A program made the translations under genes and the position numbers. Of a DNA stretch of 64,000 nt, positions 1-64,000 are shown one piece after another; within the stretch, counting starts at the first letter, position 1; each line of letters starts with the position of its first letter. The stretch is from Sphingosinicella sp. CPCC 101087. Its GTDB lineage: Bacteria; Pseudomonadota; Alphaproteobacteria; Sphingomonadales; Sphingomonadaceae. The notes beneath the pieces are model-generated. The model was given only the letters and a program-made list of their open reading frames with translations, made no database searches and was not told the origin of the DNA. Where the stretch lies: positions 124,001 to 188,000 of the forward strand of contig NZ_SBFF01000006.1 in the NCBI RefSeq assembly GCF_004151485.1, in the 5' to 3' direction.

Positions 1-21
1 GATCAACGCCATTCCGGCGGC

Positions 22-60
22 AGAAAGAAAGAAGGGCGGAGCGGCATCGCCGCCCCGCCC
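22..60 (-). terminator. Rho-independent terminator after the TonB receptor
   Basis: A GC-rich inverted repeat (GGGCGG-a-GCGGC, loop ATC, matching arm with one A/C mismatch) lies at 34-60. On the minus strand it is followed by a T-rich run (TTCTTTCTTTCT). It sits just past the stop codon of the receptor gene. Confidence 0.6.
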
Positions 61-79
61 TCCCCTCGCAAGGACGACG

Positions 80-3000
80 CTAGAAGCGGACGCGGGCGCC
101 CACCTTGAAGTAACGGCCGAGGATGCCGTCGAAGTAAGTGACGCGGCTCGCCTGACCGGTTGGGGCCGGGAAAGGCGGATCCGTGTCGAGCACGTTGTCG
201 ACGATGAACCGCACCTGGAACTGCTCGCTCACGTCGTACGAGAGAGACGTGTTGAAGAACACGACGTCGCCGACGCGCGGCACGTCGTAGGTGCCGGGTT
301 GCGCGTCCGGATCGATCAGCGTCGGCCCGATATACTGGGCCTGAAGCTGTGCCCGAAGGCCCTCGTTCGAATAGGTCAGGTTCGTCGTGAACTGGTGCTT
401 CGAATAGCCCACCGAGTTGCGAAGTGTCGTGAGGTCGCCCTGGCCGACGCGGAACTCGAGTTCGTCATTGTACAGATAGTTGACCCCGAGGTTTACCGCG
501 CTGTTCGATCCCAGGAAGGGTGTGTCGATGCGCCACTGGAGTTCGGCGACGAGGCCGGCGAAGGAGCGGGACGCCGCATTGGCGAAGCCCGTCTGGATGA
601 AGGTGATCTGCCCCTGCGCGTCACGGGTGAACTGGTCGCAGATCGCCGAGGGGAAGGACGGATCGTCATAGCAGGCTTGCAGCGTCTGCTCCGCGTTCAG
701 GCTCTGGATCGCGCCTTCAAGCTCGATGTCGACCCAATCGACGGCGAGCGTCAGGCCCGGCAGGAAGCGCGGCCGCACGACCGCACCAACCGTCCAGGCG
801 TCGGCTTTCTCGTTCGCAAGTTCGGTGTTGCCCTGGAGCGTGCCGCGCGTCGTGAAGTCGACGATGTTCGATTGGAAGTTGGCCGGCAGTCCGTCCGCGG
901 CGCAGTTCGCCTGACGGGTCGCCGGATTGGGACCCGCGTTGAGGAAGCGGGAGTCGCACGGATCATCGGCCGTGGTGAAGATCTGGCTGGTCGGATTGAA
1001 CAGCTCGGTCACTGCCGGCGCCCGCACCGACCGGGTGAAATTCCCGCGGAAGGTGATGTCCTGGATCGGCTGCCAGGTCGCGCCGACCGTCCACGTCGGG
1101 TCGCCGCCGGCCAGCGAGTGATCGATGTAGCGGAAGGCGCCGTTCAGCTCGAGCGAGTAGATCAGAGGAATGTTCTGGTCGCGCCCGATCAGCGGAACCG
1201 TGAGCTCACCAAAGAATTCGTCGGTGTTGAACTCGCCGGACACCGGGTCGATCGGAATCGAGCGGCCGAACTGCGTCCGCCCACCGTCGGGGTCGTCCGG
1301 ATCCGGAAGGCCGAAATAGAATGCGCCGGGGTCGAACTCGGAGCTTTCCTCGCGATGTTCGTAGCCGATCGCGAACCCGACCGGACCGCCCCAGATATCG
1401 AAAAGGCTGCCCGAGATCGAAGCGGTGGCGACAAGCTGATCGTTCTCCGCGCGAGGATCGGCAAAGGTGGTGATGTAGTCGATGGCGCGCTGGTCGATCT
1501 GGTTCCCGAACGGATTGATCGGGAAGCATTGCGAGCTGATCGTGGCGATCGGCGCATTCACGCCCCCAGGGGCGCAGACGATATTGCCGTTGGCGTCGGT
1601 GACCGCGTTGATCGCATTCTCGAAGTTCTGCTGGACGAGGACGCGCTCGCGGCCTTTCGTGACCGACTTCCCGTAATTGCCGACCACCTCGAAACGCATG
1701 CCGCGACCGAACAGCTCGAAATCGCCGTCGATGCCGCCGACCACGCGCCACAATTCGACGGTCGAATAGCCGTCGGATGGTATGATGTCGGTGTTGGCGC
1801 GGCCGAGATAGAAATAGTCTTGAGGAGCGCCCCCCAGATTCTGGTCGCTCACGGGGTTGGAGGCGATCGATTGCTGGATCGCCGCACGCGCAGCCGGCGA
1901 CAGGAACGGATTGTCGATGCTGAGGATGAGATTCCCGTCGGTCCCGCCCGCTACATCGAACAGCCCGGTATTATAGACTGGCTGGTCGCGGAGCTGACGC
2001 CCTCGGCTGTTGGCGTACCAGAACTCGCCGAAGGCCCGGAGGTTGTCGGTTATCTGATATTGAGTGACGACGGCGCCGAGGTAGCGGCGGGTTTCCGCCA
2101 GCAGATTCTCCGGAAGGGCGAAGCCATTGCCGCCGTTGAAGTTGATCAGATTGCCGGTCTGTTCTCCGAAGTTGATCGGCACCAAGTTGCCCGCGGCGTC
2201 GAATCCGAGCGGATTGCCGGCCGCGTCGGTAACGCTGGGCTGGCCGCCGCCGGCAGCTTGAGCGGGCGACAGAGGGAAGCCGTCCGTGACCAGCGGGACG
2301 CCATAAGCGGAAAGCGCCGGAATGCGCCGATCCTCGATCAGGCACTGGTCGAACTCTGAACTTGGCAGGCAGGTGGTGAAGAAGCGGCCGAGGCCCTCCC
2401 CCGGTCGCGACTCGCCGACCAGGCCGTCCTGCCGATTATATTCCAAGGCGACCGTGATATTGCCGCGGCCACCCCCGAAGTTGAGGCCGGCCAGGGCGCC
2501 GAGGCGATATTCCGGGGCGTCACCCAGCTCGGAGATGCCCGCCTGGGCATCGAGCATGATGCCTTCAAAGTCGCGCTTGGTGATCACGTTCACGGTGCCG
2601 GCGATGGCGTCCGATCCGTAGATCGGGGCGCCGCCGACGGCGATGGTCTCGACGCGGTCGACGAGCATGGTCGGGAAGATGTTGAAGTCGACCTGCGAAC
2701 CGGCGCCGGTCGGGCCGAAGATCGAGGACGTATTCGAACTGACAAAGCGGCGTCCGTTGACGACGGTGAGCGTGCGCTGATCGCCGAGGCCGAAGAAATT
2801 GACGAAGCTCTGGCCGGAGCCGAACGCACCCGACTGGCCGCCGACCGGATTGTTGCCGGGCAAGCCGAAGGCCGGCAGCTCGTCGAGCGCGTCTCCGAGA
2901 TTGGTGTAGCCGCGCAGCTCGATCTGCTCCGACCCCAGCACGACCGCCGGCTGCGGCGTGTCGAAATTGGCGCGTGCGATGCGCGAGCCGGTCACGACGA

Positions 3001-3169
3001 CCGTTTGCTGGTCGGTCGCCATATCGTCCGCCACCGTCTGGGCGCCCGTGGTCGCATCCGGCTGGACCGCTTCATCCTGGGCAAGGGCAGTCCCCGGCAC
3101 AGCGGCAACGGAGATGGCGAGGGTCGATGCGGAAAGAAAAGCTTTCTCGATGAGGTTGGCGCTACGCAT
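80..3169 (-). CDS. TonB-dependent outer-membrane receptor
   Basis: A 1029-residue outer-membrane receptor that would take up a large substrate using energy from TonB-ExbB-ExbD. The N-terminus is a signal peptide ending near ALAQ. It is followed by a TonB-box-like stretch (QTVVVTGSRI), a plug domain (LRGYTNLGDALDELP) and a long beta-barrel that ends in an aromatic residue (KVGARVRF), as is usual for barrel insertion. An in-frame ATG lies 57 bases upstream (3226), but the signal peptide fits best from 3169. Very Asn/Gly-rich extracellular loops are typical of the sphingomonad receptors of this size. No substrate gene lies next to it, so the ligand is unknown. It stands alone with its own terminator. 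Confidence 0.9.
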   Translation of the reverse strand: MRSANLIEKAFLSASTLAISVAAVPGTALAQDEAVQPDATTGAQTVADDMATDQQTVVVTGSRIARANFDTPQPAVVLGSEQIELRGYTNLGDALDELPAFGLPGNNPVGGQSGAFGSGQSFVNFFGLGDQRTLTVVNGRRFVSSNTSSIFGPTGAGSQVDFNIFPTMLVDRVETIAVGGAPIYGSDAIAGTVNVITKRDFEGIMLDAQAGISELGDAPEYRLGALAGLNFGGGRGNITVALEYNRQDGLVGESRPGEGLGRFFTTCLPSSEFDQCLIEDRRIPALSAYGVPLVTDGFPLSPAQAAGGGQPSVTDAAGNPLGFDAAGNLVPINFGEQTGNLINFNGGNGFALPENLLAETRRYLGAVVTQYQITDNLRAFGEFWYANSRGRQLRDQPVYNTGLFDVAGGTDGNLILSIDNPFLSPAARAAIQQSIASNPVSDQNLGGAPQDYFYLGRANTDIIPSDGYSTVELWRVVGGIDGDFELFGRGMRFEVVGNYGKSVTKGRERVLVQQNFENAINAVTDANGNIVCAPGGVNAPIATISSQCFPINPFGNQIDQRAIDYITTFADPRAENDQLVATASISGSLFDIWGGPVGFAIGYEHREESSEFDPGAFYFGLPDPDDPDGGRTQFGRSIPIDPVSGEFNTDEFFGELTVPLIGRDQNIPLIYSLELNGAFRYIDHSLAGGDPTWTVGATWQPIQDITFRGNFTRSVRAPAVTELFNPTSQIFTTADDPCDSRFLNAGPNPATRQANCAADGLPANFQSNIVDFTTRGTLQGNTELANEKADAWTVGAVVRPRFLPGLTLAVDWVDIELEGAIQSLNAEQTLQACYDDPSFPSAICDQFTRDAQGQITFIQTGFANAASRSFAGLVAELQWRIDTPFLGSNSAVNLGVNYLYNDELEFRVGQGDLTTLRNSVGYSKHQFTTNLTYSNEGLRAQLQAQYIGPTLIDPDAQPGTYDVPRVGDVVFFNTSLSYDVSEQFQVRFIVDNVLDTDPPFPAPTGQASRVTYFDGILGRYFKVGARVRF

Positions 3170-3453
3170 GTCGGGCACTTTCTTCAGCTGTGGATACCCC
3201 TTCCGTCTACGGACGGAGTCGCGCACGATCGCTCGCGCGCTAGACGCACACGAATGTTCGTTCGGAAGGATTGAACGCTGATTAGGGCCGTCCGGGCGCG
3301 AACAACCTACCGTATTTTCCGTAGGTGAGCCAAAGTTTCAAGCAATGTTGCATAGTTGCCACAGATGGCGATGCGCCGACTTGCCCCACCCGCCGCGGCC
3401 TGCGCGCAACAGGGAAGCCCTCCACTCGGCACGGAACGCGCGCCCGGAGCAGT
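3170..3453. other. Intergenic region upstream of the TonB receptor
   Basis: A non-coding stretch between the start of the receptor and the ahcY terminator. It should hold the receptor promoter, but I see no convincing -35/-10 pair or regulator box. Short open frames here overlap each other and have no ribosome-binding site. Confidence 0.4.
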
Positions 3454-3487
3454 AACAAAAATGCCCCCCCATTGGATGGGAGGGCAT
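3454..3487 (-). terminator. Rho-independent terminator of ahcY
   Basis: On the minus strand a hairpin with arms ATGCCC-t-CCCAT and ATGGG-g-GGGCAT is followed by TTTTTG. It begins about 20 bases after the ahcY stop codon. Confidence 0.75.
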
Positions 3488-3507
3488 CTGTGACGACGAT
3501 CGGGAGA

Positions 3508-4920
3508 TCAGTAGCGGTAGTGATCCGGCTTGAACGGCCCCTCGACCGGCACGCCGATATAGTCGGCCTGGCGCTGGCTGAGCGTGGTCAGCTTCACGCC
3601 GAGCTTGTCGAGGTGGAGCGCGGCGACCTTCTCGTCGAGATGCTTGGGCAGGACATAGACGTCGTTCTTATACTCGCCCACGTTCGTCCAGAGCTCGATC
3701 TGCGCCAGCACCTGGTTGGTGAAGGACGAGCTCATCACGAAACTCGGATGGCCGGTGGCGCAGCCCAAGTTTACCAGCCGTCCCTTGGCGAGCACGATGA
3801 TCTTCTTGCCGTCCGGGAATTCGACTTCGTCGACCTGCGGCTTGATCTCGGTCCATTTCATGTTCTGCAGACCGGTGATCTGAATCTCGCTGTCGAAGTG
3901 GCCGATGTTGCAGACGATCGCCATATTCTTCATCGCCCGCATGTGATCGACGGTGATGACGTCCATGTTGCCGGTAGCGGTGACGAAGATGTCGGCGCGG
4001 GTCGCCGCCTCCTCCATGGTCACCACCTCAAAACCCTCCATCGCCGCCTGGAGCGCGCAGATCGGGTCGATCTCGGTGACGATGACGCGCGCCCCGCCAT
4101 TGCGGAGGCTCTGCGCCGAGCCCTTGCCGACGTCGCCGAACCCGGCCACGCACGCGATCTTGCCGGCGAGCATCACGTCGGTGGCGCGGCGGATCGCGTC
4201 GACCAAGCTCTCGCGGCAGCCGTAGAGATTGTCGAACTTGGACTTGGTGACGCTGTCGTTGACGTTGATCGCCGGGAAGGGAAGCTTGCCCTTCTTGCTC
4301 AGCTCGTAGAGCCGGTGAACGCCGGTCGTGGTCTCCTCGGAGACGCCGCGGATCGCCTGCACCGTCTTGGTCAGAAAGCCCGGCGATTGCTGGATGCGAC
4401 GGCGGACGACGCGCTGGAAGACTTCTTCCTCCTCGTTCTCGGGAGCCGGGAATTCCTCGCCCGCTTCGATCCGCGCGCCCCAAAGGGCGAACATCGTGGC
4501 ATCGCCGCCATCGTCCAGGATCAGGTTGCAGGTTTCGCCATTCCCCCAGTCGAAGATCCGGTCGACATAGTCCCAATATTCCTCGAGCGTCTCGCCTTTG
4601 ATGGCGAACACCGGAACGCCGGACGCCGCGATGGCGGCGGCAGCATGATCCTGGGTCGAAAAGATGTTGCAGCTCGCCCAGCGCACTTCGGCGCCGAGTG
4701 CCGTCAGTGTCTCGATCAGCACCGCGGTCTGGATCGTCATGTGGAGCGAACCGGTGATACGCGCGCCGGCCAGCGGCTTGGCGGTGCCATATTCCGCGCG
4801 AAGCGCCATCAAGCCGGGCATCTCGGTCTCGGCGATCTCGATCTCCTTGCGGCCGAACTCGGCCAGGGAAAGGTCGCGGATCACATAATCACTGAACGTG
4901 GGCTGGGGCTGGGTCGCCAA
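3508..4920 (-). CDS. ahcY: Adenosylhomocysteinase
   Basis: S-adenosyl-L-homocysteine hydrolase: it splits SAH to adenosine and homocysteine, which keeps the methylation cycle running. The protein has 470 residues, the long bacterial form, with the NAD-binding motif [14 protein letters not shown], the conserved [16 protein letters not shown] stretch around the active-site lysine, and the C-terminal PFKPDHYRY. The start chosen is TTG at 4920, because GGAG lies seven bases before it and the product then begins [11 protein letters not shown]. An in-frame ATG at 4956 lacks a good ribosome-binding site. A palindromic operator lies about 90 bp upstream, so the gene is probably controlled by methylation status and has its own promoter. 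Confidence 0.95.
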
Positions 4921-5007
4921 GGAAGGTCTCCTGAAAGTGAAAAGCCGCCGGCCCATGGACCATGGCGGTCGTGAGGCTCACCTAGCGACGACGGTCGGCA
5001 AATGCAA

Positions 5008-5027
5008 ATATAAAGATATCTTTATAT
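5008..5027. promoter_or_regulatory. Perfect 20-bp palindrome, SahR/SamR-like operator of ahcY
   Basis: The sequence is ATATAAAGAT|ATCTTTATAT, an exact AT-rich palindrome in GC-rich DNA, between yqgE and ahcY. It resembles the operators described for ArsR-family regulators of the methionine/SAM cycle (SahR, SamR) in Proteobacteria. Its place upstream of ahcY fits that role. The regulator gene is not in this window, so the assignment rests on motif shape and context. Confidence 0.65.
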
Positions 5028-5044
5028 CCGAATTCCCGAACCGT

Positions 5045-5605
5045 TCAGGCCGTTCCGGACTCGGCGGTCAGCAGCCGCGGGTCGATCCCGGCGCCCTTGA
5101 ACGCGGCCGCCCAGCGCCCGGCAGTCTCGCATTCGTAGAGAAGGGATTCGTCGCCCGGCGTGACGAACCATCCGTGGCGACCCATCTCCTCCTCGAGCTG
5201 GCCGGGACCCCAGCCGGCATAGCCCAAAGCCGCAACCCAACGCGACGGCCCCTTCCCTTCCGCGATCGCCTTCAGCACGTCTAGCGTGGCCGAAAGCATC
5301 CAGCGCTTGCCTACCTGGACGCTCTCGCCGCCGCCCCAATCGGGCGAATGGAGGATGAATCCGCGCTGCGGCTCCACCGGCCCGCCATGATGGATCGGCA
5401 GGTTCGGCGCGCTTCCGGGATCGATTTCGAGTTGCTTCAGGAGGTCGTGGAAACCGAGGCGCGGGATCACCCGGCCGAGTCCGATCCCGAGCGCCCCTTC
5501 CTCGTCGTGGACGCACATGGCAATGACCGCTTTCTCGAACCGCGGATCGCCGATGCCCGGCATGGCGAGCAGGAACTGACCACTGAGAAACCTGGGAGAA
5601 TCCAT
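5045..5605 (-). CDS. YqgE/AlgH family protein
   Basis: A 186-residue member of the DUF179 (YqgE/AlgH) family, small cytoplasmic proteins whose biochemical role is not settled. The family hallmarks are visible: the N-terminal FLLAMPGIGDPRFEKAV, CVHDEEGALGIGLGR, the HHGGPV motif, and near the C-terminus ALGYAGWGPGQLEEE. The length is normal for the family. The ATG at 5605 is the first start in frame with this homology. The gene is transcribed in the same direction as ahcY, but the operator between them suggests separate control. Confidence 0.9.
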   Translation of the reverse strand: MDSPRFLSGQFLLAMPGIGDPRFEKAVIAMCVHDEEGALGIGLGRVIPRLGFHDLLKQLEIDPGSAPNLPIHHGGPVEPQRGFILHSPDWGGGESVQVGKRWMLSATLDVLKAIAEGKGPSRWVAALGYAGWGPGQLEEEMGRHGWFVTPGDESLLYECETAGRWAAAFKGAGIDPRLLTAESGTA

Positions 5606-5778
5606 GAATGGGCCTATAGGCGCGCCGCACGGGGTACGACAGGGTTTTGCGACGGCGCGCCCTCCCCTTTGCGGGGAGCGACCCCGTTGCTAGAGCGACG
5701 CCGATCCGGAGAAGATCCGGACGCGAGCCATAGGGCGGCGGCGCTAGGCCGGTCCGCCCGCAAGCGATGGAGGAATGA

Positions 5779-6261
5779 ATGACGATCAAGGCCGGTGAGA
5801 AGATTCCCCAGGCTACCCTCCTGAAGGCGACCCCCGAAGGCCCGCAGCCGGTCGATACCGATTCCTTCTTCGCCGGCCGGAAGGTCGCGCTTTTCTCGGT
5901 TCCCGGCGCCTTCACCCCAACCTGCTCCGCGCGTCACCTGCCCGGCTACGTCGAGCGGGCGGGGGATCTGAAGGGCAAGGGCATCGACGAGGTCGCCTGC
6001 GTGGCGGTGAACGACGCCTTTGTCATGCAGGCGTGGGGACAGCAGGCCGGCGCCGACGGCAAGGTGACGATGCTAGCGGACGGCAATGGCGATTTCGCAA
6101 AGGCGCTCGGCCTCACCATGGACGCATCGAAGTTTGGAATGGGCACGCGCGGCCAGCGCTGGTCGGCGATCGTCGAAGACGGCGTCGTGAGCGCACTCAA
6201 TATCGAGGAACCGGGCGCGTTCAGCGTTTCCGGCGCGGAGCACCTGCTGGGTCAGCTTTAG
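5779..6261 (+). CDS. Peroxiredoxin, Prx5 type
   Basis: A 160-residue thiol peroxidase that would reduce peroxides in the cytoplasm, probably with glutathione/glutaredoxin. The peroxidatic cysteine sits in the motif PGAFTPTCSARHLPGY. The later WGQQ..ADGNGDFAKALGL segment and the TRGQRWSAIVEDG strand are typical of the Prx5 subfamily. The chain has only two cysteines besides the peroxidatic one and no fused glutaredoxin domain. A strong ribosome-binding site (GGAGGAATGA) precedes the ATG. The gene stands alone, diverging from yqgE. Confidence 0.92.
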   Translation: MTIKAGEKIPQATLLKATPEGPQPVDTDSFFAGRKVALFSVPGAFTPTCSARHLPGYVERAGDLKGKGIDEVACVAVNDAFVMQAWGQQAGADGKVTMLADGNGDFAKALGLTMDASKFGMGTRGQRWSAIVEDGVVSALNIEEPGAFSVSGAEHLLGQL

Positions 6262-6544
6262 GCCCGATGCGCCGTCCTGCCCCGGATGCGTGTCGCACCG
6301 GGCTGGTCTGGCGAAACCTTGCGGCATCCGATGCATTGAATCCGCCTTCCTTGCCGATGGAGAGCGGCCATGGCGGAGTGCATCGGTCCCGAGGACCAGA
6401 TCGGACCTGGCGAATGGGATGCGCGCGAGGTCGCCCGGCGTCACCGTGATGGGTGTGGCCGGCCGTTGAGCCCGGTTATGAAGACCGCCGTCACGGCCCG
6501 GGAACTCGCCCGCGGCTCGCTTGCGCGCGAGCCGCGAAAATAGG

Positions 6545-7057
6545 TCAGCGGAGAACTTCCGCGGCAAATCGTTCCGACTGGTTCGCGAAGACCAGGAGAT
6601 TGACCGCCAAATTGCCGCGAACGAAGCCGTAATCGGCCGTCAAATAGCGCTGCAGCGCCGGACGCCCGTCCGCGGTGAGGAAGGCGCGGGAGAAAGCGTA
6701 GCGGCGATTGAACTGCTGGATGCTTGCGGCGAGCTGCTCCGCCGAAATCTCGGCAGGCCGATTCCACACCGCCTGAATGCTGATCGCCTTGCACGCTCCC
6801 CCACCGGCCTCGCAGCTGCCGAACAGGATCGCCGCGCGACGGTTGTTGGGGAAAGTGACGGCGAGCGCCGGCCGGTCGGCCGTGCCGCGCCGCTCCGCCC
6901 GGGCGCCGATCTGGGCGAGCACCGTCTCCACCGTTGCATAGTTGAATGTCGGCAGCAGCTGACGGTTCTCCGGCGCCGCCGGATTCCATCGCGCCGGCAC
7001 CGTCTGCGCCGCAGCCGGGGCGGCGACTAGCATCAGCACGGCGAGTGCGGCTCGCAT
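6545..7057 (-). CDS. YbjN domain-containing secreted protein
   Basis: A 170-residue protein with a clear signal peptide (MRAALAVLMLVAAPAAAQT), so probably periplasmic. The mature part matches the YbjN / sensory-transduction-regulator fold: a helix with VETVLAQIG, a strand LAVTFPNNRRAAILFGSC, then AVWNRPAEIS, a Tyr-Phe-rich helix and the closing LLVFANQSERFAAEVL. YbjN proteins are thought to bind other proteins as chaperone-like factors; none has a clear catalytic role. The two cysteines (GSCEAGGGACK) could form a disulfide. The neighbours give no further clue. The 283 bases upstream of the peroxiredoxin side (6262-6544) show only GC-rich hairpins. Confidence 0.75.
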   Translation of the reverse strand: MRAALAVLMLVAAPAAAQTVPARWNPAAPENRQLLPTFNYATVETVLAQIGARAERRGTADRPALAVTFPNNRRAAILFGSCEAGGGACKAISIQAVWNRPAEISAEQLAASIQQFNRRYAFSRAFLTADGRPALQRYLTADYGFVRGNLAVNLLVFANQSERFAAEVLR

Positions 7058-7232
7058 TCTATCCTCCGAACTAGAGCGCTCCCCGAATCGGCGGGAACCG
7101 GCTTTGCGTCAGCGACGCGACAACAATTTGAACCCGGCCCGTTTCCCGACCGCCAGTCGATTTGGATCGGCCGGAACGCTCCGGAAGGCCCGGGGCACTG
7201 CCCGGGCCCGCCTGTACCGGCGATTTACCGGC

Positions 7233-9092
7233 TCACCAGCCGCATTGCTGACCCTGGTTCTGCTCGCGCAGCCAGCCGAGCAGCGGCCGGAAATATTCGA
7301 TCATCGGCTCGGCCGACATTTCGCGCGTGCCGGTGAACGCCTCCAGCGCCTCCGGCCAGGGCTGGGATGCGCCCATCGCCAGCATCTCGTTGAGCCGTCG
7401 CCCGACTTCGCGATTGCCGTAGAAGGAACAGCGATGAAGCGGCCCCTGCCAGCCGGCAATGTCGCACGCCGCCTTGTAGAACTGGAACTGGAGTATCCGG
7501 GCCAGGAAATAGCGGGTGTAGGGGACGCTGGCCGGCACGTGATATTTGGCCCCTGCGTCGAAATGCTGCTCGGTGCGCTCCACGGGCGGGACCACGCCCT
7601 GATATTCGAGCCGCATCCGGTCCCACGCGGCCTGGTAGTCCCCGGGCTGGATCTCGCCGGAGAAGATGCCCCAGCGATAGCGGTCGATCAGAAGCCCGAA
7701 CGGAAGAAAGGCGATCTTGTCGAGTGCCTGGCGCAGCAGCAGTGCGCGATCCTGCTCCTCGTTCGGCAACTGGTTCTGCTGGAGCAGGCCGATCTGGACC
7801 AGATATTCGGGGGTGACCGACAGGGCGATCATGTCGCCGATCGCCTCGTGAAAGCCGTCGTTCGCGCTGTCCATGAAAAGCAAAGGCTGCTGGTTGTAGG
7901 CGCGTTGGTAATAATTGTGGCCCAACTCGTGATGGACGGTGACGAAATCGTCCGCATTCACCCGGGTGCACATCTTGATCCGCAGATCCTCGGCATTGTC
8001 GAGAGTCCATGCTGAGGCATGGCAGATCACCTCCCGGTCGCGCGGCTGGGTGATCATCGATCGTTCCCAGAACGTTTCCGGGAGAGGCGCGAAACCGAGC
8101 GAGCTGAAGAAGGTCTCGCCCTGGCGGACGATCCGCTCTGGCGTGTATTCGGCCTGCTCGAGCAGCTGAGTGAGATCGTAGGGAGCCGCCGCCGAGCCGC
8201 CGGACGCAACGACCGGGTAGATGTTACCCCACTCCTGGGCCCAGAGATTGCCGAGCAGGTCCGCTCTGATCGGGCCGGTTGCCGGCTGGACCTCATCTCC
8301 ATATTGCCGGTTGAGGCCGGCGCGGGAGAAGCAGTGAATCTCCTCGTAGAGCGGCCGGACCTCGTTCCACAGACGCTCGGTGAGCGCAGCGAACTCCTCG
8401 GGGCTCATGTCATATTTCGACCGCCACATTGCGCCCGTGTCGGCAAAGCCGAGCTCCTGCGCGCCGGCGTTGGCGATCTCGACCAGGCGGGCAAATTGCG
8501 GACGCATCGGCGCACCGACATTGTCGTGCCAGCTGGTCCACATCTCCGCCAAATCCTCGGGATCGCGGACCGTTCCCATCCGCGTTTCGATCTCGTTGCC
8601 GGTCAGCGCCTCGCCGTTCATCGTGCCGCGGCCGCGGCCATATTGGGACGTCAGGTCGGTCGAGATCCGGTTCAGCTCCGCGGCAGCCCCCTCCGTGGTC
8701 GGTGCCGGCAAGGTGAGGCCACTGCGCAAGATGTTAAGCTTGCGCTCGGTTTCGGCACTGACGCCGGGCACGTCTTGGTACCGAGCCGCCTCGGTCGCGA
8801 GACGAACGCCCATCCGGGTGCCGATCGTCCCGAAATGGGCGGCGAGCGCATCGGTATCGACGGTGATGTGGGTCGCGTTCACCCACTGGGCGCGAGCGCT
8901 GATGACCGAGAATTCGGCAAGCTCGCGCTCGGCCCGCTGGACGAAGGCCTCGGCCTCGGCCGCGGTCGGCGCTCCCTGTTTTTCTGCTGCCGGCGGCGCC
9001 TTGTCCTGCCCGGTCTGGGCGGATGCTGCGGCGCAGCCGACCGCGACGCAGGCGGAGAATGCAAGGGCGAGCCGGGAGACGCTGCTGTTCAT
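7233..9092 (-). CDS. M2 family metallopeptidase (peptidyl-dipeptidase A-like)
   Basis: A 619-residue zinc peptidase related to angiotensin-converting enzyme, which removes dipeptides from peptide C-termini. The zinc motif HHELGHNYY lies near residue 387, followed about 25 residues later by the third ligand in GFHEAIGDMIALS. ACE-like landmarks GAMWRSKYDMSPEEF and FHVPA-like KYHVPASVPYTRYF are also present. The N-terminus (MNSSVSRLALAFSACVAVGCAAASA) is an export signal, and a cysteine near residue 20 could make it a lipoprotein. The enzyme would act in the periplasm on oligopeptides. It is a single-gene unit. Confidence 0.93.
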   Translation of the reverse strand: MNSSVSRLALAFSACVAVGCAAASAQTGQDKAPPAAEKQGAPTAAEAEAFVQRAERELAEFSVISARAQWVNATHITVDTDALAAHFGTIGTRMGVRLATEAARYQDVPGVSAETERKLNILRSGLTLPAPTTEGAAAELNRISTDLTSQYGRGRGTMNGEALTGNEIETRMGTVRDPEDLAEMWTSWHDNVGAPMRPQFARLVEIANAGAQELGFADTGAMWRSKYDMSPEEFAALTERLWNEVRPLYEEIHCFSRAGLNRQYGDEVQPATGPIRADLLGNLWAQEWGNIYPVVASGGSAAAPYDLTQLLEQAEYTPERIVRQGETFFSSLGFAPLPETFWERSMITQPRDREVICHASAWTLDNAEDLRIKMCTRVNADDFVTVHHELGHNYYQRAYNQQPLLFMDSANDGFHEAIGDMIALSVTPEYLVQIGLLQQNQLPNEEQDRALLLRQALDKIAFLPFGLLIDRYRWGIFSGEIQPGDYQAAWDRMRLEYQGVVPPVERTEQHFDAGAKYHVPASVPYTRYFLARILQFQFYKAACDIAGWQGPLHRCSFYGNREVGRRLNEMLAMGASQPWPEALEAFTGTREMSAEPMIEYFRPLLGWLREQNQGQQCGW

Positions 9093-9187
9093 GGAGACAT
9101 CCTCGTCGGTTTTTCTCTGAATGGCGTCGCTGATGCGCCCGCGGGCGCCGAGCGGTCAAGGGTCTGCGGGCCCGATTCTGGCTGCTC

Positions 9188-9952
9188 TCAGGCCGCGAGG
9201 AAGTCCGCGATCGCGCGTCCCAGGTCCGGCTTGGTCACGGCGCTCATATGCGTGCCGGGCACCTCGACATAGCCGCCGTACGGCAGCTGGCCGGCGAGCG
9301 CCTCGGCCGAACCGTTGTCATCGTCATCGGCGCCCGAAACGATCAGGGTCGGGGTTCGGATCGCACGCAGCTCCGCCTCGCCCGTGTCGACAAAGCTGTC
9401 GAGCAGCGGCAGCAAGGCGGCGGGATCGCCGCCGGTCGTCTTCAGGAAGGCTTCGGCCATCCATTCGGGCGAGCCGCGCTCATGGGTGCCCAGCCCGCGC
9501 AAAATCTGCTTGAAATGCGCCGAGCGCGGACCGGTGGCCAGCAGTCCCTCGAGCCCCATTCCGGCGATCACCAGGCGCCTCGGCCGCGCGCCGCGAACGA
9601 CCATTCGCACGGCGGTTCGCCCACCCAGCGAATAGCCGCCGAGGTCGTAGTCCCGGAGGCGGAGATGGGCGATCAGCGCCAGCCCATCCTGGGCCAGCAC
9701 GTCCGGCGGGTAGCAGGAGGGATCGTGCGGCTTTGTGCTGGTGCCGTGCGCGCGCAGGTCCGGCAGGACCATCCGAAAGCCGCGCGACGCGATCGCCTCG
9801 GCATGGCCGTAGCGCAGCCAATTGGTCTGGGCATCGGAAAAGAGGCCATGCAGGAGCACGACCGGCCGGGCATCCGCCGCACCCAGTTCGTGCCAGGCCA
9901 GCTCGATTCCGTCGGGCGCGAGGAAAGTCTTTCTAATCGGGGAGCTTGCCAA
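9188..9952 (-). CDS. Alpha/beta-fold hydrolase
   Basis: A 254-residue cytoplasmic serine hydrolase. The oxyanion-hole motif is VVLLHGLFSD, the nucleophile elbow GYSLGGRT, the acid follows TLIVSGADDDD, and the catalytic His lies in the C-terminal VPGTHMSAV. The substrate cannot be read from sequence; esters and small amides are usual for this class. The ATG at 9952 overlaps the end of the upstream GFA gene by 20 bases, so the two are probably co-transcribed. Confidence 0.85.
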   Translation of the reverse strand: MASSPIRKTFLAPDGIELAWHELGAADARPVVLLHGLFSDAQTNWLRYGHAEAIASRGFRMVLPDLRAHGTSTKPHDPSCYPPDVLAQDGLALIAHLRLRDYDLGGYSLGGRTAVRMVVRGARPRRLVIAGMGLEGLLATGPRSAHFKQILRGLGTHERGSPEWMAEAFLKTTGGDPAALLPLLDSFVDTGEAELRAIRTPTLIVSGADDDDNGSAEALAGQLPYGGYVEVPGTHMSAVTKPDLGRAIADFLAA

Positions 9953-10376
9953 CCTTTTCCATCCATCTGTCTACCACCGGCTGATACGCTTCGGTGCGAG
10001 ATTCCGGCAGGCCGTCGGTGTTGATCCACGCCTTGTGCATGCTCTCGACGCCGAAATGTTGTCTCGGCCGGTAAGGCCGGGGGTCGTCGAACGAGCCGAC
10101 GGTCAGGTCCATATTCTCGCTGTCCGGATAAGCAAAGCCGAGCGAGGTGCCGCAGGTGCGGCAGAATGGCCGCTGCGCAATCGGCGAGGACGGATACCAG
10201 TCCGGTTCTTCTTCCCAGACAATATCTTCCTTCCTTACGCTCTTGAAGGGGACCGAAACTCCGCCGGTAGCGCGCTGACACATTCGGCAGTGGCACAGAT
10301 AGGCGTCGCTATCGGCGACCGTCACCCGATAGCGAATGCGGCCGCAGGCGCAGCCGCCGGAAACCTGCTTGACCAC
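9933..10376 (-). CDS. GFA family (CENP-V/GFA domain) protein
   Basis: A 147-residue member of the glutathione-dependent formaldehyde-activating enzyme fold. Three cysteine clusters that bind two zinc ions are visible: GGCACGRIRY, CHCRMCQRATGG and FCRTCGTSLGF. The start chosen is GTG at 10376 because GAGGAGGAGA lies just upstream and the domain begins at once (VKQVSGGCACG); a longer frame to 10472 would add an unconserved tail. Most family members do not have proven formaldehyde activity, so the role is uncertain. It overlaps the hydrolase gene downstream. Confidence 0.85.
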   Translation of the reverse strand: MVKQVSGGCACGRIRYRVTVADSDAYLCHCRMCQRATGGVSVPFKSVRKEDIVWEEEPDWYPSSPIAQRPFCRTCGTSLGFAYPDSENMDLTVGSFDDPRPYRPRQHFGVESMHKAWINTDGLPESRTEAYQPVVDRWMEKVGKLPD

Positions 10377-10546
10377 GGGCTCTCCTCCTCGTTGGCGCGT
10401 CTCACCCCCGAGAACGTCGCCCGACGCGGCCGGTGCCATGCCCTTCGGCACACCTCGCCTCATCGCTCCCACCAGGCGAAGGCGCGCCAGGACCCGCGCA
10501 TCCGGAGCGCGAACGGATTTCCGCCCCTAGGGCATCGTCTCGAGGA

Positions 10547-11008
10547 TCAGAGTGAGCGCTCCAGGCGGCTCAACAGGCTTCGCGCTGGGCTGCCCGACCG
10601 GACGGCGCCGAAGGTCCCTTCGTCGAGCCGGCCCACCCGCTCGTACAGTTCCTCGGTGGCGCGGATGAGGTCGGCCGCTGCCGCGGGCAAGCGCGGCAGG
10701 AGCTGCTCGTCGGTCTGGGGCGGCGGACCGAGACGCCGGTCGGCTTCGCCGGCCTGGGCGCGGCTCAGTTCGCCGGCCGCCACTGCTCGCTGGGTCAGAA
10801 GCCAAGCGATGATGTGCATGAGCCGGGTGGTGACCTTCAGCGACTCGCAGGAAAAACCGACCCGGTCGACCGGTGCCAGCGTCAAACGGTCGTCCCGGGC
10901 CGCGCGGTCGAAATAGGACCGCGCCTCGTCAGCGAGCAGCATCGCCTCGATGTAGAGCGAATCGACCAGCTTGGGAGTCAGCTCCGCGCGGAGGTCGGGG
11001 TCGGGCAT
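10547..11008 (-). CDS. RcdA-like (DUF1465) protein
   Basis: A 153-residue alphaproteobacterial protein of the DUF1465 family, which includes Caulobacter RcdA, an adaptor that helps ClpXP degrade the cell-cycle regulator CtrA. Recognisable parts are LVDSLYIEAMLLADEARSYF, the SCESLKVTTRLMHIIAWLL helix and the C-terminal ATEELYERVGRLDE. All-helical content fits the three-helix-bundle fold. The ATG at 11008 is preferred because the family homology starts there; an earlier in-frame ATG at 11053 adds 15 residues. Function here is inferred from the family only. Confidence 0.8.
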   Translation of the reverse strand: MPDPDLRAELTPKLVDSLYIEAMLLADEARSYFDRAARDDRLTLAPVDRVGFSCESLKVTTRLMHIIAWLLTQRAVAAGELSRAQAGEADRRLGPPPQTDEQLLPRLPAAAADLIRATEELYERVGRLDEGTFGAVRSGSPARSLLSRLERSL

Positions 11009-11185
11009 GCCCCAACCTGCCACAGCCGGCGGCGATCGGAAACGCAAAAGCAACGGCGGCGGGCTTTGCGCGCAAGGCGTCCCCTTACGGGGCGGTCGCT
11101 TCGGTGAGGCCTGCCAGCGGCCTGGCCCGCTGCGGTCGAACGCCCCGGCCGGGCGTCGAAACGCGCCGGCCGGGGCTCGGGGAAG

Positions 11186-11740
11186 TCAGCCGCGGACGCT
11201 GAAGCGGCTCAGCGCCTGTTCCGCAGGCGCCCAGCCTGGGCGCAGTTCCTGCGCGCGCCGGTAATCGTGATACGCTTGGGCATCCCGACCTGCGAGCTCA
11301 TGGGCGACGGCGCGTCCATAATAGCCGACCCATGGACGCTGCGGCCCGCCATTCAGGCCTTCCTCGATGAGCGCCATGGAGGGGCCGATATCCGCTCCAC
11401 CGGCCAGCATCGTGATTCCCTTGTTGATCAGAGCGTCCGGTTGATCGGGATCCATCGCGAGCGCGGCGTCGAAATCGGCAAGCGCGCCGCTCGTATCCTC
11501 CAATCTGAAGCGGATGACGCCGCGATTGATATGTGTCGCCATCCGGTCGTGCGTGCTGAGCTCGGCATTCAGTGCCGCGGCGCAGGCCGGAAGGGCGTCC
11601 GGGCGTCGGAGATCAGAGTCGGCGGCGCGAAAGCAGGTGAGCGCATCCGAATTTGCGCCGATGATCGTCACGCTCTGGGCCTGAGCGCCCGCGGCGACAA
11701 GGAAAGACGAGCCGAGGATCAAGAGTGTCCGCACAATCAT
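11186..11740 (-). CDS. Secreted TPR-repeat protein
   Basis: A 184-residue protein with a signal peptide (MIVRTLLILGSSFLVAAGAQAQ). Three or so tetratricopeptide units follow, seen as INRGVIRFRLEDTSGALADFDAAL, DPDQPDALINKGITML and GYYGRAVAHELAGRDAQAYHDYRRA. Such proteins act as periplasmic scaffolds; no partner is indicated by the neighbours. The start is placed at 11740 because GGAGG lies six bases before that ATG; two earlier in-frame starts would place the signal peptide inside the protein. Two cysteines near residues 45 and 60 may pair. Confidence 0.75.
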   Translation of the reverse strand: MIVRTLLILGSSFLVAAGAQAQSVTIIGANSDALTCFRAADSDLRRPDALPACAAALNAELSTHDRMATHINRGVIRFRLEDTSGALADFDAALAMDPDQPDALINKGITMLAGGADIGPSMALIEEGLNGGPQRPWVGYYGRAVAHELAGRDAQAYHDYRRAQELRPGWAPAEQALSRFSVRG

Positions 11741-11998
11741 GTCGACCTCCATCGGGACGGAAATGCCACCTGCGCACCATACGCCTTTGACCGTCCTGCT
11801 GCGGACCTTTTCGACAGACGGCACGTATCAGTCTGCGAACGGCCTGATTTCTGCGGGCGAACGTCGGCTGCGGTCCTGATGGATGCGGACTGCATGCCGT
11901 TGCGGCCGACCTTTCCTCGTCCGCGCTTCCAGTTCGCATGCCGGATACCGCCTTCCTTCGCGGGAGGCGCTGCGGAATGATTTGGTAAGGGCTCGGCT

Positions 11999-12232
11999 TC
12001 AGGCGATGATGTCCGGAACCGTCATGTCCTCGAGGATCGCGATCTCATCCTTGAGCCGGAGCTTGCGTTTTTTCAGGCGCGCGAGTTGAAGCTGGTCGGG
12101 CGCGGCCATGCTTCGAAGCGCGTCGATCGCAACGTCGAGGTCCCTATGCTCCATCCGAAGGACCGCGAGTCGCGAAGCGGGATCCTGACCGGCCGAGTCA
12201 TTCCTCTCCATGGGGTTGCTCTCGCTCCTCAT
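11999..12232 (-). CDS. DUF465 / YdcH family protein
   Basis: A 77-residue (or 70, if the inner ATG at 12211 is used) coiled-coil protein of the YdcH/DUF465 family. The family signature is the paired helices RLAVLRMEHRDLDVAIDAL and LQLARLKKRKLRLKDEIAIL. The function is unknown; members are tiny, abundant and highly charged. A second, shorter paralogue is encoded 134 bp away in the opposite direction. Confidence 0.8.
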   Translation of the reverse strand: MRSESNPMERNDSAGQDPASRLAVLRMEHRDLDVAIDALRSMAAPDQLQLARLKKRKLRLKDEIAILEDMTVPDIIA

Positions 12233-12366
12233 CTGGTGATGAATGATGCAATTGATAGACCGTCAACCGCTTGTCGTACATATTGGTTGGGTTGTCGGAA
12301 CCGAGGAGACAAGCGGCCGACAGCAGCGTTTAGATACCGGTTGATTAGGCGAAGAAGGAGAAGGGT

Positions 12367-12522
12367 ATGCATCAGGCGCACGTGTCGGCTCTTGAGGCCA
12401 AGCATGCGGGACTCGAAGCCCGGATCAACGAAGAAACTCAGCGCCCAATGCCCGACATGGCGACGCTCAATCGTCTCAAGAAACAGAAGCTGAAGTTGAA
12501 AGAGGAGATTGCCGGCCTCTAG
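12367..12522 (+). CDS. Small DUF465 / YdcH family protein
   Basis: A 51-residue protein with the same two-helix plan as its divergent neighbour: VSALEAKHAGLEARINEE, then MATLNRLKKQKLKLKEEIAGL. The LKKQKLKLKEEI segment is the diagnostic DUF465 C-terminus. A strong ribosome-binding site (AAGGAGAAGGGT) precedes the ATG. It is easily missed because of its length. A terminator hairpin follows at 12572. Confidence 0.85.
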   Translation: MHQAHVSALEAKHAGLEARINEETQRPMPDMATLNRLKKQKLKLKEEIAGL

Positions 12523-12571
12523 GCCGCACGCGCCCGGTCGGGCGCCAGGTCGGGATCGCAAGAGTCCGACG

Positions 12572-12600
12572 GGAGAGCCGCCCTTATAGAGAGCGGCTCT
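12572..12600. terminator. Terminator hairpin between convergent YdcH and dksA genes
   Basis: A nine-base inverted repeat, GAGAGCCGC ... GCGGCTCTC, lies between two convergent genes. It is followed on the plus strand by CTCTCGTT, a weak T-run, and may serve both directions. Confidence 0.5.
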
Positions 12601-12623
12601 CTCTCGTTCACAGGCCAGGGATC

Positions 12624-13061
12624 CTAGTCGTCGCGGGAAATCCGCTCGTTGCGCTCGTGCCGCTCCTGCGCTTCGACCGTCATCGTTGCAATGGGTCGGG
12701 CTTCGAGCCGAGCCAGCGAAATCGGCTCACCGCTGACTTCGCAGAAGCCATATTCACCGGTCTCGATCCGCCGCAGCGCCGCATCGATCTTCGCAATCAG
12801 CTTGCGTTGGCGGTCGCGGGTTCGAAGATGGATTCCCCAATCTGTTTCGGTTGATGCCCGGTCCGTGAGATCGGCTTCCTGAAGCGGTCCGTTGGCGAGC
12901 GCCGCCATCGTCTCACGGGATTCCTTGAGAATCTCGTCCTTCCAGCCGAGGAGCTTGGCCCTGAAATAAGCCAGCTGCTCGTTGTTCATGAACTCTTCGT
13001 TGGCGCTGGGCCGATAGCCCTCGAATTGCGGATTCAACGCGTCACTGTGAGCCGTTGCCAT
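12624..13061 (-). CDS. dksA: DksA/TraR-family RNA polymerase-binding factor
   Basis: A 145-residue DksA homologue, which enters the RNA polymerase secondary channel and works with ppGpp to tune transcription. The coiled-coil part carries the acidic tip region LTDRASTETDWGIHLRTRDR, and the C-terminal globule reads GEYGFCEVSGEPISLARLEARP. Only one of the four usual zinc cysteines is left in that globule, a pattern I associate with alphaproteobacterial DksA. The ATG at 13061 follows GGAGGGGT. The gene is a single unit facing the YdcH gene. Confidence 0.88.
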   Translation of the reverse strand: MATAHSDALNPQFEGYRPSANEEFMNNEQLAYFRAKLLGWKDEILKESRETMAALANGPLQEADLTDRASTETDWGIHLRTRDRQRKLIAKIDAALRRIETGEYGFCEVSGEPISLARLEARPIATMTVEAQERHERNERISRDD

Positions 13062-13541
13062 ACCCCTCCACTCCTCATCTCCCGGAAAAAACCAGGCGAA
13101 CGGGGGCGGAAGCGTCCTGTCCCGAAATCTTTAGCCTCCCGCCCCAGTGGGCCTATAACGGCGGGCGGCGTCAAGCACAAGTCACTCAAACAGAGCGAAA
13201 ATCCGCCCCGACTCCAGAGGGATGCGCAGCCGACCGGAGCGGCCGCCTCGCCGCTTCCCCATCGAGTGACGACTCGGGCGAATCGCGTGCGCCGGTCCCG
13301 GATATTTACCACGGCCCCTTCAAATCCCCGGGCCTGCATCATTCACTCTCCCCGCAACCCTGTTCTGTAATGGGACGGAAGGCGCGTCGGAGGCCGTGAA
13401 TCGGGGGTTTAGGCGGTCCAAAACGGTTAACGCCCTTGCGCCTAAACCGATCGTTTGCATCTGCTCCCTACACCAAACCGGCTGACGGATACTGGTTCGG
13501 AACCAGATCCATCTTCAGCCGGAAAAGAACGGGGTGCTGGT
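13062..13541. other. Intergenic region with a 10-bp inverted repeat upstream of the PEP-CTERM-like gene
   Basis: About 480 bases lie between divergent dksA and the repeat-rich surface protein. The arms GGTTTAGGCG (13406-13415) and CGCCTAAACC (13439-13448) form an inverted repeat with a 23-base spacer, about 95 bp before the surface-protein start. It could be an operator or a leader stem. Open frames in this region have no conserved features. Confidence 0.4.
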
Positions 13542-14420
13542 ATGTCGGTAAGGATGGCTTTGGCGAAACTTTGCGCCTGCACTTGCGGAGGCGCGATCAT
13601 CGGCGGAGGCGCCGTTCACGTGGCGGAAAACCCGCCACCCCGGCCTGCCGTCATCAGCCAGGCGAAGGCCAAGGTGCGCCCCGCCCAGCGTGCATCGGCA
13701 CAGCGGGTCGTGCGCCGTACCGTGCGCCGCGTCGCCTGCCCGGCGCCGACGCCCGCCGTCACAACCCGTACGATCGTCCCCCCGATGTTCGTGCCCCCAC
13801 CCCCGCCGCCTCCGGTGGCGGTGGCAAGCAGTGGCGGTGGCGGCGTGCCGGTCGTCATCGGCGGCAGCAGCGGGGGCTTCGGATTCGGCGGCGGCTTCTT
13901 TAGCGGCGGCTTCTTCGGCGGCAGCTCGAGCGGCGGCAACACGACGATCACGGTGTCGACGTCGGCCGGCTCCACCTCGACGTCCACCGGCGGCGTTTCC
14001 ACGTCGACCGGCGGCAGCTCGACTTCCACCGGGGGAAGCTCCACCTCGACCGGCGGCAGCTCGACCTCCACCGGCGGCAGCTCCACGTCGACGTCGACGG
14101 GCGGAAGCTCGACATCTACAGGCGGCAGTTCGACCTCCACGTCGACCGGCGGCAGCTCCACCTCGACCTCGACAGGCGGCAGCTCGACCTCCACGTCCAG
14201 CAGCAGCTTCGGCGGGACGAGCACCTCGACTTCCTCGAGCACGAGCACGAGCTCGAGTACGAGCACCAGTTCGAGTACGAGTTCCTCGACTTCGAGCGGT
14301 GGGTCAACTTCGAGCTCGACTGGCGGCGTTCCGGTCCCCGCTCCGCCCATGATCCTGCTGTTCGGCGCGGCCGCCGCAGCCCTGGTCGCACGCCGGCGGC
14401 TCGCTCGCCGACCCGCCTGA
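13542..14420 (+). CDS. Ser/Thr-Gly repeat protein with PEP-CTERM-like anchor
   Basis: A 292-residue exported protein. After a short N-terminus rich in cysteine (LCACTCGGAIIGGG) come a basic linker, a proline run, a Gly/Ser patch and a long array of STSTGG-type repeats (about residues 140-260). The C-terminus, VPVPAPPMILLFGAAAAAL followed by RRRLARRPA, matches the plan of PEP-CTERM sorting tails: a Pro motif, a hydrophobic helix and an Arg cluster. Such proteins are thought to be handed to the surface by exosortase. The dense Ser/Thr content suggests O-glycosylation. The start is placed at 13542, where a conserved hydrophobic segment begins. Confidence 0.65.
   Translation: MSVRMALAKLCACTCGGAIIGGGAVHVAENPPPRPAVISQAKAKVRPAQRASAQRVVRRTVRRVACPAPTPAVTTRTIVPPMFVPPPPPPPVAVASSGGGGVPVVIGGSSGGFGFGGGFFSGGFFGGSSSGGNTTITVSTSAGSTSTSTGGVSTSTGGSSTSTGGSSTSTGGSSTSTGGSSTSTSTGGSSTSTGGSSTSTSTGGSSTSTSTGGSSTSTSSSSFGGTSTSTSSSTSTSSSTSTSSSTSSSTSSGGSTSSSTGGVPVPAPPMILLFGAAAAALVARRRLARRPA
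13960..14325 (+). repeat. Tandem STSTGG-coding repeats
   Basis: Imperfect tandem units of 18-30 bases such as GGCGGCAGCTCGACCTCCAC encode (S/T)n-GG repeats. Late units lose the glycines and become a Ser/Thr run. Unit number probably varies between strains through slippage. Confidence 0.8.
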
Positions 14421-14445
14421 GCGCCCGCCGCGAGGATCGACGGCA

Positions 14446-14477
14446 AGGCCCCGCCCAACCCAAAAACGGCGGGGCCT
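14446..14477. terminator. Bidirectional terminator-like hairpin
   Basis: A perfect 10-bp inverted repeat, AGGCCCCGCC ... GGCGGGGCCT with a 12-base loop, lies between two convergent genes. It lacks a strong T-run, so it may act as a weak terminator or an mRNA 3' stabiliser. Confidence 0.5.
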
Positions 14478-14494
14478 CGACCACCGGCCCTGAA

Positions 14495-14968
14495 CTACTG
14501 CGCCTGTAGGATCCGCTCGATCTCCTCGACCGGCATGTTGGTGAGGTCCTTCGGCACTTCGGCGGCGAGCCTCTTCTCTACCTCTTTGTGGTAGTGCTTG
14601 CGCAGCTCGCCGAGCGTCTTGGGCGGCGCCACCACGACGAGCGACTCGAAATCGTTACGCAGCGCTCGCTCCTTCAGCAGCTCGGCTGCCTCGGCGGCGA
14701 AGCGGTCTTCCTCGAGCTGGTGGAAATCGGTCTCGGAATAAGCGCTGCGATGGTTCGCTCCGGGCGAGCCCAGGCCGGCGCGCGGCGAACCTGCGCTGGC
14801 GAAGGCCCGGCCCGGCTGGTCGGTCCCCTGCTCATGATCCTTCGGATTGTCGTCGACTCGCTTGCGCTCCACCTCCAGGTTCGGAAACTCGCCGTCCCCT
14901 TCGTTGCGGAAGAACAGCATCTTCCTACCGTCGGCGACGAGAACGCAGCTATTGTGCGGTACCCGCAT
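14495..14968 (-). CDS. Host attachment family protein
   Basis: A 157-residue protein of the 'host attachment' family, named after an Agrobacterium attachment gene; the molecular role is not established. The family pattern is seen: N-terminal VLVADGRKMLFFRNEGDGEFPNL, a charged middle, FHQLEEDRFAAEAAELLKERA, then LVVVAPPKTLGELRKHYHKEV and the C-terminal PVEEIERIL. The fold resembles release factor eRF1 domain 1 and baeRF-type proteins. The start at 14968 is backed by AAGGAGGAACGA upstream. It faces the PEP-CTERM-like gene. Confidence 0.85.
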   Translation of the reverse strand: MRVPHNSCVLVADGRKMLFFRNEGDGEFPNLEVERKRVDDNPKDHEQGTDQPGRAFASAGSPRAGLGSPGANHRSAYSETDFHQLEEDRFAAEAAELLKERALRNDFESLVVVAPPKTLGELRKHYHKEVEKRLAAEVPKDLTNMPVEEIERILQAQ

Positions 14969-15070
14969 TCGTTCCTCCTTCTCTGTCGACCGGTCAACGC
15001 GGCAGCGGAACGGATGTTGCCGGCTTCGGCTTGCCTCGAAAAAGCCCACGGTCCATAGCCTCGCGGAACG

Positions 15071-15877
15071 ATGCGTATCCTGCTCACCAACGATGACGGC
15101 GTGAACGCGACCGGCCTCAAGGTGCTGGAGAAGATCGCCCGCAAATTCTCCGACGATATCTGGGTGGTCGCTCCGACCGAGGAGCAATCCGGCGCAGGGC
15201 ATTCGCTGACCCTCACCGTACCGCTGCGTTTGCGAAAACTGGGCGACCAACGCTTCTGCGTCACCGGAACGCCCACCGATTCCGTGATGATGGCGATCTC
15301 CTGGATCATGAAGGAATCGCCGCCGGACCTCATCCTGTCGGGCGTCAACCGCGGCGCCAATCTCGGCGAGGACGTCACCTATTCCGGCACCGTCTCCGCG
15401 GCGATGGAAGGCGCGCTTGCGGGGATCCCCTCGATCGCGTTGAGCCAGAGCTTTGCGCGGGAGGGCCAGGGCGACACCGTCGACGACGCCCCGGCGCGAC
15501 TACCGGGCGAAGGCGCGGCCCCCTTCGCCGCCGCCGAAGCCTGGGCGGACGAGGTGCTGCGCCCGCTGATAGGCGAGCCGATGCCGCCGCACAGCCTCGT
15601 CAACGTCAATTTCCCGGCAATTCGGCCGCAAGAGATTCGTGGCATCCGCGTGGTCCGCCAGGGTATTCGCGATTATGGCCGGCTGCGCATCGTCGAGCGG
15701 AAGGACCCGCGCGGCTACGCCTATTTCTGGTTCGGACTGCGACCGGTGATGCATACGCCCGGGCACACCACGGATCTCGAGGCGATCGCCGACGGCTATG
15801 TCTCGGTCACGCCTCTGCACCTCGACCTCACCCATGAACGCTCGCTCGGCGAGCTGGCCGCACGCTACCAGCCGTGA
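15071..15877 (+). CDS. surE: 5'/3'-nucleotidase SurE
   Basis: A 268-residue metal-dependent nucleoside 5'/3'-monophosphatase, a stationary-phase survival protein. The metal site is clear: MRILLTNDDGVNATGL at the N-terminus, then VAPTEEQSGAGHSLT and LSGVNRGANLGEDVTYSGTV. The C-terminal part GIRVVRQGIRDYG is also typical. The stop codon overlaps the GTG start of the channel gene (GTGA), so both are likely translated from one mRNA. Confidence 0.95.
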   Translation: MRILLTNDDGVNATGLKVLEKIARKFSDDIWVVAPTEEQSGAGHSLTLTVPLRLRKLGDQRFCVTGTPTDSVMMAISWIMKESPPDLILSGVNRGANLGEDVTYSGTVSAAMEGALAGIPSIALSQSFAREGQGDTVDDAPARLPGEGAAPFAAAEAWADEVLRPLIGEPMPPHSLVNVNFPAIRPQEIRGIRVVRQGIRDYGRLRIVERKDPRGYAYFWFGLRPVMHTPGHTTDLEAIADGYVSVTPLHLDLTHERSLGELAARYQP

Positions 15878-16959
15878 AACCCCGCCCCATGGGCCCCGAC
15901 ATGCTCACGTTGCGGCGGAAGCCCCGGACTTCGGCCTGGATCCAGCTGGGCTGGCGGGTCGGCCTCGTGATCGGCCTCCTCGTCTTCGTGATCGCGGTAC
16001 ACTGGCTGGAGCGAGACGGTCTGCGCGACAATCTCGACGGCCACGTCTCATTCAGCGACGTCATCTACTTCACGATGGTCAGCGTCACGACCACCGGCTA
16101 CGGCGACGTCGTCCCGATCACCGCCGGCACACGTATCTTCGACGCGCTCGTGGTGACACCGATCCGCATCTTCTTCATTCTGATCTTCCTCGGCACGGCC
16201 TATCAGTTCGTGCTGCGGCGAACCTGGGACAGATGGCTCATGGCACGAATCCAGAATCGACTGCGCGACCATGTCGTCGTCGCCGGCTACGGCACCAGCG
16301 GGTCCGAGGCGGTGAGCGAGCTTATCGCGCGCGGGACCGACCCGTCGTGCATCGTCGTCATCGATCCCGATGCCGAGGCGCTGGAATCGGCCGAATCCCT
16401 GGGGTGCGCGGTGATGCAGGCCGATGCGACTCGGGACAAGACGCTGGAGGCCGTGAGGATCGTCGAGGCTCGGGTGCTGATGATCTCGGCCGGCCGCGAC
16501 GACACCTCAATCCTGATCTGTCTCACCGCGCGGCACCTCGCGCCGAATTTGCGGATCAGCGTTGCGGTGCGTGCCGAAGACAATGAGCTGCTCGCTCGCC
16601 AGGCCGGGGCTACGACGGTGATCAATCCGGTCAGCTTTACCGGACTGCTGCTCGCCGGATCGGCCCACGGACCCAATATTTCGGATTATATTGCCGACCT
16701 CGCCTCGACCCACGGCCGTGTCAGACTGTCGGAGCGCGAGGCCCGGCCCGAGGAGCTGGGCAAGCCTCTCGCCTCAATCGCCACGGGCATGGGGGTGCGC
16801 GTCTATCGAGATGGGCAACCGATTGGCTTTTGGGAGCGCGAGTGTGAGACGCTGAAGGCCGGAGACCGCATCATCGAGATCGTTCCCAGCTTGCCGCGCG
16901 AGGCGGACCTGCCGACAGCAGCCGGCCACGCCAACTTCACCGCTCCATCACGGGACTGA
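15874..16959 (+). CDS. Potassium channel with RCK/TrkA-N domain
   Basis: A 361-residue inner-membrane K+ channel. Two transmembrane helices (IQLGWRVGLVIGLLVFVIAV and IRIFFILIFLGTAYQFV) flank a pore helix and the selectivity filter TTGYGD. The cytoplasmic part is a Rossmann-type RCK domain starting HVVVAGYGTSGSEAVSELI, followed by an RCK-C segment that ends in GDRIIEIVPS. Two such subunits' gating rings would sense ligand and open the pore. Translation probably starts at the GTG overlapping the surE stop; ATGs at 15889 and 15901 are alternatives. Confidence 0.9.
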   Translation: MKPRPMGPDMLTLRRKPRTSAWIQLGWRVGLVIGLLVFVIAVHWLERDGLRDNLDGHVSFSDVIYFTMVSVTTTGYGDVVPITAGTRIFDALVVTPIRIFFILIFLGTAYQFVLRRTWDRWLMARIQNRLRDHVVVAGYGTSGSEAVSELIARGTDPSCIVVIDPDAEALESAESLGCAVMQADATRDKTLEAVRIVEARVLMISAGRDDTSILICLTARHLAPNLRISVAVRAEDNELLARQAGATTVINPVSFTGLLLAGSAHGPNISDYIADLASTHGRVRLSEREARPEELGKPLASIATGMGVRVYRDGQPIGFWERECETLKAGDRIIEIVPSLPREADLPTAAGHANFTAPSRD

Positions 16960-16966
16960 AGGCGGC

Positions 16967-19162
16967 TCAATCCCCAGGCCGGTAGGTCCTCTCGACGTGA
17001 CCGGCGAGTTGCTCGGGATGGAAATAGACCTCGCGAAGATTGCCGGTGGCGTAGCGCTCCGCCTGGTCGTTGAAATGAGGCGAGGCGGGGTCGCCGTTCT
17101 CGCCGCCGGCCGTGACGGCGAGCGCCCGCACCTGGTCGCCAAACTCGACCACGGCGACGAAGCTGTTGCCGCTCGTGCCGTACCAGCGCCGGGTGCCGGG
17201 ATAGGGGCGAGCCCCGAACGAGGCGAGCGTACCCCAGCGCGCCGAGGGAAAACCGACGGGAATGCTTGGTGCCGAGTCTGAGAATGGCTGGACAATGGCG
17301 CCGGTTAGACGCTGGAACCGGTTGATCTCGCCCCAGGCCGTACGCCAACTGCCGAATTCGCGGTCGAGGCGGTCCGAAGCGGCGGCGAGTGCCGCCAGCT
17401 GTTCGTCCGCCGGCAATCGCGCCATCGCCTCATAGCTGGTCATTCCGGGACCCCAGACTCCGCCGGAGGCGCGCTCGAGCATCTCGGTCGCCCAGAATAT
17501 CGCAAGAGAGGTCTCGACCGAATCGACACCCCAGCGCTGCGGCCAGGCACGCAGCAGGGCGATCTGGTCGGCGAGCCGGCGCTTGAGCGCATTCGATTGC
17601 GGCGCCTCGTCCCACGCCCGCACAAGCGGCGGGATGAGCGTTTCGAAGGCGGGCAGCCACTCATTGAAGGCGGCGGCGCGCAAGGATTCGAGGGTGAAGC
17701 CGCGCGCTCCACCGAGCAGCTCGAGGGCGTGCAGCCCGCGCGGATTCTCGCCGAACATGTCCATGTAGCGAGGGAAGTCCTCGCGCCTCGGGCTGTTCGG
17801 CCCGGCCGCGCTAAAGGGCCAGTTGTTGGTGTTCTGAATCCAGCCGTTGTGCGGATTGAGCAGGCGCGGCGCCTCGTCGAGCGCATGCAGATCCCCCCAA
17901 TCGGTCGCCGGGTCGCTACCGTCGACGGGCGAGGTATAGTCGAAGCGATCATCGCGTCGCGGGATGAACTGCGGATGGAGATAGGCGATATTGCCTTCGG
18001 CATCGGCGAAGATGGTGTTGTTCGAGCTGTTCGCCTTCAGCTCCATCACCTCCATGAAGGACTGGAAGTCTCGCGCCTTGGTGCGAAGGAAGGACTGGCT
18101 GAGTGCCTCTACCGGGCGGTGCATCAAGGCGATGCTCACCCACCGCCCGCCCTCGCTCCGGACGATCGGACCGTGGTGGGTGCGATAGACCTCGAACCGC
18201 CGTTCGGCGATCGTGCCGTCGCCGGTGCGGTAGCGCACGGTAACGGGGGAAACCGTGACCGGACGCTCCTCGCTCCCGTAACGGTAGAAAAGCCGGTCGT
18301 CGCGGCGGACGATCGTTTCCAGAAATTCATCGACGACGTCGACGCCGCTCGACGTGTGCATCCAGCCCGCCCGGTCGTTGAAGCCTTGATAGATGAAGAA
18401 CTGGCCCCAGGTGGCCGCGCCATAGGCGTTCAGCCCCTCCTCGCTCGTCATCTGCAGCTCGGAGCGGAAGAAGAAGCTGGTATGCGGATTGATGAGCAGC
18501 AGGGCGTGGCCATCGCGCGTGTTCGCGGGTGCGATGGCGAAGCCGTTCGACCCCGACGGCTCGAGCTCCCTTGCGGGCGGAGCCGCGGACAGAGCGGCGC
18601 TGCGCCGGCCGACATCCCCGTAAAACGCCTCGAGCGCCGGTAGTGAGATCCGCTCGATGTCGCCGCCGATGCTGCCTTCCGTAAAGCTGAGCGCCATCCA
18701 CGGCTCGAACCGGTCGATCACGCGCGGTCGCACCTCGGGATGCCTGCGGAGATAGAAATTGAGCGCATCGGCCCACGCCGTCATCAGGCTCTGCAGCCAT
18801 TCGGGGCTGGCGGCATAGCGCGCTTGCAGGTCCTCCGGCTGGATGAACAGCTTCATCCTGAGATCCTGCCAGATCGCGCCCTCGCCCTCGGCCTCGGCGA
18901 GGCGTCCGAGCGCGACGAGATAGTTGGTCTCGATCCGGTTGAAGTCGTCCTCCGCCTGGGCATAGACCATTCCGAACACCGCGTCGGCGTCGGTCCGGCC
19001 GCGGACATGGGCAATGCCCCAATCGTCGCGCGTGATGGTGACCGCCTGGGCATGGCGCTGCCAGCGCGACACCTCGTCCGCATCGGCGTACGCCGCCGTC
19101 GCCGGAAGCCCCGTGAGCAGCAGAAGGAGAAGTAATGCGGGCAGCGTGGCGATCGTCTTCAT
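16967..19162 (-). CDS. Penicillin-amidase-family acylase (S45)
   Basis: A 731-residue periplasmic N-terminal-nucleophile hydrolase. It begins with a signal peptide ([16 protein letters not shown]), then the alpha chain with [20 protein letters not shown], a spacer, and the new N-terminal serine in GSNGFAIAP (Ser205), which becomes the nucleophile after self-cleavage. Later [12 protein letters not shown] and [17 protein letters not shown] fit the beta chain. Relatives cleave acyl-homoserine lactones, cyclic lipopeptides or beta-lactams, so the natural substrate is open. It converges with the channel gene, leaving seven bases between stops. Confidence 0.88.
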
Positions 19163-19281
19163 CGCCGATCGAATGGGGCATGGGCCGCGTCGAGTCCAGC
19201 CGCAGCCGGCCCCAACTCGGGGCCCGCGAACGTGGCGGCTCTAGGAAAAGGCGGCCGGACCCACTATCTCACGCCCCGCTC

Positions 19282-20616
19282 ATGGAAATCACTCTCCCCT
19301 CGCCGCCCAAGGTCGGGATGGTCTCGCTCGGCTGTCCGAAAGCCCTGGTCGATTCCGAACGCATCCTCACCAAGCTGAGGAGCGACGGCTATGCTCTGTC
19401 TCCCGATTATGCGGGCGCGGACGTCGTGCTGGTGAACACCTGCGGCTTCCTGGATTCGGCCAAGGAGGAGAGCCTCGCGGCGATCGGGGAAGCCATCGCC
19501 GAGAACGGCCGAGTCATCGTCACCGGCTGCATGGGCAAAGAGGCCGATCTGATCCGCGAGCGCTTCCCCGACGTGCTCGCCATCACCGGCGCCGCTCGCT
19601 ATGAGGAGGTCGTCGGCGCCGTCCATGTCGCCGCTCCGGTCCCGCCATCGGCCTATCTCAACCTGGTTCCGGAGGCGGGCCTGAAGCTGACGCCTCGCCA
19701 CTATTCCTATCTGAAGATTTCGGAAGGCTGCAATCACCGTTGCGCCTTCTGCATCATCCCGTCGCTTCGCGGTGACCTGGTGAGCCGCCGCCCGGACGCG
19801 ATCCTTCGCGAGGCGGAGAAGCTGGTCGCCGCCGGCACGCGCGAGCTGCTGGTGATCAGCCAGGATACTTCGGCCTACGGGGTCGATCTCAGGCACGCGG
19901 CCTGGCCGTGGAAGAGCGGCGAGGTGCGGGCGCACATGACCGATCTCGCCCGTGAGCTCGGCCGCCTCGGCGCCTGGGTGCGGCTGCACTACGTCTATCC
20001 CTATCCGCACGTCGACAAGGTGATCCCGCTGATGGCGGAGGGCCTGATCCTCCCCTATCTCGACATTCCCTTTCAGCATGCCAGCCCCAGGGTGCTGAAG
20101 GCGATGAAACGGCCCGCCAACGAGGTGAAGGTGCTCGAGCGGATCCGCGGCTGGCGTGAAACCTGCCCGGACATCGCGATCCGCTCGACCTTCATCGTCG
20201 GCTTCCCCGGCGAGACGGACGAGGATTTCGACTATCTCCTCCAATGGCTCGACGAAGCACGGCTGGACCGCGTGGGCGCGTTCAAGTTCGAGCCGGTGAA
20301 GGGGGCGGTCGCCAACGGGCTCCCGGGGGCCGTTCCCGAAGCGGTGAAGGAGGAACGCTACGCCCGGTTCATGGCCAGGGCTGCAGAGATCTCCGCGGCC
20401 AAGCTCCAGGCGAAGATCGGCCGGACGATCGACGTGATCGTCGATGTGGTTGATGAGGAAGGCGGCGCGACAGGACGTTCGAAGGCGGACGCTCCGGAAA
20501 TCGACGGCCAGGTCTTCCTTCGCGACGTCCACGGCGCCTCGGCTGGCGACATCCTCTCCGTCGAGGTCGAGGATGCCGACGAGCACGACCTTTACGGCGT
20601 GCCGGTCGAACGCTGA
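19282..20616 (+). CDS. rimO: 30S ribosomal protein S12 methylthiotransferase
   Basis: A 444-residue radical-SAM enzyme that adds a methylthio group to Asp88 (E. coli numbering) of ribosomal protein S12. The N-terminal cluster cysteines lie in [25 protein letters not shown] and [11 protein letters not shown]; the radical-SAM motif is [15 protein letters not shown]; the C-terminal TRAM domain ends with [12 protein letters not shown]. The start at 19282 ([18 protein letters not shown]) is preferred to longer in-frame starts that overlap the divergent acylase gene. Confidence 0.95.
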
Positions 20617-20639
20617 CCCGGCAGCGCCAAAGCTGTTCG

Positions 20640-20908
20640 GCGCTTTCCCCATGTGCAGGGCCGCGGTGATTCCGTTCGCCCGCATGACTGTCAGCTCGTC
20701 GCGCGAATCCGCACGCACATGCATGTTGGGAAGCCCCGGCAGCCGATAGGCCGTGCCGTTTCCGTCGATCGTCACCGCCCTTTGGGGCGCAGCGATCCGC
20801 TGACCGATCGCCTTGATTCCCGGTCCTGCACGAGCCACGCCTCGATCAAGAAGCCCATCGAGCGTGGACCCGCAGAAAGTTGAGGAGAAGGACGAAGATC
20901 CGATGCAT
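20640..20908 (-). pseudogene. Relic of an amidohydrolase gene (N-terminal fragment)
   Basis: On the minus strand an ATG at 20908, with a purine-rich ribosome-binding site, opens a signal-peptide-like stretch (MHRIFVLLLNFL) that soon stops. In another frame the next 230 bases encode a typical amidohydrolase N-terminus: IKAIGQRIAAP, then VTIDGNGTAYRLPGLPNMHV, then DELTVMRANGITAALHMG. In live enzymes the PGL-D-MHVH box binds metal; here it reads PGLPNMHVRA, so one His is lost. The fragment ends against rimO, which runs the other way. This is most simply a truncated, frameshifted gene left after a rearrangement. Confidence 0.55.
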
Positions 20909-20943
20909 TTGAACCCCCCTCCCCCTTCCGGTAGTGGGCCAGC

Positions 20944-22332
20944 ATGACAGACGTCGCTAGCCTGCTCCAGCCCGACCGCGGCCAGCCCGCGACTCCGCTC
21001 CACCTCGTCGACAAAAGGGGCTTCGGCGGCTGGATCCAGAGCCAGCCCGAGCGGGCGCGGCAGGCGGCGCAAGCCCAAGGTTTCAAGGGCGAGGGATTTC
21101 AGCTCGCCATATTGCCTGAACCGCGCGACGGGTGGTCGGCAGCACTGGGCGTGGCCAATGTCGACGAACTCAGCCCCTGGTGCCTGGCTCGGGCAGCCGA
21201 AAGCCTGCCGGAGGGAATTTATCGCGTGGAGGGCCGCAGCCCAGGCCCGGCGACATTGGGCTGGCTGCTCGGCCAGTACCGGTTCGACCGCTATCGGGAG
21301 AAGAAAGAGCGCAAGGGACCGCGATTGCTCCTCAGCGACGAGCCGGGCCGGATCGAGGAGAACATACTGATCGCCGAAGCGACCTGCCTGGTCCGCGACC
21401 TCGTCAACACGCCGGCGGGCGACCTCGGTCCCGCCGAACTTCAGGCGGCGATCGAGAGCGTCGCCGACGAGTGCGGCGCGAAGTTGCGCGTCACCATGGG
21501 CGAGGCGCTCGAAACGGCCTTCCCGATGGTCGCCGCGGTCGGCCGCGCTGCGGCATCCGATCGCGCGCCGCGTCTGATCGAGCTCGAATGGGGCGACCAG
21601 CGCCATCCCGGTCTGGCGCTGGTCGGCAAAGGCGTCTGCTTCGATTCCGGCGGGCTGGACATCAAACCCTCCGCCGGCATGCGCCTGATGAAGAAGGACA
21701 TGGGCGGAGCCGCGCATGCGCTTGCTCTCGCTCGCCTGGTGATGAAGGCCAACCTTCCGGTCAGGTTGCACCTGGTGGTCCCGGCAGTGGAGAATGCCAT
21801 CTCCGGAGCGGCGTTCCGGCCGGGCGACATATTGAGGAGCCGCAAGGGCCTGACGGTCGAGGTCGGCAATACCGACGCGGAAGGCCGGCTTATCCTCGCC
21901 GATGCGCTGACGCTGGCCTCCGAGGGGACGCCCGAGCTGATCGTGGAGTTCGCGACGCTCACCGGTGCAGCGAGGGTGGCGCTCGGGCCCGATTTGCCGG
22001 CTTTGTTCGCCAATGACGACGCGCTGGCCCAGGGACTGCTGGAGGGAGGAAGTCAGGTTTCCGATCCGCTTTGGCGGATGCCGCTCTGGAAGCCCTATGA
22101 CGAGATGCTCGCCTCGGACGTCGCGGATCTCGGGAACGTCTCGGAGACTCCCTTCGCCGGGGCCGTGACCGCCGCCTTGTTCCTTCAAAGATTCGTGCCC
22201 GAAAATTTGCCCTTCGCCCATTTCGATACCTTTGCCTGGCGGCCTTCCGCCAAGCCAGGGCGGCCCAAAGGAGGCGATGCCGTTGGACTGCGCGCGGCCT
22301 GGCAGCATTTGCGGCAACGCTATCGGCGATAG
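20944..22332 (+). CDS. Leucyl aminopeptidase family protein (M17)
   Basis: A 462-residue metalloaminopeptidase that removes N-terminal residues from peptides in the cytoplasm. The C-terminal catalytic domain holds LVGKGVCFDSGGLDIKPS, MKKDMGGAAHALALA and the signature NTDAEGRLILADAL, which provide the two-metal ligands. The N-terminal domain is shorter and less conserved than in PepA. The ATG at 20944 is the start that gives the usual family length. It is followed by the MarR and NlpC/P60-like genes in the same direction. Confidence 0.92.
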   Translation: MTDVASLLQPDRGQPATPLHLVDKRGFGGWIQSQPERARQAAQAQGFKGEGFQLAILPEPRDGWSAALGVANVDELSPWCLARAAESLPEGIYRVEGRSPGPATLGWLLGQYRFDRYREKKERKGPRLLLSDEPGRIEENILIAEATCLVRDLVNTPAGDLGPAELQAAIESVADECGAKLRVTMGEALETAFPMVAAVGRAAASDRAPRLIELEWGDQRHPGLALVGKGVCFDSGGLDIKPSAGMRLMKKDMGGAAHALALARLVMKANLPVRLHLVVPAVENAISGAAFRPGDILRSRKGLTVEVGNTDAEGRLILADALTLASEGTPELIVEFATLTGAARVALGPDLPALFANDDALAQGLLEGGSQVSDPLWRMPLWKPYDEMLASDVADLGNVSETPFAGAVTAALFLQRFVPENLPFAHFDTFAWRPSAKPGRPKGGDAVGLRAAWQHLRQRYRR

Positions 22333-22477
22333 AGGGGGGGCGTGAACCGTCAGGACCGTGCCTGAACCGGCTTGATGCTGATTTTTCGCGGAAATCCAAT
22401 CAGTCGGGAAACGAAACGGGTGCTTGCTGGTTTAAGGGCCGTAACGTCGAACCCTCGAGCGATTCGGAGCAGGTGCC

Positions 22478-22846
22478 GTGGCGGATCAACCGCTCAGAAG
22501 CTGGATGCATACGCTGATTAACTATGTCAGGTCCGGCCAGCCCGATCTTACTAACCGGCAGATGGCGCTCATGTTGCTGGTCTATTTGACTCCGGGCCCG
22601 CACACGGTGCGGGGCTTGGCTCACGTCCTTGGGGTCTCGAAACCGGTAATAACACGCGCCTTGAACACGCTCGGCTCGCTCGGCTATCTGCGGCGCGTCC
22701 GCGACGAGACCGACCGCCGCAACGTCTTCGTCGCCAGGACCAGCACTGGGCAGGAATTTCTTGACGGTTTTGAACGCAACCTTGAGCAGGACGGCTCCAG
22801 CCGCAAGGCTGCCCGGGAACGGGGACTCATCCTCCAGCACGGCTGA
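22478..22846 (+). CDS. MarR-type winged-helix regulator
   Basis: A 122-residue DNA-binding protein with a winged helix: the segment DLTNRQMALMLLVYL, the recognition region HTVRGLAHVLGVSKPVITRAL, and the wing GYLRRVRDETDRRNVFVART. It begins with GTG at 22478. It is shorter than usual MarR proteins and lacks a long N-terminal dimerisation helix. It sits directly before the NlpC/P60-like gene and may be translated with it. Target genes and ligand are unknown. Confidence 0.8.
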   Translation: MADQPLRSWMHTLINYVRSGQPDLTNRQMALMLLVYLTPGPHTVRGLAHVLGVSKPVITRALNTLGSLGYLRRVRDETDRRNVFVARTSTGQEFLDGFERNLEQDGSSRKAARERGLILQHG

Positions 22847-22856
22847 CGGGTTCCGG

Positions 22857-23681
22857 TTGACCGGTCCATCACTGCCGCTCGATTCCCGCATCCATGCCTT
22901 CAGGCACGATCTGGCGGATATCGCCCTGGCGGGGCGGATCATCGCTTCTCATTATGCGCGTCCCCTGACGCGCAGTTGCGGCGCCCACTCCACCTACGTT
23001 CGGCGCGATCCCGATCCGGACGCCGAAGCGGTTTCCGAGCTCCTGCCGGGCGAGCCCTTCGCCGTCCTCGAATATGCCGCGGGCTGGGCCTGGGGCTATT
23101 GCGGTGCGGATCATATCGTCGGCTATGTCGAGGCAATCGGGCTGACCGATCCACTCGCGGCCACGCACATCGTGTGCGAGCGGTGCGCGCCGGTCGCCGC
23201 GGACGACCAGATCACTTCGCCCCTGCTCGCCACCCTGCCGATGGGGGCGCGGCTTCATGGCGAGGAGCATGGCGCCTGCCTCACCACCGAATATGGCTGC
23301 GTTTCGCTGAGCCACCTGCGACGGGTCGACGAGCATGATAGCGACCCCGTCACCGTCGCCGAGCGGCTGATCGGCGCACCGTTCCTCCCGGGCGGCCGCA
23401 GCCATTACGGGATCGACGGCGCCGGTCTCGTCCAGTTGTGCCTCGGCCTGTGCGGCTTCGCCGCGCCGCGCCTGCCCGAGCAGATGCGCGCGCTCGGCGG
23501 CCCGCTGCCGCAATCGGCGCCGCTGCGCCGCGGCGACCTCGTCCTGTTCGACCACCATGCCGGGCTGATGATCGACGACCTGCTGATGATCCATGCCAGC
23601 CCCCACGCCGGTAAGGTCACCGTCGATCCGGTCGCGATGGTCGAGGGTCCGGGATTGGAGCGCCGGCGACTGCCAATCTAG
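22857..23681 (+). CDS. NlpC/P60-like protein with SH3 domains, catalytic Cys missing
   Basis: About 274 residues with the layout of NlpC/P60 cell-wall endopeptidases: bacterial SH3-like segments (GEPFAVLEYAAGWAWGYC and a second near LATLPMGARL), then a C-terminal NlpC/P60 domain with FLPGGRSHYGIDGAGLVQ and later GDLVLFDHHAGLMIDD. In active enzymes the motif is D-C-S-G-L; here it is D-G-A-G-L (around 23,410-23,430), so the nucleophile is gone while the His region remains. It may bind rather than cut peptidoglycan. The start is uncertain: TTG at 22857 avoids the overlap with the MarR gene; an in-frame ATG at 22761 would overlap it by 86 bases. Confidence 0.75.
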   Translation: MTGPSLPLDSRIHAFRHDLADIALAGRIIASHYARPLTRSCGAHSTYVRRDPDPDAEAVSELLPGEPFAVLEYAAGWAWGYCGADHIVGYVEAIGLTDPLAATHIVCERCAPVAADDQITSPLLATLPMGARLHGEEHGACLTTEYGCVSLSHLRRVDEHDSDPVTVAERLIGAPFLPGGRSHYGIDGAGLVQLCLGLCGFAAPRLPEQMRALGGPLPQSAPLRRGDLVLFDHHAGLMIDDLLMIHASPHAGKVTVDPVAMVEGPGLERRRLPI

Positions 23682-24010
23682 CGGTCGCGGCCAGCGCATC
23701 TCTCGTCCCGCGGCTTCGAGCGCTTCGGTCGACCGCTGCCGATGACAGCGCGTCCGGCGGCGACATTGCAATACGGAGCCGAAACAGTCAGTCTCGTTCT
23801 CGAGCAGCGCGGGCGTTCAGCGGCTCGGTGTGGTCGTGCTGATCGTCGCTGTCCTGCTGGTGTGGGTTGCCTCGACGGCACGAAGGCGCAAGTGGCTGCG
23901 CTGAAGCATGTCACGTCGGGCGCACGCGCCCGAAAAACTGGAAAAGTCTCGCTCGAGAGATCCGGGAGCCTGCTCCGATCCGACCCGATCGGATCATGCT
24001 CTGGTCTGCC
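23682..24010. other. Intergenic region, possible remnant of a small membrane protein
   Basis: About 330 bases without a convincing gene. A 28-codon frame ending at 23904 encodes a hydrophobic helix followed by a basic tail (VVVLIVAVLLVWVASTARRR), but no start codon with a ribosome-binding site was found in frame. It may be a decayed small membrane protein. The 3' end of mltG lies immediately beyond. Confidence 0.3.
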
Positions 24011-24979
24011 CTACATCTCGCCTCGGGCCCGGCGTAGCGCATACCAACGCTCCACATTGGCGCGGTGCTGCTCATAGGTCTCCGCGAAGATGTGGCCTCC
24101 GGTCCCGTCGGCAACGAAGAATAACGCCCGCGTCGGCGCGGGGTCGAGAACAGCCGCGATAGATTCGCGGCCGGGATTGGCGATCGGTCCGTCCGGGAGG
24201 CCCGCCCGCGCGTAGGTGTTGTAGCCGTTATCGTCGCGCAGCTCCGACTGGAGGATGCGCCGGCCGAGCGGCCGCCCGCGCGTGATGGGGTAGATGACCG
24301 TTGGATCGGCATCGAGCTTCATGCCCGCCTTCAGTCGATTGGTGTAGACGCCCGCAACCATCCGCCGTTCAGACGGCTTGGCGGTTTCCTTCTCGACGAT
24401 CGATGCGAGAATGATCGCTTCGCGCGGCGTGGACACGGCAATCCCTGGTCGGCGGCGTGCCCACAGGCGCGCCAGCTCAGCGCGCATGGCGGCCTGCATC
24501 CTGCCCAGGACGGCCGAGCGGGTCTCGCCGCGCTGATAGGTGTAGCTGTCCGGCAGGACAGAGCCCTCCTCCGGCAACGGGACGGCGCCTGTCAGATAGG
24601 GGACGCGCATCAGACGCTCGCGGACCAGCACCGACGGCATGCCCTCGGGAATGGTAACGAGCCGCTGCACGGGCCGACCGTGCTGCAGGAGGTTCAAAAT
24701 GCCGTCGGCGCTCAGCCCCTCTGGGATCAGGAACTCGCCCGCCTGGACCGGATCGGACGAGCCGAAGAAGCGCGCGAAGGCGCGGAACGTCCGCGCATCG
24801 CCGCGGATCACCTCCGCCTGCTCAAGCTGATCGGCCACGCGCGCGAGGCTCGAACCCTGCTCGACGATGATCGTCTTCGTTTCGGTCGCCGGACCGGGTC
24901 CCGCCCAGAGCAGCCAGAAGGCCATGCCGGCAGCGATGAGCGCCAGCGCCGGAACGAGCAGCAGGAACAGGCGCTTCAT
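24011..24979 (-). CDS. mltG: Endolytic transglycosylase MltG
   Basis: A 322-residue inner-membrane enzyme that cuts nascent glycan strands inside the chain and so helps end glycan elongation. It has one N-terminal membrane helix (LFLLLVPALALIAAGMAFWLLW), a LysM-like region (IIVEQGSSLARVADQLEQA), and the YceG catalytic domain with ILASIVEKET, whose Glu is the catalytic residue, then GMKLDADPTVIYPI and NTYARAGLPDGPIANPG. It follows fabF by 16 bases, a linkage common in Proteobacteria, and is probably part of the fab operon. Confidence 0.95.
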   Translation of the reverse strand: MKRLFLLLVPALALIAAGMAFWLLWAGPGPATETKTIIVEQGSSLARVADQLEQAEVIRGDARTFRAFARFFGSSDPVQAGEFLIPEGLSADGILNLLQHGRPVQRLVTIPEGMPSVLVRERLMRVPYLTGAVPLPEEGSVLPDSYTYQRGETRSAVLGRMQAAMRAELARLWARRRPGIAVSTPREAIILASIVEKETAKPSERRMVAGVYTNRLKAGMKLDADPTVIYPITRGRPLGRRILQSELRDDNGYNTYARAGLPDGPIANPGRESIAAVLDPAPTRALFFVADGTGGHIFAETYEQHRANVERWYALRRARGEM

Positions 24980-24995
24980 GGCTTGGCTAAATGTC

Positions 24996-26255
24996 TCAGA
25001 CTGCCTTCATCACCAAGCTGGCATTGGTGCCGCCGAAGCCGAAGCTGTTGTTGATGACGGCGCGAACCTTGCGCTCCTTGGCATGATGGGGGACCAGATC
25101 GACGCCCGCCGTGCCCTCGCTCGGATTGTCGAGGTTGAGGGTGGGCGGAACGACCTGGTCACGCAGGGCGAGAATGCAGAAAATTGCTTCGACGGCTCCC
25201 GCGCCGCCAAGCAAGTGACCGATCGCCGACTTGGTCGAGCTCATCGAGACCTGACTGATGGCTTGGCCGAACAGTCGCCGTACGGCCCCGAGTTCGAGCT
25301 CGTCTCCGAGCGGAGTCGAAGTGCCGTGCGCGTTGATATAGTCGATGTCGACCGGATCCATGCCGGCACGCTTCAGGGCCATCTCCATCGCCCGATAGCC
25401 GCCCGAACCTTCGGGGTGGGGCGCCGTGACGTGATAGGCATCGCCGGAAAGGCCATAGCCGACGACCTCGGCATAGATCTTCGCCCCGCGCGCCTTTGCG
25501 CGCTCATATTCCTCGAGCACGACCACGCCCGAGCCTTCGCCCATCACGAAGCCGTCGCGATCGGCGTCATAGGGACGGCTCGCCCGCTCCGGCTCGTCGT
25601 TAAAGGCGGTCGAAAGCGCCCGAGCCTGGGCGAAGCCGGCGATTCCGATCGGGCAGATGGCAGCCTCCGAGCCGCCAGCGAGCATGACGTCGGCATCGTC
25701 CATCGCGATCATCCGCGCCGCATCACCGATCGAATGGGCGCCGGTCGAGCAGGCGGTGACGACCGCGTGATTCGGCCCCATCAGACCATATTTGATCGAG
25801 ACCTGACCTGAGATGAGATTGATCAGGCGCCCATGGACGAAATGCGGGCTGACCCGGCGCGGCCCCTTCTCGTGCAGGACCAGGGACTCCGATTCGATTC
25901 CGGGCAGGCCGCCAATGCCCGACCCGATCGAGACGCCGGCCCGATAGCGCTCGGCCTCGATCATGTCGACGAGGCCTGAATCCTCGAGGGCCTGTCCGGC
26001 CGCATCAATGCCGTAAACGATGAACGGATCGACCTGGCGCTGGACCTTGTGGTCGACCCTTTTGTTCGGATCGAACCCCATTTCGTGACCGGGCGGCTTC
26101 AGCTCGCACGCAATCTTGCAGGCATAATCTGCGGGGTCGAACTTGGTAATGCGGCCCGCTCCGCTCTTGGAGGCGAGAATGTTCTTCCAGCTGGTTTCGA
26201 CGTCTCCGCCGACGGGCGTCACCAGGCCCAGACCAGTCACCACGACACGGCGCAT
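24996..26255 (-). CDS. fabF: Beta-ketoacyl-ACP synthase II
   Basis: A 419-residue condensing enzyme that extends acyl-ACP by two carbons with malonyl-ACP in fatty-acid synthesis. The Cys-His-His triad is seen in VVTACSTGAHSIGD, INAHGTSTPLGD and SAIGHLLGGAGAVE. The N-terminus MRRVVVTGLGLVTPVG and C-terminal NNSFGFGGTNASLV are standard. It lies downstream of acpP with about 216 bases between, which contain a hairpin (26278-26311) whose T-run faces the plus strand. The order fabD-fabG-acpP-fabF-mltG is a conserved fatty-acid cluster; fabH and plsX are not here. Confidence 0.97.
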   Translation of the reverse strand: MRRVVVTGLGLVTPVGGDVETSWKNILASKSGAGRITKFDPADYACKIACELKPPGHEMGFDPNKRVDHKVQRQVDPFIVYGIDAAGQALEDSGLVDMIEAERYRAGVSIGSGIGGLPGIESESLVLHEKGPRRVSPHFVHGRLINLISGQVSIKYGLMGPNHAVVTACSTGAHSIGDAARMIAMDDADVMLAGGSEAAICPIGIAGFAQARALSTAFNDEPERASRPYDADRDGFVMGEGSGVVVLEEYERAKARGAKIYAEVVGYGLSGDAYHVTAPHPEGSGGYRAMEMALKRAGMDPVDIDYINAHGTSTPLGDELELGAVRRLFGQAISQVSMSSTKSAIGHLLGGAGAVEAIFCILALRDQVVPPTLNLDNPSEGTAGVDLVPHHAKERKVRAVINNSFGFGGTNASLVMKAV

Positions 26256-26471
26256 GCGTGCTTCTCCTCAACGGCGAACGGCCCCCCACCTAGGGCGGAG
26301 GGCCGTTTTTTCAACTTAGGCCAATTCCCGGCGGACAGAATCCAGCACAGTTCGGCGAACGGCGCGGATTCGATGTTTGTCGCGCTCCCTGACGCAAAAC
26401 CGGTTCCCACTTTTGCGTGGAGCGCTCCAGTCGGCTCCCGCGCCGCCAGGCGTTCGGGCGGTCCTCCTGCC

Positions 26472-26708
26472 TCAGGCCTTGTTCTGCTCGATATAGTCGA
26501 TTGCGTCCTTGACGGTCGTGATCTTCTCGGCGGCATCGTCCGGGATCTCGACCCCGAATTCTTCCTCGAAAGCCATCACCAGTTCGACGATGTCGAGGCT
26601 GTCGGCGCCGAGATCGTCGATGAAGCTCGCTTCCTCGGTGACCTTGTCGCCTTCGACACCAAGGTGCTCGACGACGATCTTCTTCACGCGTTCGGCGGTC
26701 TCGCTCAT
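26472..26708 (-). CDS. acpP: Acyl carrier protein
   Basis: A 78-residue acidic protein that carries growing acyl chains on a phosphopantetheine arm. The arm is attached to the serine of [15 protein letters not shown]. The preceding [17 protein letters not shown] and following [18 protein letters not shown] are typical of AcpP. It is flanked by fabG upstream and fabF downstream, all leftward. Confidence 0.97.
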
Positions 26709-27046
26709 AGTCTACCTTTCCCTAGAGGCTTTGTCTTGTTGTCGTTCGCCCTAGCCGCTCCCACCCGGCGCTGGCAAGGGCCCGGGGCCTCGCATCACCG
26801 GCCCCCGAACTACCTCCCCAACTCCGCGGCGCCGTCGTCTTGCACGGAGGCCGCCGGCACTCCACGCACGCCGATCCGGCCGATACTCATCAGCTTCTCG
26901 CGGTCGGCAAAACGACGTCCGGAAACCTGGAGCCGCTGCAAGGGCACCCACCGACGAATGTCATGCCCTCCGGCGGACCGTCGCTGCTCCGGAACATGGT
27001 AGACCTTGGTCGGATGCTCCGTGTGTCTTCCCTCCACGCATCGCGC
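26709..27046. other. Intergenic region between fabG and acpP
   Basis: About 340 bases without a clear gene. A leftward open frame (26810-27037, 75 codons) has no family signature or strong ribosome-binding site and may be chance in GC-rich DNA. The region probably holds a separate acpP promoter, but I see no definite motif. Confidence 0.35.
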
Positions 27047-27784
27047 TCAGATCATCGCCATGCCGCCATTGATGTGCAAGGTCTGCCCGGTCACGTAGCC
27101 GGCTTCGCGGCTGGCGAGGTAAACGCAGGCGGCAGCGACATCGTCACCTTCGCCGAGCTTGCCGGCAGGTATTCGACCGAGCAAGGCATCCTTCTGCGTG
27201 TCCGGCAGCACGTCCGTCATGGCCGAGCGGATGAAGCCGGGGGCGACGCAGTTCACCGTAATCCCCCGGCTCGCCACTTCCTGGGCGAGCGCCTTGGACA
27301 TGCCGACCAACCCGGCCTTGGAAGCCGCGTAATTGGCTTGGCCCGGATTGCCGGTGGCGCCGACAACGGAGGTGATCGAGACGATCCGGCCGAAGCGGGC
27401 GCGCATCATCGGCTTAAGCGCCGATCGGGCGAGACGGAAGGCGGCCTCGAGATTGATCCGAATAACGTCGGACCATTCCTCGTCCTTCATCCGCATCGCG
27501 AGATTGTCGCGCGTGACGCCCGCATTGTTGACCAGGATGTCGAGCCGGCCGAGCCCTTCCACCGCCTGCGGCACCAGCGCATCGACGGCTGCTGCGTCGG
27601 CAAGGTTGCACGGCAACGCGACATGATCGCCGCCGAGATCGGCCCGGAAGGCCTCGAGCTTGTCCGCATTGGATCCCGAAACCGCCAGCCGCGCCCCCTG
27701 CCCCGCCAGCGTCCTGGCGATGGCCGACCCGATTCCGCCAGAGGCCCCAGTCACGAGAGCGGTCATTCCCGAAAGATCGAACAT
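27047..27784 (-). CDS. fabG: 3-oxoacyl-ACP reductase
   Basis: A 245-residue short-chain dehydrogenase that reduces 3-oxoacyl-ACP with NADPH. The cofactor motif is TGASGGIGSAIA, NNAG follows in LVNNAGVTRDNL, and the catalytic Ser-Tyr-Lys lie in SITSVVGATGNPGQANYAASKAG-type context (Ser, then YAASK). The C-terminal YVTGQTLHINGGMAMI is diagnostic. The start at 27784 follows GGGAGA; longer in-frame starts add an unconserved tail. It lies between fabD and acpP. Confidence 0.95.
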   Translation of the reverse strand: MFDLSGMTALVTGASGGIGSAIARTLAGQGARLAVSGSNADKLEAFRADLGGDHVALPCNLADAAAVDALVPQAVEGLGRLDILVNNAGVTRDNLAMRMKDEEWSDVIRINLEAAFRLARSALKPMMRARFGRIVSITSVVGATGNPGQANYAASKAGLVGMSKALAQEVASRGITVNCVAPGFIRSAMTDVLPDTQKDALLGRIPAGKLGEGDDVAAACVYLASREAGYVTGQTLHINGGMAMI

Positions 27785-27916
27785 ATATGTCTCCCAACTA
27801 GGCGGTGCGGATAGGCCCGAGCTCGCCCGTCGCCCCTGTCCGTCGCTCGAGCCGCGACCCAAGGCTTTCGTAGGGGCACCCTGTGTTGGCCGCGGCAACG
27901 CCCGGCCCCGCGTGAA

Positions 27917-28840
27917 CTATATTGCCTTCACCAGCGCGTCGATGTCGTCCGGAGTCACGACGCTGATGACCGTCGCGTCCGGGGCGATGCGCTTCACCAT
28001 CGGGCCGAGCACCTTCGCGCCGAGCTCGACATATTGCGTGACGCCGGCTTCGAACATCGCGGCGACGCTCTCGCGCCAGCGGACCATTTCCGTGACCTGC
28101 TCCACCAGCAGGCGGCGTATCTCGTCGGGGTCGCTCGCTGGCGCCGCGGTCACGTTGGCGTAGACCGGCACGATCGGCGACGAGACCGACGCCTCGGCCA
28201 GCGCCTCCGCCATGGCTTCGGCCGCAGGCTGCATCAGCGGGCAATGGAACGGCGCCGACACCGGCAGGAGGATGGCACGCCGGGCCCCCTTCTCCTTGGC
28301 GATGTCGAGCGCCCGTTCGACCGCGGCACGGTCACCCGATATCACGACCTGGCCCGGATCATTATCATTGGCGACGGTGCAGACCTGCCCCTGAGCCGCC
28401 GCCTCGGCCACCTCCCGGGCGAGGCCTAGGCCGGCGCCGAGCAGGGCCGCCATCGCCCCCTCCCCGACCGGCACCGCCGCCTGCATGGCGTGGCCGCGGC
28501 GCTTGAGCAGCCGTGCCGTCGTTGCGAGATCGAAGGCTCCGGCGGCGCACAAGGCGCTATATTCGCCCAGGCTATGCCCGGCGACGAAGTCCGCCTTCGC
28601 GGCAAGATCGATGCCGGACGCGCGCAGGGTGGCGATCGCATTGGCCATGATCGCCGGCTGGGCATTCTCTGTGAGGGTCAGGTCGTCCGGCGGCCCTTCG
28701 GCCATGAGCACCGAAAGCTTCTGCTTCAGCGCCTCGTCGACCTCGCCGAACACGTCGCGGGCGGCCGAGCTCGCCTCGGCCAGCGTCCTGCCCATTCCGA
28801 CGGACTGGCTTCCCTGTCCCGGGAAGATGAAAGCGCGCAT
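27917..28840 (-). CDS. fabD: Malonyl-CoA-ACP transacylase
   Basis: A 307-residue enzyme that moves malonyl groups from CoA to AcpP to feed fatty-acid synthesis. The N-terminus is MRAFIFPGQGSQSVGMG, the nucleophile serine sits in VAGHSLGEYSAL, and the catalytic His in VSAPFHCPLMQPA. The start at 28840 is preceded by GGAGGACCAGCA; the frame is open further upstream but that part is not conserved. It is the first gene of the leftward fab cluster and diverges from the rpsF operon. Confidence 0.96.
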   Translation of the reverse strand: MRAFIFPGQGSQSVGMGRTLAEASSAARDVFGEVDEALKQKLSVLMAEGPPDDLTLTENAQPAIMANAIATLRASGIDLAAKADFVAGHSLGEYSALCAAGAFDLATTARLLKRRGHAMQAAVPVGEGAMAALLGAGLGLAREVAEAAAQGQVCTVANDNDPGQVVISGDRAAVERALDIAKEKGARRAILLPVSAPFHCPLMQPAAEAMAEALAEASVSSPIVPVYANVTAAPASDPDEIRRLLVEQVTEMVRWRESVAAMFEAGVTQYVELGAKVLGPMVKRIAPDATVISVVTPDDIDALVKAI

Positions 28841-29094
28841 TGCTGGTCCTCCTGTCGCGCGGGCTGGTAGGCCAGCGCTGCGGCGAAGCGCAAGGCGCAC
28901 TTGATTTTTCCTTCCTTCTCCGCCATGTGGCCGGTTCCCGGGGCGGAGGCGATGCTTCCAAGCCCCGGTTTTGCTTTGATGCGCTTGCACGACGGCCATG
29001 GGCCGGCTCGGAAATTGCATCGGGCGAATAAGAGACGACAGCCGGAGGGGCGTCCGCATCGGGCGGCGTCAGCGATCGGCCAACATAAGGACGC

Positions 29095-29538
29095 ATGAAC
29101 ATGCCGCTCTACGAGCATGTGTTTCTCGCGCGTCAGGACCTGGCCCAAGCCCAGGTCGACGCGCTGGCGGAGACCGCCACCAAGATCGTCGAGGACAATG
29201 GCGGCAAGGTCGTCAGGACCGAGACCTGGGGCCTTCGCAACCTCGCTTACCGCATCCAGAAGAACCGCAAGGCGCATTATGTCGCCCTCGATTTCGAGGC
29301 GCCGGCACCGGTCGTCGCCGAGCTGGAGCGCCAGACGCAGATCAACGAAGACGTCATCCGCTACATGACCATCAAGGTCGACGAGCACGAGCAGGGCCCG
29401 TCGGTAATGATGCGCCGCGGCGAGCGCGACAAGCGTCGCGGCGATCGCGACGACGACCGCGGTGACCGTGGCCCGCGCGGCGACCGTGGGGACCGTGGCG
29501 ATCGTCCCGGCCGCGGCCGTGACGAGTTCGAAGGTTAA
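29095..29538 (+). CDS. rpsF: 30S ribosomal protein S6
   Basis: A 147-residue S6 with the usual fold ([39 protein letters not shown]) in the first 95 residues. An Arg/Asp/Gly-rich tail built from RGDRD-like units makes it longer than the E. coli protein. S6 pairs with S18 on the platform of the small subunit. The ATG at 29101 (MPLYEH) is a better-spaced alternative start after AAGGA. First gene of rpsF-rpsR-rplI. Confidence 0.96.
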
Positions 29539-29555
29539 GAGAGGGATAGAGCGAC

Positions 29556-29780
29556 ATGGCACGCCCATTTTTCCGCCGCCGCAAGAGCTGCCCCTTCTCG
29601 GGCAAGGATGCGCCGAATATCGACTATAAGGACGTCCGCCTCCTTCAGGGCTTCGTCTCCGAGAGGGGCAAGATCGTCCCGAGCCGCATCACTGCGGTCA
29701 GCACCAAGAAGCAGCGCGAGCTGGCGCGCGCGATCAAGCGCGCCCGTCATATCGGCCTGCTTCCCTACGTCGTGAAATAA
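29556..29780 (+). CDS. rpsR: 30S ribosomal protein S18
   Basis: A 74-residue S18, the partner of S6. It starts [16 protein letters not shown] and contains [19 protein letters not shown] and the conserved [20 protein letters not shown]-like C-terminus (here [19 protein letters not shown]). It lies 17 bases after rpsF and 12 bases before rplI. Confidence 0.97.
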
Positions 29781-29792
29781 GGAGCCAGGGAC

Positions 29793-30419
29793 ATGGAAGT
29801 CATCCTGCTCGAGAGGATCGAGAAGCTCGGCACCATCGGCGACGTGGTGAAGGTCAAGAACGGCTACGCCCGGAACTTCCTGCTGCCGCGAGGCAAGGCG
29901 CTTCGCGCCAACGACGCCAATCGCAAGGTGTTCGAGGCCAATCGCGAGAATATCGAGGCGCAGAATGCCGAGCGCCGTGCAGCCGCCGAGAAGGACGCGC
30001 AGAAGGTGGACGGGCTGAAGATGCAGCTCATCCGCCAGGCGTCCAACACGGGTCAGCTCTACGGCTCCGTCTCCGCCCGCGACCTCGCCGAGGCGCTGGA
30101 AACGGAAGGGCACAAGGTCGCGAAGAACCAGATCATGCTCGACCGTCCGATCAAGGGGATCGGCGTGCACGACGTGCGCATCGCCCTTCATCCCGAGGTG
30201 GCGGTCACCATCCACGTCAACGTCGCCCGGTCGCCCGAAGAAGCCGAGCTGCAGGAGCAGGGCGTCGACGTGATGGCGCAGATGTTCGAGAAGGACGTCG
30301 CCGGTTTCACCGAGGAGCGGATCGCAGGCCTGGAGCCTGGCGAGATACCCCCGGAGGAAACCGGGGCCGGAGAATCGACTGAAGGGCCCACCGGGGAAGA
30401 CTCGGCCGAGCAAGCCTGA
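29793..30419 (+). CDS. rplI: 50S ribosomal protein L9
   Basis: A 208-residue L9, with the N-terminal domain (MEVILLERIEKLGTIGDVV, KNGYARNFLLPRGKAL), the long connecting helix and the C-terminal domain (LYGSVSARDLAEAL, VRIALHPEVAVTIHVNVARS). About 50 extra residues at the C-terminus are acidic and low-complexity, as in other alphaproteobacteria. Last gene of the operon, followed by a terminator. Confidence 0.96.
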   Translation: MEVILLERIEKLGTIGDVVKVKNGYARNFLLPRGKALRANDANRKVFEANRENIEAQNAERRAAAEKDAQKVDGLKMQLIRQASNTGQLYGSVSARDLAEALETEGHKVAKNQIMLDRPIKGIGVHDVRIALHPEVAVTIHVNVARSPEEAELQEQGVDVMAQMFEKDVAGFTEERIAGLEPGEIPPEETGAGESTEGPTGEDSAEQA

Positions 30420-30437
30420 TCCTTCAAGCCGACGACG

Positions 30438-30473
30438 AGGGCCGCCCGCTCCCCACGAGCCGGCGGCCCTTTT
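30438..30473 (+). terminator. Rho-independent terminator of rpsF-rpsR-rplI
   Basis: Arms AGGGCCGCC and GGCGGCCCT enclose a 15-base loop and are followed by TTTTCGTTT, directly after rplI. Confidence 0.75.
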
Positions 30474-30515
30474 CGTTTGCCCGATGCCCGAACTGAGGAC
30501 AGGTTTCCCTGCATC

Positions 30516-30764
30516 ATGGAGGGTGGATCGCTGAAGAATGGGCTCAAGCATCTCGTGGCTTGGGGCGTGCCCGCCCTGCTCGCCCTGATCTTGGGCCTGT
30601 CCGCCGGGCGGCCAGGCATCGTCGCCGCACTTCTCGCGTCGCTCGTCTGGCTCGCCTGGCGGTTCGACAATCAGTCCGGAACCTTCCTTGTGCTGACGAT
30701 CCTGGTTCTGATCGCACTCGCCATTCCGGCCATGCTGCTGGTGCTGATGGCGGTCACGCACTGA
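30516..30764 (+). CDS. Small inner-membrane protein of unknown function
   Basis: An 82-residue hydrophobic protein. Two or three membrane segments are visible: AWGVPALLALILGLSAG, IVAALLASLVWLAWRF and the C-terminal FLVLTILVLIALAIPAMLLV. No family is recognised. The ATG at 30516 is favoured because the peptide before it (from 30477) is polar and unlike a leader. The gene follows the rplI terminator and probably has its own promoter. Confidence 0.55.
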   Translation: MEGGSLKNGLKHLVAWGVPALLALILGLSAGRPGIVAALLASLVWLAWRFDNQSGTFLVLTILVLIALAIPAMLLVLMAVTH

Positions 30765-30779
30765 CCGCGCCAGCCGCGA

Positions 30780-31412
30780 TCAGTGCGGCCGGCGGACGAC
30801 CCTCACCTTCCCGCTGCCTCCGCCACCGCAGAAGAACTGATCGCCGCCATCGGACTCGAGCCCCGACACGCCCGCCCCTGGAGGCATGTCGAGCCGCTCC
30901 AGGACCTCGCCGGTTCGAGGATCGATCCGCCTGAGGTCGCTCTCCTCCCCCTCCCAGGTGCCGTGCCAGAGGTCGCCGTCGACCCAGGTCACGCCCGTGA
31001 CGACCCGGTTGGAAACGATCGTGCGAAGGATCGCCCCCGTCTCCGGGTCCACCTGGTGGATCTTCTTGCCGCGATACTCTCCGACCCAGAGCGTGCCCTC
31101 CGCCCAGGCCAGTCCCGAATCTCCGCCGCCGCCCGGTGCCGGAATCGTCGCAAGGACGCGGCCCGTGGCCGGATCGATCTTCTGGATCCGCTCCTCGGCT
31201 ATCTGGAACAGATGCCGGCCGTCGAAGGCCGTTCCCGCATCGGCGTCGACCGGGATCGAGCGCAGGACCTCGCCACTCCTGGGATCGAACGCGCTCAACC
31301 TGTCGCCCGTCGCCATCCAGACCTGCCGACCGTCATAGGTCACTCCGTGCACGTTCTCCACGTCCGGAAAAGGTCCGTACTCGCGTGTGATTTCGGCCGC
31401 TGATCGTTTCAT
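30780..31412 (-). CDS. Beta-propeller protein (glutamine-cyclotransferase/YncE-like)
   Basis: A 210-residue protein made of repeated blades: GVTYDGRQVWMATGDRLSAFD, IAEERIQKIDPATGRVLATIP, EGTLWVGEYRGKKIHQVDPETG and WVDGDLWHGTWEGEESDLRRIDPRTG. Each has the strand-turn pattern 'DPxTGxVL' seen in SMP-30, YncE and glutamine cyclotransferase propellers. There is no signal peptide, so it is probably cytoplasmic. The catalytic residues of glutamine cyclotransferases are not evident. The gene lies 32 bases after a large regulator gene in the same direction, so it may sense a small molecule for that regulator. Confidence 0.65.
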   Translation of the reverse strand: MKRSAAEITREYGPFPDVENVHGVTYDGRQVWMATGDRLSAFDPRSGEVLRSIPVDADAGTAFDGRHLFQIAEERIQKIDPATGRVLATIPAPGGGGDSGLAWAEGTLWVGEYRGKKIHQVDPETGAILRTIVSNRVVTGVTWVDGDLWHGTWEGEESDLRRIDPRTGEVLERLDMPPGAGVSGLESDGGDQFFCGGGGSGKVRVVRRPH

Positions 31413-31444
31413 TGGTCCATCCTTCCTGCTTGTTCCTGTACGAC

Positions 31445-32665
31445 TTAGCCCGTCGGCAAGGGAGCAGTGAGTAACAAGAGTGTCGGGAATCCCGGCCCAA
31501 GCGGAGTCATCCAGCGACGCGCGCGGCCACGGCCGAACGATTGCACCCGGTCCGCCTCCGAAAGGGCATCCAGGGCGCGCTGTACCGTGCGCTGGCTGGC
31601 CCCGAGCGCCAGCGCGAGGGCCGAGCTCGACCAGGATTCCCCATCGGCGAGCAGAGCTAGCACGTCCGCATGCGCCTCCTCGACCGGTGGTGCCAGGACG
31701 ATCACCTTTCGAGCGCGACGCGGAGCAAGCGCAAAACCTCCCTCTGTCGCTTTCAACTCGGCCAGTGTTCGAAGCTCCGCTCGGAGGCGCCCGATCTCGA
31801 CCCGCAACCGCGCGCGGTGGGATTCGTCGGCATGCCTCGCGCGAAAGGCCCGCGAAAGAAGCGTCGTCCTCGGTACGTCCGCCGGCCAGGCTTCGCCGAG
31901 CGCACGGACGAGCGCGAACAGCACCGGGCGCCTGGCGAGCGGGATCACCATGCCGCCTTCCCGGACCACGTGGCGACAAGCGTCGACGACGAGAGCTTCC
32001 GACGCAAGCAACGCTTCGACCTCGTCGAGCTGGAGAATCCGCTCCTCGCCGTCCGCGACTAGGCGTGCGGCGGGTGCGTCGAGCGCGAGCGAGAGGCTTT
32101 CGACCTCCGCAGTCAGCGCGGCAACATCCGCAATTCGTGCGGCATGCTCGGCCCTCGAGAGCGCGGCCCGAGCCGCCTTCGTCCGAAGTCGCCTCATCGC
32201 GATGCCGGCAACGACCAGCTCGTGGGCCGCCTTCCACGCGGGCGGCAAAGGCTCCGGATCCAGCTGGCCGAGCAGCCGCTCCGCCTCGTACAGTCGTCCG
32301 ACCAGAACCAGGCGGCGGACCTGGAGATGCCGCGCATGCGCGGCATTCACCCAATCGCCATGCCTTTCGAGCGTCTCACGGGCAGCTCCCAACGCCTTGG
32401 GAGCCCAGCCGAGGTTACGCGAGACGAGCGCAATCTCGGCCTCGGCGACGACGCAACGCGCACGGGCCACCCTTTCCTTCGGTCCGAAGGCCCGCGCCGC
32501 TTTTCGCAGCAGCACCTTGGCGCGATCGAGGTCGCCAAGCCGGGCCATGGTGATTCCGCGAAGCGCGAGCGCGGGGGCGTCGTCGCGCAGGGCCACTCGC
32601 CTCAACGCGCCGAGGAGGTCCCCGGCGGCGAGCGCCCGTGCCGCGGCCGTGATCAGCGAGTCCAT
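31445..32665 (-). CDS. Large winged-helix/HTH transcriptional regulator with TPR-like region
   Basis: A 406-residue, mostly helical protein. The first 200 residues are alanine-rich helical pairs resembling TPR units. Next comes a winged-helix-like segment (RTTLLSRAFRARHADESHRARLR, near residue 275), and the C-terminus has a second HTH (SSSALALALGASQRTVQRALDAL). No signal peptide or membrane segment is present. It probably regulates itself and the beta-propeller gene just downstream; I found no named family. Confidence 0.65.
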   Translation of the reverse strand: MDSLITAAARALAAGDLLGALRRVALRDDAPALALRGITMARLGDLDRAKVLLRKAARAFGPKERVARARCVVAEAEIALVSRNLGWAPKALGAARETLERHGDWVNAAHARHLQVRRLVLVGRLYEAERLLGQLDPEPLPPAWKAAHELVVAGIAMRRLRTKAARAALSRAEHAARIADVAALTAEVESLSLALDAPAARLVADGEERILQLDEVEALLASEALVVDACRHVVREGGMVIPLARRPVLFALVRALGEAWPADVPRTTLLSRAFRARHADESHRARLRVEIGRLRAELRTLAELKATEGGFALAPRRARKVIVLAPPVEEAHADVLALLADGESWSSSALALALGASQRTVQRALDALSEADRVQSFGRGRARRWMTPLGPGFPTLLLLTAPLPTG

Positions 32666-32837
32666 CGCGCCACTATCGTCACTCCCGCCATCCGGCCTCC
32701 GCGTCCTAATCGGAACGTGGGAGAAAGGAAAATCCTCGGAGAATGATGACCGCGGTCAAAATCCAAAACGCCCTGGGACAGTCGCAACCGCCTTCGGAGT
32801 GCCCGTCGCAGCGGCGCCCCGGCTGGCCGAACTCGAC

Positions 32838-34145
32838 CTACCTGATCGACTCGAGCTCGATGCCCTTGGTCTCGCGCGCGAGCAGGGCAGCGACTCCGCT
32901 GACGGCGCAGCTGACGCCCAGATAGAGGGCAACCGGCAGCGCCGAATCGTCGCGCTGGTAGAGCCACAGGGCAATGATCGGAGCGAGCGAGCCGGCGACG
33001 ATGGCGGTGAGTTGGTAGGCGATCGAGACCCCGGAATAGCGGATCCGGGTCGGGAACAGCTCGGTAATGAACGCGGCCTGGGGGCCGTACATGGCGCCGT
33101 GCAGCACCAGGCCCACGACCAGGGCGGCCGAAATGGCGAGCGGCTCCCCGCTCCCGAGCAAGGGGAACAAGGCGAAGCTCCAGGCGGCGAGCCCCAGGCC
33201 GCCGAAGGCGTAGACCGGACGCCGGCCGATCCGGTCCGAAAGGCGGGCGAAAGCGGGGATGGCGAAGAACTGGACCGCGGCGCCGATCAGTAGCGCGTTG
33301 AGCGCCAGGCTGCGGGTCTCAGCCGCCACGTCGACCAGATAGGTGAGTGAGAAGACGGTGAGAATATAATATGAGATATTTTCGCCCCAGCGCAGCCCGG
33401 CGCCGAGCAGGATCGCCTTTGGCCGCTCGCGCAGCACGTCCATCGCCGGCAGCTTCGGCGGCACTTCGGCTTCGATCAGCGCCTCCTCGAACAGCCGGCT
33501 TTCGGTGACGCGGTTGCGTATGTACCAGCCGACCACCACCAGGACCGCAGAGAGCAGAAACGGAACCCGCCAGCCCCATTCGAGAAAATCGGCCTCCGAC
33601 TGGAGCCCGGCCATCAGCGCCAGCACGCCCGCCGCGAGCAGGTTGCCGGCGGGAACGCCGGCCTGCGGCCAGCTGGCCCAGAAGCCTCGGCGCGCCGCAT
33701 CGCCATGCTCGGCCGCCATCAGCACCGCGCCGCCCCACTCGCCGCCGACCGCAAAGCCCTGGACGAGGCGCAGCAGGATAAGGAGGATCGGCGCCCAGAT
33801 CCCGATCTGCGCGTAGGTCGGCATGAGGCCGATCAGCACGGTCGCCACGCCCATCATGACCAGGCTCAGCATCAGCAGCCGCTTTCGCCCGATCCGGTCG
33901 CCGAAATGGCCGAAGACGATTCCGCCCACCGGGCGAGCGACGAAGCCCAGCGCATAGGTCGCGAAGGCGAGAAGCGTCCCGGTCAGGGGATCATATTCGG
34001 GGAAGAACAGCCGGTTGAACACCAGGGCGGCGGCCGACCCGTAAAGGAAGAAGTCGTACCATTCGATCGTCGTGCCGACGAGGCTCGCCATCACGACCCG
34101 TCGGAGCGGCGTTCTTTGTCCCCCAGACAAGGCTTCGGAAGCCAT
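32838..34145 (-). CDS. MFS transporter, metabolite:H+ symporter (MHS) type
   Basis: A 435-residue, 12-helix inner-membrane carrier. The MHS signature is clear: VGTTIEWYDFFLYGSAAAL, then FVARPVGGIVFGHFGDRIGRK, and VQGFAVGGEWGGAVLM. Relatives carry citrate, shikimate, alpha-ketoglutarate or proline/betaine with protons, and the true substrate cannot be told. It has the usual central loop (VPPKLPAMDVLRERPKA) between helices 6 and 7. Upstream of the regulator, in the same direction but 172 bases away. Confidence 0.9.
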   Translation of the reverse strand: MASEALSGGQRTPLRRVVMASLVGTTIEWYDFFLYGSAAALVFNRLFFPEYDPLTGTLLAFATYALGFVARPVGGIVFGHFGDRIGRKRLLMLSLVMMGVATVLIGLMPTYAQIGIWAPILLILLRLVQGFAVGGEWGGAVLMAAEHGDAARRGFWASWPQAGVPAGNLLAAGVLALMAGLQSEADFLEWGWRVPFLLSAVLVVVGWYIRNRVTESRLFEEALIEAEVPPKLPAMDVLRERPKAILLGAGLRWGENISYYILTVFSLTYLVDVAAETRSLALNALLIGAAVQFFAIPAFARLSDRIGRRPVYAFGGLGLAAWSFALFPLLGSGEPLAISAALVVGLVLHGAMYGPQAAFITELFPTRIRYSGVSIAYQLTAIVAGSLAPIIALWLYQRDDSALPVALYLGVSCAVSGVAALLARETKGIELESIR

Positions 34146-34168
34146 TCGCTCTCCCTCGCCGCGTGTGG

Positions 34169-34648
34169 TCAGGCGCCGCAGGTCCAGGCCCCTGCATGGG
34201 CCTGCTCCAGCTCGGCGCGTCGATGCGTGACCGTGATCCGGGCGGGCCGGCTGCTCCCTTCAGCGACCGCACGTCCGGCAGGGCCGCTACGCCCGACGCT
34301 GATGCTGAGCTGCCGGTCCTCGAAGAATCCGCCGGTCGGCCCGATCGGCCCGGAAGGGACGAGATGGCGGATCCCGTCCTGCATCCTGACGATGGCGTCG
34401 CCTCCCGTCGCCGCGAGCAGCAGCTGGCCGCCGACGCTGAAGGCGCAGCCTGCGCCGAGCAGACCTTCGCGCTCGACATCGGAGGGCTCGAGCGGCTGCA
34501 GCCGCACCGCCGTGAGCGGGTCGCCTTCTTCCTCGGACGGCGTGGACAAACGCTCGATCTGGTTGGCGCTGGCATTGCCTTCGAGCGCACCGTCTTCGCG
34601 ACCGCAGCCCGCGAGCAGGACGAGAGTCATCGCGAAGCGGAAGCTCAT
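34169..34648 (-). CDS. Putative lipoprotein
   Basis: A 159-residue protein with a lipoprotein signal (MSFRFAMTLVLLAGCGRED; Cys15 fits the lipobox LAGC). No domain is recognised in the mature part, which has short strands such as GCAFSVGGQLLLAATGGDAIVRM and ends WTCGA, so the two further cysteines may pair. It follows folE by one base and is probably co-transcribed with it. Confidence 0.65.
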   Translation of the reverse strand: MSFRFAMTLVLLAGCGREDGALEGNASANQIERLSTPSEEEGDPLTAVRLQPLEPSDVEREGLLGAGCAFSVGGQLLLAATGGDAIVRMQDGIRHLVPSGPIGPTGGFFEDRQLSISVGRSGPAGRAVAEGSSRPARITVTHRRAELEQAHAGAWTCGA

Positions 34649-34649
34649 C

Positions 34650-35270
34650 CTAATATCCCATCAACGCCAGCACCTCGCGCCGGCTTCGCTCGTCCTTGCG
34701 GAAAGTGCCCATCATCCGGCTGGTCGTCATCATCACGCCTGGTGTCTGGACTCCGCGGGCGGTCATGCAGGCATGGGTCGCCTCGATCACCACGGCGACG
34801 CCCTTCGGCTGGAGATGCTCCCAGATCGTGTCGGCCACCTGCGCAGTCAGCCGCTCCTGGACCTGCAGGCGCCGGGCGAAGCCGTGCAGCACGCGGGCGA
34901 GCTTGGAGATTCCGACGACCCGGTCGCCGGGCAGATAAGCGATCGCGGCCTTGCCGATGATCGGGGCGAGATGATGCTCGCAATGCGATTGGAACGGGAT
35001 ATCCTTCAGAAGGACGATCTCGTCATATCCGCCCACCTCTTCGAAGGTGCGGCTGAGGTGCTGGGCGGGATCCTCTGAATAGCCGCGGGCATATTCCCGC
35101 CACGCCCGCGCCACCCTCCGCGGGGTATCGCGCAGCCCTTCCCGATCGGGATCGTCACCGGCCCAGCGGATCAGGGTGCGCACGGCCTCCTGCACTGCCT
35201 CGGGAATGCCCGCCGAGGGCGGATCGGCGACGAGGTCGCCATCTTCGGGATCGGGCTCGAGTGGATCCAT
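34650..35270 (-). CDS. folE: GTP cyclohydrolase I
   Basis: A 206-residue enzyme that turns GTP into dihydroneopterin triphosphate, the first step of folate/tetrahydrobiopterin synthesis. Conserved stretches include [18 protein letters not shown], the zinc-binding [41 protein letters not shown] and [11 protein letters not shown]. The start at 35270 ([11 protein letters not shown]) leaves a short acidic N-terminal extension. Confidence 0.96.
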
Positions 35271-35434
35271 GCTTCGCCTCCGTTGCGGCGGCGGATACAC
35301 AGGTCGGCGGGCGAACGGAACCGTTACGAACGATTCCTGCCGAGCCTGTCCGGCGCCTGCACATCCGGCGGGCCGAATAGCTGCACCATCTCCGGGACCG
35401 CACCGCCAGATGCCGGCCCCCGCGTTCAAGTTGA

Positions 35435-35511
35435 TGGTGACCCCGACAGGATTCGAACCTGTGGCCTACTGATTAGGAATCAGTTGCTCTATCCTGCTGA
35501 GCTACGGGGCC
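35435..35511 (-). tRNA. tRNA-Arg(CCT)
   Basis: A full cloverleaf on the minus strand: acceptor GGCCCCG/CGGGGTC, D-arm with GCTC...GAGC, anticodon stem ACTGA/TCAGT with loop TTCCTAA (anticodon CCT), T-loop TTCGAAT, and an encoded CCA. Confidence 0.97.
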
Positions 35512-35553
35512 GTGCCTCGGCGAAGCCGGGTTTGCCGCAAGCGGCGCGAAGGG

Positions 35554-35988
35554 TCAATTCTCCTCGCCTGGCTCCGGCACCGGAAAGAGAAGCGGCGAGA
35601 CTGGAATCCCGTCCTCGATGAGGCTTTCGGCGTCCGCGCGCGTGGCACGGCCGTGAATCGCACGCGCTTCGGACTCGCCGAGATGGATGGCACGCGCCTC
35701 GTCGGGAAAGCGATCGCCGACGAAGTCGCTCTTTTCGAGCAGTTTGCGTTGCGCCTTGGCCAGTTGGGCCAGCATCGCCTTCGCCGCAGCGCGCTCGTCG
35801 GGAGACGATTGCTGGTTTCCCTTTTTCCCGACCCGGGGCGCCATGGGCGCCTTCTCCACCTCCGGAGCGCCACAGATCGGGCAGGAGACGAGGCCCCGCT
35901 CGGCCTGGGAGGCATAGTCTTCGCTCGATCCGAACCACCCCTCGAAGACATGGCCTTGGGATGCGCATCTCAGATCGAAGACGATCAT
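35554..35988 (-). CDS. DUF1178 family protein
   Basis: A 144-residue alphaproteobacterial protein of the DUF1178 family. The N-terminal part MIVFDLRCASQGHVFEGWF with later SCPICGAPEVEKA gives a zinc-ribbon-like set of cysteines; the C-terminal DEARAIHLGESEARAIHGRA is the family hallmark. The function is unknown. Its ATG overlaps the stop of the nitrilase gene by four bases, so it is translated with it. Confidence 0.88.
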   Translation of the reverse strand: MIVFDLRCASQGHVFEGWFGSSEDYASQAERGLVSCPICGAPEVEKAPMAPRVGKKGNQQSSPDERAAAKAMLAQLAKAQRKLLEKSDFVGDRFPDEARAIHLGESEARAIHGRATRADAESLIEDGIPVSPLLFPVPEPGEEN

Positions 35989-36815
35989 CGGACATGCTCC
36001 GGGCCGGGGATCGGGCGGCGGTGGCGGATCGCGGGAAGTCGGTTGCGCACGTCGTCGACGGACGCCAGGTCGAGATCGGCAATGCCGAGCCCGAGAGCAT
36101 CGCCGCCCATATCGAGCAGCACCCGCCCCCACGGATCGACCACCAGCGAATGGCCGTAGGTGGCGCGGCCGTCCTGGTGCAGGCCGACCTGGGCGGCCGC
36201 GACGACGAAGGCACCTGCCTCGATCGCCCGCGCCCGGAGCAGCACATGCCAATGCGCCTCGCCGGTCGGCACGGTGAAGGCGGCCGGGACGCTGAGCAGG
36301 ACAGCGCCAGCATCGCTCAAGGCGGTGTAGAGGCCGGCGAAGCGCAGGTCGTAGCAGATGGACAGGCCGATCGATCCTACCGGCGTGTCGACCAGCACCG
36401 GCCGCTCGCCGCCACGGTATGAGGCCGATTCCCGCCAGCTCTCTCCCGTCGGGAGATCGACGTCGAACAGATGCATCTTGTCGTAGCGGGCGCGCACCCT
36501 TCCCGAATCGTCGATGACGAAGCCGCGATTGACCAGCTTGTCGTCTTCCCCTCCGCGTAGCGCCAGCGAGCCGAGATGAACCCAGATGCCGGCCTTCTTG
36601 GCGGCATCGCGGACGGCGGCCAGGACCGGGTCCTCCGCCTCGACGTACAAGTGCGGTGCGGCACGCGCCCGATCGCGGTCGAGGAGGCCGCTCATCTCGG
36701 GAGTGAACAGCATCGCTGCCCCACGTCGCGCCGCTTCCTCGACACGCCGGACCAGCGCGTCGGCATTGGCCCGAGGGTCGATCCCGGTCTGCGCCTGGAA
36801 GAGGGCGATTCTCAT
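35985..36815 (-). CDS. Carbon-nitrogen hydrolase (nitrilase superfamily, Nit-type)
   Basis: A 276-residue amidase of the nitrilase superfamily. The Glu-Lys-Cys triad is visible: FTPEMSGLL, the lysine in YDKMHLFDVDL, and the cysteine in SICYDLRF. Proteins of this class next to grxC and DUF1178 resemble Nit1/omega-amidase types that hydrolyse deaminated glutathione; this is an inference. It overlaps the neighbouring genes by four bases at each end and is the middle gene of grxC-nit-DUF1178. Confidence 0.9.
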   Translation of the reverse strand: MRIALFQAQTGIDPRANADALVRRVEEAARRGAAMLFTPEMSGLLDRDRARAAPHLYVEAEDPVLAAVRDAAKKAGIWVHLGSLALRGGEDDKLVNRGFVIDDSGRVRARYDKMHLFDVDLPTGESWRESASYRGGERPVLVDTPVGSIGLSICYDLRFAGLYTALSDAGAVLLSVPAAFTVPTGEAHWHVLLRARAIEAGAFVVAAAQVGLHQDGRATYGHSLVVDPWGRVLLDMGGDALGLGIADLDLASVDDVRNRLPAIRHRRPIPGPEHVR

Positions 36816-37072
36816 TCGCCGTTCAGCAGCGGATCGAGCCGACCTGCACGATCGAGTTCGTGCAGGTCGTCACTGCCGCCGACATGCCGACCATCGATGA
36901 AGATTTGCGGCACGGTCGAGCGGCCATTGGCGCGCTGCAGCATCTCTTCACGCTTCGGCCCGCCGAGCGTGATGTCATATTCCTCGAAAGCAACGCCCTT
37001 CGCCGCGAGAAGCCGCTTCGCGGTGACGCAATAGCCGCAAAAAAACTTGGTGTAGATCTCGACCTTCGCCAT
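36812..37072 (-). CDS. grxC: Glutaredoxin 3
   Basis: An 86-residue glutathione-dependent thiol-disulfide reductase. The active site is FFCGYC near the N-terminus (MAKVEIYTKFFCGYC), and the glutathione-binding motif STVPQIFIDGRHVGGSDDL follows. The start at 37072 gives the standard size; an earlier ATG at 37108 adds 12 residues. First gene of the operon grxC-nitrilase-DUF1178. Confidence 0.95.
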   Translation of the reverse strand: MAKVEIYTKFFCGYCVTAKRLLAAKGVAFEEYDITLGGPKREEMLQRANGRSTVPQIFIDGRHVGGSDDLHELDRAGRLDPLLNGE

Positions 37073-37199
37073 GACCTTTCGAGTGGGGATCGATGGCGCC
37101 CTTGTCAACGGCAGCCGGCGCGATGCGTTGTACCCGGTGTTCCCGGTTGCGCGCCGGGGCCAGGACGGAGATCATCCAGTCAGCGCCGCCTGCGTCACT

Positions 37200-38006
37200 C
37201 TACGGCGAACGGGCGGAAGGGAGAGCCCCCAGACGTTCCTCCGCCGACCCGGAGGGGTCGTCCTTCACCACCCGCGCCCAGCAAAGGACTTCCACCCGCG
37301 CTGCGCCTGCACGCTTGAGCGCACGCGCGCAGGCGTCGACGGTGGCGCCGCTGGTATAGACGTCGTCCACGAGCATGACCGACCGCCCACGCACCCAGTC
37401 CCGATGGGCGGCAGCGACGCGGAACGCGCCTCGCACAGCGTCGCGTCGCTGCTTCGGACTCATCGCCCTTAAGGCCGGTGTCGCCTTCACCCGCTCGAGC
37501 AGGTCGAGCCTGGCGAGCATGCCCGACCGGCGCGCCAGCGCCGAAGCGATCAGCGCCGCCTGATTGTAGCCGCGCTTCCATATCCGCCACCGGTGCAATG
37601 GAACCGGCGCGAGCCAGGCGTCCGCTCCGGGTGGAACGTGACGCTCGACGTAGCGGGCGATGGTCTCCGCCACGCCCGGCCGGCCGCCATATTTGAGCTT
37701 GAGCGCGACCTTGCGCGGAATATCGCCATAAGCGACCGCCGCGCGCATCCTGTCGAAGGCAGGCCGGTCGACCAGGCAGGCGCCGCAAAACTCCTCCCCG
37801 CCCGGGCCGAAGCCGAACGGCATCCCGCAGCAGGCGCAGCACGGATCGCCGAGAAAATCGAGCCGGGACCAGCAGTCGAGGCAGAAGCGGTGCGGCTCCG
37901 AGGTGATCGCGCCGCAGCCCGGGCAGCGCGGGGGCAGCGCGAAATCCACCACCGGCCGAAGCGCCGCGCGCGCCAGCACCAACGCCCGTGCCGAACGCTC
38001 AGCCAT
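37200..38006 (-). CDS. ComF family protein (phosphoribosyltransferase fold)
   Basis: A 268-residue ComF homologue. The N-terminal zinc fingers are seen as CPGCGAITSEPHRFCLDCW and CCACCGMPFGF with CGACL, and the C-terminal phosphoribosyltransferase domain carries the PRPP loop VMLVDDVYTSGATVDACARAL. ComF proteins aid DNA uptake in competent bacteria. It overlaps the upstream SLC13 permease gene by eight bases, so translation may be linked. Confidence 0.88.
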   Translation of the reverse strand: MAERSARALVLARAALRPVVDFALPPRCPGCGAITSEPHRFCLDCWSRLDFLGDPCCACCGMPFGFGPGGEEFCGACLVDRPAFDRMRAAVAYGDIPRKVALKLKYGGRPGVAETIARYVERHVPPGADAWLAPVPLHRWRIWKRGYNQAALIASALARRSGMLARLDLLERVKATPALRAMSPKQRRDAVRGAFRVAAAHRDWVRGRSVMLVDDVYTSGATVDACARALKRAGAARVEVLCWARVVKDDPSGSAEERLGALPSARSP

Positions 38007-39738
38007 AGAGGCGGCTCAGCACATAAGCGGAGACGAGAATGGCCAGGATGGATAAAGGCAGTCCGACCTTCGGATAGTCGCGGAAGCGGTAATTGCCGGG
38101 GCGCATGACGATGAGATTGTTCTGGTGACCGATCGGCGTCAGGAAGTCGCACGACGAGCCGATCAAAACGGCGAGCAAGGCGGCATCGGGACTGATGCCG
38201 AGCGCCGCCGCTGCCCCGACTCCGACCTGCGCCATCACCAGCGCGGTGGCGATGTTGTTGAGGAAGATGGTGAGCAGCATCGTGACCCCGACGATCACCG
38301 CCAGCGTCACGAACAGGGGCGCACCCGACAGCATCCAGCCGAGCACGCCGGCGATGGCTGAGCTACCGCCGGCCTCGTCGAAGGCGCGCCCCACCGGGAT
38401 CATCCCGGCGAGCAGGATCAGGACCGGAATGTCGATCGCGCGATACGCCTCGTCCGCCGGAATCAGCCGCAGCAGGCAGATGGCCAAGGCCGCGGCGATG
38501 AAGGCCGCGGTGGTTTCGATGCCGAAGAACGTGGCCACCAGCACGGCCAACGCATAGATGGCAACCACCAAGGCAGCGGAACGACCGGGCTTGATCGGGG
38601 CCGCGTCACGGTCGACCTCGAGTAAGCGGGCATGACGGATGAGACGGCCCATCGCGTCCGGCTCGCCGCGCAGGAAGAGCTGCTCGCCGGGCTCGATCTG
38701 ATTCGCCTGCAAGGGGCGCTTCATTCGCGCCGCGCGGGGCCCGGCCGCGATGAACTCGATCGCGCCCCCGCTATGCGCGCCGACCGCGCCATAATCCTGG
38801 CCGATCAGCGACGAACCGTGGATGACCGAGACATGGGCGGTGACCGCGTCGGGGCGCTCGGGCGGAGCGTCGGAAAAGAGTCCGGATCGTTCGGCGACCT
38901 CCCACGGATAGTCGCGGCTCATCACGAGCAGGCGGTCGTCATGGAACAGCATCGCGTCGGATTCGAGCCGGGTGCGATGGCCGTTGCGCAGGACCGCAAG
39001 CAGGACGGCGCCGGATTCCCGCAGCTTCCGCCGCATCGCATCCATACGCATCTGCCCCTGGCTCGCGGCGATCGGCAGGCCAAGCTCGAAGACCAGCACT
39101 CTCTTGCTGTCATCCTCCTCATCTCCGCCTTCGCGGCGCGGGGCGAGGCGCCAGCCGACCACCATCAGATAGAGGAGGCCGGCCACGGCGAGCGCGCCGC
39201 CGACCGGCGTCATGTCGAACATCCCGAACGGTTCGCCGACCGTATCTTCGCGGATCGAGGAGATGATGAGGTTGGCGGGCGTGCCGATCAGCGTCGTCAT
39301 CCCGCCCAGGATGGTCGCGAAGGAGAGCGGCATCAGCACGGCGCCGTTCGGAAGATTATGCTCGCGCGCCACGTTGAGCGCGATCGGCATGGTGATAGCC
39401 AAGGCCGCGATATTGTTCATGAAGGCCGACAGCACGGCGCCCATCAGCAGCACGCCGCCGATGCGGACAGTGGCGAACGGCACCTTCGGCACGAACAGAC
39501 CGGTCATCGCCTGGGCGGCGCCGGTGAACTCCACGGCCCGTCCGACGACAAGCACGGCCGCGACGATGATCACCGCCGGGGAGCCGAAGCCGGCCAGCGC
39601 CTCCTCGAGCGAGACCAGCCCGGTAACCCAGGCCAGCATCAGGACGATGAGCGCGACGGCGTCGGGGCGGATGCGATCGCTGAGGAACAAAGCGAGCGCG
39701 AGCAGCATGATCGCCGAGCTGAGAAAGGCGTCGCTCAT
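37999..39738 (-). CDS. SLC13/DASS-type permease with RCK-C-like domain
   Basis: A 579-residue inner-membrane transporter of the SLC13 family, with two repeats of membrane helices (for example FMNNIAALAITMPIAL and FLNNIATALVMAQVGVG; the NNxA motifs bind sodium/substrate). Between them is a cytoplasmic TrkA-C-like region (about residues 200-330, with VLFELGLPIAASQG-like and AMLFHDDRLLVMSRD segments). Relatives carry dicarboxylates or sulfate with sodium. The start at 39738 is the first Met of a proper membrane N-terminus; the frame is open 360 bases further up but not conserved. Confidence 0.88.
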   Translation of the reverse strand: MSDAFLSSAIMLLALALFLSDRIRPDAVALIVLMLAWVTGLVSLEEALAGFGSPAVIIVAAVLVVGRAVEFTGAAQAMTGLFVPKVPFATVRIGGVLLMGAVLSAFMNNIAALAITMPIALNVAREHNLPNGAVLMPLSFATILGGMTTLIGTPANLIISSIREDTVGEPFGMFDMTPVGGALAVAGLLYLMVVGWRLAPRREGGDEEDDSKRVLVFELGLPIAASQGQMRMDAMRRKLRESGAVLLAVLRNGHRTRLESDAMLFHDDRLLVMSRDYPWEVAERSGLFSDAPPERPDAVTAHVSVIHGSSLIGQDYGAVGAHSGGAIEFIAAGPRAARMKRPLQANQIEPGEQLFLRGEPDAMGRLIRHARLLEVDRDAAPIKPGRSAALVVAIYALAVLVATFFGIETTAAFIAAALAICLLRLIPADEAYRAIDIPVLILLAGMIPVGRAFDEAGGSSAIAGVLGWMLSGAPLFVTLAVIVGVTMLLTIFLNNIATALVMAQVGVGAAAALGISPDAALLAVLIGSSCDFLTPIGHQNNLIVMRPGNYRFRDYPKVGLPLSILAILVSAYVLSRLYG

Positions 39739-39827
39739 CTTTTCTCCTTTAGACGAGATCGTTCCGGGCGCCACGCCTTCTGCAAAAGCCGAACGATTTT
39801 GCGGCCTTTTGGTTGGACAGGAGAGGA

Positions 39828-39962
39828 ATGGAAGCCGGGATGAGCAGGAAGGACAGGCTAGACAAGGCGGCGGAGCGCGGCGACCGCGACGACTATGACA
39901 TGACCGGCAACGTGCGCCGCAAGCGGCAGAACCCCTCCCCCGGCGACCGCGTAGGAGGGTGA
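39828..39962 (+). CDS. Small highly charged protein
   Basis: A 44-residue protein with a Lys/Arg/Asp-rich sequence (SRKDRLDKAAERGDRDDYDM). The region before the ATG reads GGACAGGAGAGGA, a strong ribosome-binding site; an inner ATG at 39840 is the alternative start. No family is recognised. It lies just before tRNA-Cys and outside the prophage. Confidence 0.5.
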   Translation: MEAGMSRKDRLDKAAERGDRDDYDMTGNVRRKRQNPSPGDRVGG

Positions 39963-40055
39963 GCGCGCCGACAGCGATCCGGCCAGCCCGGAACCGGCGT
40001 CGCGCCGCCGACCGGCATTGACACGCCAGCCGAAGCCGCCCATTTCGGCCGCCTC

Positions 40056-40129
40056 GGCCCGATGGCGGAGTGGTTACGCAGAGGACTGCAAATCCTTGCA
40101 CGCCGGTTCGATTCCGGCTCGGGCCTCCA
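40056..40129 (+). tRNA. tRNA-Cys(GCA), prophage integration site
   Basis: A full cloverleaf: acceptor GGCCCGA/TCGGGCC, D-arm, anticodon stem GAGGA/TCCTT with loop CTGCAAA (anticodon GCA), T-loop TTCGATT, discriminator T and encoded CCA. A P4-type integrase gene begins 160 bases downstream, so the 3' part of this tRNA is attL of the prophage. Confidence 0.97.
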
Positions 40130-40288
40130 CTCTATGTTCCGCCACATTCCACAACGTTCCGTATCCACCTTGTTTTGGCTCGAAAAACCGCGCTATCTGG
40201 GTCCGGAGTGTTCCGACGCTTTCCAAGGAAAGCCGGATATCGAAGGGGGTATTTTGGGGGGACTTGATCTGGCGCTTGGGGGCATCGG

Positions 40289-41560
40289 ATGCTGACCGAG
40301 CTCCGGTGCCGGTCGGCCAGCAAGCAGGCCAAGCCGTACAAGCTCCACGACGAAAAGGGGCTATACCTCTACGTGGCGCCATCCGGCCACAGATCTTGGC
40401 GGATGAAGTACCGATTCGGCGGCGGCGAGGCGCGGCGAGAAAAGACACTGACCTTCGGCCCTTATCCAGAGCTGAGCCTCAAGAAGGCACGGGAGAAGCG
40501 CGACCAGGCCCGTGCGCTGCTGCGGGACGGGATCGACCCGGGCGAGAAGAAGCGCCTCGAGTCAGCCCCGGGAGGCGCGGCGGGTCCGACTTTCGATTCC
40601 TATGCCCGAAGGTGGCATGCGGATCAGGCGGCGCTCTGGAAGCCGGTGCATGCGGATCAGGTCCTGACCAGCCTCGAGAAGAATGTTTTTCCGGCGATCG
40701 GCAGCAAGCCGATCGGCGACGTCCGGCCGGGAGATGTGCGCAAGCTGCTGCTCGCGATTCAGGATCGAGGCTCGGTCGATATTGCGCACCGCGTGCGCGG
40801 GCGCCTCTCGTCGGTATTCGCCCGGGCGATCGCCGACGAGCTGGTGGAGATGGACCCGGCCGCCGCGGTCGCGGCGGTGCTGCAGCCGGTGAAGTCGCGG
40901 CGGATGCCGGCGCTGGTGAAGCTCGATCAGGCGCGCGCCTTCCTTCGCGCGGTCGAGGCGGCGCCGTCGCATCCCGTCACAAAGCTCGCTTCCCGTTTGG
41001 TGGCGCTCACCGCGCTACGACCGGGCGTGATTCGGTTCACGCCCAGGACCGGCGAGTTCCAGGATCTCGAGGGCGAGGCTCCGCTCTGGCATATCCCCGC
41101 CGAGAGGATGAAGCTCGAGCTGGACGAGAGCGAGCAGGAGGCCTTCGATCACCTGGCGCCGCTGGCACGGCAGGCGGTCGACGTGATCCAGGTGGCGCAG
41201 CGCCTCGCCGGCCGGGCGCCTTGGCTTTTCCCGAGCATCCGGCAAGCCCACAAGCCGATCAGCGAGAACGCGCTGAGCTACGCTTACAAGCGAATCAAGG
41301 GCTGGGAGGGGAAGCACGTCCCGCACGGCTGGCGGTCGTCCTTCAGCTCGGTGATGAACGATCTCGCCGCCCAGCTCGATCGTGCGGCCGACGCCGACGT
41401 CATCGAACGGATGCTGGCCCACCAGCCGAAAGGGATTCGCGGAATCTACAACCGCGCCGCCTACATGCCGCGCCGGCGCGAGATCGCGCAGGAATGGGCG
41501 GACATGCTGCTGAAGGGCTTTCCCCCGGCGGAGCAGCTGCTCGAGGGGCCGCGGCACTAG
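40289..41560 (+). CDS. P4-type tyrosine integrase
   Basis: A 423-residue tyrosine recombinase that inserts and excises the prophage. It starts with a DUF4102 domain (KLHDEKGLYLYVAPSGHRSW, TFGPYPELSLKKAREKRDQA), followed by a SAM-like core-binding domain and the catalytic domain. Catalytic residues: Arg in LTALRPGVIRF, HGWR (His-x-x-Arg), LAHQPKG, and the tyrosine in IRGIYNRAAY. Its position just inside tRNA-Cys shows that it acts at this site. Repeated GTTCCG/ATTCC words at 40137-40226 may be arm-binding sites. Confidence 0.93.
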   Translation: MLTELRCRSASKQAKPYKLHDEKGLYLYVAPSGHRSWRMKYRFGGGEARREKTLTFGPYPELSLKKAREKRDQARALLRDGIDPGEKKRLESAPGGAAGPTFDSYARRWHADQAALWKPVHADQVLTSLEKNVFPAIGSKPIGDVRPGDVRKLLLAIQDRGSVDIAHRVRGRLSSVFARAIADELVEMDPAAAVAAVLQPVKSRRMPALVKLDQARAFLRAVEAAPSHPVTKLASRLVALTALRPGVIRFTPRTGEFQDLEGEAPLWHIPAERMKLELDESEQEAFDHLAPLARQAVDVIQVAQRLAGRAPWLFPSIRQAHKPISENALSYAYKRIKGWEGKHVPHGWRSSFSSVMNDLAAQLDRAADADVIERMLAHQPKGIRGIYNRAAYMPRRREIAQEWADMLLKGFPPAEQLLEGPRH

Positions 41561-41600
41561 CACATCGATTTATGTGCGCCGCCGGCCGGGAGGCGCGGTC

Positions 41601-42314
41601 ATGAGCGCGCCATTCGGAACAATCGCCGGCTGCGCGCCGAAGAAGCGCACAGGTCAGCGCGTCTGGCGGAACAGCTATCACCGCGGCGAACGGGAGCACC
41701 GAATTTGGCGCCCGCTCGGCAAGACGAGGGAGGAGGCCTGGAAGTTCAAGAGGGCGCTGCTCAAAGCGGCCGAGCGATTCGAAGATCTGACTAAGCCCGC
41801 GGGCCGACGGATGGGCGAGCTCGGCTGGACTGGGGTCAAGGTCCTCAAGGCTCTCATCGAGATCGTCGACAATATGACGGGCCGCCTCGAACCTGCGATC
41901 GCGACTATCGCGGCGAAGGCGAACCTGGGCGTCAGCACCGTCGGCCGCGCCCTGGCACGGCTCCGAGATGCCGGCTTCCTTGACTGGCTCAGGCGCACCG
42001 AACCTCTCGATAATGACGGCGCCGGACCGCAGGTCCATCAAACCAGCAACGCATATTGGTTCAGGCTCAGGGGCCGCGCCGCTGGCCTGGTGAGGCTGAT
42101 TCTGGGCAAGGCGCCGCCGGAGTCGAAGAGCCGCGAGGAAGTCCAGGCCGAGGCCTCAGCGGAGCGCGCGGCCCGTCTGAAGGCCATGCGCGGCCCGGCG
42201 CGCGTCTCGGCGGCCGACGTCCTGACCGACGAGGCGAAGGCCTCGCTCAGGCGGTTAAAGGAGATGCGGAGCGCGAACGCCTTGAAGCCGATGAATCCGG
42301 GTTCCAAGGGATAA
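41601..42314 (+). CDS. Helix-turn-helix protein, possible replication initiator
   Basis: A 237-residue basic protein. A central winged-helix region (ATIAAKANLGVSTVGRALARLRDAGFLDWL) is preceded by a charged N-terminus (RVWRNSYHRGEREHRIW) and followed by helices rich in Arg/Ala. The layout matches plasmid/phage replication or DNA-binding proteins with an HTH_36-type domain; a repressor role is also possible. The start at 41601 follows GGGAGGCGCGGTC. It is the only obvious DNA-binding candidate near the integrase, in the place where P2 has its control and replication genes. Confidence 0.55.
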   Translation: MSAPFGTIAGCAPKKRTGQRVWRNSYHRGEREHRIWRPLGKTREEAWKFKRALLKAAERFEDLTKPAGRRMGELGWTGVKVLKALIEIVDNMTGRLEPAIATIAAKANLGVSTVGRALARLRDAGFLDWLRRTEPLDNDGAGPQVHQTSNAYWFRLRGRAAGLVRLILGKAPPESKSREEVQAEASAERAARLKAMRGPARVSAADVLTDEAKASLRRLKEMRSANALKPMNPGSKG

Positions 42315-42547
42315 AGGATAAGCGGACGCGCTTCGCGCGGCGCCATTTATCGGTTCGTGACCCTCCCCTCCCCCAGCAATAGCCACCGAACGACGGCGCG
42401 AACGCGACCGCCGCACCGCCGGCTGCGCCGGCGGAGGCTCCCCAGCGGGGAGCGGCGGCCGGTCGCGGTGCAAAATATTCGCATTCAGCGACGGCGATCG
42501 CGATCGGCGGAAACTAAGGCGACGAAAGCACCATCTTAGGCGGCAGA
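42315..42547. other. Non-coding stretch with a predicted three-way junction
   Basis: Between the HTH gene and the tRNA-like gene. Positions 42404-42466 can fold into an outer stem (GCGACCGCCGC with GCGGCCGGTCGC, one bulged base) enclosing two perfect hairpins, CCGCCGGC-TGC-GCCGGCGG and GCTCCCC-AGC-GGGGAGC. The AT-rich word AAAATATTCGCATT follows at once. This could be an origin, a cruciform protein-binding site or a structured RNA. Confidence 0.5.
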
Positions 42548-42655
42548 TGGGGGACGGGGCCGGAGTTGAACCGACACCACTCCAAGGGTAGGAAAAGGGT
42601 GCGACGCCTTCCCCTACAATGTCCTCGGAGGCTCTATCCGTTAAGCTACCCGTCC
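42548..42655 (-). tRNA. tRNA-like gene with a 51-nt arm in place of the anticodon arm
   Basis: On the minus strand, 108 nt fold like a tRNA: acceptor GGACGGG/CCCGTCC perfect over 7 bp, linker TA, D-arm GCTT-AACGGATA-GAGC, T-arm GTCGG-TTCAACT-CCGGC and encoded CCA. The anticodon arm is replaced by an 8-bp stem (CTCCGAGG/CCTTGGAG), a one-sided ACATT bulge, and a perfect 11-bp stem (GTAGGGGAAGG/CCTTTTCCTAC, two G-T pairs) capped by CGTCGCAC. No 7-base loop with T33 is found, so no normal anticodon can be named. It starts one base after a leftward stop codon at 42656. Confidence 0.6.
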
Positions 42656-42940
42656 TTAGCCGCTCTCGATGAACGATAATGGTTGCGCTATTCCTCGACC
42701 ATAGGCTGACTCGCGGTCCTCAGAAAGAGAGTCGCTACCTACCGGTGCACATGTCGTGGGCGAATCGGGAGAGAGGTGGAGGAAAACCGGCCGATCTTCT
42801 CCTGGAGCCCTTCGACCATGCCGGTGTAGCACGTGCCCGTACATCTCCTTGTCCAAATCGAACAGCACCACGCCAAGGTGCCCAGCTTGACGGGCCGGCC
42901 CGTTCTCTATCGCAGCTGACTGAATTTCGATTTCAGCCAC
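42656..42940 (-). CDS. Possible small leftward protein upstream of the tRNA-like gene
   Basis: An open frame of 94 codons from GTG 42940 to TAA 42656 encodes AEIEIQSAAIENGPARQ, then GHLGVVLFDLDKEMYGHVLH and a less convincing C-terminus. The ribosome-binding site is weak and no family is recognised. Its stop codon lies directly before the tRNA-like gene, so the two may be one transcript. It diverges from the Cys4-protein gene. Confidence 0.3.
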   Translation of the reverse strand: MAEIEIQSAAIENGPARQAGHLGVVLFDLDKEMYGHVLHRHGRRAPGEDRPVFLHLSPDSPTTCAPVGSDSLSEDRESAYGRGIAQPLSFIESG

Positions 42941-43028
42941 TGCGGCAGAAGTTAGCGACCCCTGGCCCGACAAGAGCACTTTCCGAAGCGGCCCGTTCTG
43001 ATTACGTTCCTTGTGGCGGGAGGGATCT

Positions 43029-43397
43029 ATGGCGCGCCAACGGCGGATTTGGCCGATTTCGTTCCGAACAGTCGGAACGATGCTCGAGCGCGGCGTCATT
43101 GTGCGCGTCGGCTGCGCGCGATGCGATACGTTCTTCGACGTCGACCTCGCAGCGATCGCCGCGAAACGCGGGCCGAATTTCAACCTCGTCGACCAGGAAA
43201 TCAAGTGCAAGGTTAGCCGCTGCCGCGGGCCCAGCTATTTCGTTGCGGCAGAATCCCGCGATGCCCGCCTCATCACTTTGATCGACGCCGACGTCGATCC
43301 GCTCTCCGTCAACAAACGAGGCCTTCGGCCGCTCGACCTCGAGCCGCCGGAGCCTCCGATCGGCGCCGCGCCGGCGGACCGCGCTAACCCGGTCTAG
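43029..43397 (+). CDS. Cys4 protein, candidate Ogr-like late activator
   Basis: A 122-residue protein with four cysteines spaced C29-x2-C32-x27-C60-x4-C65 (GCARCDTFF and KCKVSRCRG). P2 Ogr/Delta-type late-gene activators have C-x2-C-x22-C-x4-C, so the pattern is close though the gap is longer. The N-terminus is basic (MARQRRIW), the C-terminus proline-rich. The start at 43029 follows GGGAGGGATCT. In P2, ogr lies at the other end of the genome, so the assignment is an inference from cysteine spacing and from the three late-promoter-like dyads in this prophage. A general zinc-ribbon role is the alternative. Confidence 0.5.
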   Translation: MARQRRIWPISFRTVGTMLERGVIVRVGCARCDTFFDVDLAAIAAKRGPNFNLVDQEIKCKVSRCRGPSYFVAAESRDARLITLIDADVDPLSVNKRGLRPLDLEPPEPPIGAAPADRANPV

Positions 43398-43682
43398 GTG
43401 CATCATTCCGCATCAGCCGGAATCAGGCGCCTACGAGCCGCGTAGAGCGTCGATCCGCAAGGCAGGCCCGCCGGCAAGGAGGCATCGCGTTTCGCCGCTG
43501 GCTGGCCCCGCACCGGCTGCGACGCGGGCCGTTTGCATCAAAACCGACACCAAAAGCGAGCGGGCGAGGCGCGGGGGCAAGCGCGGCGCCCGGGTCCGGG
43601 CCATGGATTTTCGACCTCGGCCGAGCGGCGGCCTCGGCTGCGGCGCCTTGACCGTCGGCCGCCCGCGGAAGAGAGTCCGGCC
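43398..43682. other. Spacer in the early region without a clear gene
   Basis: 285 bases between two small genes. Overlapping open frames exist in all forward frames, but none has a convincing start or conserved motif. Confidence 0.35.
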
Positions 43683-43904
43683 ATGGACGAGGACGCGATC
43701 GCGGCTGTCATGCTCGAGGAGCTGCGCCGGCAGGAGCTCGACGGCGGCAATCCGGTCGAGAGCAGCGAGGATGGCCGCTGGGCCCAGGTCGACGGCAGCT
43801 TCGACCTGGCAATGCTGGCCAGAGCCGTGCGCGCGGCGATCGCCAGCGCTGGGCCGGTGCCACGCGGCGACGGAGCGCCCTCGGGTACAACAAGAGGGGG
43901 ATAG
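43683..43904 (+). CDS. Small acidic hypothetical protein
   Basis: A 73-residue acidic protein (MDEDAIAAVMLEELRRQELDGG at the N-terminus, split by charged residues), probably a helix pair. No family is recognised. It starts at ATG 43683 after a purine-rich stretch (GGAAGAGAG). It is part of the group of small early-region genes. Confidence 0.45.
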   Translation: MDEDAIAAVMLEELRRQELDGGNPVESSEDGRWAQVDGSFDLAMLARAVRAAIASAGPVPRGDGAPSGTTRGG

Positions 43905-43966
43905 CCGACCATGGCGGCCGCGATTACATTCCGGAGGGGCGTCCTGCACTCGCGAAGGGGCTGAAC

Positions 43967-44215
43967 ATGGAGCGTGGGCTCAGCGACACGGGCAGGATGA
44001 TCAGCCGCGATCCGAGCCATCTGGCCCAGTCTGTACTGTCGCTGGTCCGCCGGTTCGGCCCCGAGGGCTTGCCGCTAAGCCGCCTTGCGCAGGAGCTGCC
44101 CGCCCACGGCGGCGGTGAGCTCGACCGAGCCATGTACGATCTGGTTTCGCGCCGCGCTATCGAGAAGACTGTCCGACACGGCGCGATCTATCTGGTGGCG
44201 ACGGACGCGACTTAG
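43967..44215 (+). CDS. Small winged-helix-like protein
   Basis: An 82-residue protein whose middle resembles a short winged helix: HLAQSVLSLVRRFGPEGLPLS, RLAQELPAHGGGELDRAM, then the wing RRAIEKTVRHGAIYLVATD. This suggests DNA binding, perhaps as a Cox- or repressor-like control protein, but no family match is claimed. It starts at ATG 43967 and lies just before a copy of the interspersed repeat. Confidence 0.5.
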   Translation: MERGLSDTGRMISRDPSHLAQSVLSLVRRFGPEGLPLSRLAQELPAHGGGELDRAMYDLVSRRAIEKTVRHGAIYLVATDAT

Positions 44216-44237
44216 GCCGTAGCCTTGTAAACCTCGG

Positions 44238-44269
44238 AACGTCCGAGATGGGTGGATTGCAGACATTCC
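44238..44269. repeat. Interspersed repeat copy 1 (GTCCGnnATGGGT type)
   Basis: The sequence contains AACGTCCGAGATGGGTGG and GCAGACATTCC. It aligns with the copy at 44906-44938 in the same direction (GTCCG, ATGGGT, GC, TTC in register). Short elements of this kind are scattered in sphingomonad genomes; that statement is from memory. Confidence 0.45.
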
Positions 44270-44314
44270 GGCCGACGCTAAACTGCTGACCGACAAAGAT
44301 TGAGGGTAGTATTG

Positions 44315-44890
44315 ATGCGGAGACGAAGACTACTCGGCATCTTGGGCTTGTTGCTGCTTGGCGCGCTGTTTGGACCACCGCTGGCGGGCGCTGCTTCCAC
44401 CCTGTTCTGGACCACCGCCGCCGATGGGAACACGGCCTCTAGCGTCGCCGTGCGTATATATGATCGGGTGTATTCGCTCCCAGTCGGATTGAGCTTCATC
44501 AGTGACAAGGAACGTCTACCCGATGTGTCGCTCGGTGTCTCCTGCCACGAGCGCTACTTGAACGGGATCAGGGCAGGTGATGAAGGAACGAACCTCCTTT
44601 GGGAAGCAATCCGGCGACACTCAAATAAAAGGCTGCACAATTTGCTGAAGTTTGAGCCTGCATATGAAGCTCTCCTGTCCCTACCGCCGCCTGCACTTGG
44701 AGCATTGGACGCGTGCATCGGAGGCAGCCCTCTGATTGGCATGGCATGCGAGAGCTATGCAAAGCGGATCACCGAGGAAGCGCAGGCGGAGGCCGCTCAG
44801 AGACGGACAGACTTCTCCAACCTCGCTAAACTGGAGAGCGAGGCGATCTGGTGCGCGGCCGCCAGCCCGAACATGTCCACCAAGGGCTAG
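44315..44890 (+). CDS. Exported protein of unknown function between two repeats
   Basis: A 191-residue protein with a signal peptide (RRRRLLGILGLLLLGALFGPPLAGAA). The mature part contains four cysteines (two in GVSCHERYL and GALDACIGG) and a Leu-rich middle; no family is recognised. Its base composition is lower in GC than the phage genes around it, and it lies between two direct repeats, so it looks like a separately acquired cargo gene. The ATG at 44315 follows GAGGGTAGTATTG; a TTG at 44300 is also in frame. Confidence 0.55.
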   Translation: MRRRRLLGILGLLLLGALFGPPLAGAASTLFWTTAADGNTASSVAVRIYDRVYSLPVGLSFISDKERLPDVSLGVSCHERYLNGIRAGDEGTNLLWEAIRRHSNKRLHNLLKFEPAYEALLSLPPPALGALDACIGGSPLIGMACESYAKRITEEAQAEAAQRRTDFSNLAKLESEAIWCAAASPNMSTKG

Positions 44891-44905
44891 AATGGTGCAG
44901 CTTCG

Positions 44906-44938
44906 TATGTCCGCAATGGGTCGTAAGCGGTCGTTCGC
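44906..44938. repeat. Interspersed repeat copy 2 (GTCCGnnATGGGT type)
   Basis: The sequence contains ATGTCCGCAATGGGTCG and AAGCGGTCGTTCGC. It lies in the 66-base gap between the exported-protein gene and the portal gene, in the same direction as copy 1. Confidence 0.5.
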
Positions 44939-44956
44939 TTGCTTGGAGTTTACGAC

Positions 44957-46084
44957 CTAGTTCACGGGCGCCGCCGGCGACGCGATCCCGATCGGCTGCT
45001 TCGCGAGCTCCTCGAGCACCGGGAAGCGCAGCGCCTCGACGCCCATCCAGTCGTTGACCTCCAAGAATCGCATCGCCAGTGGCACGATCTCGAGCCTGAC
45101 GAATTCCAGCACTGCCTTGCTGACGTCACCAAACCCGCCGTTGTTGACGGGCACCACGCCGACCACCTGGGGCGGCGTCCGGTGCGCTGCGAGCATCTCG
45201 TCGCGGCTCACCAGCTTGATGTTCAGGAACTCGTCCTTGGCCGCCACCTCGCTGATCGGGATGATCTGCACGCCGTCCTTCTTCCCGTTCGGCGCGTGCA
45301 GGAACAGGTTGCGGAAGTTGCCGACCCCCTTCGATTCCTTCAGCGCCTTGCGGATCGCCTGGGCGTCATCGTCGTTCATGCTCGGCTCCGACAGGTAGAA
45401 CACGAATCCGGCATGGCTTCCGTTCAGGTAGTAGCGCCGGCGGAACAGCGTCGCAGCCTCGCCGAGAAGGCCCGCCTGCAGGGCGCAAAGAAACTGCGGG
45501 ATGCCGTAGATCTCCTGGCTCGGATGTTCCTCGAGCAGGTGGAAGATCCGGTCTTTCGGATATTCGTGCTCCTGCTTCCATCCGGGCACGAAGAAGTAGG
45601 TCCCCTCCTTGGTGCCGCGACGCGTGAAACGCGCCAGGCTCGGCACCAGCTGCAGCGGCCGGTTCGCCAGGTTGTCCCGCCGCTCGAGATAGCCGTTGCC
45701 CGTCGCCAGGAAGTCCTGCGCCCAGCGCCGGAAGCTCGACCGGCTCAGCCAGCGCGAGGGCTGCAGGTGGGACGCGAGGATGTTCACCTTGAGGTGAATG
45801 CAGCTCGAGTGCGGCCCGGGCAGGTCGAAAGCGCGGACCAGGCCGTGCATCGACACCGGCGGCTCATACCAACGGCCGTTGATCCAGGTCTCGACATAGC
45901 CGAGGATCTCGCGCCGATCGAGCACGGGCTCGGCATCGCCGAACGAGAAGGCCTGCACGGATCCGCGCGGCGCCCTGCCGTCGGACTCGCCGACCGATCG
46001 GGCGACCACCTGGCCGTCGATCGACGCCGCATTGTCGCTGGCGAGCTCGCCGGCGACACCGGACATCATGGGCAGCTGCTTCAT
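44957..46084 (-). CDS. Phage portal protein (P2 gpQ-like)
   Basis: A 375-residue portal subunit, the ring through which DNA enters the head. The P2 family pattern is seen: YEPPVSMHGLVRAF, HLKVNILASHLQPSRWLSR, FLATGNGYLERRDN, and HLLEEHPSQEIYGIPQFLCA, then FRRRYYLNGSHAGFVFYLSE. It is leftward, like Q in P2, and its ATG overlaps the stop of the terminase gene by one base (TAATG), which indicates translational coupling. Confidence 0.94.
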   Translation of the reverse strand: MKQLPMMSGVAGELASDNAASIDGQVVARSVGESDGRAPRGSVQAFSFGDAEPVLDRREILGYVETWINGRWYEPPVSMHGLVRAFDLPGPHSSCIHLKVNILASHLQPSRWLSRSSFRRWAQDFLATGNGYLERRDNLANRPLQLVPSLARFTRRGTKEGTYFFVPGWKQEHEYPKDRIFHLLEEHPSQEIYGIPQFLCALQAGLLGEAATLFRRRYYLNGSHAGFVFYLSEPSMNDDDAQAIRKALKESKGVGNFRNLFLHAPNGKKDGVQIIPISEVAAKDEFLNIKLVSRDEMLAAHRTPPQVVGVVPVNNGGFGDVSKAVLEFVRLEIVPLAMRFLEVNDWMGVEALRFPVLEELAKQPIGIASPAAPVN

Positions 46085-47913
46085 TAGAACATCTCCATGG
46101 TTGCGGTCTTGGAGCTCAGCTCGCCGTCGAGCGGCTCGTTGATGAGGACGTGCATGATCGCCCAGGCGACGTCGGCATGGCCGGTGTCGCCGGAGCGGCT
46201 GGCGACGTAGGTGACGGTGCGGCCGCTCGCTGTCGCCTGCGGTCGGATCGACATGAAGCTCGCGGTGATGTCCTTGTCGCCGGCGTCATACTCGAGGCGG
46301 CCGGCGCCTATGACGTGCTTGGCCTTATAGACCATCATCGCCTTGATCTCGGGCCGATAGTCGATCCCGCGCGCCGTGGGGAAGCGCGTCCTCACGAGCT
46401 GGTAGACGGCCGCGCCGACGCCGGTCTTGTCGATGCCGATATCGACCACGTTGTAGCGCCGCATCTGGCGGAAGATCTCGGCCGCCTGGACGTCGAATCC
46501 GCCCTTGAGCCGCAGCTTCTCAAGGACGCGGAATTTTCCGGATTTCTTCGCCGGCAGCGCGATGACGACCAGCGCCGCATCGTCGCCGTCCGCGCTCTCT
46601 TGGGGATCGTAGCCGATCGCCACGGCGCCGTCGCCGAACGGACGCAGCGCGTAGCCGTCGAAGTCGCGCCATTTCTCATAGCTGTCGACCCGGCAGCGCC
46701 TCATGAACTCGAGCGGGAAGGCCGAGAGCTCGTCGTCGGCAAACTCACAGAGGTAAAGGTTCGCGAAGACGTCGGCCGGCTTGCGCCGGCGCAGCTCGTC
46801 GATGTCGAACAGGTCGCAGCCGCCGGCGGCCGCGTCCTCGATCGTCACCAGGTGCCGCCAGATTCCGTCGGCGCCGACGGCGCCGTCCTTCAGCGCCTCG
46901 GCATAGGTTTCGACCTTGGTCCAGTCCTTCTTGGGCCGGCCCTCGTTGAACTTCTCGCCCGACCATTTCTTGAAGGCCTGGTGCGCCTTGGTCGACGGCG
47001 TCGAGAAATAGGTCTCGCGATATTGCTTCTGCGACGCCATGCCCGACGCGACGTCGTCCGTCGTGTCGAAGTCCTGGGCCCAGAAGCATTCGTCATAATA
47101 GAAATTGCCGTGCTCGCCCTGCGCCGTCTTGTAGTTCGCGCCCAGGAAGAAGATCGTCGGTCGCTCGAGCGGCTGCCCGTTCTCGTCGTCGCCGCGGTCG
47201 ATCGTCAGGTGCTCGCCCTTCAGCTGCACGCCGGTCACGCGGAAGACGAATTCGATGATGTAGCGGCGGAAAATGTCGGCCTGGCGCCGGGACGCCGACA
47301 GGAAGATCTGGTTTCGGCCCGTCTCGAGCGCGTCGATCAGCGCCTCGCGCGCGAAATACCAGGTCGCGCCGATCTGGCGGCTCTTCAGGATGAATCGCGT
47401 CCGCTGGTTGCGGTTGCGCCACCAGGTCAGCTGATAGGCGAAGCATTCGTCCAGGAAGGCCTCGCGCAGCTGCTCGACCTGCTCGGGGAGGAGCTGGTTG
47501 GCGCGCGGCTTCTTCTTCGGTCCGGCGTTGCGGTTCGCGACGTTGGGATTGAGATCTGCCTCGTTGCCGGAATCCCGGTACCGCCGGCAGCGCTCGAGCC
47601 GCTCAATCTGACGGCCGAGCAGGTCGATCTCTTTGAAGTCGTGCCCGGTCTTGTTTTCCTTGGCGACGAGCATGGTCCAGCGCGCGATCACGCATTCCTC
47701 GGCCCGCCGGATCGACGGCGCCTCGTCCCACTTCTCCCTCTGCTTCCACGATTCGACCGTCGGCCGCTTGAGCTGCCGCCAGCCCGGCAGGCCCTCTCCG
47801 ATCCGGTTCAGCTCCTCGACGATCTGGGTGACGCCCCATCCGCGCCAGAACAGGCTGCGCGCCTCGCGGCGCACGTCGGCCATGTCGGGTCTGTCGATCG
47901 GGGCGAGGAGCAT
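46084..47913 (-). CDS. Terminase large subunit, ATPase and nuclease (P2 gpP-like)
   Basis: A 609-residue packaging motor. The N-terminus has an HTH region (ARSLFWRGWGVTQIVEELNRIG). The ATPase has the Walker A-like KSRQIGATWYFA, Walker B FYYDECFW and coupling motif YRETYFSTPS. The C-terminal nuclease holds acidic residues in VAIGYDPQESADGDDAALV, VDIGIDKTGVGAAVY and GHADVAWAIMH. It is leftward and followed by the portal gene. A 29-bp dyad lies 59 bases (centre) before the ATG and probably drives transcription. Confidence 0.95.
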   Translation of the reverse strand: MLLAPIDRPDMADVRREARSLFWRGWGVTQIVEELNRIGEGLPGWRQLKRPTVESWKQREKWDEAPSIRRAEECVIARWTMLVAKENKTGHDFKEIDLLGRQIERLERCRRYRDSGNEADLNPNVANRNAGPKKKPRANQLLPEQVEQLREAFLDECFAYQLTWWRNRNQRTRFILKSRQIGATWYFAREALIDALETGRNQIFLSASRRQADIFRRYIIEFVFRVTGVQLKGEHLTIDRGDDENGQPLERPTIFFLGANYKTAQGEHGNFYYDECFWAQDFDTTDDVASGMASQKQYRETYFSTPSTKAHQAFKKWSGEKFNEGRPKKDWTKVETYAEALKDGAVGADGIWRHLVTIEDAAAGGCDLFDIDELRRRKPADVFANLYLCEFADDELSAFPLEFMRRCRVDSYEKWRDFDGYALRPFGDGAVAIGYDPQESADGDDAALVVIALPAKKSGKFRVLEKLRLKGGFDVQAAEIFRQMRRYNVVDIGIDKTGVGAAVYQLVRTRFPTARGIDYRPEIKAMMVYKAKHVIGAGRLEYDAGDKDITASFMSIRPQATASGRTVTYVASRSGDTGHADVAWAIMHVLINEPLDGELSSKTATMEMF

Positions 47914-47957
47914 CGCCCGGGACGCTAACCCTGCCGGCGCCGGCGCGGCGCTCGCCT

Positions 47958-47986
47958 GCTGTTGTAGCGGCGGCGGTTACAACAGC
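47958..47986. promoter_or_regulatory. Dyad 1, late-promoter element between P and O
   Basis: Arms GCTGTTGTA and TACAACAGC (nine bases, perfect) with an 11-base GC-rich spacer. It lies between the divergent P and O genes, centred 59 bp from the P start and 129 bp from the O start. Ogr sites in P2 are TGT(N12)ACA dyads; here TGTTGTA(N11)TACAACA gives the same kind of symmetry. Confidence 0.75.
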
Positions 47987-48100
47987 CCCCGCTTGAGCCG
48001 GATGGCCTTCCCGGTCCCTTTTGGCCGGACTGCGGCGCGCCCGGGTTCACCCCCTGACCGGGCCGCCGCAACCGAACATCAGGACCGGAGCCTCCGCCCC

Positions 48101-48970
48101 ATGCCCCTCACCCGATTCTTCCGCATCGCCGTCGAAGGCGCCACCGTCGATGGCCGCACGATCGACCGGAACTGGATCGATGAGATGGCGGCGGGCTACA
48201 GCCCGTCCACCTACACCGCTCGCATCAACTGCGAGCATATTGCCGGCTTCAGTCCGGAGCCGCCCTTCAACGCCTACGGCTCAGTCGTCGCGCTCCGCGC
48301 GGTCGATTTCGACATGCAGCTCGACGGGAAGCCGGTCAAGAAGCGCGCCCTCGAGGCGCAATTCGACGTCAACGACCAGCTGCTGGCGATCAACAAGAAG
48401 GGCCAGAAGCTCTTCACGTCCTGCGAAATCGCGCCGAACTTCGCCGGCACCGGCAAGGTCGGCCTGGTCGGCCTGGCAATCACCGACAATCCCGCATCGC
48501 TCGGCACCGAGATGCTCGAGTTTGCCGCGAAGGCGAAGGTGAACCCGCTCGCCGCGCGCAAGCAGGACCAGGCCAACCACTTCTCCGAAGCTGTGGAGTG
48601 CACCTTCGAGCTGGACGAAGCCGCCGGGCCCACCGGCGCTGCGGCGATGTTCGCCGCCGCCACCGAGTTCTTCAACAAATTCGCCGGCACCGGCAAGGCC
48701 GAGGAGAAGCCGAAAGTGGAGGAGAAGCCCAAGGATCCTCCCGGGGCCGCCAACGACAATATCGCCGCGCTATCCGCCACGATCGGCCAGGGCTTCGAGA
48801 AGCTCAGCGCCGCGATGACCGCCGGCCACAACGAGCTGAAGGGCACGATCGACAAGCTCCGCACGGATCACGAGGCCCTCAAGACCTCGATCGAGACGAC
48901 GGACGGCGATCCGCTCCGTCGCCCGCCGGCCACCGGCGCCGAGGGCAACTTCGCCAAGACCGACTGCTGA
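48101..48970 (+). CDS. Capsid scaffolding protein/protease (P2 gpO-like)
   Basis: A 289-residue scaffold that guides capsid assembly and, through its N-terminal serine-protease domain, trims itself and the capsid proteins. GPO features: FFRIAVEGATVDGRTIDRNWIDEMA, YTARINCEHIAGFSP (His), LFTSCEIAPNFAGTGKVGLVGLAIT (Ser). The C-terminal half is a charged helix (EEKPKVEEKPKDPP and later HNELKGTIDKLRTDHEAL) that binds the capsid. First rightward head gene. Confidence 0.94.
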   Translation: MPLTRFFRIAVEGATVDGRTIDRNWIDEMAAGYSPSTYTARINCEHIAGFSPEPPFNAYGSVVALRAVDFDMQLDGKPVKKRALEAQFDVNDQLLAINKKGQKLFTSCEIAPNFAGTGKVGLVGLAITDNPASLGTEMLEFAAKAKVNPLAARKQDQANHFSEAVECTFELDEAAGPTGAAAMFAAATEFFNKFAGTGKAEEKPKVEEKPKDPPGAANDNIAALSATIGQGFEKLSAAMTAGHNELKGTIDKLRTDHEALKTSIETTDGDPLRRPPATGAEGNFAKTDC

Positions 48971-49029
48971 GCCGAGCAGGACTCCCGCACCCGCCCCCGT
49001 CAAGCCAGGCCAACAAGGACCCGACCCCG

Positions 49030-50121
49030 ATGCACAGAGTCACCCGCGCCCTCTTCTCCGCCTATGTGAGCCAAATCGCGCTCCTGAACGGCATTTCAGC
49101 CGGCGAAGCGGCGACGACGAAGTTCAGCGTCGATCCCTCGGTCGAGCAGAAGCTCGAGGCGCGGATGCGCGAATCGAGCGAGTTCCTGCAGCGCATCAAC
49201 ATCGTGCCGGTCATCCAGCAGACCGGCGACACGGTCGGGATCGATTCGACCCATCCGCTCGCCAGCCGGACCAACACTGCTGGCGGCACCAAGCGCAACC
49301 CCGGCGATCCTACCGATTCCGAGCTGACCAACACCTATTTCTGCCGGCAGACCAATTTCGACTGGGCGCTGCGCTACGCAAAGCTCGACGCCTGGCGCCA
49401 TCGGCCGGAATTCCAGACCCTGATCCGCGACGCCATTCTGCGTCAGCAGGCCCGCGATCGCATCATGATCGGCTTCAACGGCACCTCGGTCGCCGCCACT
49501 ACCGACCGCGTCGCCAATCCTCTGCTCCAGGACGTCAATGAGGGCTGGCTGCACAAGATCCGCGAACGGGCTCCGGAGCGCGTCCTCGACGACGGCGCCC
49601 TGACTGCCGACCCGACGAAGGCGATCTATGTCGCCGCCGGCGTCGAGCTCTACAACGAGGAGGACGGCAACGCCGCCACCGCCGAGGCGGACTATGTCAA
49701 CCTCGACGCGCTCGTCATGGACGCGACCGAGCTGCTCGACGAATGGTATCGCGACGACACCGAGCTCGTCGTGATCGTCGGCCGCGACCTGGTCCACGAC
49801 AAATATTTCAACATCGTCAACGACGCCGGCGACAAGGCTACCGAGGTCGAGGCTCGCGACCGGATCCTCCGTTCCGAAAAGCAGATCGGCGGCCACCCGG
49901 CGGTGCGCGTCCCCTTCTTCCCGGCGAACGCCCTGCTCATCACCCGCCTCGATAACCTGTCCATCTATTGGCAGGAGGAAACGCGGCGCCGGATGCTCAA
50001 GGACGAGCCCGAGCTCGACCGCATCGCCAACTATGAATCGGTGAACGAGGACTATGTCGTCGAGGAGTACGGCATGGTCGCGTTCGTCGAGAACATCGTG
50101 ATGGGCAAGAAGCCGGCCTGA
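49030..50121 (+). CDS. Major capsid protein (P2 gpN-like)
   Basis: A 363-residue HK97-fold capsid subunit of the P2 family. The N-terminus MHRVTRALFSAYVSQIALLN and the conserved ESSEFLQRINIVPV, FCRQTNFDWALRYAKLDAW, and C-terminal DYVVEEYGMVAFVENI are characteristic. The first ~30 residues would be cleaved by the scaffold protease. It follows gpO by 59 bases. Confidence 0.95.
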   Translation: MHRVTRALFSAYVSQIALLNGISAGEAATTKFSVDPSVEQKLEARMRESSEFLQRINIVPVIQQTGDTVGIDSTHPLASRTNTAGGTKRNPGDPTDSELTNTYFCRQTNFDWALRYAKLDAWRHRPEFQTLIRDAILRQQARDRIMIGFNGTSVAATTDRVANPLLQDVNEGWLHKIRERAPERVLDDGALTADPTKAIYVAAGVELYNEEDGNAATAEADYVNLDALVMDATELLDEWYRDDTELVVIVGRDLVHDKYFNIVNDAGDKATEVEARDRILRSEKQIGGHPAVRVPFFPANALLITRLDNLSIYWQEETRRRMLKDEPELDRIANYESVNEDYVVEEYGMVAFVENIVMGKKPA

Positions 50122-50161
50122 TCGGCCGGCTTCCACCCACAGCTGAAGGGGTAGATCGACT

Positions 50162-50926
50162 ATGAGCCTAGCACGCCGTCATCGCGCCAGGATGCTTGCG
50201 CTCAAGTCGGCTAGCGCGGCCGCCGCCGTTGGCCAGGCCGCGACGCGGCAGTCTAGCGGCCCGGCAGCGACCGAGTATGAGCTGCAGCGGGCAGGTCTGG
50301 GCCAGGATCTGGCCCAGCTGCGCGAGATCCAGTCGATCGAGGCCAAGATCGAGCGCAAGCGCGAGCTGCTGCCGAAATACGATCCCTGGGTCGCTGGCGT
50401 GCTCGAGGCGGCCGTCGAAAACGGCAAGGGCGTCCAGGACGATATCGTCGCGCAGACCATGGTCTGGGCGATCGACTGCGGCGACTTCGCCCGTGCCCTG
50501 CCTCGCGCCGCCTATGTGCTGCGCTGGTCGGTCACCCTCCCGGAGCGGATCGAGCGCACTGCCGGCTGCTTCATTGCCGAGGAGGTCGCCGAGCTCGCGC
50601 TCAAGACCCGCAATGCCGGCCAGCCCTTCCCGCTCGAGATCCTGCTCGAGGTCGAGGAGCTGGTCGACGGGCAGGACATGCCGGATCAGGTCAAGGCCAA
50701 GTTGCAAAAGGCGATCGGCCTCGAGCTGCACGCCGCGGCCGAGTCGATCGAGCTCGGCGGAGACGGGCCCGCCGGCGCCAAGCCGGCGGCGATCGACGCA
50801 ACTCTCAAGCGGTACCGCCGCGCGCTCGAGCTCGACGCCAAAGCCGGCGTCAAGAAGCGGATCGAGCAGCTCGAGCGCGAGCAGCGCAAGCTGGCCGAGG
50901 CCGCCGAAACGAATCCGCCGGCCTGA
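50162..50926 (+). CDS. Terminase small subunit/endonuclease (P2 gpM-like)
   Basis: A 254-residue protein with an N-terminal basic segment (LARRHRARMLALKSA) and a helical body that holds the P2 M pattern DPWVAGVLEAAVENGKGVQDD, IVAQTMVWAIDCGDFARALPRA and AGCFIAEEVAELAL. It pairs with gpP and cuts or recognises cos. The C-terminus is a charged helix. It lies between capsid and head-completion genes as in P2. Confidence 0.9.
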   Translation: MSLARRHRARMLALKSASAAAAVGQAATRQSSGPAATEYELQRAGLGQDLAQLREIQSIEAKIERKRELLPKYDPWVAGVLEAAVENGKGVQDDIVAQTMVWAIDCGDFARALPRAAYVLRWSVTLPERIERTAGCFIAEEVAELALKTRNAGQPFPLEILLEVEELVDGQDMPDQVKAKLQKAIGLELHAAAESIELGGDGPAGAKPAAIDATLKRYRRALELDAKAGVKKRIEQLEREQRKLAEAAETNPPA

Positions 50927-51070
50927 TCGCCGGCACCCAGGGGGAACGAGCTCGCCCCGCGGCGCTCGGGGGGCGGGAGACGATCGGGACGGGAGCTTCG
51001 GCTCCCCGCTCCGATCCCTCCCCCACCCCCCGTTAGCCGCAGCCAGAAAGGCAGAAAGCCAGAAATCATC

Positions 51071-51556
51071 ATGTCCGGCTTCGTCGCCTCCCCACCTTCC
51101 ACGCCGCCGGATCCGCAGCAACCCGGGCTGGATCTCGTCGCCGGCGACGAGTTCTATCCGGCGGTCAGCATCGCCGAGTTCCGTGATTCGATGCGCCTCG
51201 GCACGGTGATCACCGACGTGCGCGCGCGCGACGCGCTGCGCGGCGCCATGGTGACGGTCCGCCGGGATCTCCGCGACTGGAAGGCCCGCCATGTCGCCGC
51301 CGGCGCCGTTTCCATGGAGGATGTCGACTCCGAGGAGATCGACGGCGAGCTCGCGCTCGAGCTGCTCTACCGCCGCGCCGTCTTCGCCTTCGGCGCCGCC
51401 GACCTGGCCGAGACGCACAACGACATCAGCGCCACGTCCGACGGCAAGGAACGCACCGAGGAGCGCACGCTCTCGGTGGACGAGCACAAGCGCAACGGTC
51501 TGCACGCGATCCGGGACATCATCGGCGTCGGCCGCACCGCGGTGGAGCTGATCTAG
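51071..51556 (+). CDS. Head completion/stabilisation protein (P2 gpL-like)
   Basis: A 161-residue protein that closes the head and joins it to the tail. Conserved parts are FYPAVSIAEFRDSMRLGTVIT, ALRGAMVTVRRDLRDWKA and the ATSDGKERTEERTLSVDEHKR segment. The stop overlaps the GTG of the next gene by one base. About 140 bases of GC-rich spacer precede it. Confidence 0.9.
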   Translation: MSGFVASPPSTPPDPQQPGLDLVAGDEFYPAVSIAEFRDSMRLGTVITDVRARDALRGAMVTVRRDLRDWKARHVAAGAVSMEDVDSEEIDGELALELLYRRAVFAFGAADLAETHNDISATSDGKERTEERTLSVDEHKRNGLHAIRDIIGVGRTAVELI

Positions 51557-51762
51557 TGGCGATCGTCACCGCCCTGGCCGGCGAGCCGCTCGACGCCCTG
51601 GTCTGGCGCGTCCTCGGCACGTCCGCGGTCGAGCCGGTGATCGAACTCAACCGCCAGCTTGCCGAGGTCGGCCCGTACCTGCCTGAAGGCACCCCCGTCA
51701 CCCTGCCCGAGCCCGCCGCCACGCCGGCGCCCGAGCTCGAGCTCATACAGCTCTGGGACTGA
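51556..51762 (+). CDS. Tail protein X (P2 gpX-like)
   Basis: A 68-residue LysM-like tail protein that begins with GTG. The pattern DALVWRVLGTSAVEPVIELN, then LPEGTPVTLP, is typical of gpX, which helps tail assembly at the head end. It overlaps the stop of gpL by one base. Confidence 0.9.
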   Translation: MAIVTALAGEPLDALVWRVLGTSAVEPVIELNRQLAEVGPYLPEGTPVTLPEPAATPAPELELIQLWD

Positions 51763-51766
51763 CCGC

Positions 51767-51988
51767 ATGGAGTCGACCCTCATCCAGACCCTGATCGGCT
51801 CCGGTCCGCTCGGTCTCGTCGCCTTTCTGATGCTCAAGCAGATGGAGAAGATCGCGGCCGAGCGACTGGCCTACGACAAGGACCGGCTCGAAATGGATCG
51901 CAAGCTCGAGCGCGCCCTCACCGTCCTTGCCATGCGGATCCTCGGCCGCCCGATCGACGAAAGCGACGTCCATGGCGACCGCAGCTGA
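51767..51988 (+). CDS. Holin-like membrane protein (BhlA/UviB-like)
   Basis: A 73-residue protein with one hydrophobic N-terminal helix (LIGSGPLGLVAFLMLKQM) and a long charged C-terminal helix (AERLAYDKDRLEMDRKLERA). This plan resembles BhlA/UviB holins. It lies directly before the endolysin genes, which supports a role in membrane permeabilisation. Confidence 0.6.
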   Translation: MESTLIQTLIGSGPLGLVAFLMLKQMEKIAAERLAYDKDRLEMDRKLERALTVLAMRILGRPIDESDVHGDRS

Positions 51989-52172
51989 CACGAAAACCCG
52001 GCCCGACCTGGTCGGCGCCGCCGATCGGCTGCTCAAGGCGTGCACCGGCGCCGCCTGCATCCGCGTCGTCACCGAGCCGATCGACGCGCTCGCCCGAGGC
52101 GTGATCGGCGTCGCCAAAGTTTACGACTCCGCGGCCGCGGACGCCCGGCCCCAACGAAGGAACCGCAAGTGA
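51972..52172 (+). CDS. Small protein of the lysis cassette
   Basis: A 66-residue protein (MATAADTKTRPDLVGAADRLL at the N-terminus) with a possible amphipathic middle helix (ALARGVIGVAKVYD). No family is recognised. It overlaps the holin-like gene by 17 bases and the endolysin GTG by four bases, so it belongs to the lysis operon. Confidence 0.5.
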   Translation: MATAADTKTRPDLVGAADRLLKACTGAACIRVVTEPIDALARGVIGVAKVYDSAAADARPQRRNRK

Positions 52173-52726
52173 GCGACAGGATCCGCCGCATTATCGACGG
52201 CATCATCGAGCGCGAGGGCGGCTACGTGAACCACCCAAGCGACCCCGGTGGGGCGACCATGTACGGAATCACCGAGGCGGTCGCGCGGGCGGCCGGGTAC
52301 CGCGGCGACATGCGCGCGATGCCGCGATCGACCGCATTCCAGATCTACTGGACCCGCTACGTCGTCGCGCCGAACTTCGACGATGTCGCCGAGCTCGACC
52401 CGAAGGTCGCCGAGGAGCTGGTCGATACCGGCGTGAACTGCGGCGTCGACCGCGCGGCAACTTGGTTCCAGGAAGCCCTGAACGCGCTCAATAGCCGCCA
52501 GCGCGACTATGCGGACATTGGAGTCGACGGCAACGTGGGCCCGAAGACCCTTGACGCCTTCCGCGCCTTCAAGCGCCGGCGCGGTGCGGCCGCGACCGCG
52601 ATCATGCTGCACGCGATCGATGCCTTCCAGGGCGCGCACTATCTGCGCCTGGGAAGCGGCAACAGCCAGTTCGAGGATTTCCTCAACGGCTGGCTCGCGC
52701 ACCGCATCCGGAACGTCGCGGCATGA
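52169..52726 (+). CDS. Endolysin, GH108-type N-acetylmuramidase
   Basis: A 185-residue lysozyme-like enzyme. The N-terminal catalytic domain shows IIEREGGYVNHPSDPGGATMYGIT, with the catalytic Glu in ER-E-GGY, and the C-terminal part is a peptidoglycan-binding type 3 domain (GVDGNVGPKTLDAFRAF). It begins with GTG after AAGGA and overlaps the gene before it and the spanin gene after it. Confidence 0.92.
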   Translation: MSDRIRRIIDGIIEREGGYVNHPSDPGGATMYGITEAVARAAGYRGDMRAMPRSTAFQIYWTRYVVAPNFDDVAELDPKVAEELVDTGVNCGVDRAATWFQEALNALNSRQRDYADIGVDGNVGPKTLDAFRAFKRRRGAAATAIMLHAIDAFQGAHYLRLGSGNSQFEDFLNGWLAHRIRNVAA

Positions 52727-53298
52727 CCGCCGTCGCCGCCTTCGTTGCCGCCCACTGGCGCGCAATTGCCATCGCCGTGCCGGTCGTGCTCCTGGCCGCC
52801 TTGCTCTGGATCCGCACGGACCAGCGCGACGATGCCCGTCTCGAGCGCGACCAGGCCCGAGCCGAAGCCGCGCTCGAGCGCGCCGAGCGCAAGGCCTTCG
52901 CCGAGAAGGTGCGCGCCACGGCCGAGCAGCTGCGCGGCGCCGCGGCCGCCACTGCGCTGCGTGTGGAGCGCGTCCAGGACCAGGTCACCGAGGAGGTCAG
53001 CCATGCCTATCAGATTCGCCTTGCTGAGCTGCGCGAACGCGTCGCTGCTCTGCAGCTGCTCGAGCGCCAGTCCGGCGCCGATCGAGCACATCCCGGTCGC
53101 GGTGCAGACGCAATGCCCGGCCTTCCCGGCGCCGCCGGCGGACCTGATGATCCCGCCGCGGCGCCTGGACTTCCTGCCTTCGGCCTCGAGGCCGCGGCCA
53201 TCGCCACCGCACAGGCCATCCAGCTCGACGAGCTCCAGCGGTGGATCCGCCGCCAGCAGGCCATAGACCGAACCCCTGAGCCGGCGCCGCGCGAATGA
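52723..53298 (+). CDS. Rz-like inner-membrane spanin
   Basis: A 191-residue protein with an N-terminal membrane anchor (AIAIAVPVVLLAALLWI) and a long coiled coil (LERDQARAEAALERAERKAF, then VRATAEQLRGAA). This is the Rz layout; the periplasmic coiled coil would contact the Rz1 lipoprotein in the outer membrane. The C-terminus is Pro/Ala-rich. A second gene is nested inside it in another frame (53003-53266). Confidence 0.8.
   Translation: MTAVAAFVAAHWRAIAIAVPVVLLAALLWIRTDQRDDARLERDQARAEAALERAERKAFAEKVRATAEQLRGAAAATALRVERVQDQVTEEVSHAYQIRLAELRERVAALQLLERQSGADRAHPGRGADAMPGLPGAAGGPDDPAAAPGLPAFGLEAAAIATAQAIQLDELQRWIRRQQAIDRTPEPAPRE
53003..53266 (+). CDS. Rz1-like outer-membrane spanin lipoprotein, nested in Rz
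   Basis: An 87-residue frame inside the Rz gene. It starts MPIRFALLSCANASLLCSC, a short signal peptide with a lipobox ending at Cys19, and the mature part is proline-rich (PAFPAPPADLMIPPRR), as in other Rz1 proteins. GAGGAGG lies six bases before the ATG. The two-frame overlap is the classical Rz/Rz1 arrangement. Confidence 0.75.
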   Translation: MPIRFALLSCANASLLCSCSSASPAPIEHIPVAVQTQCPAFPAPPADLMIPPRRLDFLPSASRPRPSPPHRPSSSTSSSGGSAASRP

Positions 53299-53603
53299 GC
53301 TCTTATCGATTCCAGCGCGGCGAGACGATCGCCCTGGCGCTCGACGCCATTGAAGGCGATCCGGACGAGGTCGTCGCCATCACGGCCGAGATGCGCAAAG
53401 TAGGGGCGCCGACGATCTCGGCCGCCTTTACGGTAGCCCCGCGCGCGGCGGCCAGCGACGTGCCCGCGGGCTGGAATCTCACCGTCTCGGCCGATGCGAG
53501 CGAGCAGCTGCCGGAAGGCATATACCGCGCCGACGCGCGCCTCGAGCTCGCCGCCGGCATCGTCATCACCGATCCGGTCCGGGTCCGGATCGTCGGCCGA
53601 TGA
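53295..53603 (+). CDS. Phage hypothetical protein, beta-rich
   Basis: A 102-residue protein with alternating strands (ETIALALDAIEGDPDEV, WNLTVSADAS, EGIYRADARLELAAGIVIT). No family is recognised; the Ig-like strand pattern fits a small tail or fibre accessory protein. It overlaps the spanin gene and the next gene by four bases at each end. Confidence 0.55.
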   Translation: MSSYRFQRGETIALALDAIEGDPDEVVAITAEMRKVGAPTISAAFTVAPRAAASDVPAGWNLTVSADASEQLPEGIYRADARLELAAGIVITDPVRVRIVGR

Positions 53604-53836
53604 GCGCCCTTGCCCTTCGCTGGCGGCGGCTGCCGGCGTCGATCGTCCTGGTCTGGCGCGGCCTGGACGAAGCGACGACGGCCGCGCTCGAGCGTCCTGA
53701 CCCGCGGCCGATTGCGGCGATCGTTGGTACCACGCCCGGACCGGAGGGCCCGCCCGGGCCCGAAGGTCCGCCCGGGCCAGTCGTCGAGCCCGACGTCCCG
53801 ACCCTCAGCCTCATCTTCGAAAACCAGCTGATCTAG
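53600..53836 (+). CDS. Small protein with collagen-like Gly-Pro repeats
   Basis: A 78-residue protein with a collagen-like segment (PGPEGPPGPEGPPGP) between a basic N-terminus and a hydrophobic C-terminus (LSLIFENQL). Gly-x-y repeats of this kind form short triple helices in phage tail-fibre proteins. It overlaps the upstream gene by four bases. Confidence 0.6.
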   Translation: MSALALRWRRLPASIVLVWRGLDEATTAALERPDPRPIAAIVGTTPGPEGPPGPEGPPGPVVEPDVPTLSLIFENQLI

Positions 53837-53844
53837 GAGCCGCC

Positions 53845-54366
53845 ATGTCGCTCGCCTCGAATCTCTCCGATCTCGCGACCCGCGTCGCAACCGAATGCAA
53901 AGGGCTCCGGATCCTGCTCAACGGCAATGCCGCGGATCTCGCCGCCCTTACCACAACCGCGAAGGGCAACCTGGTCCTGGCCGTGAACGAGCTGAAGGGC
54001 GCGATCGACGCGCTCGAGGCCGCGAGCGGAGCGCCGATCGACGACGGCGCGACGGCCCCGGATACGACCTGGTCGAGCAACAAGATCAGCGCCGAGATCG
54101 TCGGCTTGATCAATGGCGTCCTCAACGGCGCCCCAGCGGCGCTGGACACGCTCGAGGAGCTGGCCGCCGCGATCGGCGACGATCAGAACTTCGCCGCCAC
54201 GGTGACGGCTGCGCTCGGCAACCGCGTCCGCGTCGACACGGCCGCCCAGGGCCTGACCGATCCTCAGAAGGCCAATGCCCGGACGAACATCGGCGCGGCC
54301 GCCGCGGCCGACGTCGGAGACACGGCCACTAATTTCGTCACCGTCTTCGAGGCAGGCCTCACCTGA
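53845..54366 (+). CDS. Tail-fibre-like structural protein 1
   Basis: A 173-residue protein with tail-fibre shaft motifs: AVNELKGAIDALEAASG, APAALDTLEELAAAIGDDQNF and GLTDPQKANARTNIGA. The N-terminus MSLASNLSDLATRVATE is nearly the same as that of the next gene, so the two share an attachment module. It is probably part of a fibre or baseplate appendage. Confidence 0.7.
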   Translation: MSLASNLSDLATRVATECKGLRILLNGNAADLAALTTTAKGNLVLAVNELKGAIDALEAASGAPIDDGATAPDTTWSSNKISAEIVGLINGVLNGAPAALDTLEELAAAIGDDQNFAATVTAALGNRVRVDTAAQGLTDPQKANARTNIGAAAAADVGDTATNFVTVFEAGLT

Positions 54367-54369
54367 GCC

Positions 54370-54846
54370 ATGTCCCTCGCGTCGCTCATCTCCGACCTAG
54401 CTGCCCGGGTCGCCGCGGAGTTCAACGCCGTGCGTAGCGAGCTGCCCGCCGGCGAAATGGCTAGCCTGAACCGCGCCACCTCCGTCCAGCTGCGCGCACA
54501 TGCCGGAGACGCCGGCGTGACCGCCGCGCGGATCGCCGACGCCCTGGCCTGGGTCGCCCTCGCTGACGGCGCGACCATCGCAGTCGACTGGTCGGCCGGA
54601 ATCACGCGCGAGATCTCACTCGCCGGCAACCGCACCCTTGGCAACCCGACGAACGTCGTACCGGGCTCGACCCGGCTCGTCCTGGTCAAGGGCAACAACG
54701 CCACGGCCCGCTCGCTGGCGTTCGGCACCAACTACAGGGGCGACCTGCCGACAATCGCTGATGCGACTAGCACCAAATGGTACCTGCTGACGCTCGTCGC
54801 CTATTCCTCGACGCACATCGTCGTCGTCAGCGTGAGGGCGCTATGA
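54370..54846 (+). CDS. Tail-fibre-like structural protein 2
   Basis: A 158-residue protein that starts with the same module as its neighbour (MSLASLISDLAARVAAEFNA). Its C-terminus is a beta-rich domain (AVDWSAGITREISLAGNRTLG and GSTRLVLVKGNNATARSLAF), a pattern common in capping domains of tail fibres. Its stop overlaps the next gene (ATGA). Confidence 0.65.
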   Translation: MSLASLISDLAARVAAEFNAVRSELPAGEMASLNRATSVQLRAHAGDAGVTAARIADALAWVALADGATIAVDWSAGITREISLAGNRTLGNPTNVVPGSTRLVLVKGNNATARSLAFGTNYRGDLPTIADATSTKWYLLTLVAYSSTHIVVVSVRAL

Positions 54847-55241
54847 TCCCCCCCGGGTTCCCCGTCTTGCTCGCGGCAGCCGCGGGCCCGCCTGCTGGCG
54901 GAGGGATCATCATGACGTTGGGGGACTATTTCGGCTTTCAGGCAATGTACGCACGAGAAGGAAACTCGAGCGGCTATCCGACACTTGGCTCGCTGAGCGC
55001 GGAGCCCATAGCGGGTCAGACTGTCGACTTCTTTATTTCGTCCTCGAGCACTCAGAACCTGACCATGGTGGGCAACACATCCTCGGCGATAACAATCGCC
55101 GGAGTGTATATCGACGGGCACCAATGGCCGGTAATCGGCGTCGCCGTCATCGCAGGCAGCACGCGATACACATTGGACCGGAACGGCGCCGATCCCTTGG
55201 TCGCCGGCATCAATTACGACTTTGAGGTCGTGCTGGCATGA
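54843..55241 (+). CDS. Phage hypothetical protein, beta-rich tail component
   Basis: A 132-residue protein with a Pro/Gly-rich N-terminus (MIPPGFPVLLAAAAGPPAGG) and beta strands in the rest (VDFFISSSSTQNLTMVGN). No family is recognised. It overlaps its neighbours by four bases on each side. Its base composition is a little lower in GC than that of its neighbours, as is common for variable fibre-associated genes. Confidence 0.55.
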   Translation: MIPPGFPVLLAAAAGPPAGGGIIMTLGDYFGFQAMYAREGNSSGYPTLGSLSAEPIAGQTVDFFISSSSTQNLTMVGNTSSAITIAGVYIDGHQWPVIGVAVIAGSTRYTLDRNGADPLVAGINYDFEVVLA

Positions 55242-55783
55242 GTCTCCTGCCCCACCTCGAAACGTCCGAGGGCCTCGTCCGCCTGTTCGGCAACCCGATC
55301 CTGGATCGGCTCGACGGCGAGGCGCGCGCGCCGCTGCTGACGATCGTCTCCGGCGCCTGGACCGAACAAGAGCGCGCCGCCTACGGGATCGTAATGGCCG
55401 AGCCGCAGCTCGTGCCGACGCCGCTCCTGGTCGACGTCGAGCGCGACCGGCGCGTCTATTCTGGAATCACTTTCGCCGGCATGCGCTTTCAGACGCGCGA
55501 GCAGGACCTCCGCAACATCGACACGACCCTCACCTTCGCCATGGCCGCGCTCGCCCAGGGCGGCGGACAGCCCGAGGATTATTTCTGGCACGGCGGCGAC
55601 CAGCCCTTCGTCTGGATCGCCGAGGACAACACGCTCGTGCCGATGGACGCCGCAACCTTCGCGTCCTTCGCCGCGGCCAGCACCTGGCGCCGAGCCGATC
55701 ACATCCTCGCAGCCCGAACCATCAAGGACATGAATCCGATCCCCGCCGACTTCACCGACGACAGCTATTGGCCGGAGGTCTAG
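55238..55783 (+). CDS. Tail protein with DUF4376-like region
   Basis: A 181-residue protein. The C-terminal half, PFVWIAEDNTLVPMDAATF, then ASTWRRADHILAARTIKDM, resembles DUF4376 domains found at the ends of phage tail-fibre genes. The N-terminus (ETSEGLVRLFGNPILDRLDG) is not recognised. It lies just before gpR. The DUF4376 link is a pattern-based inference. Confidence 0.55.
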   Translation: MSLLPHLETSEGLVRLFGNPILDRLDGEARAPLLTIVSGAWTEQERAAYGIVMAEPQLVPTPLLVDVERDRRVYSGITFAGMRFQTREQDLRNIDTTLTFAMAALAQGGGQPEDYFWHGGDQPFVWIAEDNTLVPMDAATFASFAAASTWRRADHILAARTIKDMNPIPADFTDDSYWPEV

Positions 55784-55786
55784 ACG

Positions 55787-56305
55787 ATGCTCAAGCCCGA
55801 GTCCCTCCGGCAGGCGCTCACCGCGGCCCTGGTCGACCAGGGCGTGCGGATCCTCGAGCGGGATCCGGACAAGCTGCGCATCTACATCCAGAAGGGCCGG
55901 ATCGTATCGCGCCTGTCGGCCGAGCCGAACTTCCCAAACCCCGGATTCGAATATCGCTACGAGCTCGTCGCCACATTGATCGACTTTACCGGGCATCCCG
56001 ACGCGGTGATGGTGACCTTGCTGCTCTGGCTGTCCGTGCACCAGCCCGACCTCCTGCAGAACCACGACCGCGGGAACAGCGGCATCGTCTTCGAGGCCGA
56101 CATCATCGATAACAAGACCGTCGACCTCGAGATCCGCCTCGAGCTCAGCGAGACCGTCTCGGCGTCGGCACGCCAGGACGGCGGCTTCGACCTGTTGCAC
56201 GTGCCCGAGGCGCCGGTGATTCCGGAATATGAGGGCGTTCCGCGCTGGACGCCGCTTCGGAAGGTGTGGCTCGGCGACGAGCTGATCGTCGACGCCGATG
56301 GCTGA
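55787..56305 (+). CDS. Tail completion protein (P2 gpR-like)
   Basis: A 172-residue protein with the gpR pattern MLKPESLRQALTAALVDQG, FEYRYELVATLIDFTGHPDAV, TLLLWLSVHQPDLLQN and the C-terminal WTPLRKVWLGDELI. It caps the tail with gpS. The last eight bases overlap the gpS start. Confidence 0.92.
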   Translation: MLKPESLRQALTAALVDQGVRILERDPDKLRIYIQKGRIVSRLSAEPNFPNPGFEYRYELVATLIDFTGHPDAVMVTLLLWLSVHQPDLLQNHDRGNSGIVFEADIIDNKTVDLEIRLELSETVSASARQDGGFDLLHVPEAPVIPEYEGVPRWTPLRKVWLGDELIVDADG

Positions 56306-56768
56306 CTTCGAGGACCTCGAGCGCAATGTCGGCGAGCTGCTCGCGCGCCTCGATGCCGGCGCGCGCCGGCGCCTCACCCGCGAGATCGCCGTTGGCCTGC
56401 GTCGGTCGCAGTCGGCGCGCATCGCCAGCCAGCGCAATCCCGACGGCTCAGCTTACGAGCCGCGCAAGGCGGCCGATCGGCCGCGCGATCGCCGCGGCGC
56501 CATCCGCCGGCGGACGAAGTCCGGACCCATGTTCCGCCGCCTGCGCCTAACCCGGTACCTCCGCGCCGAATCCGACCCCTCACAGGCGAGCGTCGGCTTC
56601 GCGGCCGCGGCCGTCACGAGGATCGCCAGGGTTCACCAGCTCGGCCTGCGGGACCGGGTCAGCCGGCGTCCGGGCGCGCCCGAGGTCACCTATCCGCGCC
56701 GCGAGCTCGTCGGCTTCACCGCCGAGGAGGATGCGTGGATCCTCGATATCATTCTGGCCAGGAGGTAG
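56298..56768 (+). CDS. Tail completion protein (P2 gpS-like, virion morphogenesis)
   Basis: A 156-residue protein of the phage virion-morphogenesis family. Conserved parts: MADFEDLERNVGELLARLDAG, SQRNPDGSAYEPRK, and the C-terminal YPRRELVGFTAEEDAWILDII. It is the last rightward gene before the leftward accessory block. Confidence 0.92.
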   Translation: MADFEDLERNVGELLARLDAGARRRLTREIAVGLRRSQSARIASQRNPDGSAYEPRKAADRPRDRRGAIRRRTKSGPMFRRLRLTRYLRAESDPSQASVGFAAAAVTRIARVHQLGLRDRVSRRPGAPEVTYPRRELVGFTAEEDAWILDIILARR

Positions 56769-56792
56769 TGGGTCAGTTTGAATTGAGCGGTG

Positions 56793-57263
56793 TCAGTCAG
56801 TGGCCGGCATCTCCTCGTGCGACATGACAGCCCGTTTGTCGCACGAGGTGCAGACATGAATCTGATAGCCAAGCTCACTCGTCCCGGTTGGCTGCAAGAC
56901 GCCCTTGTTTCGGGAGTGATAGCACTGTGCGCAAAGGTGATGCGGGGGCTCACCCGATGCCATCGAAGGCTTCAACGTGTAGGCGATGGTGCCAGGATAG
57001 TACCGCTTAAGTTCGTAGCGCTCTTTCTCGCCATCCCATGCTTTGAGCTGATCCATCTGCTCTTTAAGAGCACGTATCTCTTGCAGGAGCGCAGATTCGC
57101 GCTCCACGGCATCCATCGCGGCCATGCGCGCCGTGATCAGCTCGTTCAAAATATCGGCGATGCCCTGCTTAACCTCCGTGGAGGTGTGCAGCGAATGCAG
57201 ACCTTTCGCGATATCATAAGCAGCTTTAACGCTGCCAACCGCTGCCGAAGCTTCCGCGAGCAT
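56793..57263 (-). CDS. Accessory (moron) zinc-ribbon protein
   Basis: A 156-residue protein with an N-terminal helical domain (LAEASAAVGSVKAAYDIAKGL, then a coiled coil LLQEIRALKEQMDQLKAW) and a C-terminal part KERYELKRYYPGTIAYTLKP with two CxxC pairs (CAQCYHSRNKG and CTSCDKRA). The same C-terminal pattern occurs in uncharacterised proteins of many prophages. It runs against the tail operon and lies between S and J, so it is likely an independently expressed accessory gene. Confidence 0.65.
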   Translation of the reverse strand: MLAEASAAVGSVKAAYDIAKGLHSLHTSTEVKQGIADILNELITARMAAMDAVERESALLQEIRALKEQMDQLKAWDGEKERYELKRYYPGTIAYTLKPSMASGEPPHHLCAQCYHSRNKGVLQPTGTSELGYQIHVCTSCDKRAVMSHEEMPATD

Positions 57264-57296
57264 AGAACCTCCCCGAATCGAAAGAGGGAGTATAGG

Positions 57297-57398
57297 TCAG
57301 GCTGACTGCTTCTTGTAAGGCCCGCGCTTGCCGGGTTTCGCCTCTGCCTCTTCGACCAGCATGGCGATGTCAGTAATATCCCAAAGCCGGTCAGTCAC
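57297..57398 (-). CDS. Tiny protein coupled to the next moron gene
   Basis: A 33-residue frame (MTDRLWDITDIAMLVEEAEA, then KPGKRGPYKK) that starts with GTG overlapping the stop of the upstream leftward gene (GTGA). The spacing shows translational coupling. No family is claimed. Confidence 0.4.
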   Translation of the reverse strand: MTDRLWDITDIAMLVEEAEAKPGKRGPYKKQSA

Positions 57399-57583
57399 CC
57401 GCGCCGCCAATCGCCCTTAGCGTTGTCGCGCATCTCGTTCTGCGCGCGTTCTGCGGCCTCGGCCTCGGTCATGCCCTCAGCGACATAGCGGGCGATCAAG
57501 TCCGCACGGCGCTTGAGCGCCTCTTCTGTACGGCGTCTAAGGGGGGAGTTGGTTCCGGATGATCTGACTGTCATACTCACCAT
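57395..57583 (-). CDS. Small charged moron protein
   Basis: A 62-residue protein with one long charged helix (LRRRTEEALKRRADLIARYV, AEGMTEAEAAERAQNEM). The start is uncertain: ATG at 57583 or 57574, the latter preceded by GGTGAGT. It is followed by the 33-codon gene and the zinc-ribbon gene, all leftward, and probably forms one small operon with them. Confidence 0.5.
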   Translation of the reverse strand: MVSMTVRSSGTNSPLRRRTEEALKRRADLIARYVAEGMTEAEAAERAQNEMRDNAKGDWRRG

Positions 57584-57663
57584 ATAGAACGGAAATGGCG
57601 AAATTGCAGGGCTAGTTTTCAAACAGGCCTACTGCCGGCCAGGCTAGGCAGTTGATTGGCGTT

Positions 57664-57690
57664 CTGTTGTAGCGGACGCCGCTACAACAG
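57664..57690. promoter_or_regulatory. Dyad 2, late-promoter element before J
   Basis: CTGTTGTAGCGG and CCGCTACAACAG form a perfect 12-base inverted repeat with a 3-base centre, 59 bp (centre) before the gpJ start. Same outer arms as dyads 1 and 3. Confidence 0.75.
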
Positions 57691-57735
57691 CCCTCGGCTG
57701 GCGCCGCCGGCGCACGAGGCGCGACATGGGACAGG

Positions 57736-58638
57736 ATGACCGACCTGTCCGCCACCTTCACCGCCGTCGACCTTTCGCGCCTTCCGGCTCCGTCGATTGT
57801 CGAGGAGCTTTCCTTCGAGGAGATCTTCGCCGCGATGGTCGCGAAGCTGCAGGAGCTGCTGCCGGAATTCGACGCGACCGTGGAATCGGATCCCGCCATC
57901 AAGGTCCTCCAGGTCGCAGCCTATCGGGAGCTGCTGCTCCGCGCCCGGGTGAACGAGGCGGCCCGCGCCGTCATGCCGGCCTACGCCATGGGCGCCGACC
58001 TCGACAATCTGGCGGCGCTGATGGGCGTCGCCCGGCTGCTGATCGATCCCGGCGATCCGGAGCAGGGCGTTGAGCCGACCTGGGAAAGCGACATGGATCT
58101 GCGCCGCCGCCTCGTCTTGGCCCCGGAGGGCTTCTCTGTCGCAGGGCCCGCCGGCGCCTACATCTACCATTCCCTTTCCGCGGATCCGGACGTCCTCGAT
58201 GCCAGTGCCACCAGCCCGGAGCCGGGGGAGGTCGTCGTCACCGTCCTCTCGCGGATCGGCGACGGCACGGCCGCCCCCGAGCTTCTCGAGGCGGTGGAGG
58301 CGCGCGTCAACGCCGACACGGTTCGCCCGCTGACCGACCAGGTAGCCGTACAGGGCGCGACGATCGTCCCCTTCGCGGTCGAGGCCGAGATCACGACCTA
58401 TTCCGGGCCGGACGGCAGCATTGTCATGGCCGAGGCGCTCAGGCGTCTCGACGAATATATCGAGCAGTCGCACCGGCTCGGCCGCGACGTCACCCTCTCC
58501 GGCATCTACGCAGCCCTGCATTGCGAGGGTGTGCAGAACGTCGAGCTGGTCTCGCCGATCGCGGACATCGTCGTCGATCGTACCCAGGCGACTTGGTGCA
58601 CGTCGATCGACGTCACGCACGCCGGCATCGGCGAGTGA
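57736..58638 (+). CDS. Baseplate assembly protein J (P2 gpJ-like)
   Basis: A 300-residue baseplate wedge protein. Recognised parts: SFEEIFAAMVAKLQELLPEF, VLQVAAYRELLLRARVNEAA, AYAMGADLDNLAALMGV and VVTVLSRIGDGTAAPELLEAV, VRPLTDQVAV. It forms the baseplate edge with gpI and gpW. First gene of the J-I-H operon, just after dyad 2. Confidence 0.94.
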   Translation: MTDLSATFTAVDLSRLPAPSIVEELSFEEIFAAMVAKLQELLPEFDATVESDPAIKVLQVAAYRELLLRARVNEAARAVMPAYAMGADLDNLAALMGVARLLIDPGDPEQGVEPTWESDMDLRRRLVLAPEGFSVAGPAGAYIYHSLSADPDVLDASATSPEPGEVVVTVLSRIGDGTAAPELLEAVEARVNADTVRPLTDQVAVQGATIVPFAVEAEITTYSGPDGSIVMAEALRRLDEYIEQSHRLGRDVTLSGIYAALHCEGVQNVELVSPIADIVVDRTQATWCTSIDVTHAGIGE

Positions 58639-58639
58639 C

Positions 58640-59191
58640 ATGACCCTCCTGCCGCCCAACGCGACCGAGCTCGAGCGCGCTATCGAGGGCGCGATCGAAC
58701 GCCTCTCCGACGTCCCGGTCCCGATCCGCCGCCTCTGGAACCCGGCGACCGCCGAGGGGACCATCGAGCTAGCCTATCTCGCCTGGGCTCTGTCGATCGA
58801 CTCCTGGTCGAGCGGCTGGCCGCTGATGGTCCGGCGCGAGCGCGTCCGCCAGGCCATCGACATTCAGCGCCACAAGGGAACGTCGACGTCGGTCCGCGAC
58901 GTCGTCGAAAGCTTCGGCGGCGGCGTCGCGCTTCGCGAATGGTGGCAGCTCGATCCGCCCGGGGAGCCGCACACTTTCGAGTTGACGATGACGCTCACCG
59001 GCGGCGACGGCGAGTTCGCCAGCGCAGCCTTCGTCGACACGGTGATCGCCGAGGTCGCCCGCACCAAGCCGGTTCGCTCGCATTTCACCTTCACCCAGGG
59101 ACTCACCGCCAAGGCCGCGATTGGCCTCGTCGTCGTGGCCCGCCCCACAATCTACGCCCGACTGCCGCTGACCGCGCCGGCGGCCGCCTGA
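58640..59191 (+). CDS. Tail protein I (P2 gpI-like)
   Basis: A 183-residue baseplate protein with the gpI signature LRRLW-type IRRLWNPATAEGTIELAYLAWAL, followed by the WSSGWPLMVRRERVRQAI helix and GTSTSVRDVVESFGG. It joins fibres to the baseplate. It starts one base after the gpJ stop. Confidence 0.92.
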   Translation: MTLLPPNATELERAIEGAIERLSDVPVPIRRLWNPATAEGTIELAYLAWALSIDSWSSGWPLMVRRERVRQAIDIQRHKGTSTSVRDVVESFGGGVALREWWQLDPPGEPHTFELTMTLTGGDGEFASAAFVDTVIAEVARTKPVRSHFTFTQGLTAKAAIGLVVVARPTIYARLPLTAPAAA

Positions 59192-59206
59192 CCTGAGGAT
59201 CGAAAC

Positions 59207-60211
59207 GTGGCTCTGGAGTTCATCGTCACGGACGCGGGTCGAGCGGCCCTGGTCAACGCTCAAGGCAATGGCACCGCCCCCGTGGTCATCGCCGAATATG
59301 GCATTTCGTCGACCGCCTTCGCGAATACGCCGGCGACGGTCGCGCTTCCGGACGAGATCAAGCGGCTCGTGACTTTATCCGGCGACGTCGTCGACGACGA
59401 CACGATCCACCTGGTCCTGCGCGACGAGACCAGCGACGTCTTCACATTGCGCTCGATTGCGCTCTATCTCGAGGACGGCACGCTGTTCGGCACCTATAGC
59501 CAGGCCGATCCGATCCTGGAGAAGTCGGCCGCGTCGGTGATGCTGGTCGCCCTCGACGCCAAGTTCGCCGACATCGATGCCGCCTTGCTCGAATTCGGCG
59601 ACACCAACTTCCTCAATCCGCCGGCGACCAAGGCGGTTCAGGGCGTCGTCGAGCTGGCGACCGAGGACGAGGCGACGGCCGGCGTCGACGACGTACGCGC
59701 CGTCACGCCGAAGGGCCTGCTCGGCGCGGTGACGGCCTGGCTCGACTCCCGCTTCGGCGCCGACGCGCCTTCGGCCTTCGTCAAGGGTCTGCTCACCTTG
59801 GTGAACGCGCTGACCTTCCGCACTGGAATCGGCCTCGGCACCGGCGACAAGCCGACCTTCAACGGCGTGACGCTCACCGGCAACTTCGAACCGCTCGGAG
59901 GCTGGGTTCGACAGGTCATGAGCGGCAGCGACCTGATCTTGACCCCCAATACCAACATGATGGTCTGCACCATCTCCGGCGCCACTCGCACTTTCACCAT
60001 ATCGAGCGACGCCACCAATGTCTGGCCGGCCAGGTCCCTCTTCATCCTCAGTGCCGCCGGCGGCGGGGATCTCATAATTAGCCGCGCCCCGGGCGTCCAG
60101 CTCCTCCTCGGCACGGTCAATAGGGATGTGACGATCGCTTCGAAGGGATTCGCGATCCTCGCTCAGCGGTCGCCGAACGTCTGGGACATCGTCGGCAGCG
60201 GTTTGAGCTGA
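59207..60211 (+). CDS. Tail fibre protein (P2 gpH-like)
   Basis: A 334-residue fibre protein that begins with GTG after GAGGATCGAAAC. The N-terminus (ALEFIVTDAGRAALVNAQGNG, YGISSTAFANTPA) is the P2-type attachment domain, and the middle has the collar motif VQGVVELATEDEATAGVDD with RAVTPKGLLG. The C-terminus is a beta-rich tip (TNVWPARSLFILSAAGGGDLI) without the chaperone-type ending. No gpG-like assembly gene follows. Confidence 0.88.
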   Translation: MALEFIVTDAGRAALVNAQGNGTAPVVIAEYGISSTAFANTPATVALPDEIKRLVTLSGDVVDDDTIHLVLRDETSDVFTLRSIALYLEDGTLFGTYSQADPILEKSAASVMLVALDAKFADIDAALLEFGDTNFLNPPATKAVQGVVELATEDEATAGVDDVRAVTPKGLLGAVTAWLDSRFGADAPSAFVKGLLTLVNALTFRTGIGLGTGDKPTFNGVTLTGNFEPLGGWVRQVMSGSDLILTPNTNMMVCTISGATRTFTISSDATNVWPARSLFILSAAGGGDLIISRAPGVQLLLGTVNRDVTIASKGFAILAQRSPNVWDIVGSGLS

Positions 60212-60377
60212 ACGACGGGGGCCAGTTCCGTTGGCCCAGATATCCCGCCCCAAGGGGAGGGCCGCGCTGTGTCAGCAGCGCGAACCGCGGGCTGCAACCC
60301 GCACCTTGCGCGGCCCGGGCCGCGCTCAGTCTCCCCACCGGGCGCACCGGCGGGGCCTTTGAAGCAGAGTTCGACAA
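60212..60377. other. Spacer with GC-rich hairpins after the fibre gene
   Basis: 166 non-coding bases with several GC-rich inverted repeats (for example around GCCGCGCTG...CAGCGCG and GGGCGCACC...GGTGCGCC-like words). Probably a terminator region. Confidence 0.35.
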
Positions 60378-61208
60378 ATGGAGTCCATCGCCAAGTTTGT
60401 TCCCGTTACCCCCGTCACCCCTCCAGCTCCCTATGTCGGCGGCAAAAGCCGACTGGCCAAGCGACTGATCGGTATGATCGATAGCTTGCCTCATAGGACC
60501 TACGCGGAGCCGTTCCTCGGGATGGGCGGAGTCTTTCTGCGCCGCCACCGAAAGCCGCCCGCGGAAGTGATCAACGACCTCTCGGCCGACGTGTCGACCT
60601 TCTTCCGGATTCTCCAGCGCCACTATGTGGCGTTCCTCGATATGCTCCGGTTTCAGCTTACGAGCCGGGCCGAGTTCGAGCGGCTGAAGGCGTGCAACCC
60701 TGACACGTTGACCGATCTGGAGCGATCCGCGCGCTTCCTCTACCTGCAGTGCACCACCTATGGCGGCCTACGCGAAGGTGTGTTCGGCCTTCGCCCCCAC
60801 CGACCAGGTCGGTTCGATGTCACGCGCCTCCAGCCGGCGCTCGAGGATCTGCACGAGCGCTTGTCCGGAGTTGTGATCGAGCGCCTGCCCTTCGACGTGT
60901 TCCTGGCAAAGTACGATCGGCCGGAGACGCTCTTCTTCATCGACCCGCCTTACTGGGGGATCGAAGGCCTCTACGGGAAGGACCTGTTCAGCCGCAGCGA
61001 CTACGAGCTGCTCCGCGCTCGACTTCAGCAGCTCGCTGGTGCGTTCATCCTGACGATCAATGACAAGCCGGAGGTCCGCGCCTTCTTCGGTGAGTTCGCG
61101 ATCGCGCCGGTCGAGTTCCGCTACACCGTCTCGCACGGCACAGGAAAGGAATTGATCATCACCAATCGACCGGATCCCTTCATGACCACCGCGGCCAACG
61201 AACCCTGA
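60378..61208 (+). CDS. DNA adenine-N6 methyltransferase (D12 class)
   Basis: A 276-residue methylase. The SAM-binding motif I is AEPFLGMGGVFLRRH, motif IV DPPYWGIEGLYG, and YVGGKSRLAKRLI is the N-terminal D12/Dam-type start. The short insert between them fits the alpha-class, Dam-like enzymes. Its target cannot be read from sequence; GATC or a related site is plausible. It stands between H and the leftward HEPN-like gene, with a terminator after it. Confidence 0.88.
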   Translation: MESIAKFVPVTPVTPPAPYVGGKSRLAKRLIGMIDSLPHRTYAEPFLGMGGVFLRRHRKPPAEVINDLSADVSTFFRILQRHYVAFLDMLRFQLTSRAEFERLKACNPDTLTDLERSARFLYLQCTTYGGLREGVFGLRPHRPGRFDVTRLQPALEDLHERLSGVVIERLPFDVFLAKYDRPETLFFIDPPYWGIEGLYGKDLFSRSDYELLRARLQQLAGAFILTINDKPEVRAFFGEFAIAPVEFRYTVSHGTGKELIITNRPDPFMTTAANEP

Positions 61209-61214
61209 CGGAAA

Positions 61215-61244
61215 GCACGGGCGAGTAGCGAATCTCGCCCGTGC
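61215..61244 (+). terminator. Terminator hairpin after the methylase
   Basis: Perfect 11-bp inverted repeat GCACGGGCGAG/CTCGCCCGTGC with an 8-base loop, seven bases after the methylase stop. No long T-run, so partial termination only. Confidence 0.55.
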
Positions 61245-61321
61245 ACCTCAGAAACGGCGGCCCGAACGCGGGGAGTCGAGATGGCGAATAGGGCCGAGCT
61301 TCGTCATGGTGCTCTTCGGCG

Positions 61322-62062
61322 TCAAGGCGAACGCTCGTAAATCGTCACTCGCCCATCACCTCTTCGGGCCAACATCAGCCTCGCAGTCTCTTCGCTGCCA
61401 CAGACAACTTTCGGATCGACGAGATTTCGCTCAATTACCGCGATTGCAACGGGCGAATGGTTCAGAAGGTCGACGGCCTTATTCAGATGCTCATGAAAGC
61501 GGCGCGTTAGGATTTCGTCGGCGACCGGCACCTGCCTGGCAAGCGCGTGCAGGACCTCGTCTTGGAGGTGCTTGCGTTGGCTGATGATCATTGGCACCCA
61601 ACCCCAACCATCCTCTACAATCAAGACAGCATCGCTATTCCACGCGTGAGCACCGATGATCTCATTCGCATAAACATGCGCGATTGCACGATGCCGCACG
61701 ACCAAGAGGAGCTCATGGTCCTTGAGCTGCTCTGGTGTCAGTTCAGCCGCAATCGAAATCGGGCCTCGCTCGCCCCTGCTTTGGCCGTATCCCGTGGCGC
61801 GCGCATACAGCTGAACCGCGGTCGACATCAAAGCTCCCTCTGTCGAGGCGCGCTCAGCGGTGCCGCGCTTTCGAGGACTCCCCAGCAACTTCTCCAGTGC
61901 CAGGAGGCAGCCAGTAGCCTCCGTAATATCTGTGACGCATGATTGAGCAGTGATCGCTCGCTGAATATTAGCCCTTAATCGGCGATATTCAGCCTTTCCG
62001 CTTAAGTCCCGCTCAATTGCGCGAAGGTCCGCGAAGCGCGGCAGATCGGCCTTAGGGGTCAT
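61322..62062 (-). CDS. Leftward accessory protein with HEPN-like motif
   Basis: A 246-residue, mostly helical protein. Near residue 123 it has VVRHRAIAHVY, an R-x5-H (or R-x3-H) pattern as in HEPN ribonucleases, surrounded by helices of the right length (TEATGCLLALEKLL before, FHEHLNKAVDLLNHSPV after). HEPN proteins are common in abortive-infection systems. No neighbouring antitoxin gene is seen. The start at 62062 follows a weak purine stretch; the frame is open further up but those residues overlap dyad 3. Function is an inference. Confidence 0.55.
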   Translation of the reverse strand: MTPKADLPRFADLRAIERDLSGKAEYRRLRANIQRAITAQSCVTDITEATGCLLALEKLLGSPRKRGTAERASTEGALMSTAVQLYARATGYGQSRGERGPISIAAELTPEQLKDHELLLVVRHRAIAHVYANEIIGAHAWNSDAVLIVEDGWGWVPMIISQRKHLQDEVLHALARQVPVADEILTRRFHEHLNKAVDLLNHSPVAIAVIERNLVDPKVVCGSEETARLMLARRGDGRVTIYERSP

Positions 62063-62185
62063 GAGTCTTCTGCATTCGTTCCCCCTCCCCCGCACGCTTC
62101 CCCGATTATTTGCAGTGCATCTCCGCCGCGGTCTAGCTTCATTTGTCGGAGCCGCGAGCCGCCGCTCAGACAAAACATCCGCGGC

Positions 62186-62212
62186 GCTGTTGTAACCGCC
62201 GCCGATACAACA
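62186..62212. promoter_or_regulatory. Dyad 3, late-promoter element before V
   Basis: Arms CTGTTGTA and TACAACAG with an 11-base GC-rich spacer, centred 63 bp before the ATG at 62262 (39 bp before the ATG at 62238). Identical arms to dyads 1 and 2. Confidence 0.75.
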
Positions 62213-62261
62213 GCCAGTCCGCGCAAGCCGCGCCGACATGCCGCACCATGGCGGCCGAACC

Positions 62262-62843
62262 ATGCGCGAAAAACAGGATCAATTTGAGGGCGACCTCGGC
62301 GACGCCATGAATTGGGCGACCGTGCTCGAGGTCGACCTGGAGAAGGGACTCGTCCGAGCCGAGGCCGGCGATGTCGAGACCGACTGGGTCCGCTGGGGCG
62401 GCGGCCGCGCCGGCGCGACGCGCACCTGGTCGCCCCCGAGCGTGGGCGAGCAGGTCATGCTCTTCGCGCCCGGCGGCGATATCGCCTCGGCCTTCGCGAT
62501 TCCCGGCTTTCATTCCGATCTGCATCCGCCCGCCGGCAACAGCCTGCGCGAGCTTGTCGTCTTCCAGGACGGCGCCGAGATCGCCTACGATCCGGAGGCG
62601 CACCTCCTCGAGGCAAAGCTGCCCGACGGCGCCACCGTCTCGATCGTCGCGACCGGCGGCATCACCCTCGACGCGACCGAGGGCGGCCTCACCATCAAAG
62701 GCGACGTCTCGATCGAGGGCGAAGTCCATGCGACCGGCGATATCGGCTCGGACGGCGACGTCGTCGCCGGCGCGATCAGCCTGCAGCAGCACAGGCATGG
62801 CGGTGTCGCCGCCGGCGGCGCGCTGACCGGTGTACCCCAATGA
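62262..62843 (+). CDS. Baseplate assembly protein V (P2 gpV-like), spike
   Basis: A 193-residue protein of the gpV family. It shows the OB-fold part (ATVLEVDLEKGLVRAEAGDVETDW), WSPPSVGEQVMLFAPGGDIASAFAI, then the beta-helix spike (ATVSIVATGGITLDATEG and GDVSIEGEVHATG) and a C-terminal His-rich LQQHRHGG that binds iron in P2. The start is uncertain: ATG at 62262 puts it 63 bp from dyad 3; an ATG at 62238 is in the same frame. Confidence 0.92.
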   Translation: MREKQDQFEGDLGDAMNWATVLEVDLEKGLVRAEAGDVETDWVRWGGGRAGATRTWSPPSVGEQVMLFAPGGDIASAFAIPGFHSDLHPPAGNSLRELVVFQDGAEIAYDPEAHLLEAKLPDGATVSIVATGGITLDATEGGLTIKGDVSIEGEVHATGDIGSDGDVVAGAISLQQHRHGGVAAGGALTGVPQ

Positions 62844-63208
62844 TCGGCATGAATGCCGCCACGGGAGCCCCGCTCGAGGGCAACGCGCACCTGGCGCAGT
62901 CGATCGCCGACATCCTGACGACGCCGATCGGCTCGCGCTGCATGCGCCGGGATTATGGCTCGCTGCTCTTCGCGCTGATCGACCAGCCCATCAACGCGAC
63001 CACGCGCCAGCGCTTCATCGCCGCCACCGCCACGGCCCTCTCCCGCTGGGAGAAGAGGATCCGCGTCGCGAAATGCGACGTCACCCTGGGCGACGGGACC
63101 GGCGCCGTCGTCGTCGATCTCGAGGCCGAGCGCATCGACGCGCCGGCGCCGAACAGCCTCGTCCGCCTCACCGTCCCGCTCAACTTCGGCCGCCCCGCCT
63201 TCGCTTAG
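62840..63208 (+). CDS. Baseplate assembly protein W (P2 gpW/T4 gp25-like)
   Basis: A 122-residue baseplate wedge protein. Recognised parts: HLAQSIADILTTPIGSRCMRRDYGS, LFALIDQPINATTRQRF and WEKRIRVAKCDV. The ATG overlaps the stop of gpV (ATGA). ATG at 62849 is an alternative start. Confidence 0.93.
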   Translation: MIGMNAATGAPLEGNAHLAQSIADILTTPIGSRCMRRDYGSLLFALIDQPINATTRQRFIAATATALSRWEKRIRVAKCDVTLGDGTGAVVVDLEAERIDAPAPNSLVRLTVPLNFGRPAFA

Positions 63209-63217
63209 GAGCCTCAC

Positions 63218-64000
63218 ATGCACGGCATCACGATCCTCGAGCCCGTCACCGGCACCCGATTCATCCGCACCGTCGCGCTCGCCGTCATAGGCCTGGTCGC
63301 GACCGCCGAGGATGCGGATGCCGAGGCTTTCCCGCTCAACACGCCGGTCCTGGTGACCGACGTCCGCCGCGCGATCGGCGATGCCGGCACCGACGGCACG
63401 CTGGCCAGGAGCCTCGGCGCGATCGCCGACCAGGCGAGCCCGATCGTGATCGTCGTCCGCGTCGCCGAGGGCGAGGACCAGCCCGGGACCGAGACCAACG
63501 TGATCGGCGGAGTCGCCGGCGGTGCCTATACCGGCATGCAGGCCCTGCTCGCGGCCGAGGCGCAGCTCGGCGTGCGGCCGCGGATCCTCGGCTGTCCCGG
63601 GCTCGACAGCCAGGCCGTCACAACGGCGCTCGTCGTCATCGCCAAGAAGCTGCGCGGCTTCGTCTATGCCGCCTGCCGCGCCGAGGACGGCATCGCGATC
63701 GCGCCCGACGATGCGGCCGCTTTGCTCTACCGCGGGGAGTTCGGCGATCGCGAGCTGATGCTTATCTATCCGGACTTCACCGGCTTCGAGGGCCATGCCG
63801 TCGCCGCGGCGATGGGCACCCGCGCCCGCATCGATGAGGAGGTGGGCTGGCACAAGACGCTCAGCAACTTCGCCGTCAACAACGTCACCGGCATCAGCAA
63901 GGACGTCTTCTTCGACATCCGCGATCCGTCGACGGCCGCGGCTTTGCTGAACGACGGCGACGTCACCACGCTCGTCCGGATGAACGGCTATCGCTTCTGG
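63218..64000 (+). CDS. Tail sheath protein (P2 gpFI-like), cut by the window edge
   Basis: The first 261 codons of a tail sheath subunit are visible; the frame is open to the last base. It starts MHGITILEPVTGTRFIRTVA, then GLVATAEDADAEAFPLNTPVLV and later FGDRELMLIYPDFTGFEG, in agreement with P2-family sheath proteins that contract on infection. It follows gpW by nine bases. Confidence 0.93.
   Translation, partial: MHGITILEPVTGTRFIRTVALAVIGLVATAEDADAEAFPLNTPVLVTDVRRAIGDAGTDGTLARSLGAIADQASPIVIVVRVAEGEDQPGTETNVIGGVAGGAYTGMQALLAAEAQLGVRPRILGCPGLDSQAVTTALVVIAKKLRGFVYAACRAEDGIAIAPDDAAALLYRGEFGDRELMLIYPDFTGFEGHAVAAAMGTRARIDEEVGWHKTLSNFAVNNVTGISKDVFFDIRDPSTAAALLNDGDVTTLVRMNGYRFW

Follow-up and report, generated by a model that had tools for sequence, protein, structure and literature searches.

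A tRNA-like RNA gene of a Sphingosinicella prophage carries a double stem in place of the anticodon arm and is probably a divergent member of an RNA family of bacterial plasmids, viral contigs and chromosomes

The window analysed here is a 64,000-nt stretch of the Sphingosinicella sp. CPCC 101087 genome. It carries, on the minus strand, a 108-nt tRNA-like RNA gene that the original prediction had assigned to a prophage. In agreement with this assignment, the element was found in a prophage with a tyrosine integrase gene and a repeated probable attachment core, a 15-nt sequence present at window positions 40116-40130 and at G000:C41:206925, about 42.8 kb apart. An IMG/VR contig of the same prophage starts at the integrase gene. 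PHROG searches also located portal and terminase genes at 44957-47913 on the minus strand, in an order that we take to be P2-like. The features of the locus are the following, with RNA sequences given as read on the minus strand:

40056-40129, plus strand: tRNA-Cys(GCA), whose last 14 nt and the next base form the probable attachment core
40289-41560, plus strand: prophage tyrosine integrase gene (PHROG 1, E 1e-40; Pfam)
41574-42314, plus strand: HTH gene of the phage replication O type (PHROG 391, E 2.5e-5), convergent, 233 bp from the 3′ end of the RNA
42548-42655, minus strand: tRNA-like RNA gene, 108 nt, CCA encoded (RNAfold, body detector, model R1 at 62 bits over the full length)
42649-42655, minus strand: acceptor stem, 5′ strand GGACGGG, 7 of 7 pairs with 42552-42558
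42631-42646, minus strand: D-arm GCUU AACGGAUA GAGC, 4 bp, with G18G19 and A20
42623-42630, minus strand: arm stem 1, 5′ strand CUCCGAGG, 8 bp (fold and arm shuffles)
42618-42622, minus strand: 5-nt 5′ bulge, ACAUU in the MFE; GACAU in the family register, with the invariant C central
42607-42617, minus strand: arm stem 2, 5′ strand GUAGGGGAAGG, 11 bp (fold)
42599-42606, minus strand: apical loop CGUCGCAC, 8 nt, with two extra pairs inside it in the MFE (fold)
42588-42598, minus strand: arm stem 2, 3′ strand CCUUUUCCUAC (fold)
42580-42587, minus strand: arm stem 1, 3′ strand CCUUGGAG (fold)
42559-42575, minus strand: T-arm GUCGG-UUCAACU-CCGGC, 5 bp (fold)
42548-42558, minus strand: acceptor 3′ strand CCCGUCC, position 73 = C, then CCA (sequence)
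42656-43210, minus strand: open frame whose stop immediately precedes the RNA; a doubtful gene, matched by neither PHROG nor Pfam

The leftward stop codon that had been noted one base before the RNA is that at 42656-42658, which closes the open frame 42659-43210. Part of this frame lies antisense to another one, at 43011, for which there is a relative in L135. The latter locus shares the order integrase, HTH gene and third gene with the window, and its 350-nt gap contains no tRNA-like element. Searches with the O-like HTH protein of the window matched 38 of 298 genomes of the bacterial family, and the 29 other loci among the 30 listed had no tRNA-like element within about 1.5 kb. No promoter-like site of the scanned type was found at 42300-43100, and no toxin gene that might pair with a type III-like antitoxin RNA was recognised by PHROG or Pfam among the nine window proteins scanned.

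Analysis of the element confirmed that it has the body of a tRNA. Acceptor stem, D-arm, T-arm and CCA are all present on the minus strand, and the 35 pairs of the acceptor, the D-arm, both arm stems and the T-arm all form. The dinucleotide UA separates the acceptor 5′ strand from the D-arm, the variable region reads UGGU, and the elbow motifs U8, A14, G18G19 and a UUCAACU T-loop could be recognised by eye. As had been described, the anticodon arm is replaced by 51 nt comprising an 8-bp stem, a 5-nt 5′ bulge, an 11-bp stem and an 8-nt loop. RNAfold returned this layout as both MFE and centroid, with a folding energy of -49.1 kcal/mol (z -3.0 against 200 shuffles).

A body detector, set to require an arm of 40-100 nt and all 7 acceptor pairs, hit this single element in the window; 40 dinucleotide shuffles of the window gave no hit. 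When the arm alone was shuffled, its strict topology (8 bp, 5, 0, 11 bp) appeared once in 2000 sequences, and a folding energy as low as that of the arm was reached by 6 of 2000. Standard tools did not recognise the gene: ARAGORN called no tRNA at this position, the Rfam tRNA model RF00005 left the element below its gathering cut-off, and the best Rfam match was tRNA-Sec (RF01852) at 19.9 bits, below the cut-off of 47. BLAST found no second copy in the same genome, no homologue in the other 297 of 298 family genomes, no match in phages and none in plasmids at E 1 (at E 10, two unrelated 25-nt matches only), and the sole match among viral contigs was the same prophage.

Viral contigs were scanned for tRNA D- and T-arms lying 48-78 nt apart, which yielded at least 120 loci; the listed loci, together with L007 and the genome contig L127, gave 101 distinct arms, 45-90 nt in length, a set that includes some tandem tRNA fragments. 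The view that a 34-nt insertion is exceptional was thus not supported, since enlarged arms are common among phage tRNA genes in viral contigs. The first look-alikes of the window element were a few enlarged tRNA-likes (L094, L161, L170, L175 and L060). Of all members, L175 alone had been found with a pattern that fixes A20, so this base is present there by construction. Four plasmids matched more than 90% of the L094 element, which had no match in phages, and the HTH protein encoded beside L175 led to two further plasmid loci, pRm1132f and pMSC49d. Members L225-L228 were obtained by similarity to L094, L229 and L230 through the HTH protein, and L232 with a covariance model. In all, 14 relatives were collected on plasmids, viral contigs and chromosomal contigs. 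The expectation that homologues would be carried by prophages within the window's bacterial family was not supported: L268, the sole relative from that family, is on a contig of 2.9 Mb, and plasmids account for six of the 14 relatives. At each of these six plasmid loci the RNA begins 3-12 nt after a protein gene and the RefSeq locus tags jump by one number at the RNA site, which suggests an annotated RNA gene there, the PLSDB table being one that omits RNA genes.

To count compensatory changes, we aligned nine members without the window element (alignment A4), using a structure string drawn from one member. Both sides had changed in 15 of 28 pairs, including 5 of 7 pairs in stem 1 and 3 of 5 in stem 2, and the changes amounted to 30 cells versus 8.0 in shuffles. 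The signal collapsed once the partners were slid. A covariance model (R1) was built from these nine members, with the window left out and L227 omitted on account of its misalignment in A3. R1 recovered the window element from end to end, its arm included in the alignment (62 bits, E 1.6e-13), as well as the held-out members L060, L227, L232, L234 and L268. An alignment of all 15 members (A6) gave both-side changes in 21 of 28 pairs and 80 cells versus 19.9, counts that lean towards the structure because A6 was fitted to R1, so that A4 provides the cleaner count. The compensatory changes that had been proposed as a check were thus found among the relatives in both arm stems, and with the window included they appear in the model-fitted alignment. 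When each RNA was folded on its own, the MFE had the strict layout in 8 of 14 relatives (L060, L094, L175, L225, L228, L230, L232 and L268). The other six were L161, L170, L226, L227, L229 and L234 (L167); L227 falls short by one stem 2 pair, and in the remaining five the double-stem layout is visible in the alignment only.

These data bear on the possibility that the element is a functionless remnant of a tRNA that decayed and took up an insertion by chance. Its isolation would fit decay, given the single copy in the genome, the absence of BLAST homologues in 297 of 298 family genomes and the missing ARAGORN call. However, decay would not be expected to leave all 35 pairs and the elbow motifs intact, the topology is rare in shuffles, and the related RNAs covary; we consider this explanation highly improbable.

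The model was also run over 240 genomes of the class. All 240 were matched, mostly at normal tRNAs, so this search is no census; of the 30 best matches made into loci, two (G406 and G432) had a long arm, and the window element with its 62 bits was missing among the matches listed. Pattern scans gave 14 matches in 13 of 385 class genomes, seven of them enlarged tRNA-likes according to the detector (L161, L165, L167-L170 and L172), and 9 matches in 7 of 264 family genomes, where the only elements enlarged by eye were those of the window and L268. The element of G566 was identical to that of the Hyphomicrobiales record L127, from which it follows that the class searched is the Alphaproteobacteria. 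An empty-site comparison for L182 covered five of eight loci; both flanks were kept only in L217, with another open frame between them, and the other four loci matched one flank only. Tools for ordinary tRNAs treated the relatives unevenly. L094, L161 and L170 passed the Rfam cut-off of 29 with 46.7-48.2 bits and are thus filed as plain tRNA, whereas at five of the six plasmid loci ARAGORN called nothing and at the remaining one it wrongly called a tRNA-Arg. Altogether, double-stem tRNA-like RNAs probably form an overlooked family on bacterial plasmids, viral contigs and chromosomes. If this is true, alphaproteobacteria carry the family on chromosomes, plasmids and viral contigs, and it reaches at least one plasmid of a gammaproteobacterium. 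Among the titles and abstract openings searched, which included few subscription journals, neither such an RNA family nor short inserts in phage tRNA genes were described.

We then considered whether the window copy belongs to this family. It has complete acceptor, D- and T-arms and the layout of stem 1, 5-nt 5′ bulge and stem 2, and R1 lines up its arm over the full length. Its score of 62 bits is the lowest of the 15 members and is by itself little proof, since normal tRNAs score similarly (58.8 for a normal tRNA-Arg in the same window, with the arm skipped, and up to 69.6 elsewhere). The enlarged tRNA-likes scored outside the family reached 55.1 bits or less. The strict topology occurred in 3 of the 101 enlarged arms (L007-L127), namely the viral copy of the window element itself and the family members L060 and L094. 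A link within the same bacterial family is provided by L268, whose stem 1 (CUCCGGU/GCUGGAG) is near that of the window (CUCCGAGG/CCUUGGAG) and whose T-loop also ends in CU; L268 in turn has a typical UUCUA bulge and an HTH gene 7 nt upstream. The window element has neither a UUCUA/UUCGA bulge nor the family HTH gene upstream. In the family register its bulge C is aligned and is followed by A and U, while its own MFE shifts the bulge by one and places an A at the centre. An alternative is that a phage tRNA-like gene was enlarged independently and converged on the family layout, as the frequency of enlarged arms in viral contigs, the missing HTH neighbour and bulge motif and the low R1 score would allow. 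The rarity of the layout among other enlarged arms, the gap between 62 bits and the 55.1 or less seen outside the family, and the ties with L268 through stem 1 and the T-loop make such convergence unlikely. We therefore regard the window copy as probably a member of the double-stem tRNA-like family, and a divergent one.

A second alternative is that the RNA is a tRNA gene with a short anticodon-arm intron whose removal yields a normal tRNA. Like tRNA genes with group I introns, the window gene has an interrupted anticodon arm; unlike them, its insert is about 34 nt and the window contains no Rfam intron match at cut-off. Group I introns are far larger than about 34 nt. Some phage tRNA genes do behave as short introns would predict: in a set of 48 CAGCAA-type genes, chosen by a loose motif and probably including some genes of other kinds, excision after nt 28 restored a canonical anticodon arm in 14, versus 0.23 expected from shuffles. 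L094, L161 and L060 also have restoring positions, which lie in or near the loop, where shuffles often restore too. In the window element, by contrast, no excision starting after positions 1 to 19 gave five pairs, U33, a purine at 37 and a 7-nt loop. None of the excisions tested restores a canonical anticodon loop here, and by this test a simple intron-bearing tRNA was rejected for the window element. The same test on L170, L167 and L127 found no restoring position, and by eye the register of the bulge against the tRNA core differs from one member to another. An intron is thus very unlikely here.

Several other kinds of insert were seen in the course of this comparison. Inserts of about 40 nt after nt 28 with a CAGCAA-like motif occur in L173 (Vibrio phage nt-1; 3563-3681, 3959-4078, 4098-4208 and 5997-6108), in L174 (5994-6103) and in L032, L063, L076, L086, L100, L113, L115 and L118, some phages having several copies. 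One such gene, in phage 6E35.1a, is annotated as pseudo tRNA-OTHER, and the nt-1 record has no tRNA genes in the stretch concerned. These inserts are possibly an unknown class of tiny tRNA introns. Inserts of about 50 nt that by eye form a three-way junction just after the anticodon were found in L062 (5378-5497), L068 (230-351), L101 (602-723), L208 (2316-2432) and L211 (9782-9900); an Aeromonas phage has a 74-nt tRNA-Arg that lacks this insert and matches L068 in two pieces. In the tRNA-Met-like phage genes of L010 (961-1067), L043 (6509-6608) and L125 (3248-3353), a CUCAUAA loop is apparently split by a hairpin insert of about 35 nt, as judged by eye. L012, L026, L055, L072 and L110 form a group of tRNA-like sequences with imperfect acceptor stems, which have in common a core near GTTAAACGA-AACGA located between the D- and T-arms.

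The genes next to the RNA were compared across the family. A DnaD/HTH_36-type gene, or what remains of one, precedes the RNA on the same strand in 11 of 15 members, with no more than 13 nt between its stop and the start of the RNA. Such a gene lies upstream in L094, L161 and L175 (Pfam and gap measurement) and in L225, L226, L228 and L230 (Pfam and positions); L229 has an annotated HTH fragment, L268 the HTH gene mentioned above, L232 an HTH gene below cut-off that overlaps the RNA by two bases, and L170 a remnant in two tblastn pieces. For L229 and L230 the association follows from the way in which they were found. The family HTH gene is absent upstream of the RNA in the window, L060, L227 and L234, and is thus a frequent rather than a defining feature. 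A DndB-like gene ends 6 nt upstream of the RNA in L234, a 102-aa gene with no Pfam match precedes it in L227, and a frame of no known type does so in L060. The O-type HTH protein of the window is not of the family's type (pairwise E 0.001 over 35 residues). By our estimate, chance alone would place a stop codon, in one frame or another, in the 13 nt upstream in about one case in two, so the stop that precedes the window RNA means little.

This arrangement raises the possibility of a signal in cis, in which an RNase P cut at the 5′ end of the tRNA-like structure would define the mRNA 3′ end of the upstream gene, the freed RNA having no role of its own. The close spacing in 11 of 15 members, the two-base overlap in L232 and the DndB-like gene in L234 are what such a signal would produce. 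On the other hand, a cis signal needs neither a conserved bulge C, nor A20, nor a covarying second stem, and the frame that precedes the window copy is itself doubtful. We judge this explanation unlikely.

The HTH gene itself often occurs without the RNA. Its protein matched 13 of 385 class genomes, with a tRNA-like element at one of the 13 loci (L191); R1 found no tRNA-like RNA in 18 other HTH loci, and a search for relatives with one HTH protein as query gave none. At 10 of these 18 loci the gene downstream of the RNA-less HTH gene was inspected, and in 9 it was Abi_2-like or DUF3800: Abi_2 above the Pfam cut-off in L190, L194 and L275, Abi_2-like below the cut-off in L188, L198 and L276, and DUF3800 in L187, L195 and L273 (the last by annotation). 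In L274 none was recognised. Where the RNA is present, L225 has an AbiTii gene after it (E 8.9e-34), and the genes downstream of the RNA in L226, L227 and L230 had no Pfam match, Abi_2 being found in none of the four. The position behind the HTH gene looks like an abortive-infection cargo slot in which the RNA is one option. Since rolling-circle replication is reported for pRm1132f (PMC10194956), we do not read the HTH/RNA module as the replication system of that plasmid.

Conservation within the family points to arginine tRNA. A20 in the D-loop and a C in the bulge are present in 15 of 15 members, and the base after this C is U or G in 14 of 15, mostly followed by A. In the model-fitted alignment, G2-C71 and C3-G70 each occur in 12 of 15 members. 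The bacterial tRNA-Arg identity set, as given in PMC9976931, comprises A20, C35, U/G36, G2-C71 and C3-G70, and we infer that the bulge C is the equivalent of C35. Among nine normal tRNA loci matched by R1 or by a member, seven were tRNA-Arg(UCU) and two tRNA-Thr. Compared with canonical bacterial tRNA-Arg, the UCU isoacceptor in particular, the RNAs have a similar body, A20, a C35-like residue and the CCA; they differ in lacking a 7-nt anticodon loop, in having C or U at position 73 in most members (C in 9, U in 4, G in 2) and in carrying a double stem of about 20 bp. C73 is outside the Arg identity list of PMC9976931, which makes efficient charging doubtful. The window element keeps A20, G2-C71 and the aligned bulge C; it has A instead of U/G after this C, and A3-U70 replaces C3-G70. 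Because neither of these last two features is kept, the function of the window copy may have shifted.

On the basis of the structure, the family covariation, the gene position in most members and the conservation of A20 and the bulge C, all of them read from sequence, we propose the following mechanism. The RNA, placed at the 3′ end of an upstream gene that is most often of the DnaD/HTH_36 type, would be transcribed with it, and RNase P would cut at the 5′ end of the RNA and release it. The encoded CCA would supply a ready 3′ end, and the tRNA elbow and acceptor would permit binding by tRNA enzymes, to which A20 and the cytosine exposed in the bulge may present a resemblance to arginine tRNA. 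Decoding would be blocked by the double stem of about 20 bp, so that the mimic could occupy or titrate a tRNA-Arg enzyme, either arginyl-tRNA synthetase or a host anticodon nuclease. The reading that we tentatively prefer, at a little less than an even chance, is that the window element belongs, as a diverged copy, to a family of tRNA-Arg-like RNAs on mobile elements, whose members are non-decoding mimics that engage such an enzyme; the window copy may still act in this way. The original prediction had already suggested tRNA mimicry, with several candidate enzymes. The mimicry gains support from relatives with compensatory changes in both stems, and as to the enzyme, family conservation points to those of tRNA-Arg, a signature that the window retains in part. 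A broader reading, possible and rather doubtful, would see here an abortive-infection-type cassette of plasmids and prophages, whose cargo behind the HTH gene would be an RNA, the tRNA-Arg mimic, that disables or protects arginine decoding through ArgRS or tRNA-Arg-cutting nucleases; the window prophage would then carry a diverged stand-alone version.

Two known systems resemble this proposal in part. Phage tRNAs reported to evade tRNA-targeting defences (PMC10264068) are likewise phage-borne with an altered anticodon region, and could blunt tRNA cutting. By the title of that paper they carry anticodon-loop mutations, whereas in the window element the loop is replaced by the double stem and decoding is lost. 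In the AbiF/RCd22 system, as described in PMC12373285, an RNA is encoded with an abortive-infection locus on a prophage, and Abi_2-like genes follow the same HTH type elsewhere. RCd22 is an antitoxin RNA bound by AbiF, while the present RNA is tRNA-shaped; moreover, the genes after the RNA in L225, L226, L227 and L230 include one AbiTii and no Abi_2. The presence of a tRNA-shaped RNA in an abortive-infection gene slot suggests that tRNA mimicry may serve attack or protection in the conflict between phage and host, and the family can be tested directly on small plasmids such as pRm1132f. Finally, a similar GC-rich, RNA-like stretch (CCCCGGGCGCAU ... GGCAGAGGCGG ... CCGGGGU) was noticed by eye in L188, L189, L190, L193, L194 and L198, with the HTH gene on its 5′ side and an Abi_2-like gene on its 3′ side. 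Rfam gave no match at cut-off on L188, L190, L194 and L198, and this stretch ahead of the Abi_2-like genes is perhaps a variant of the AbiF-associated RNA.
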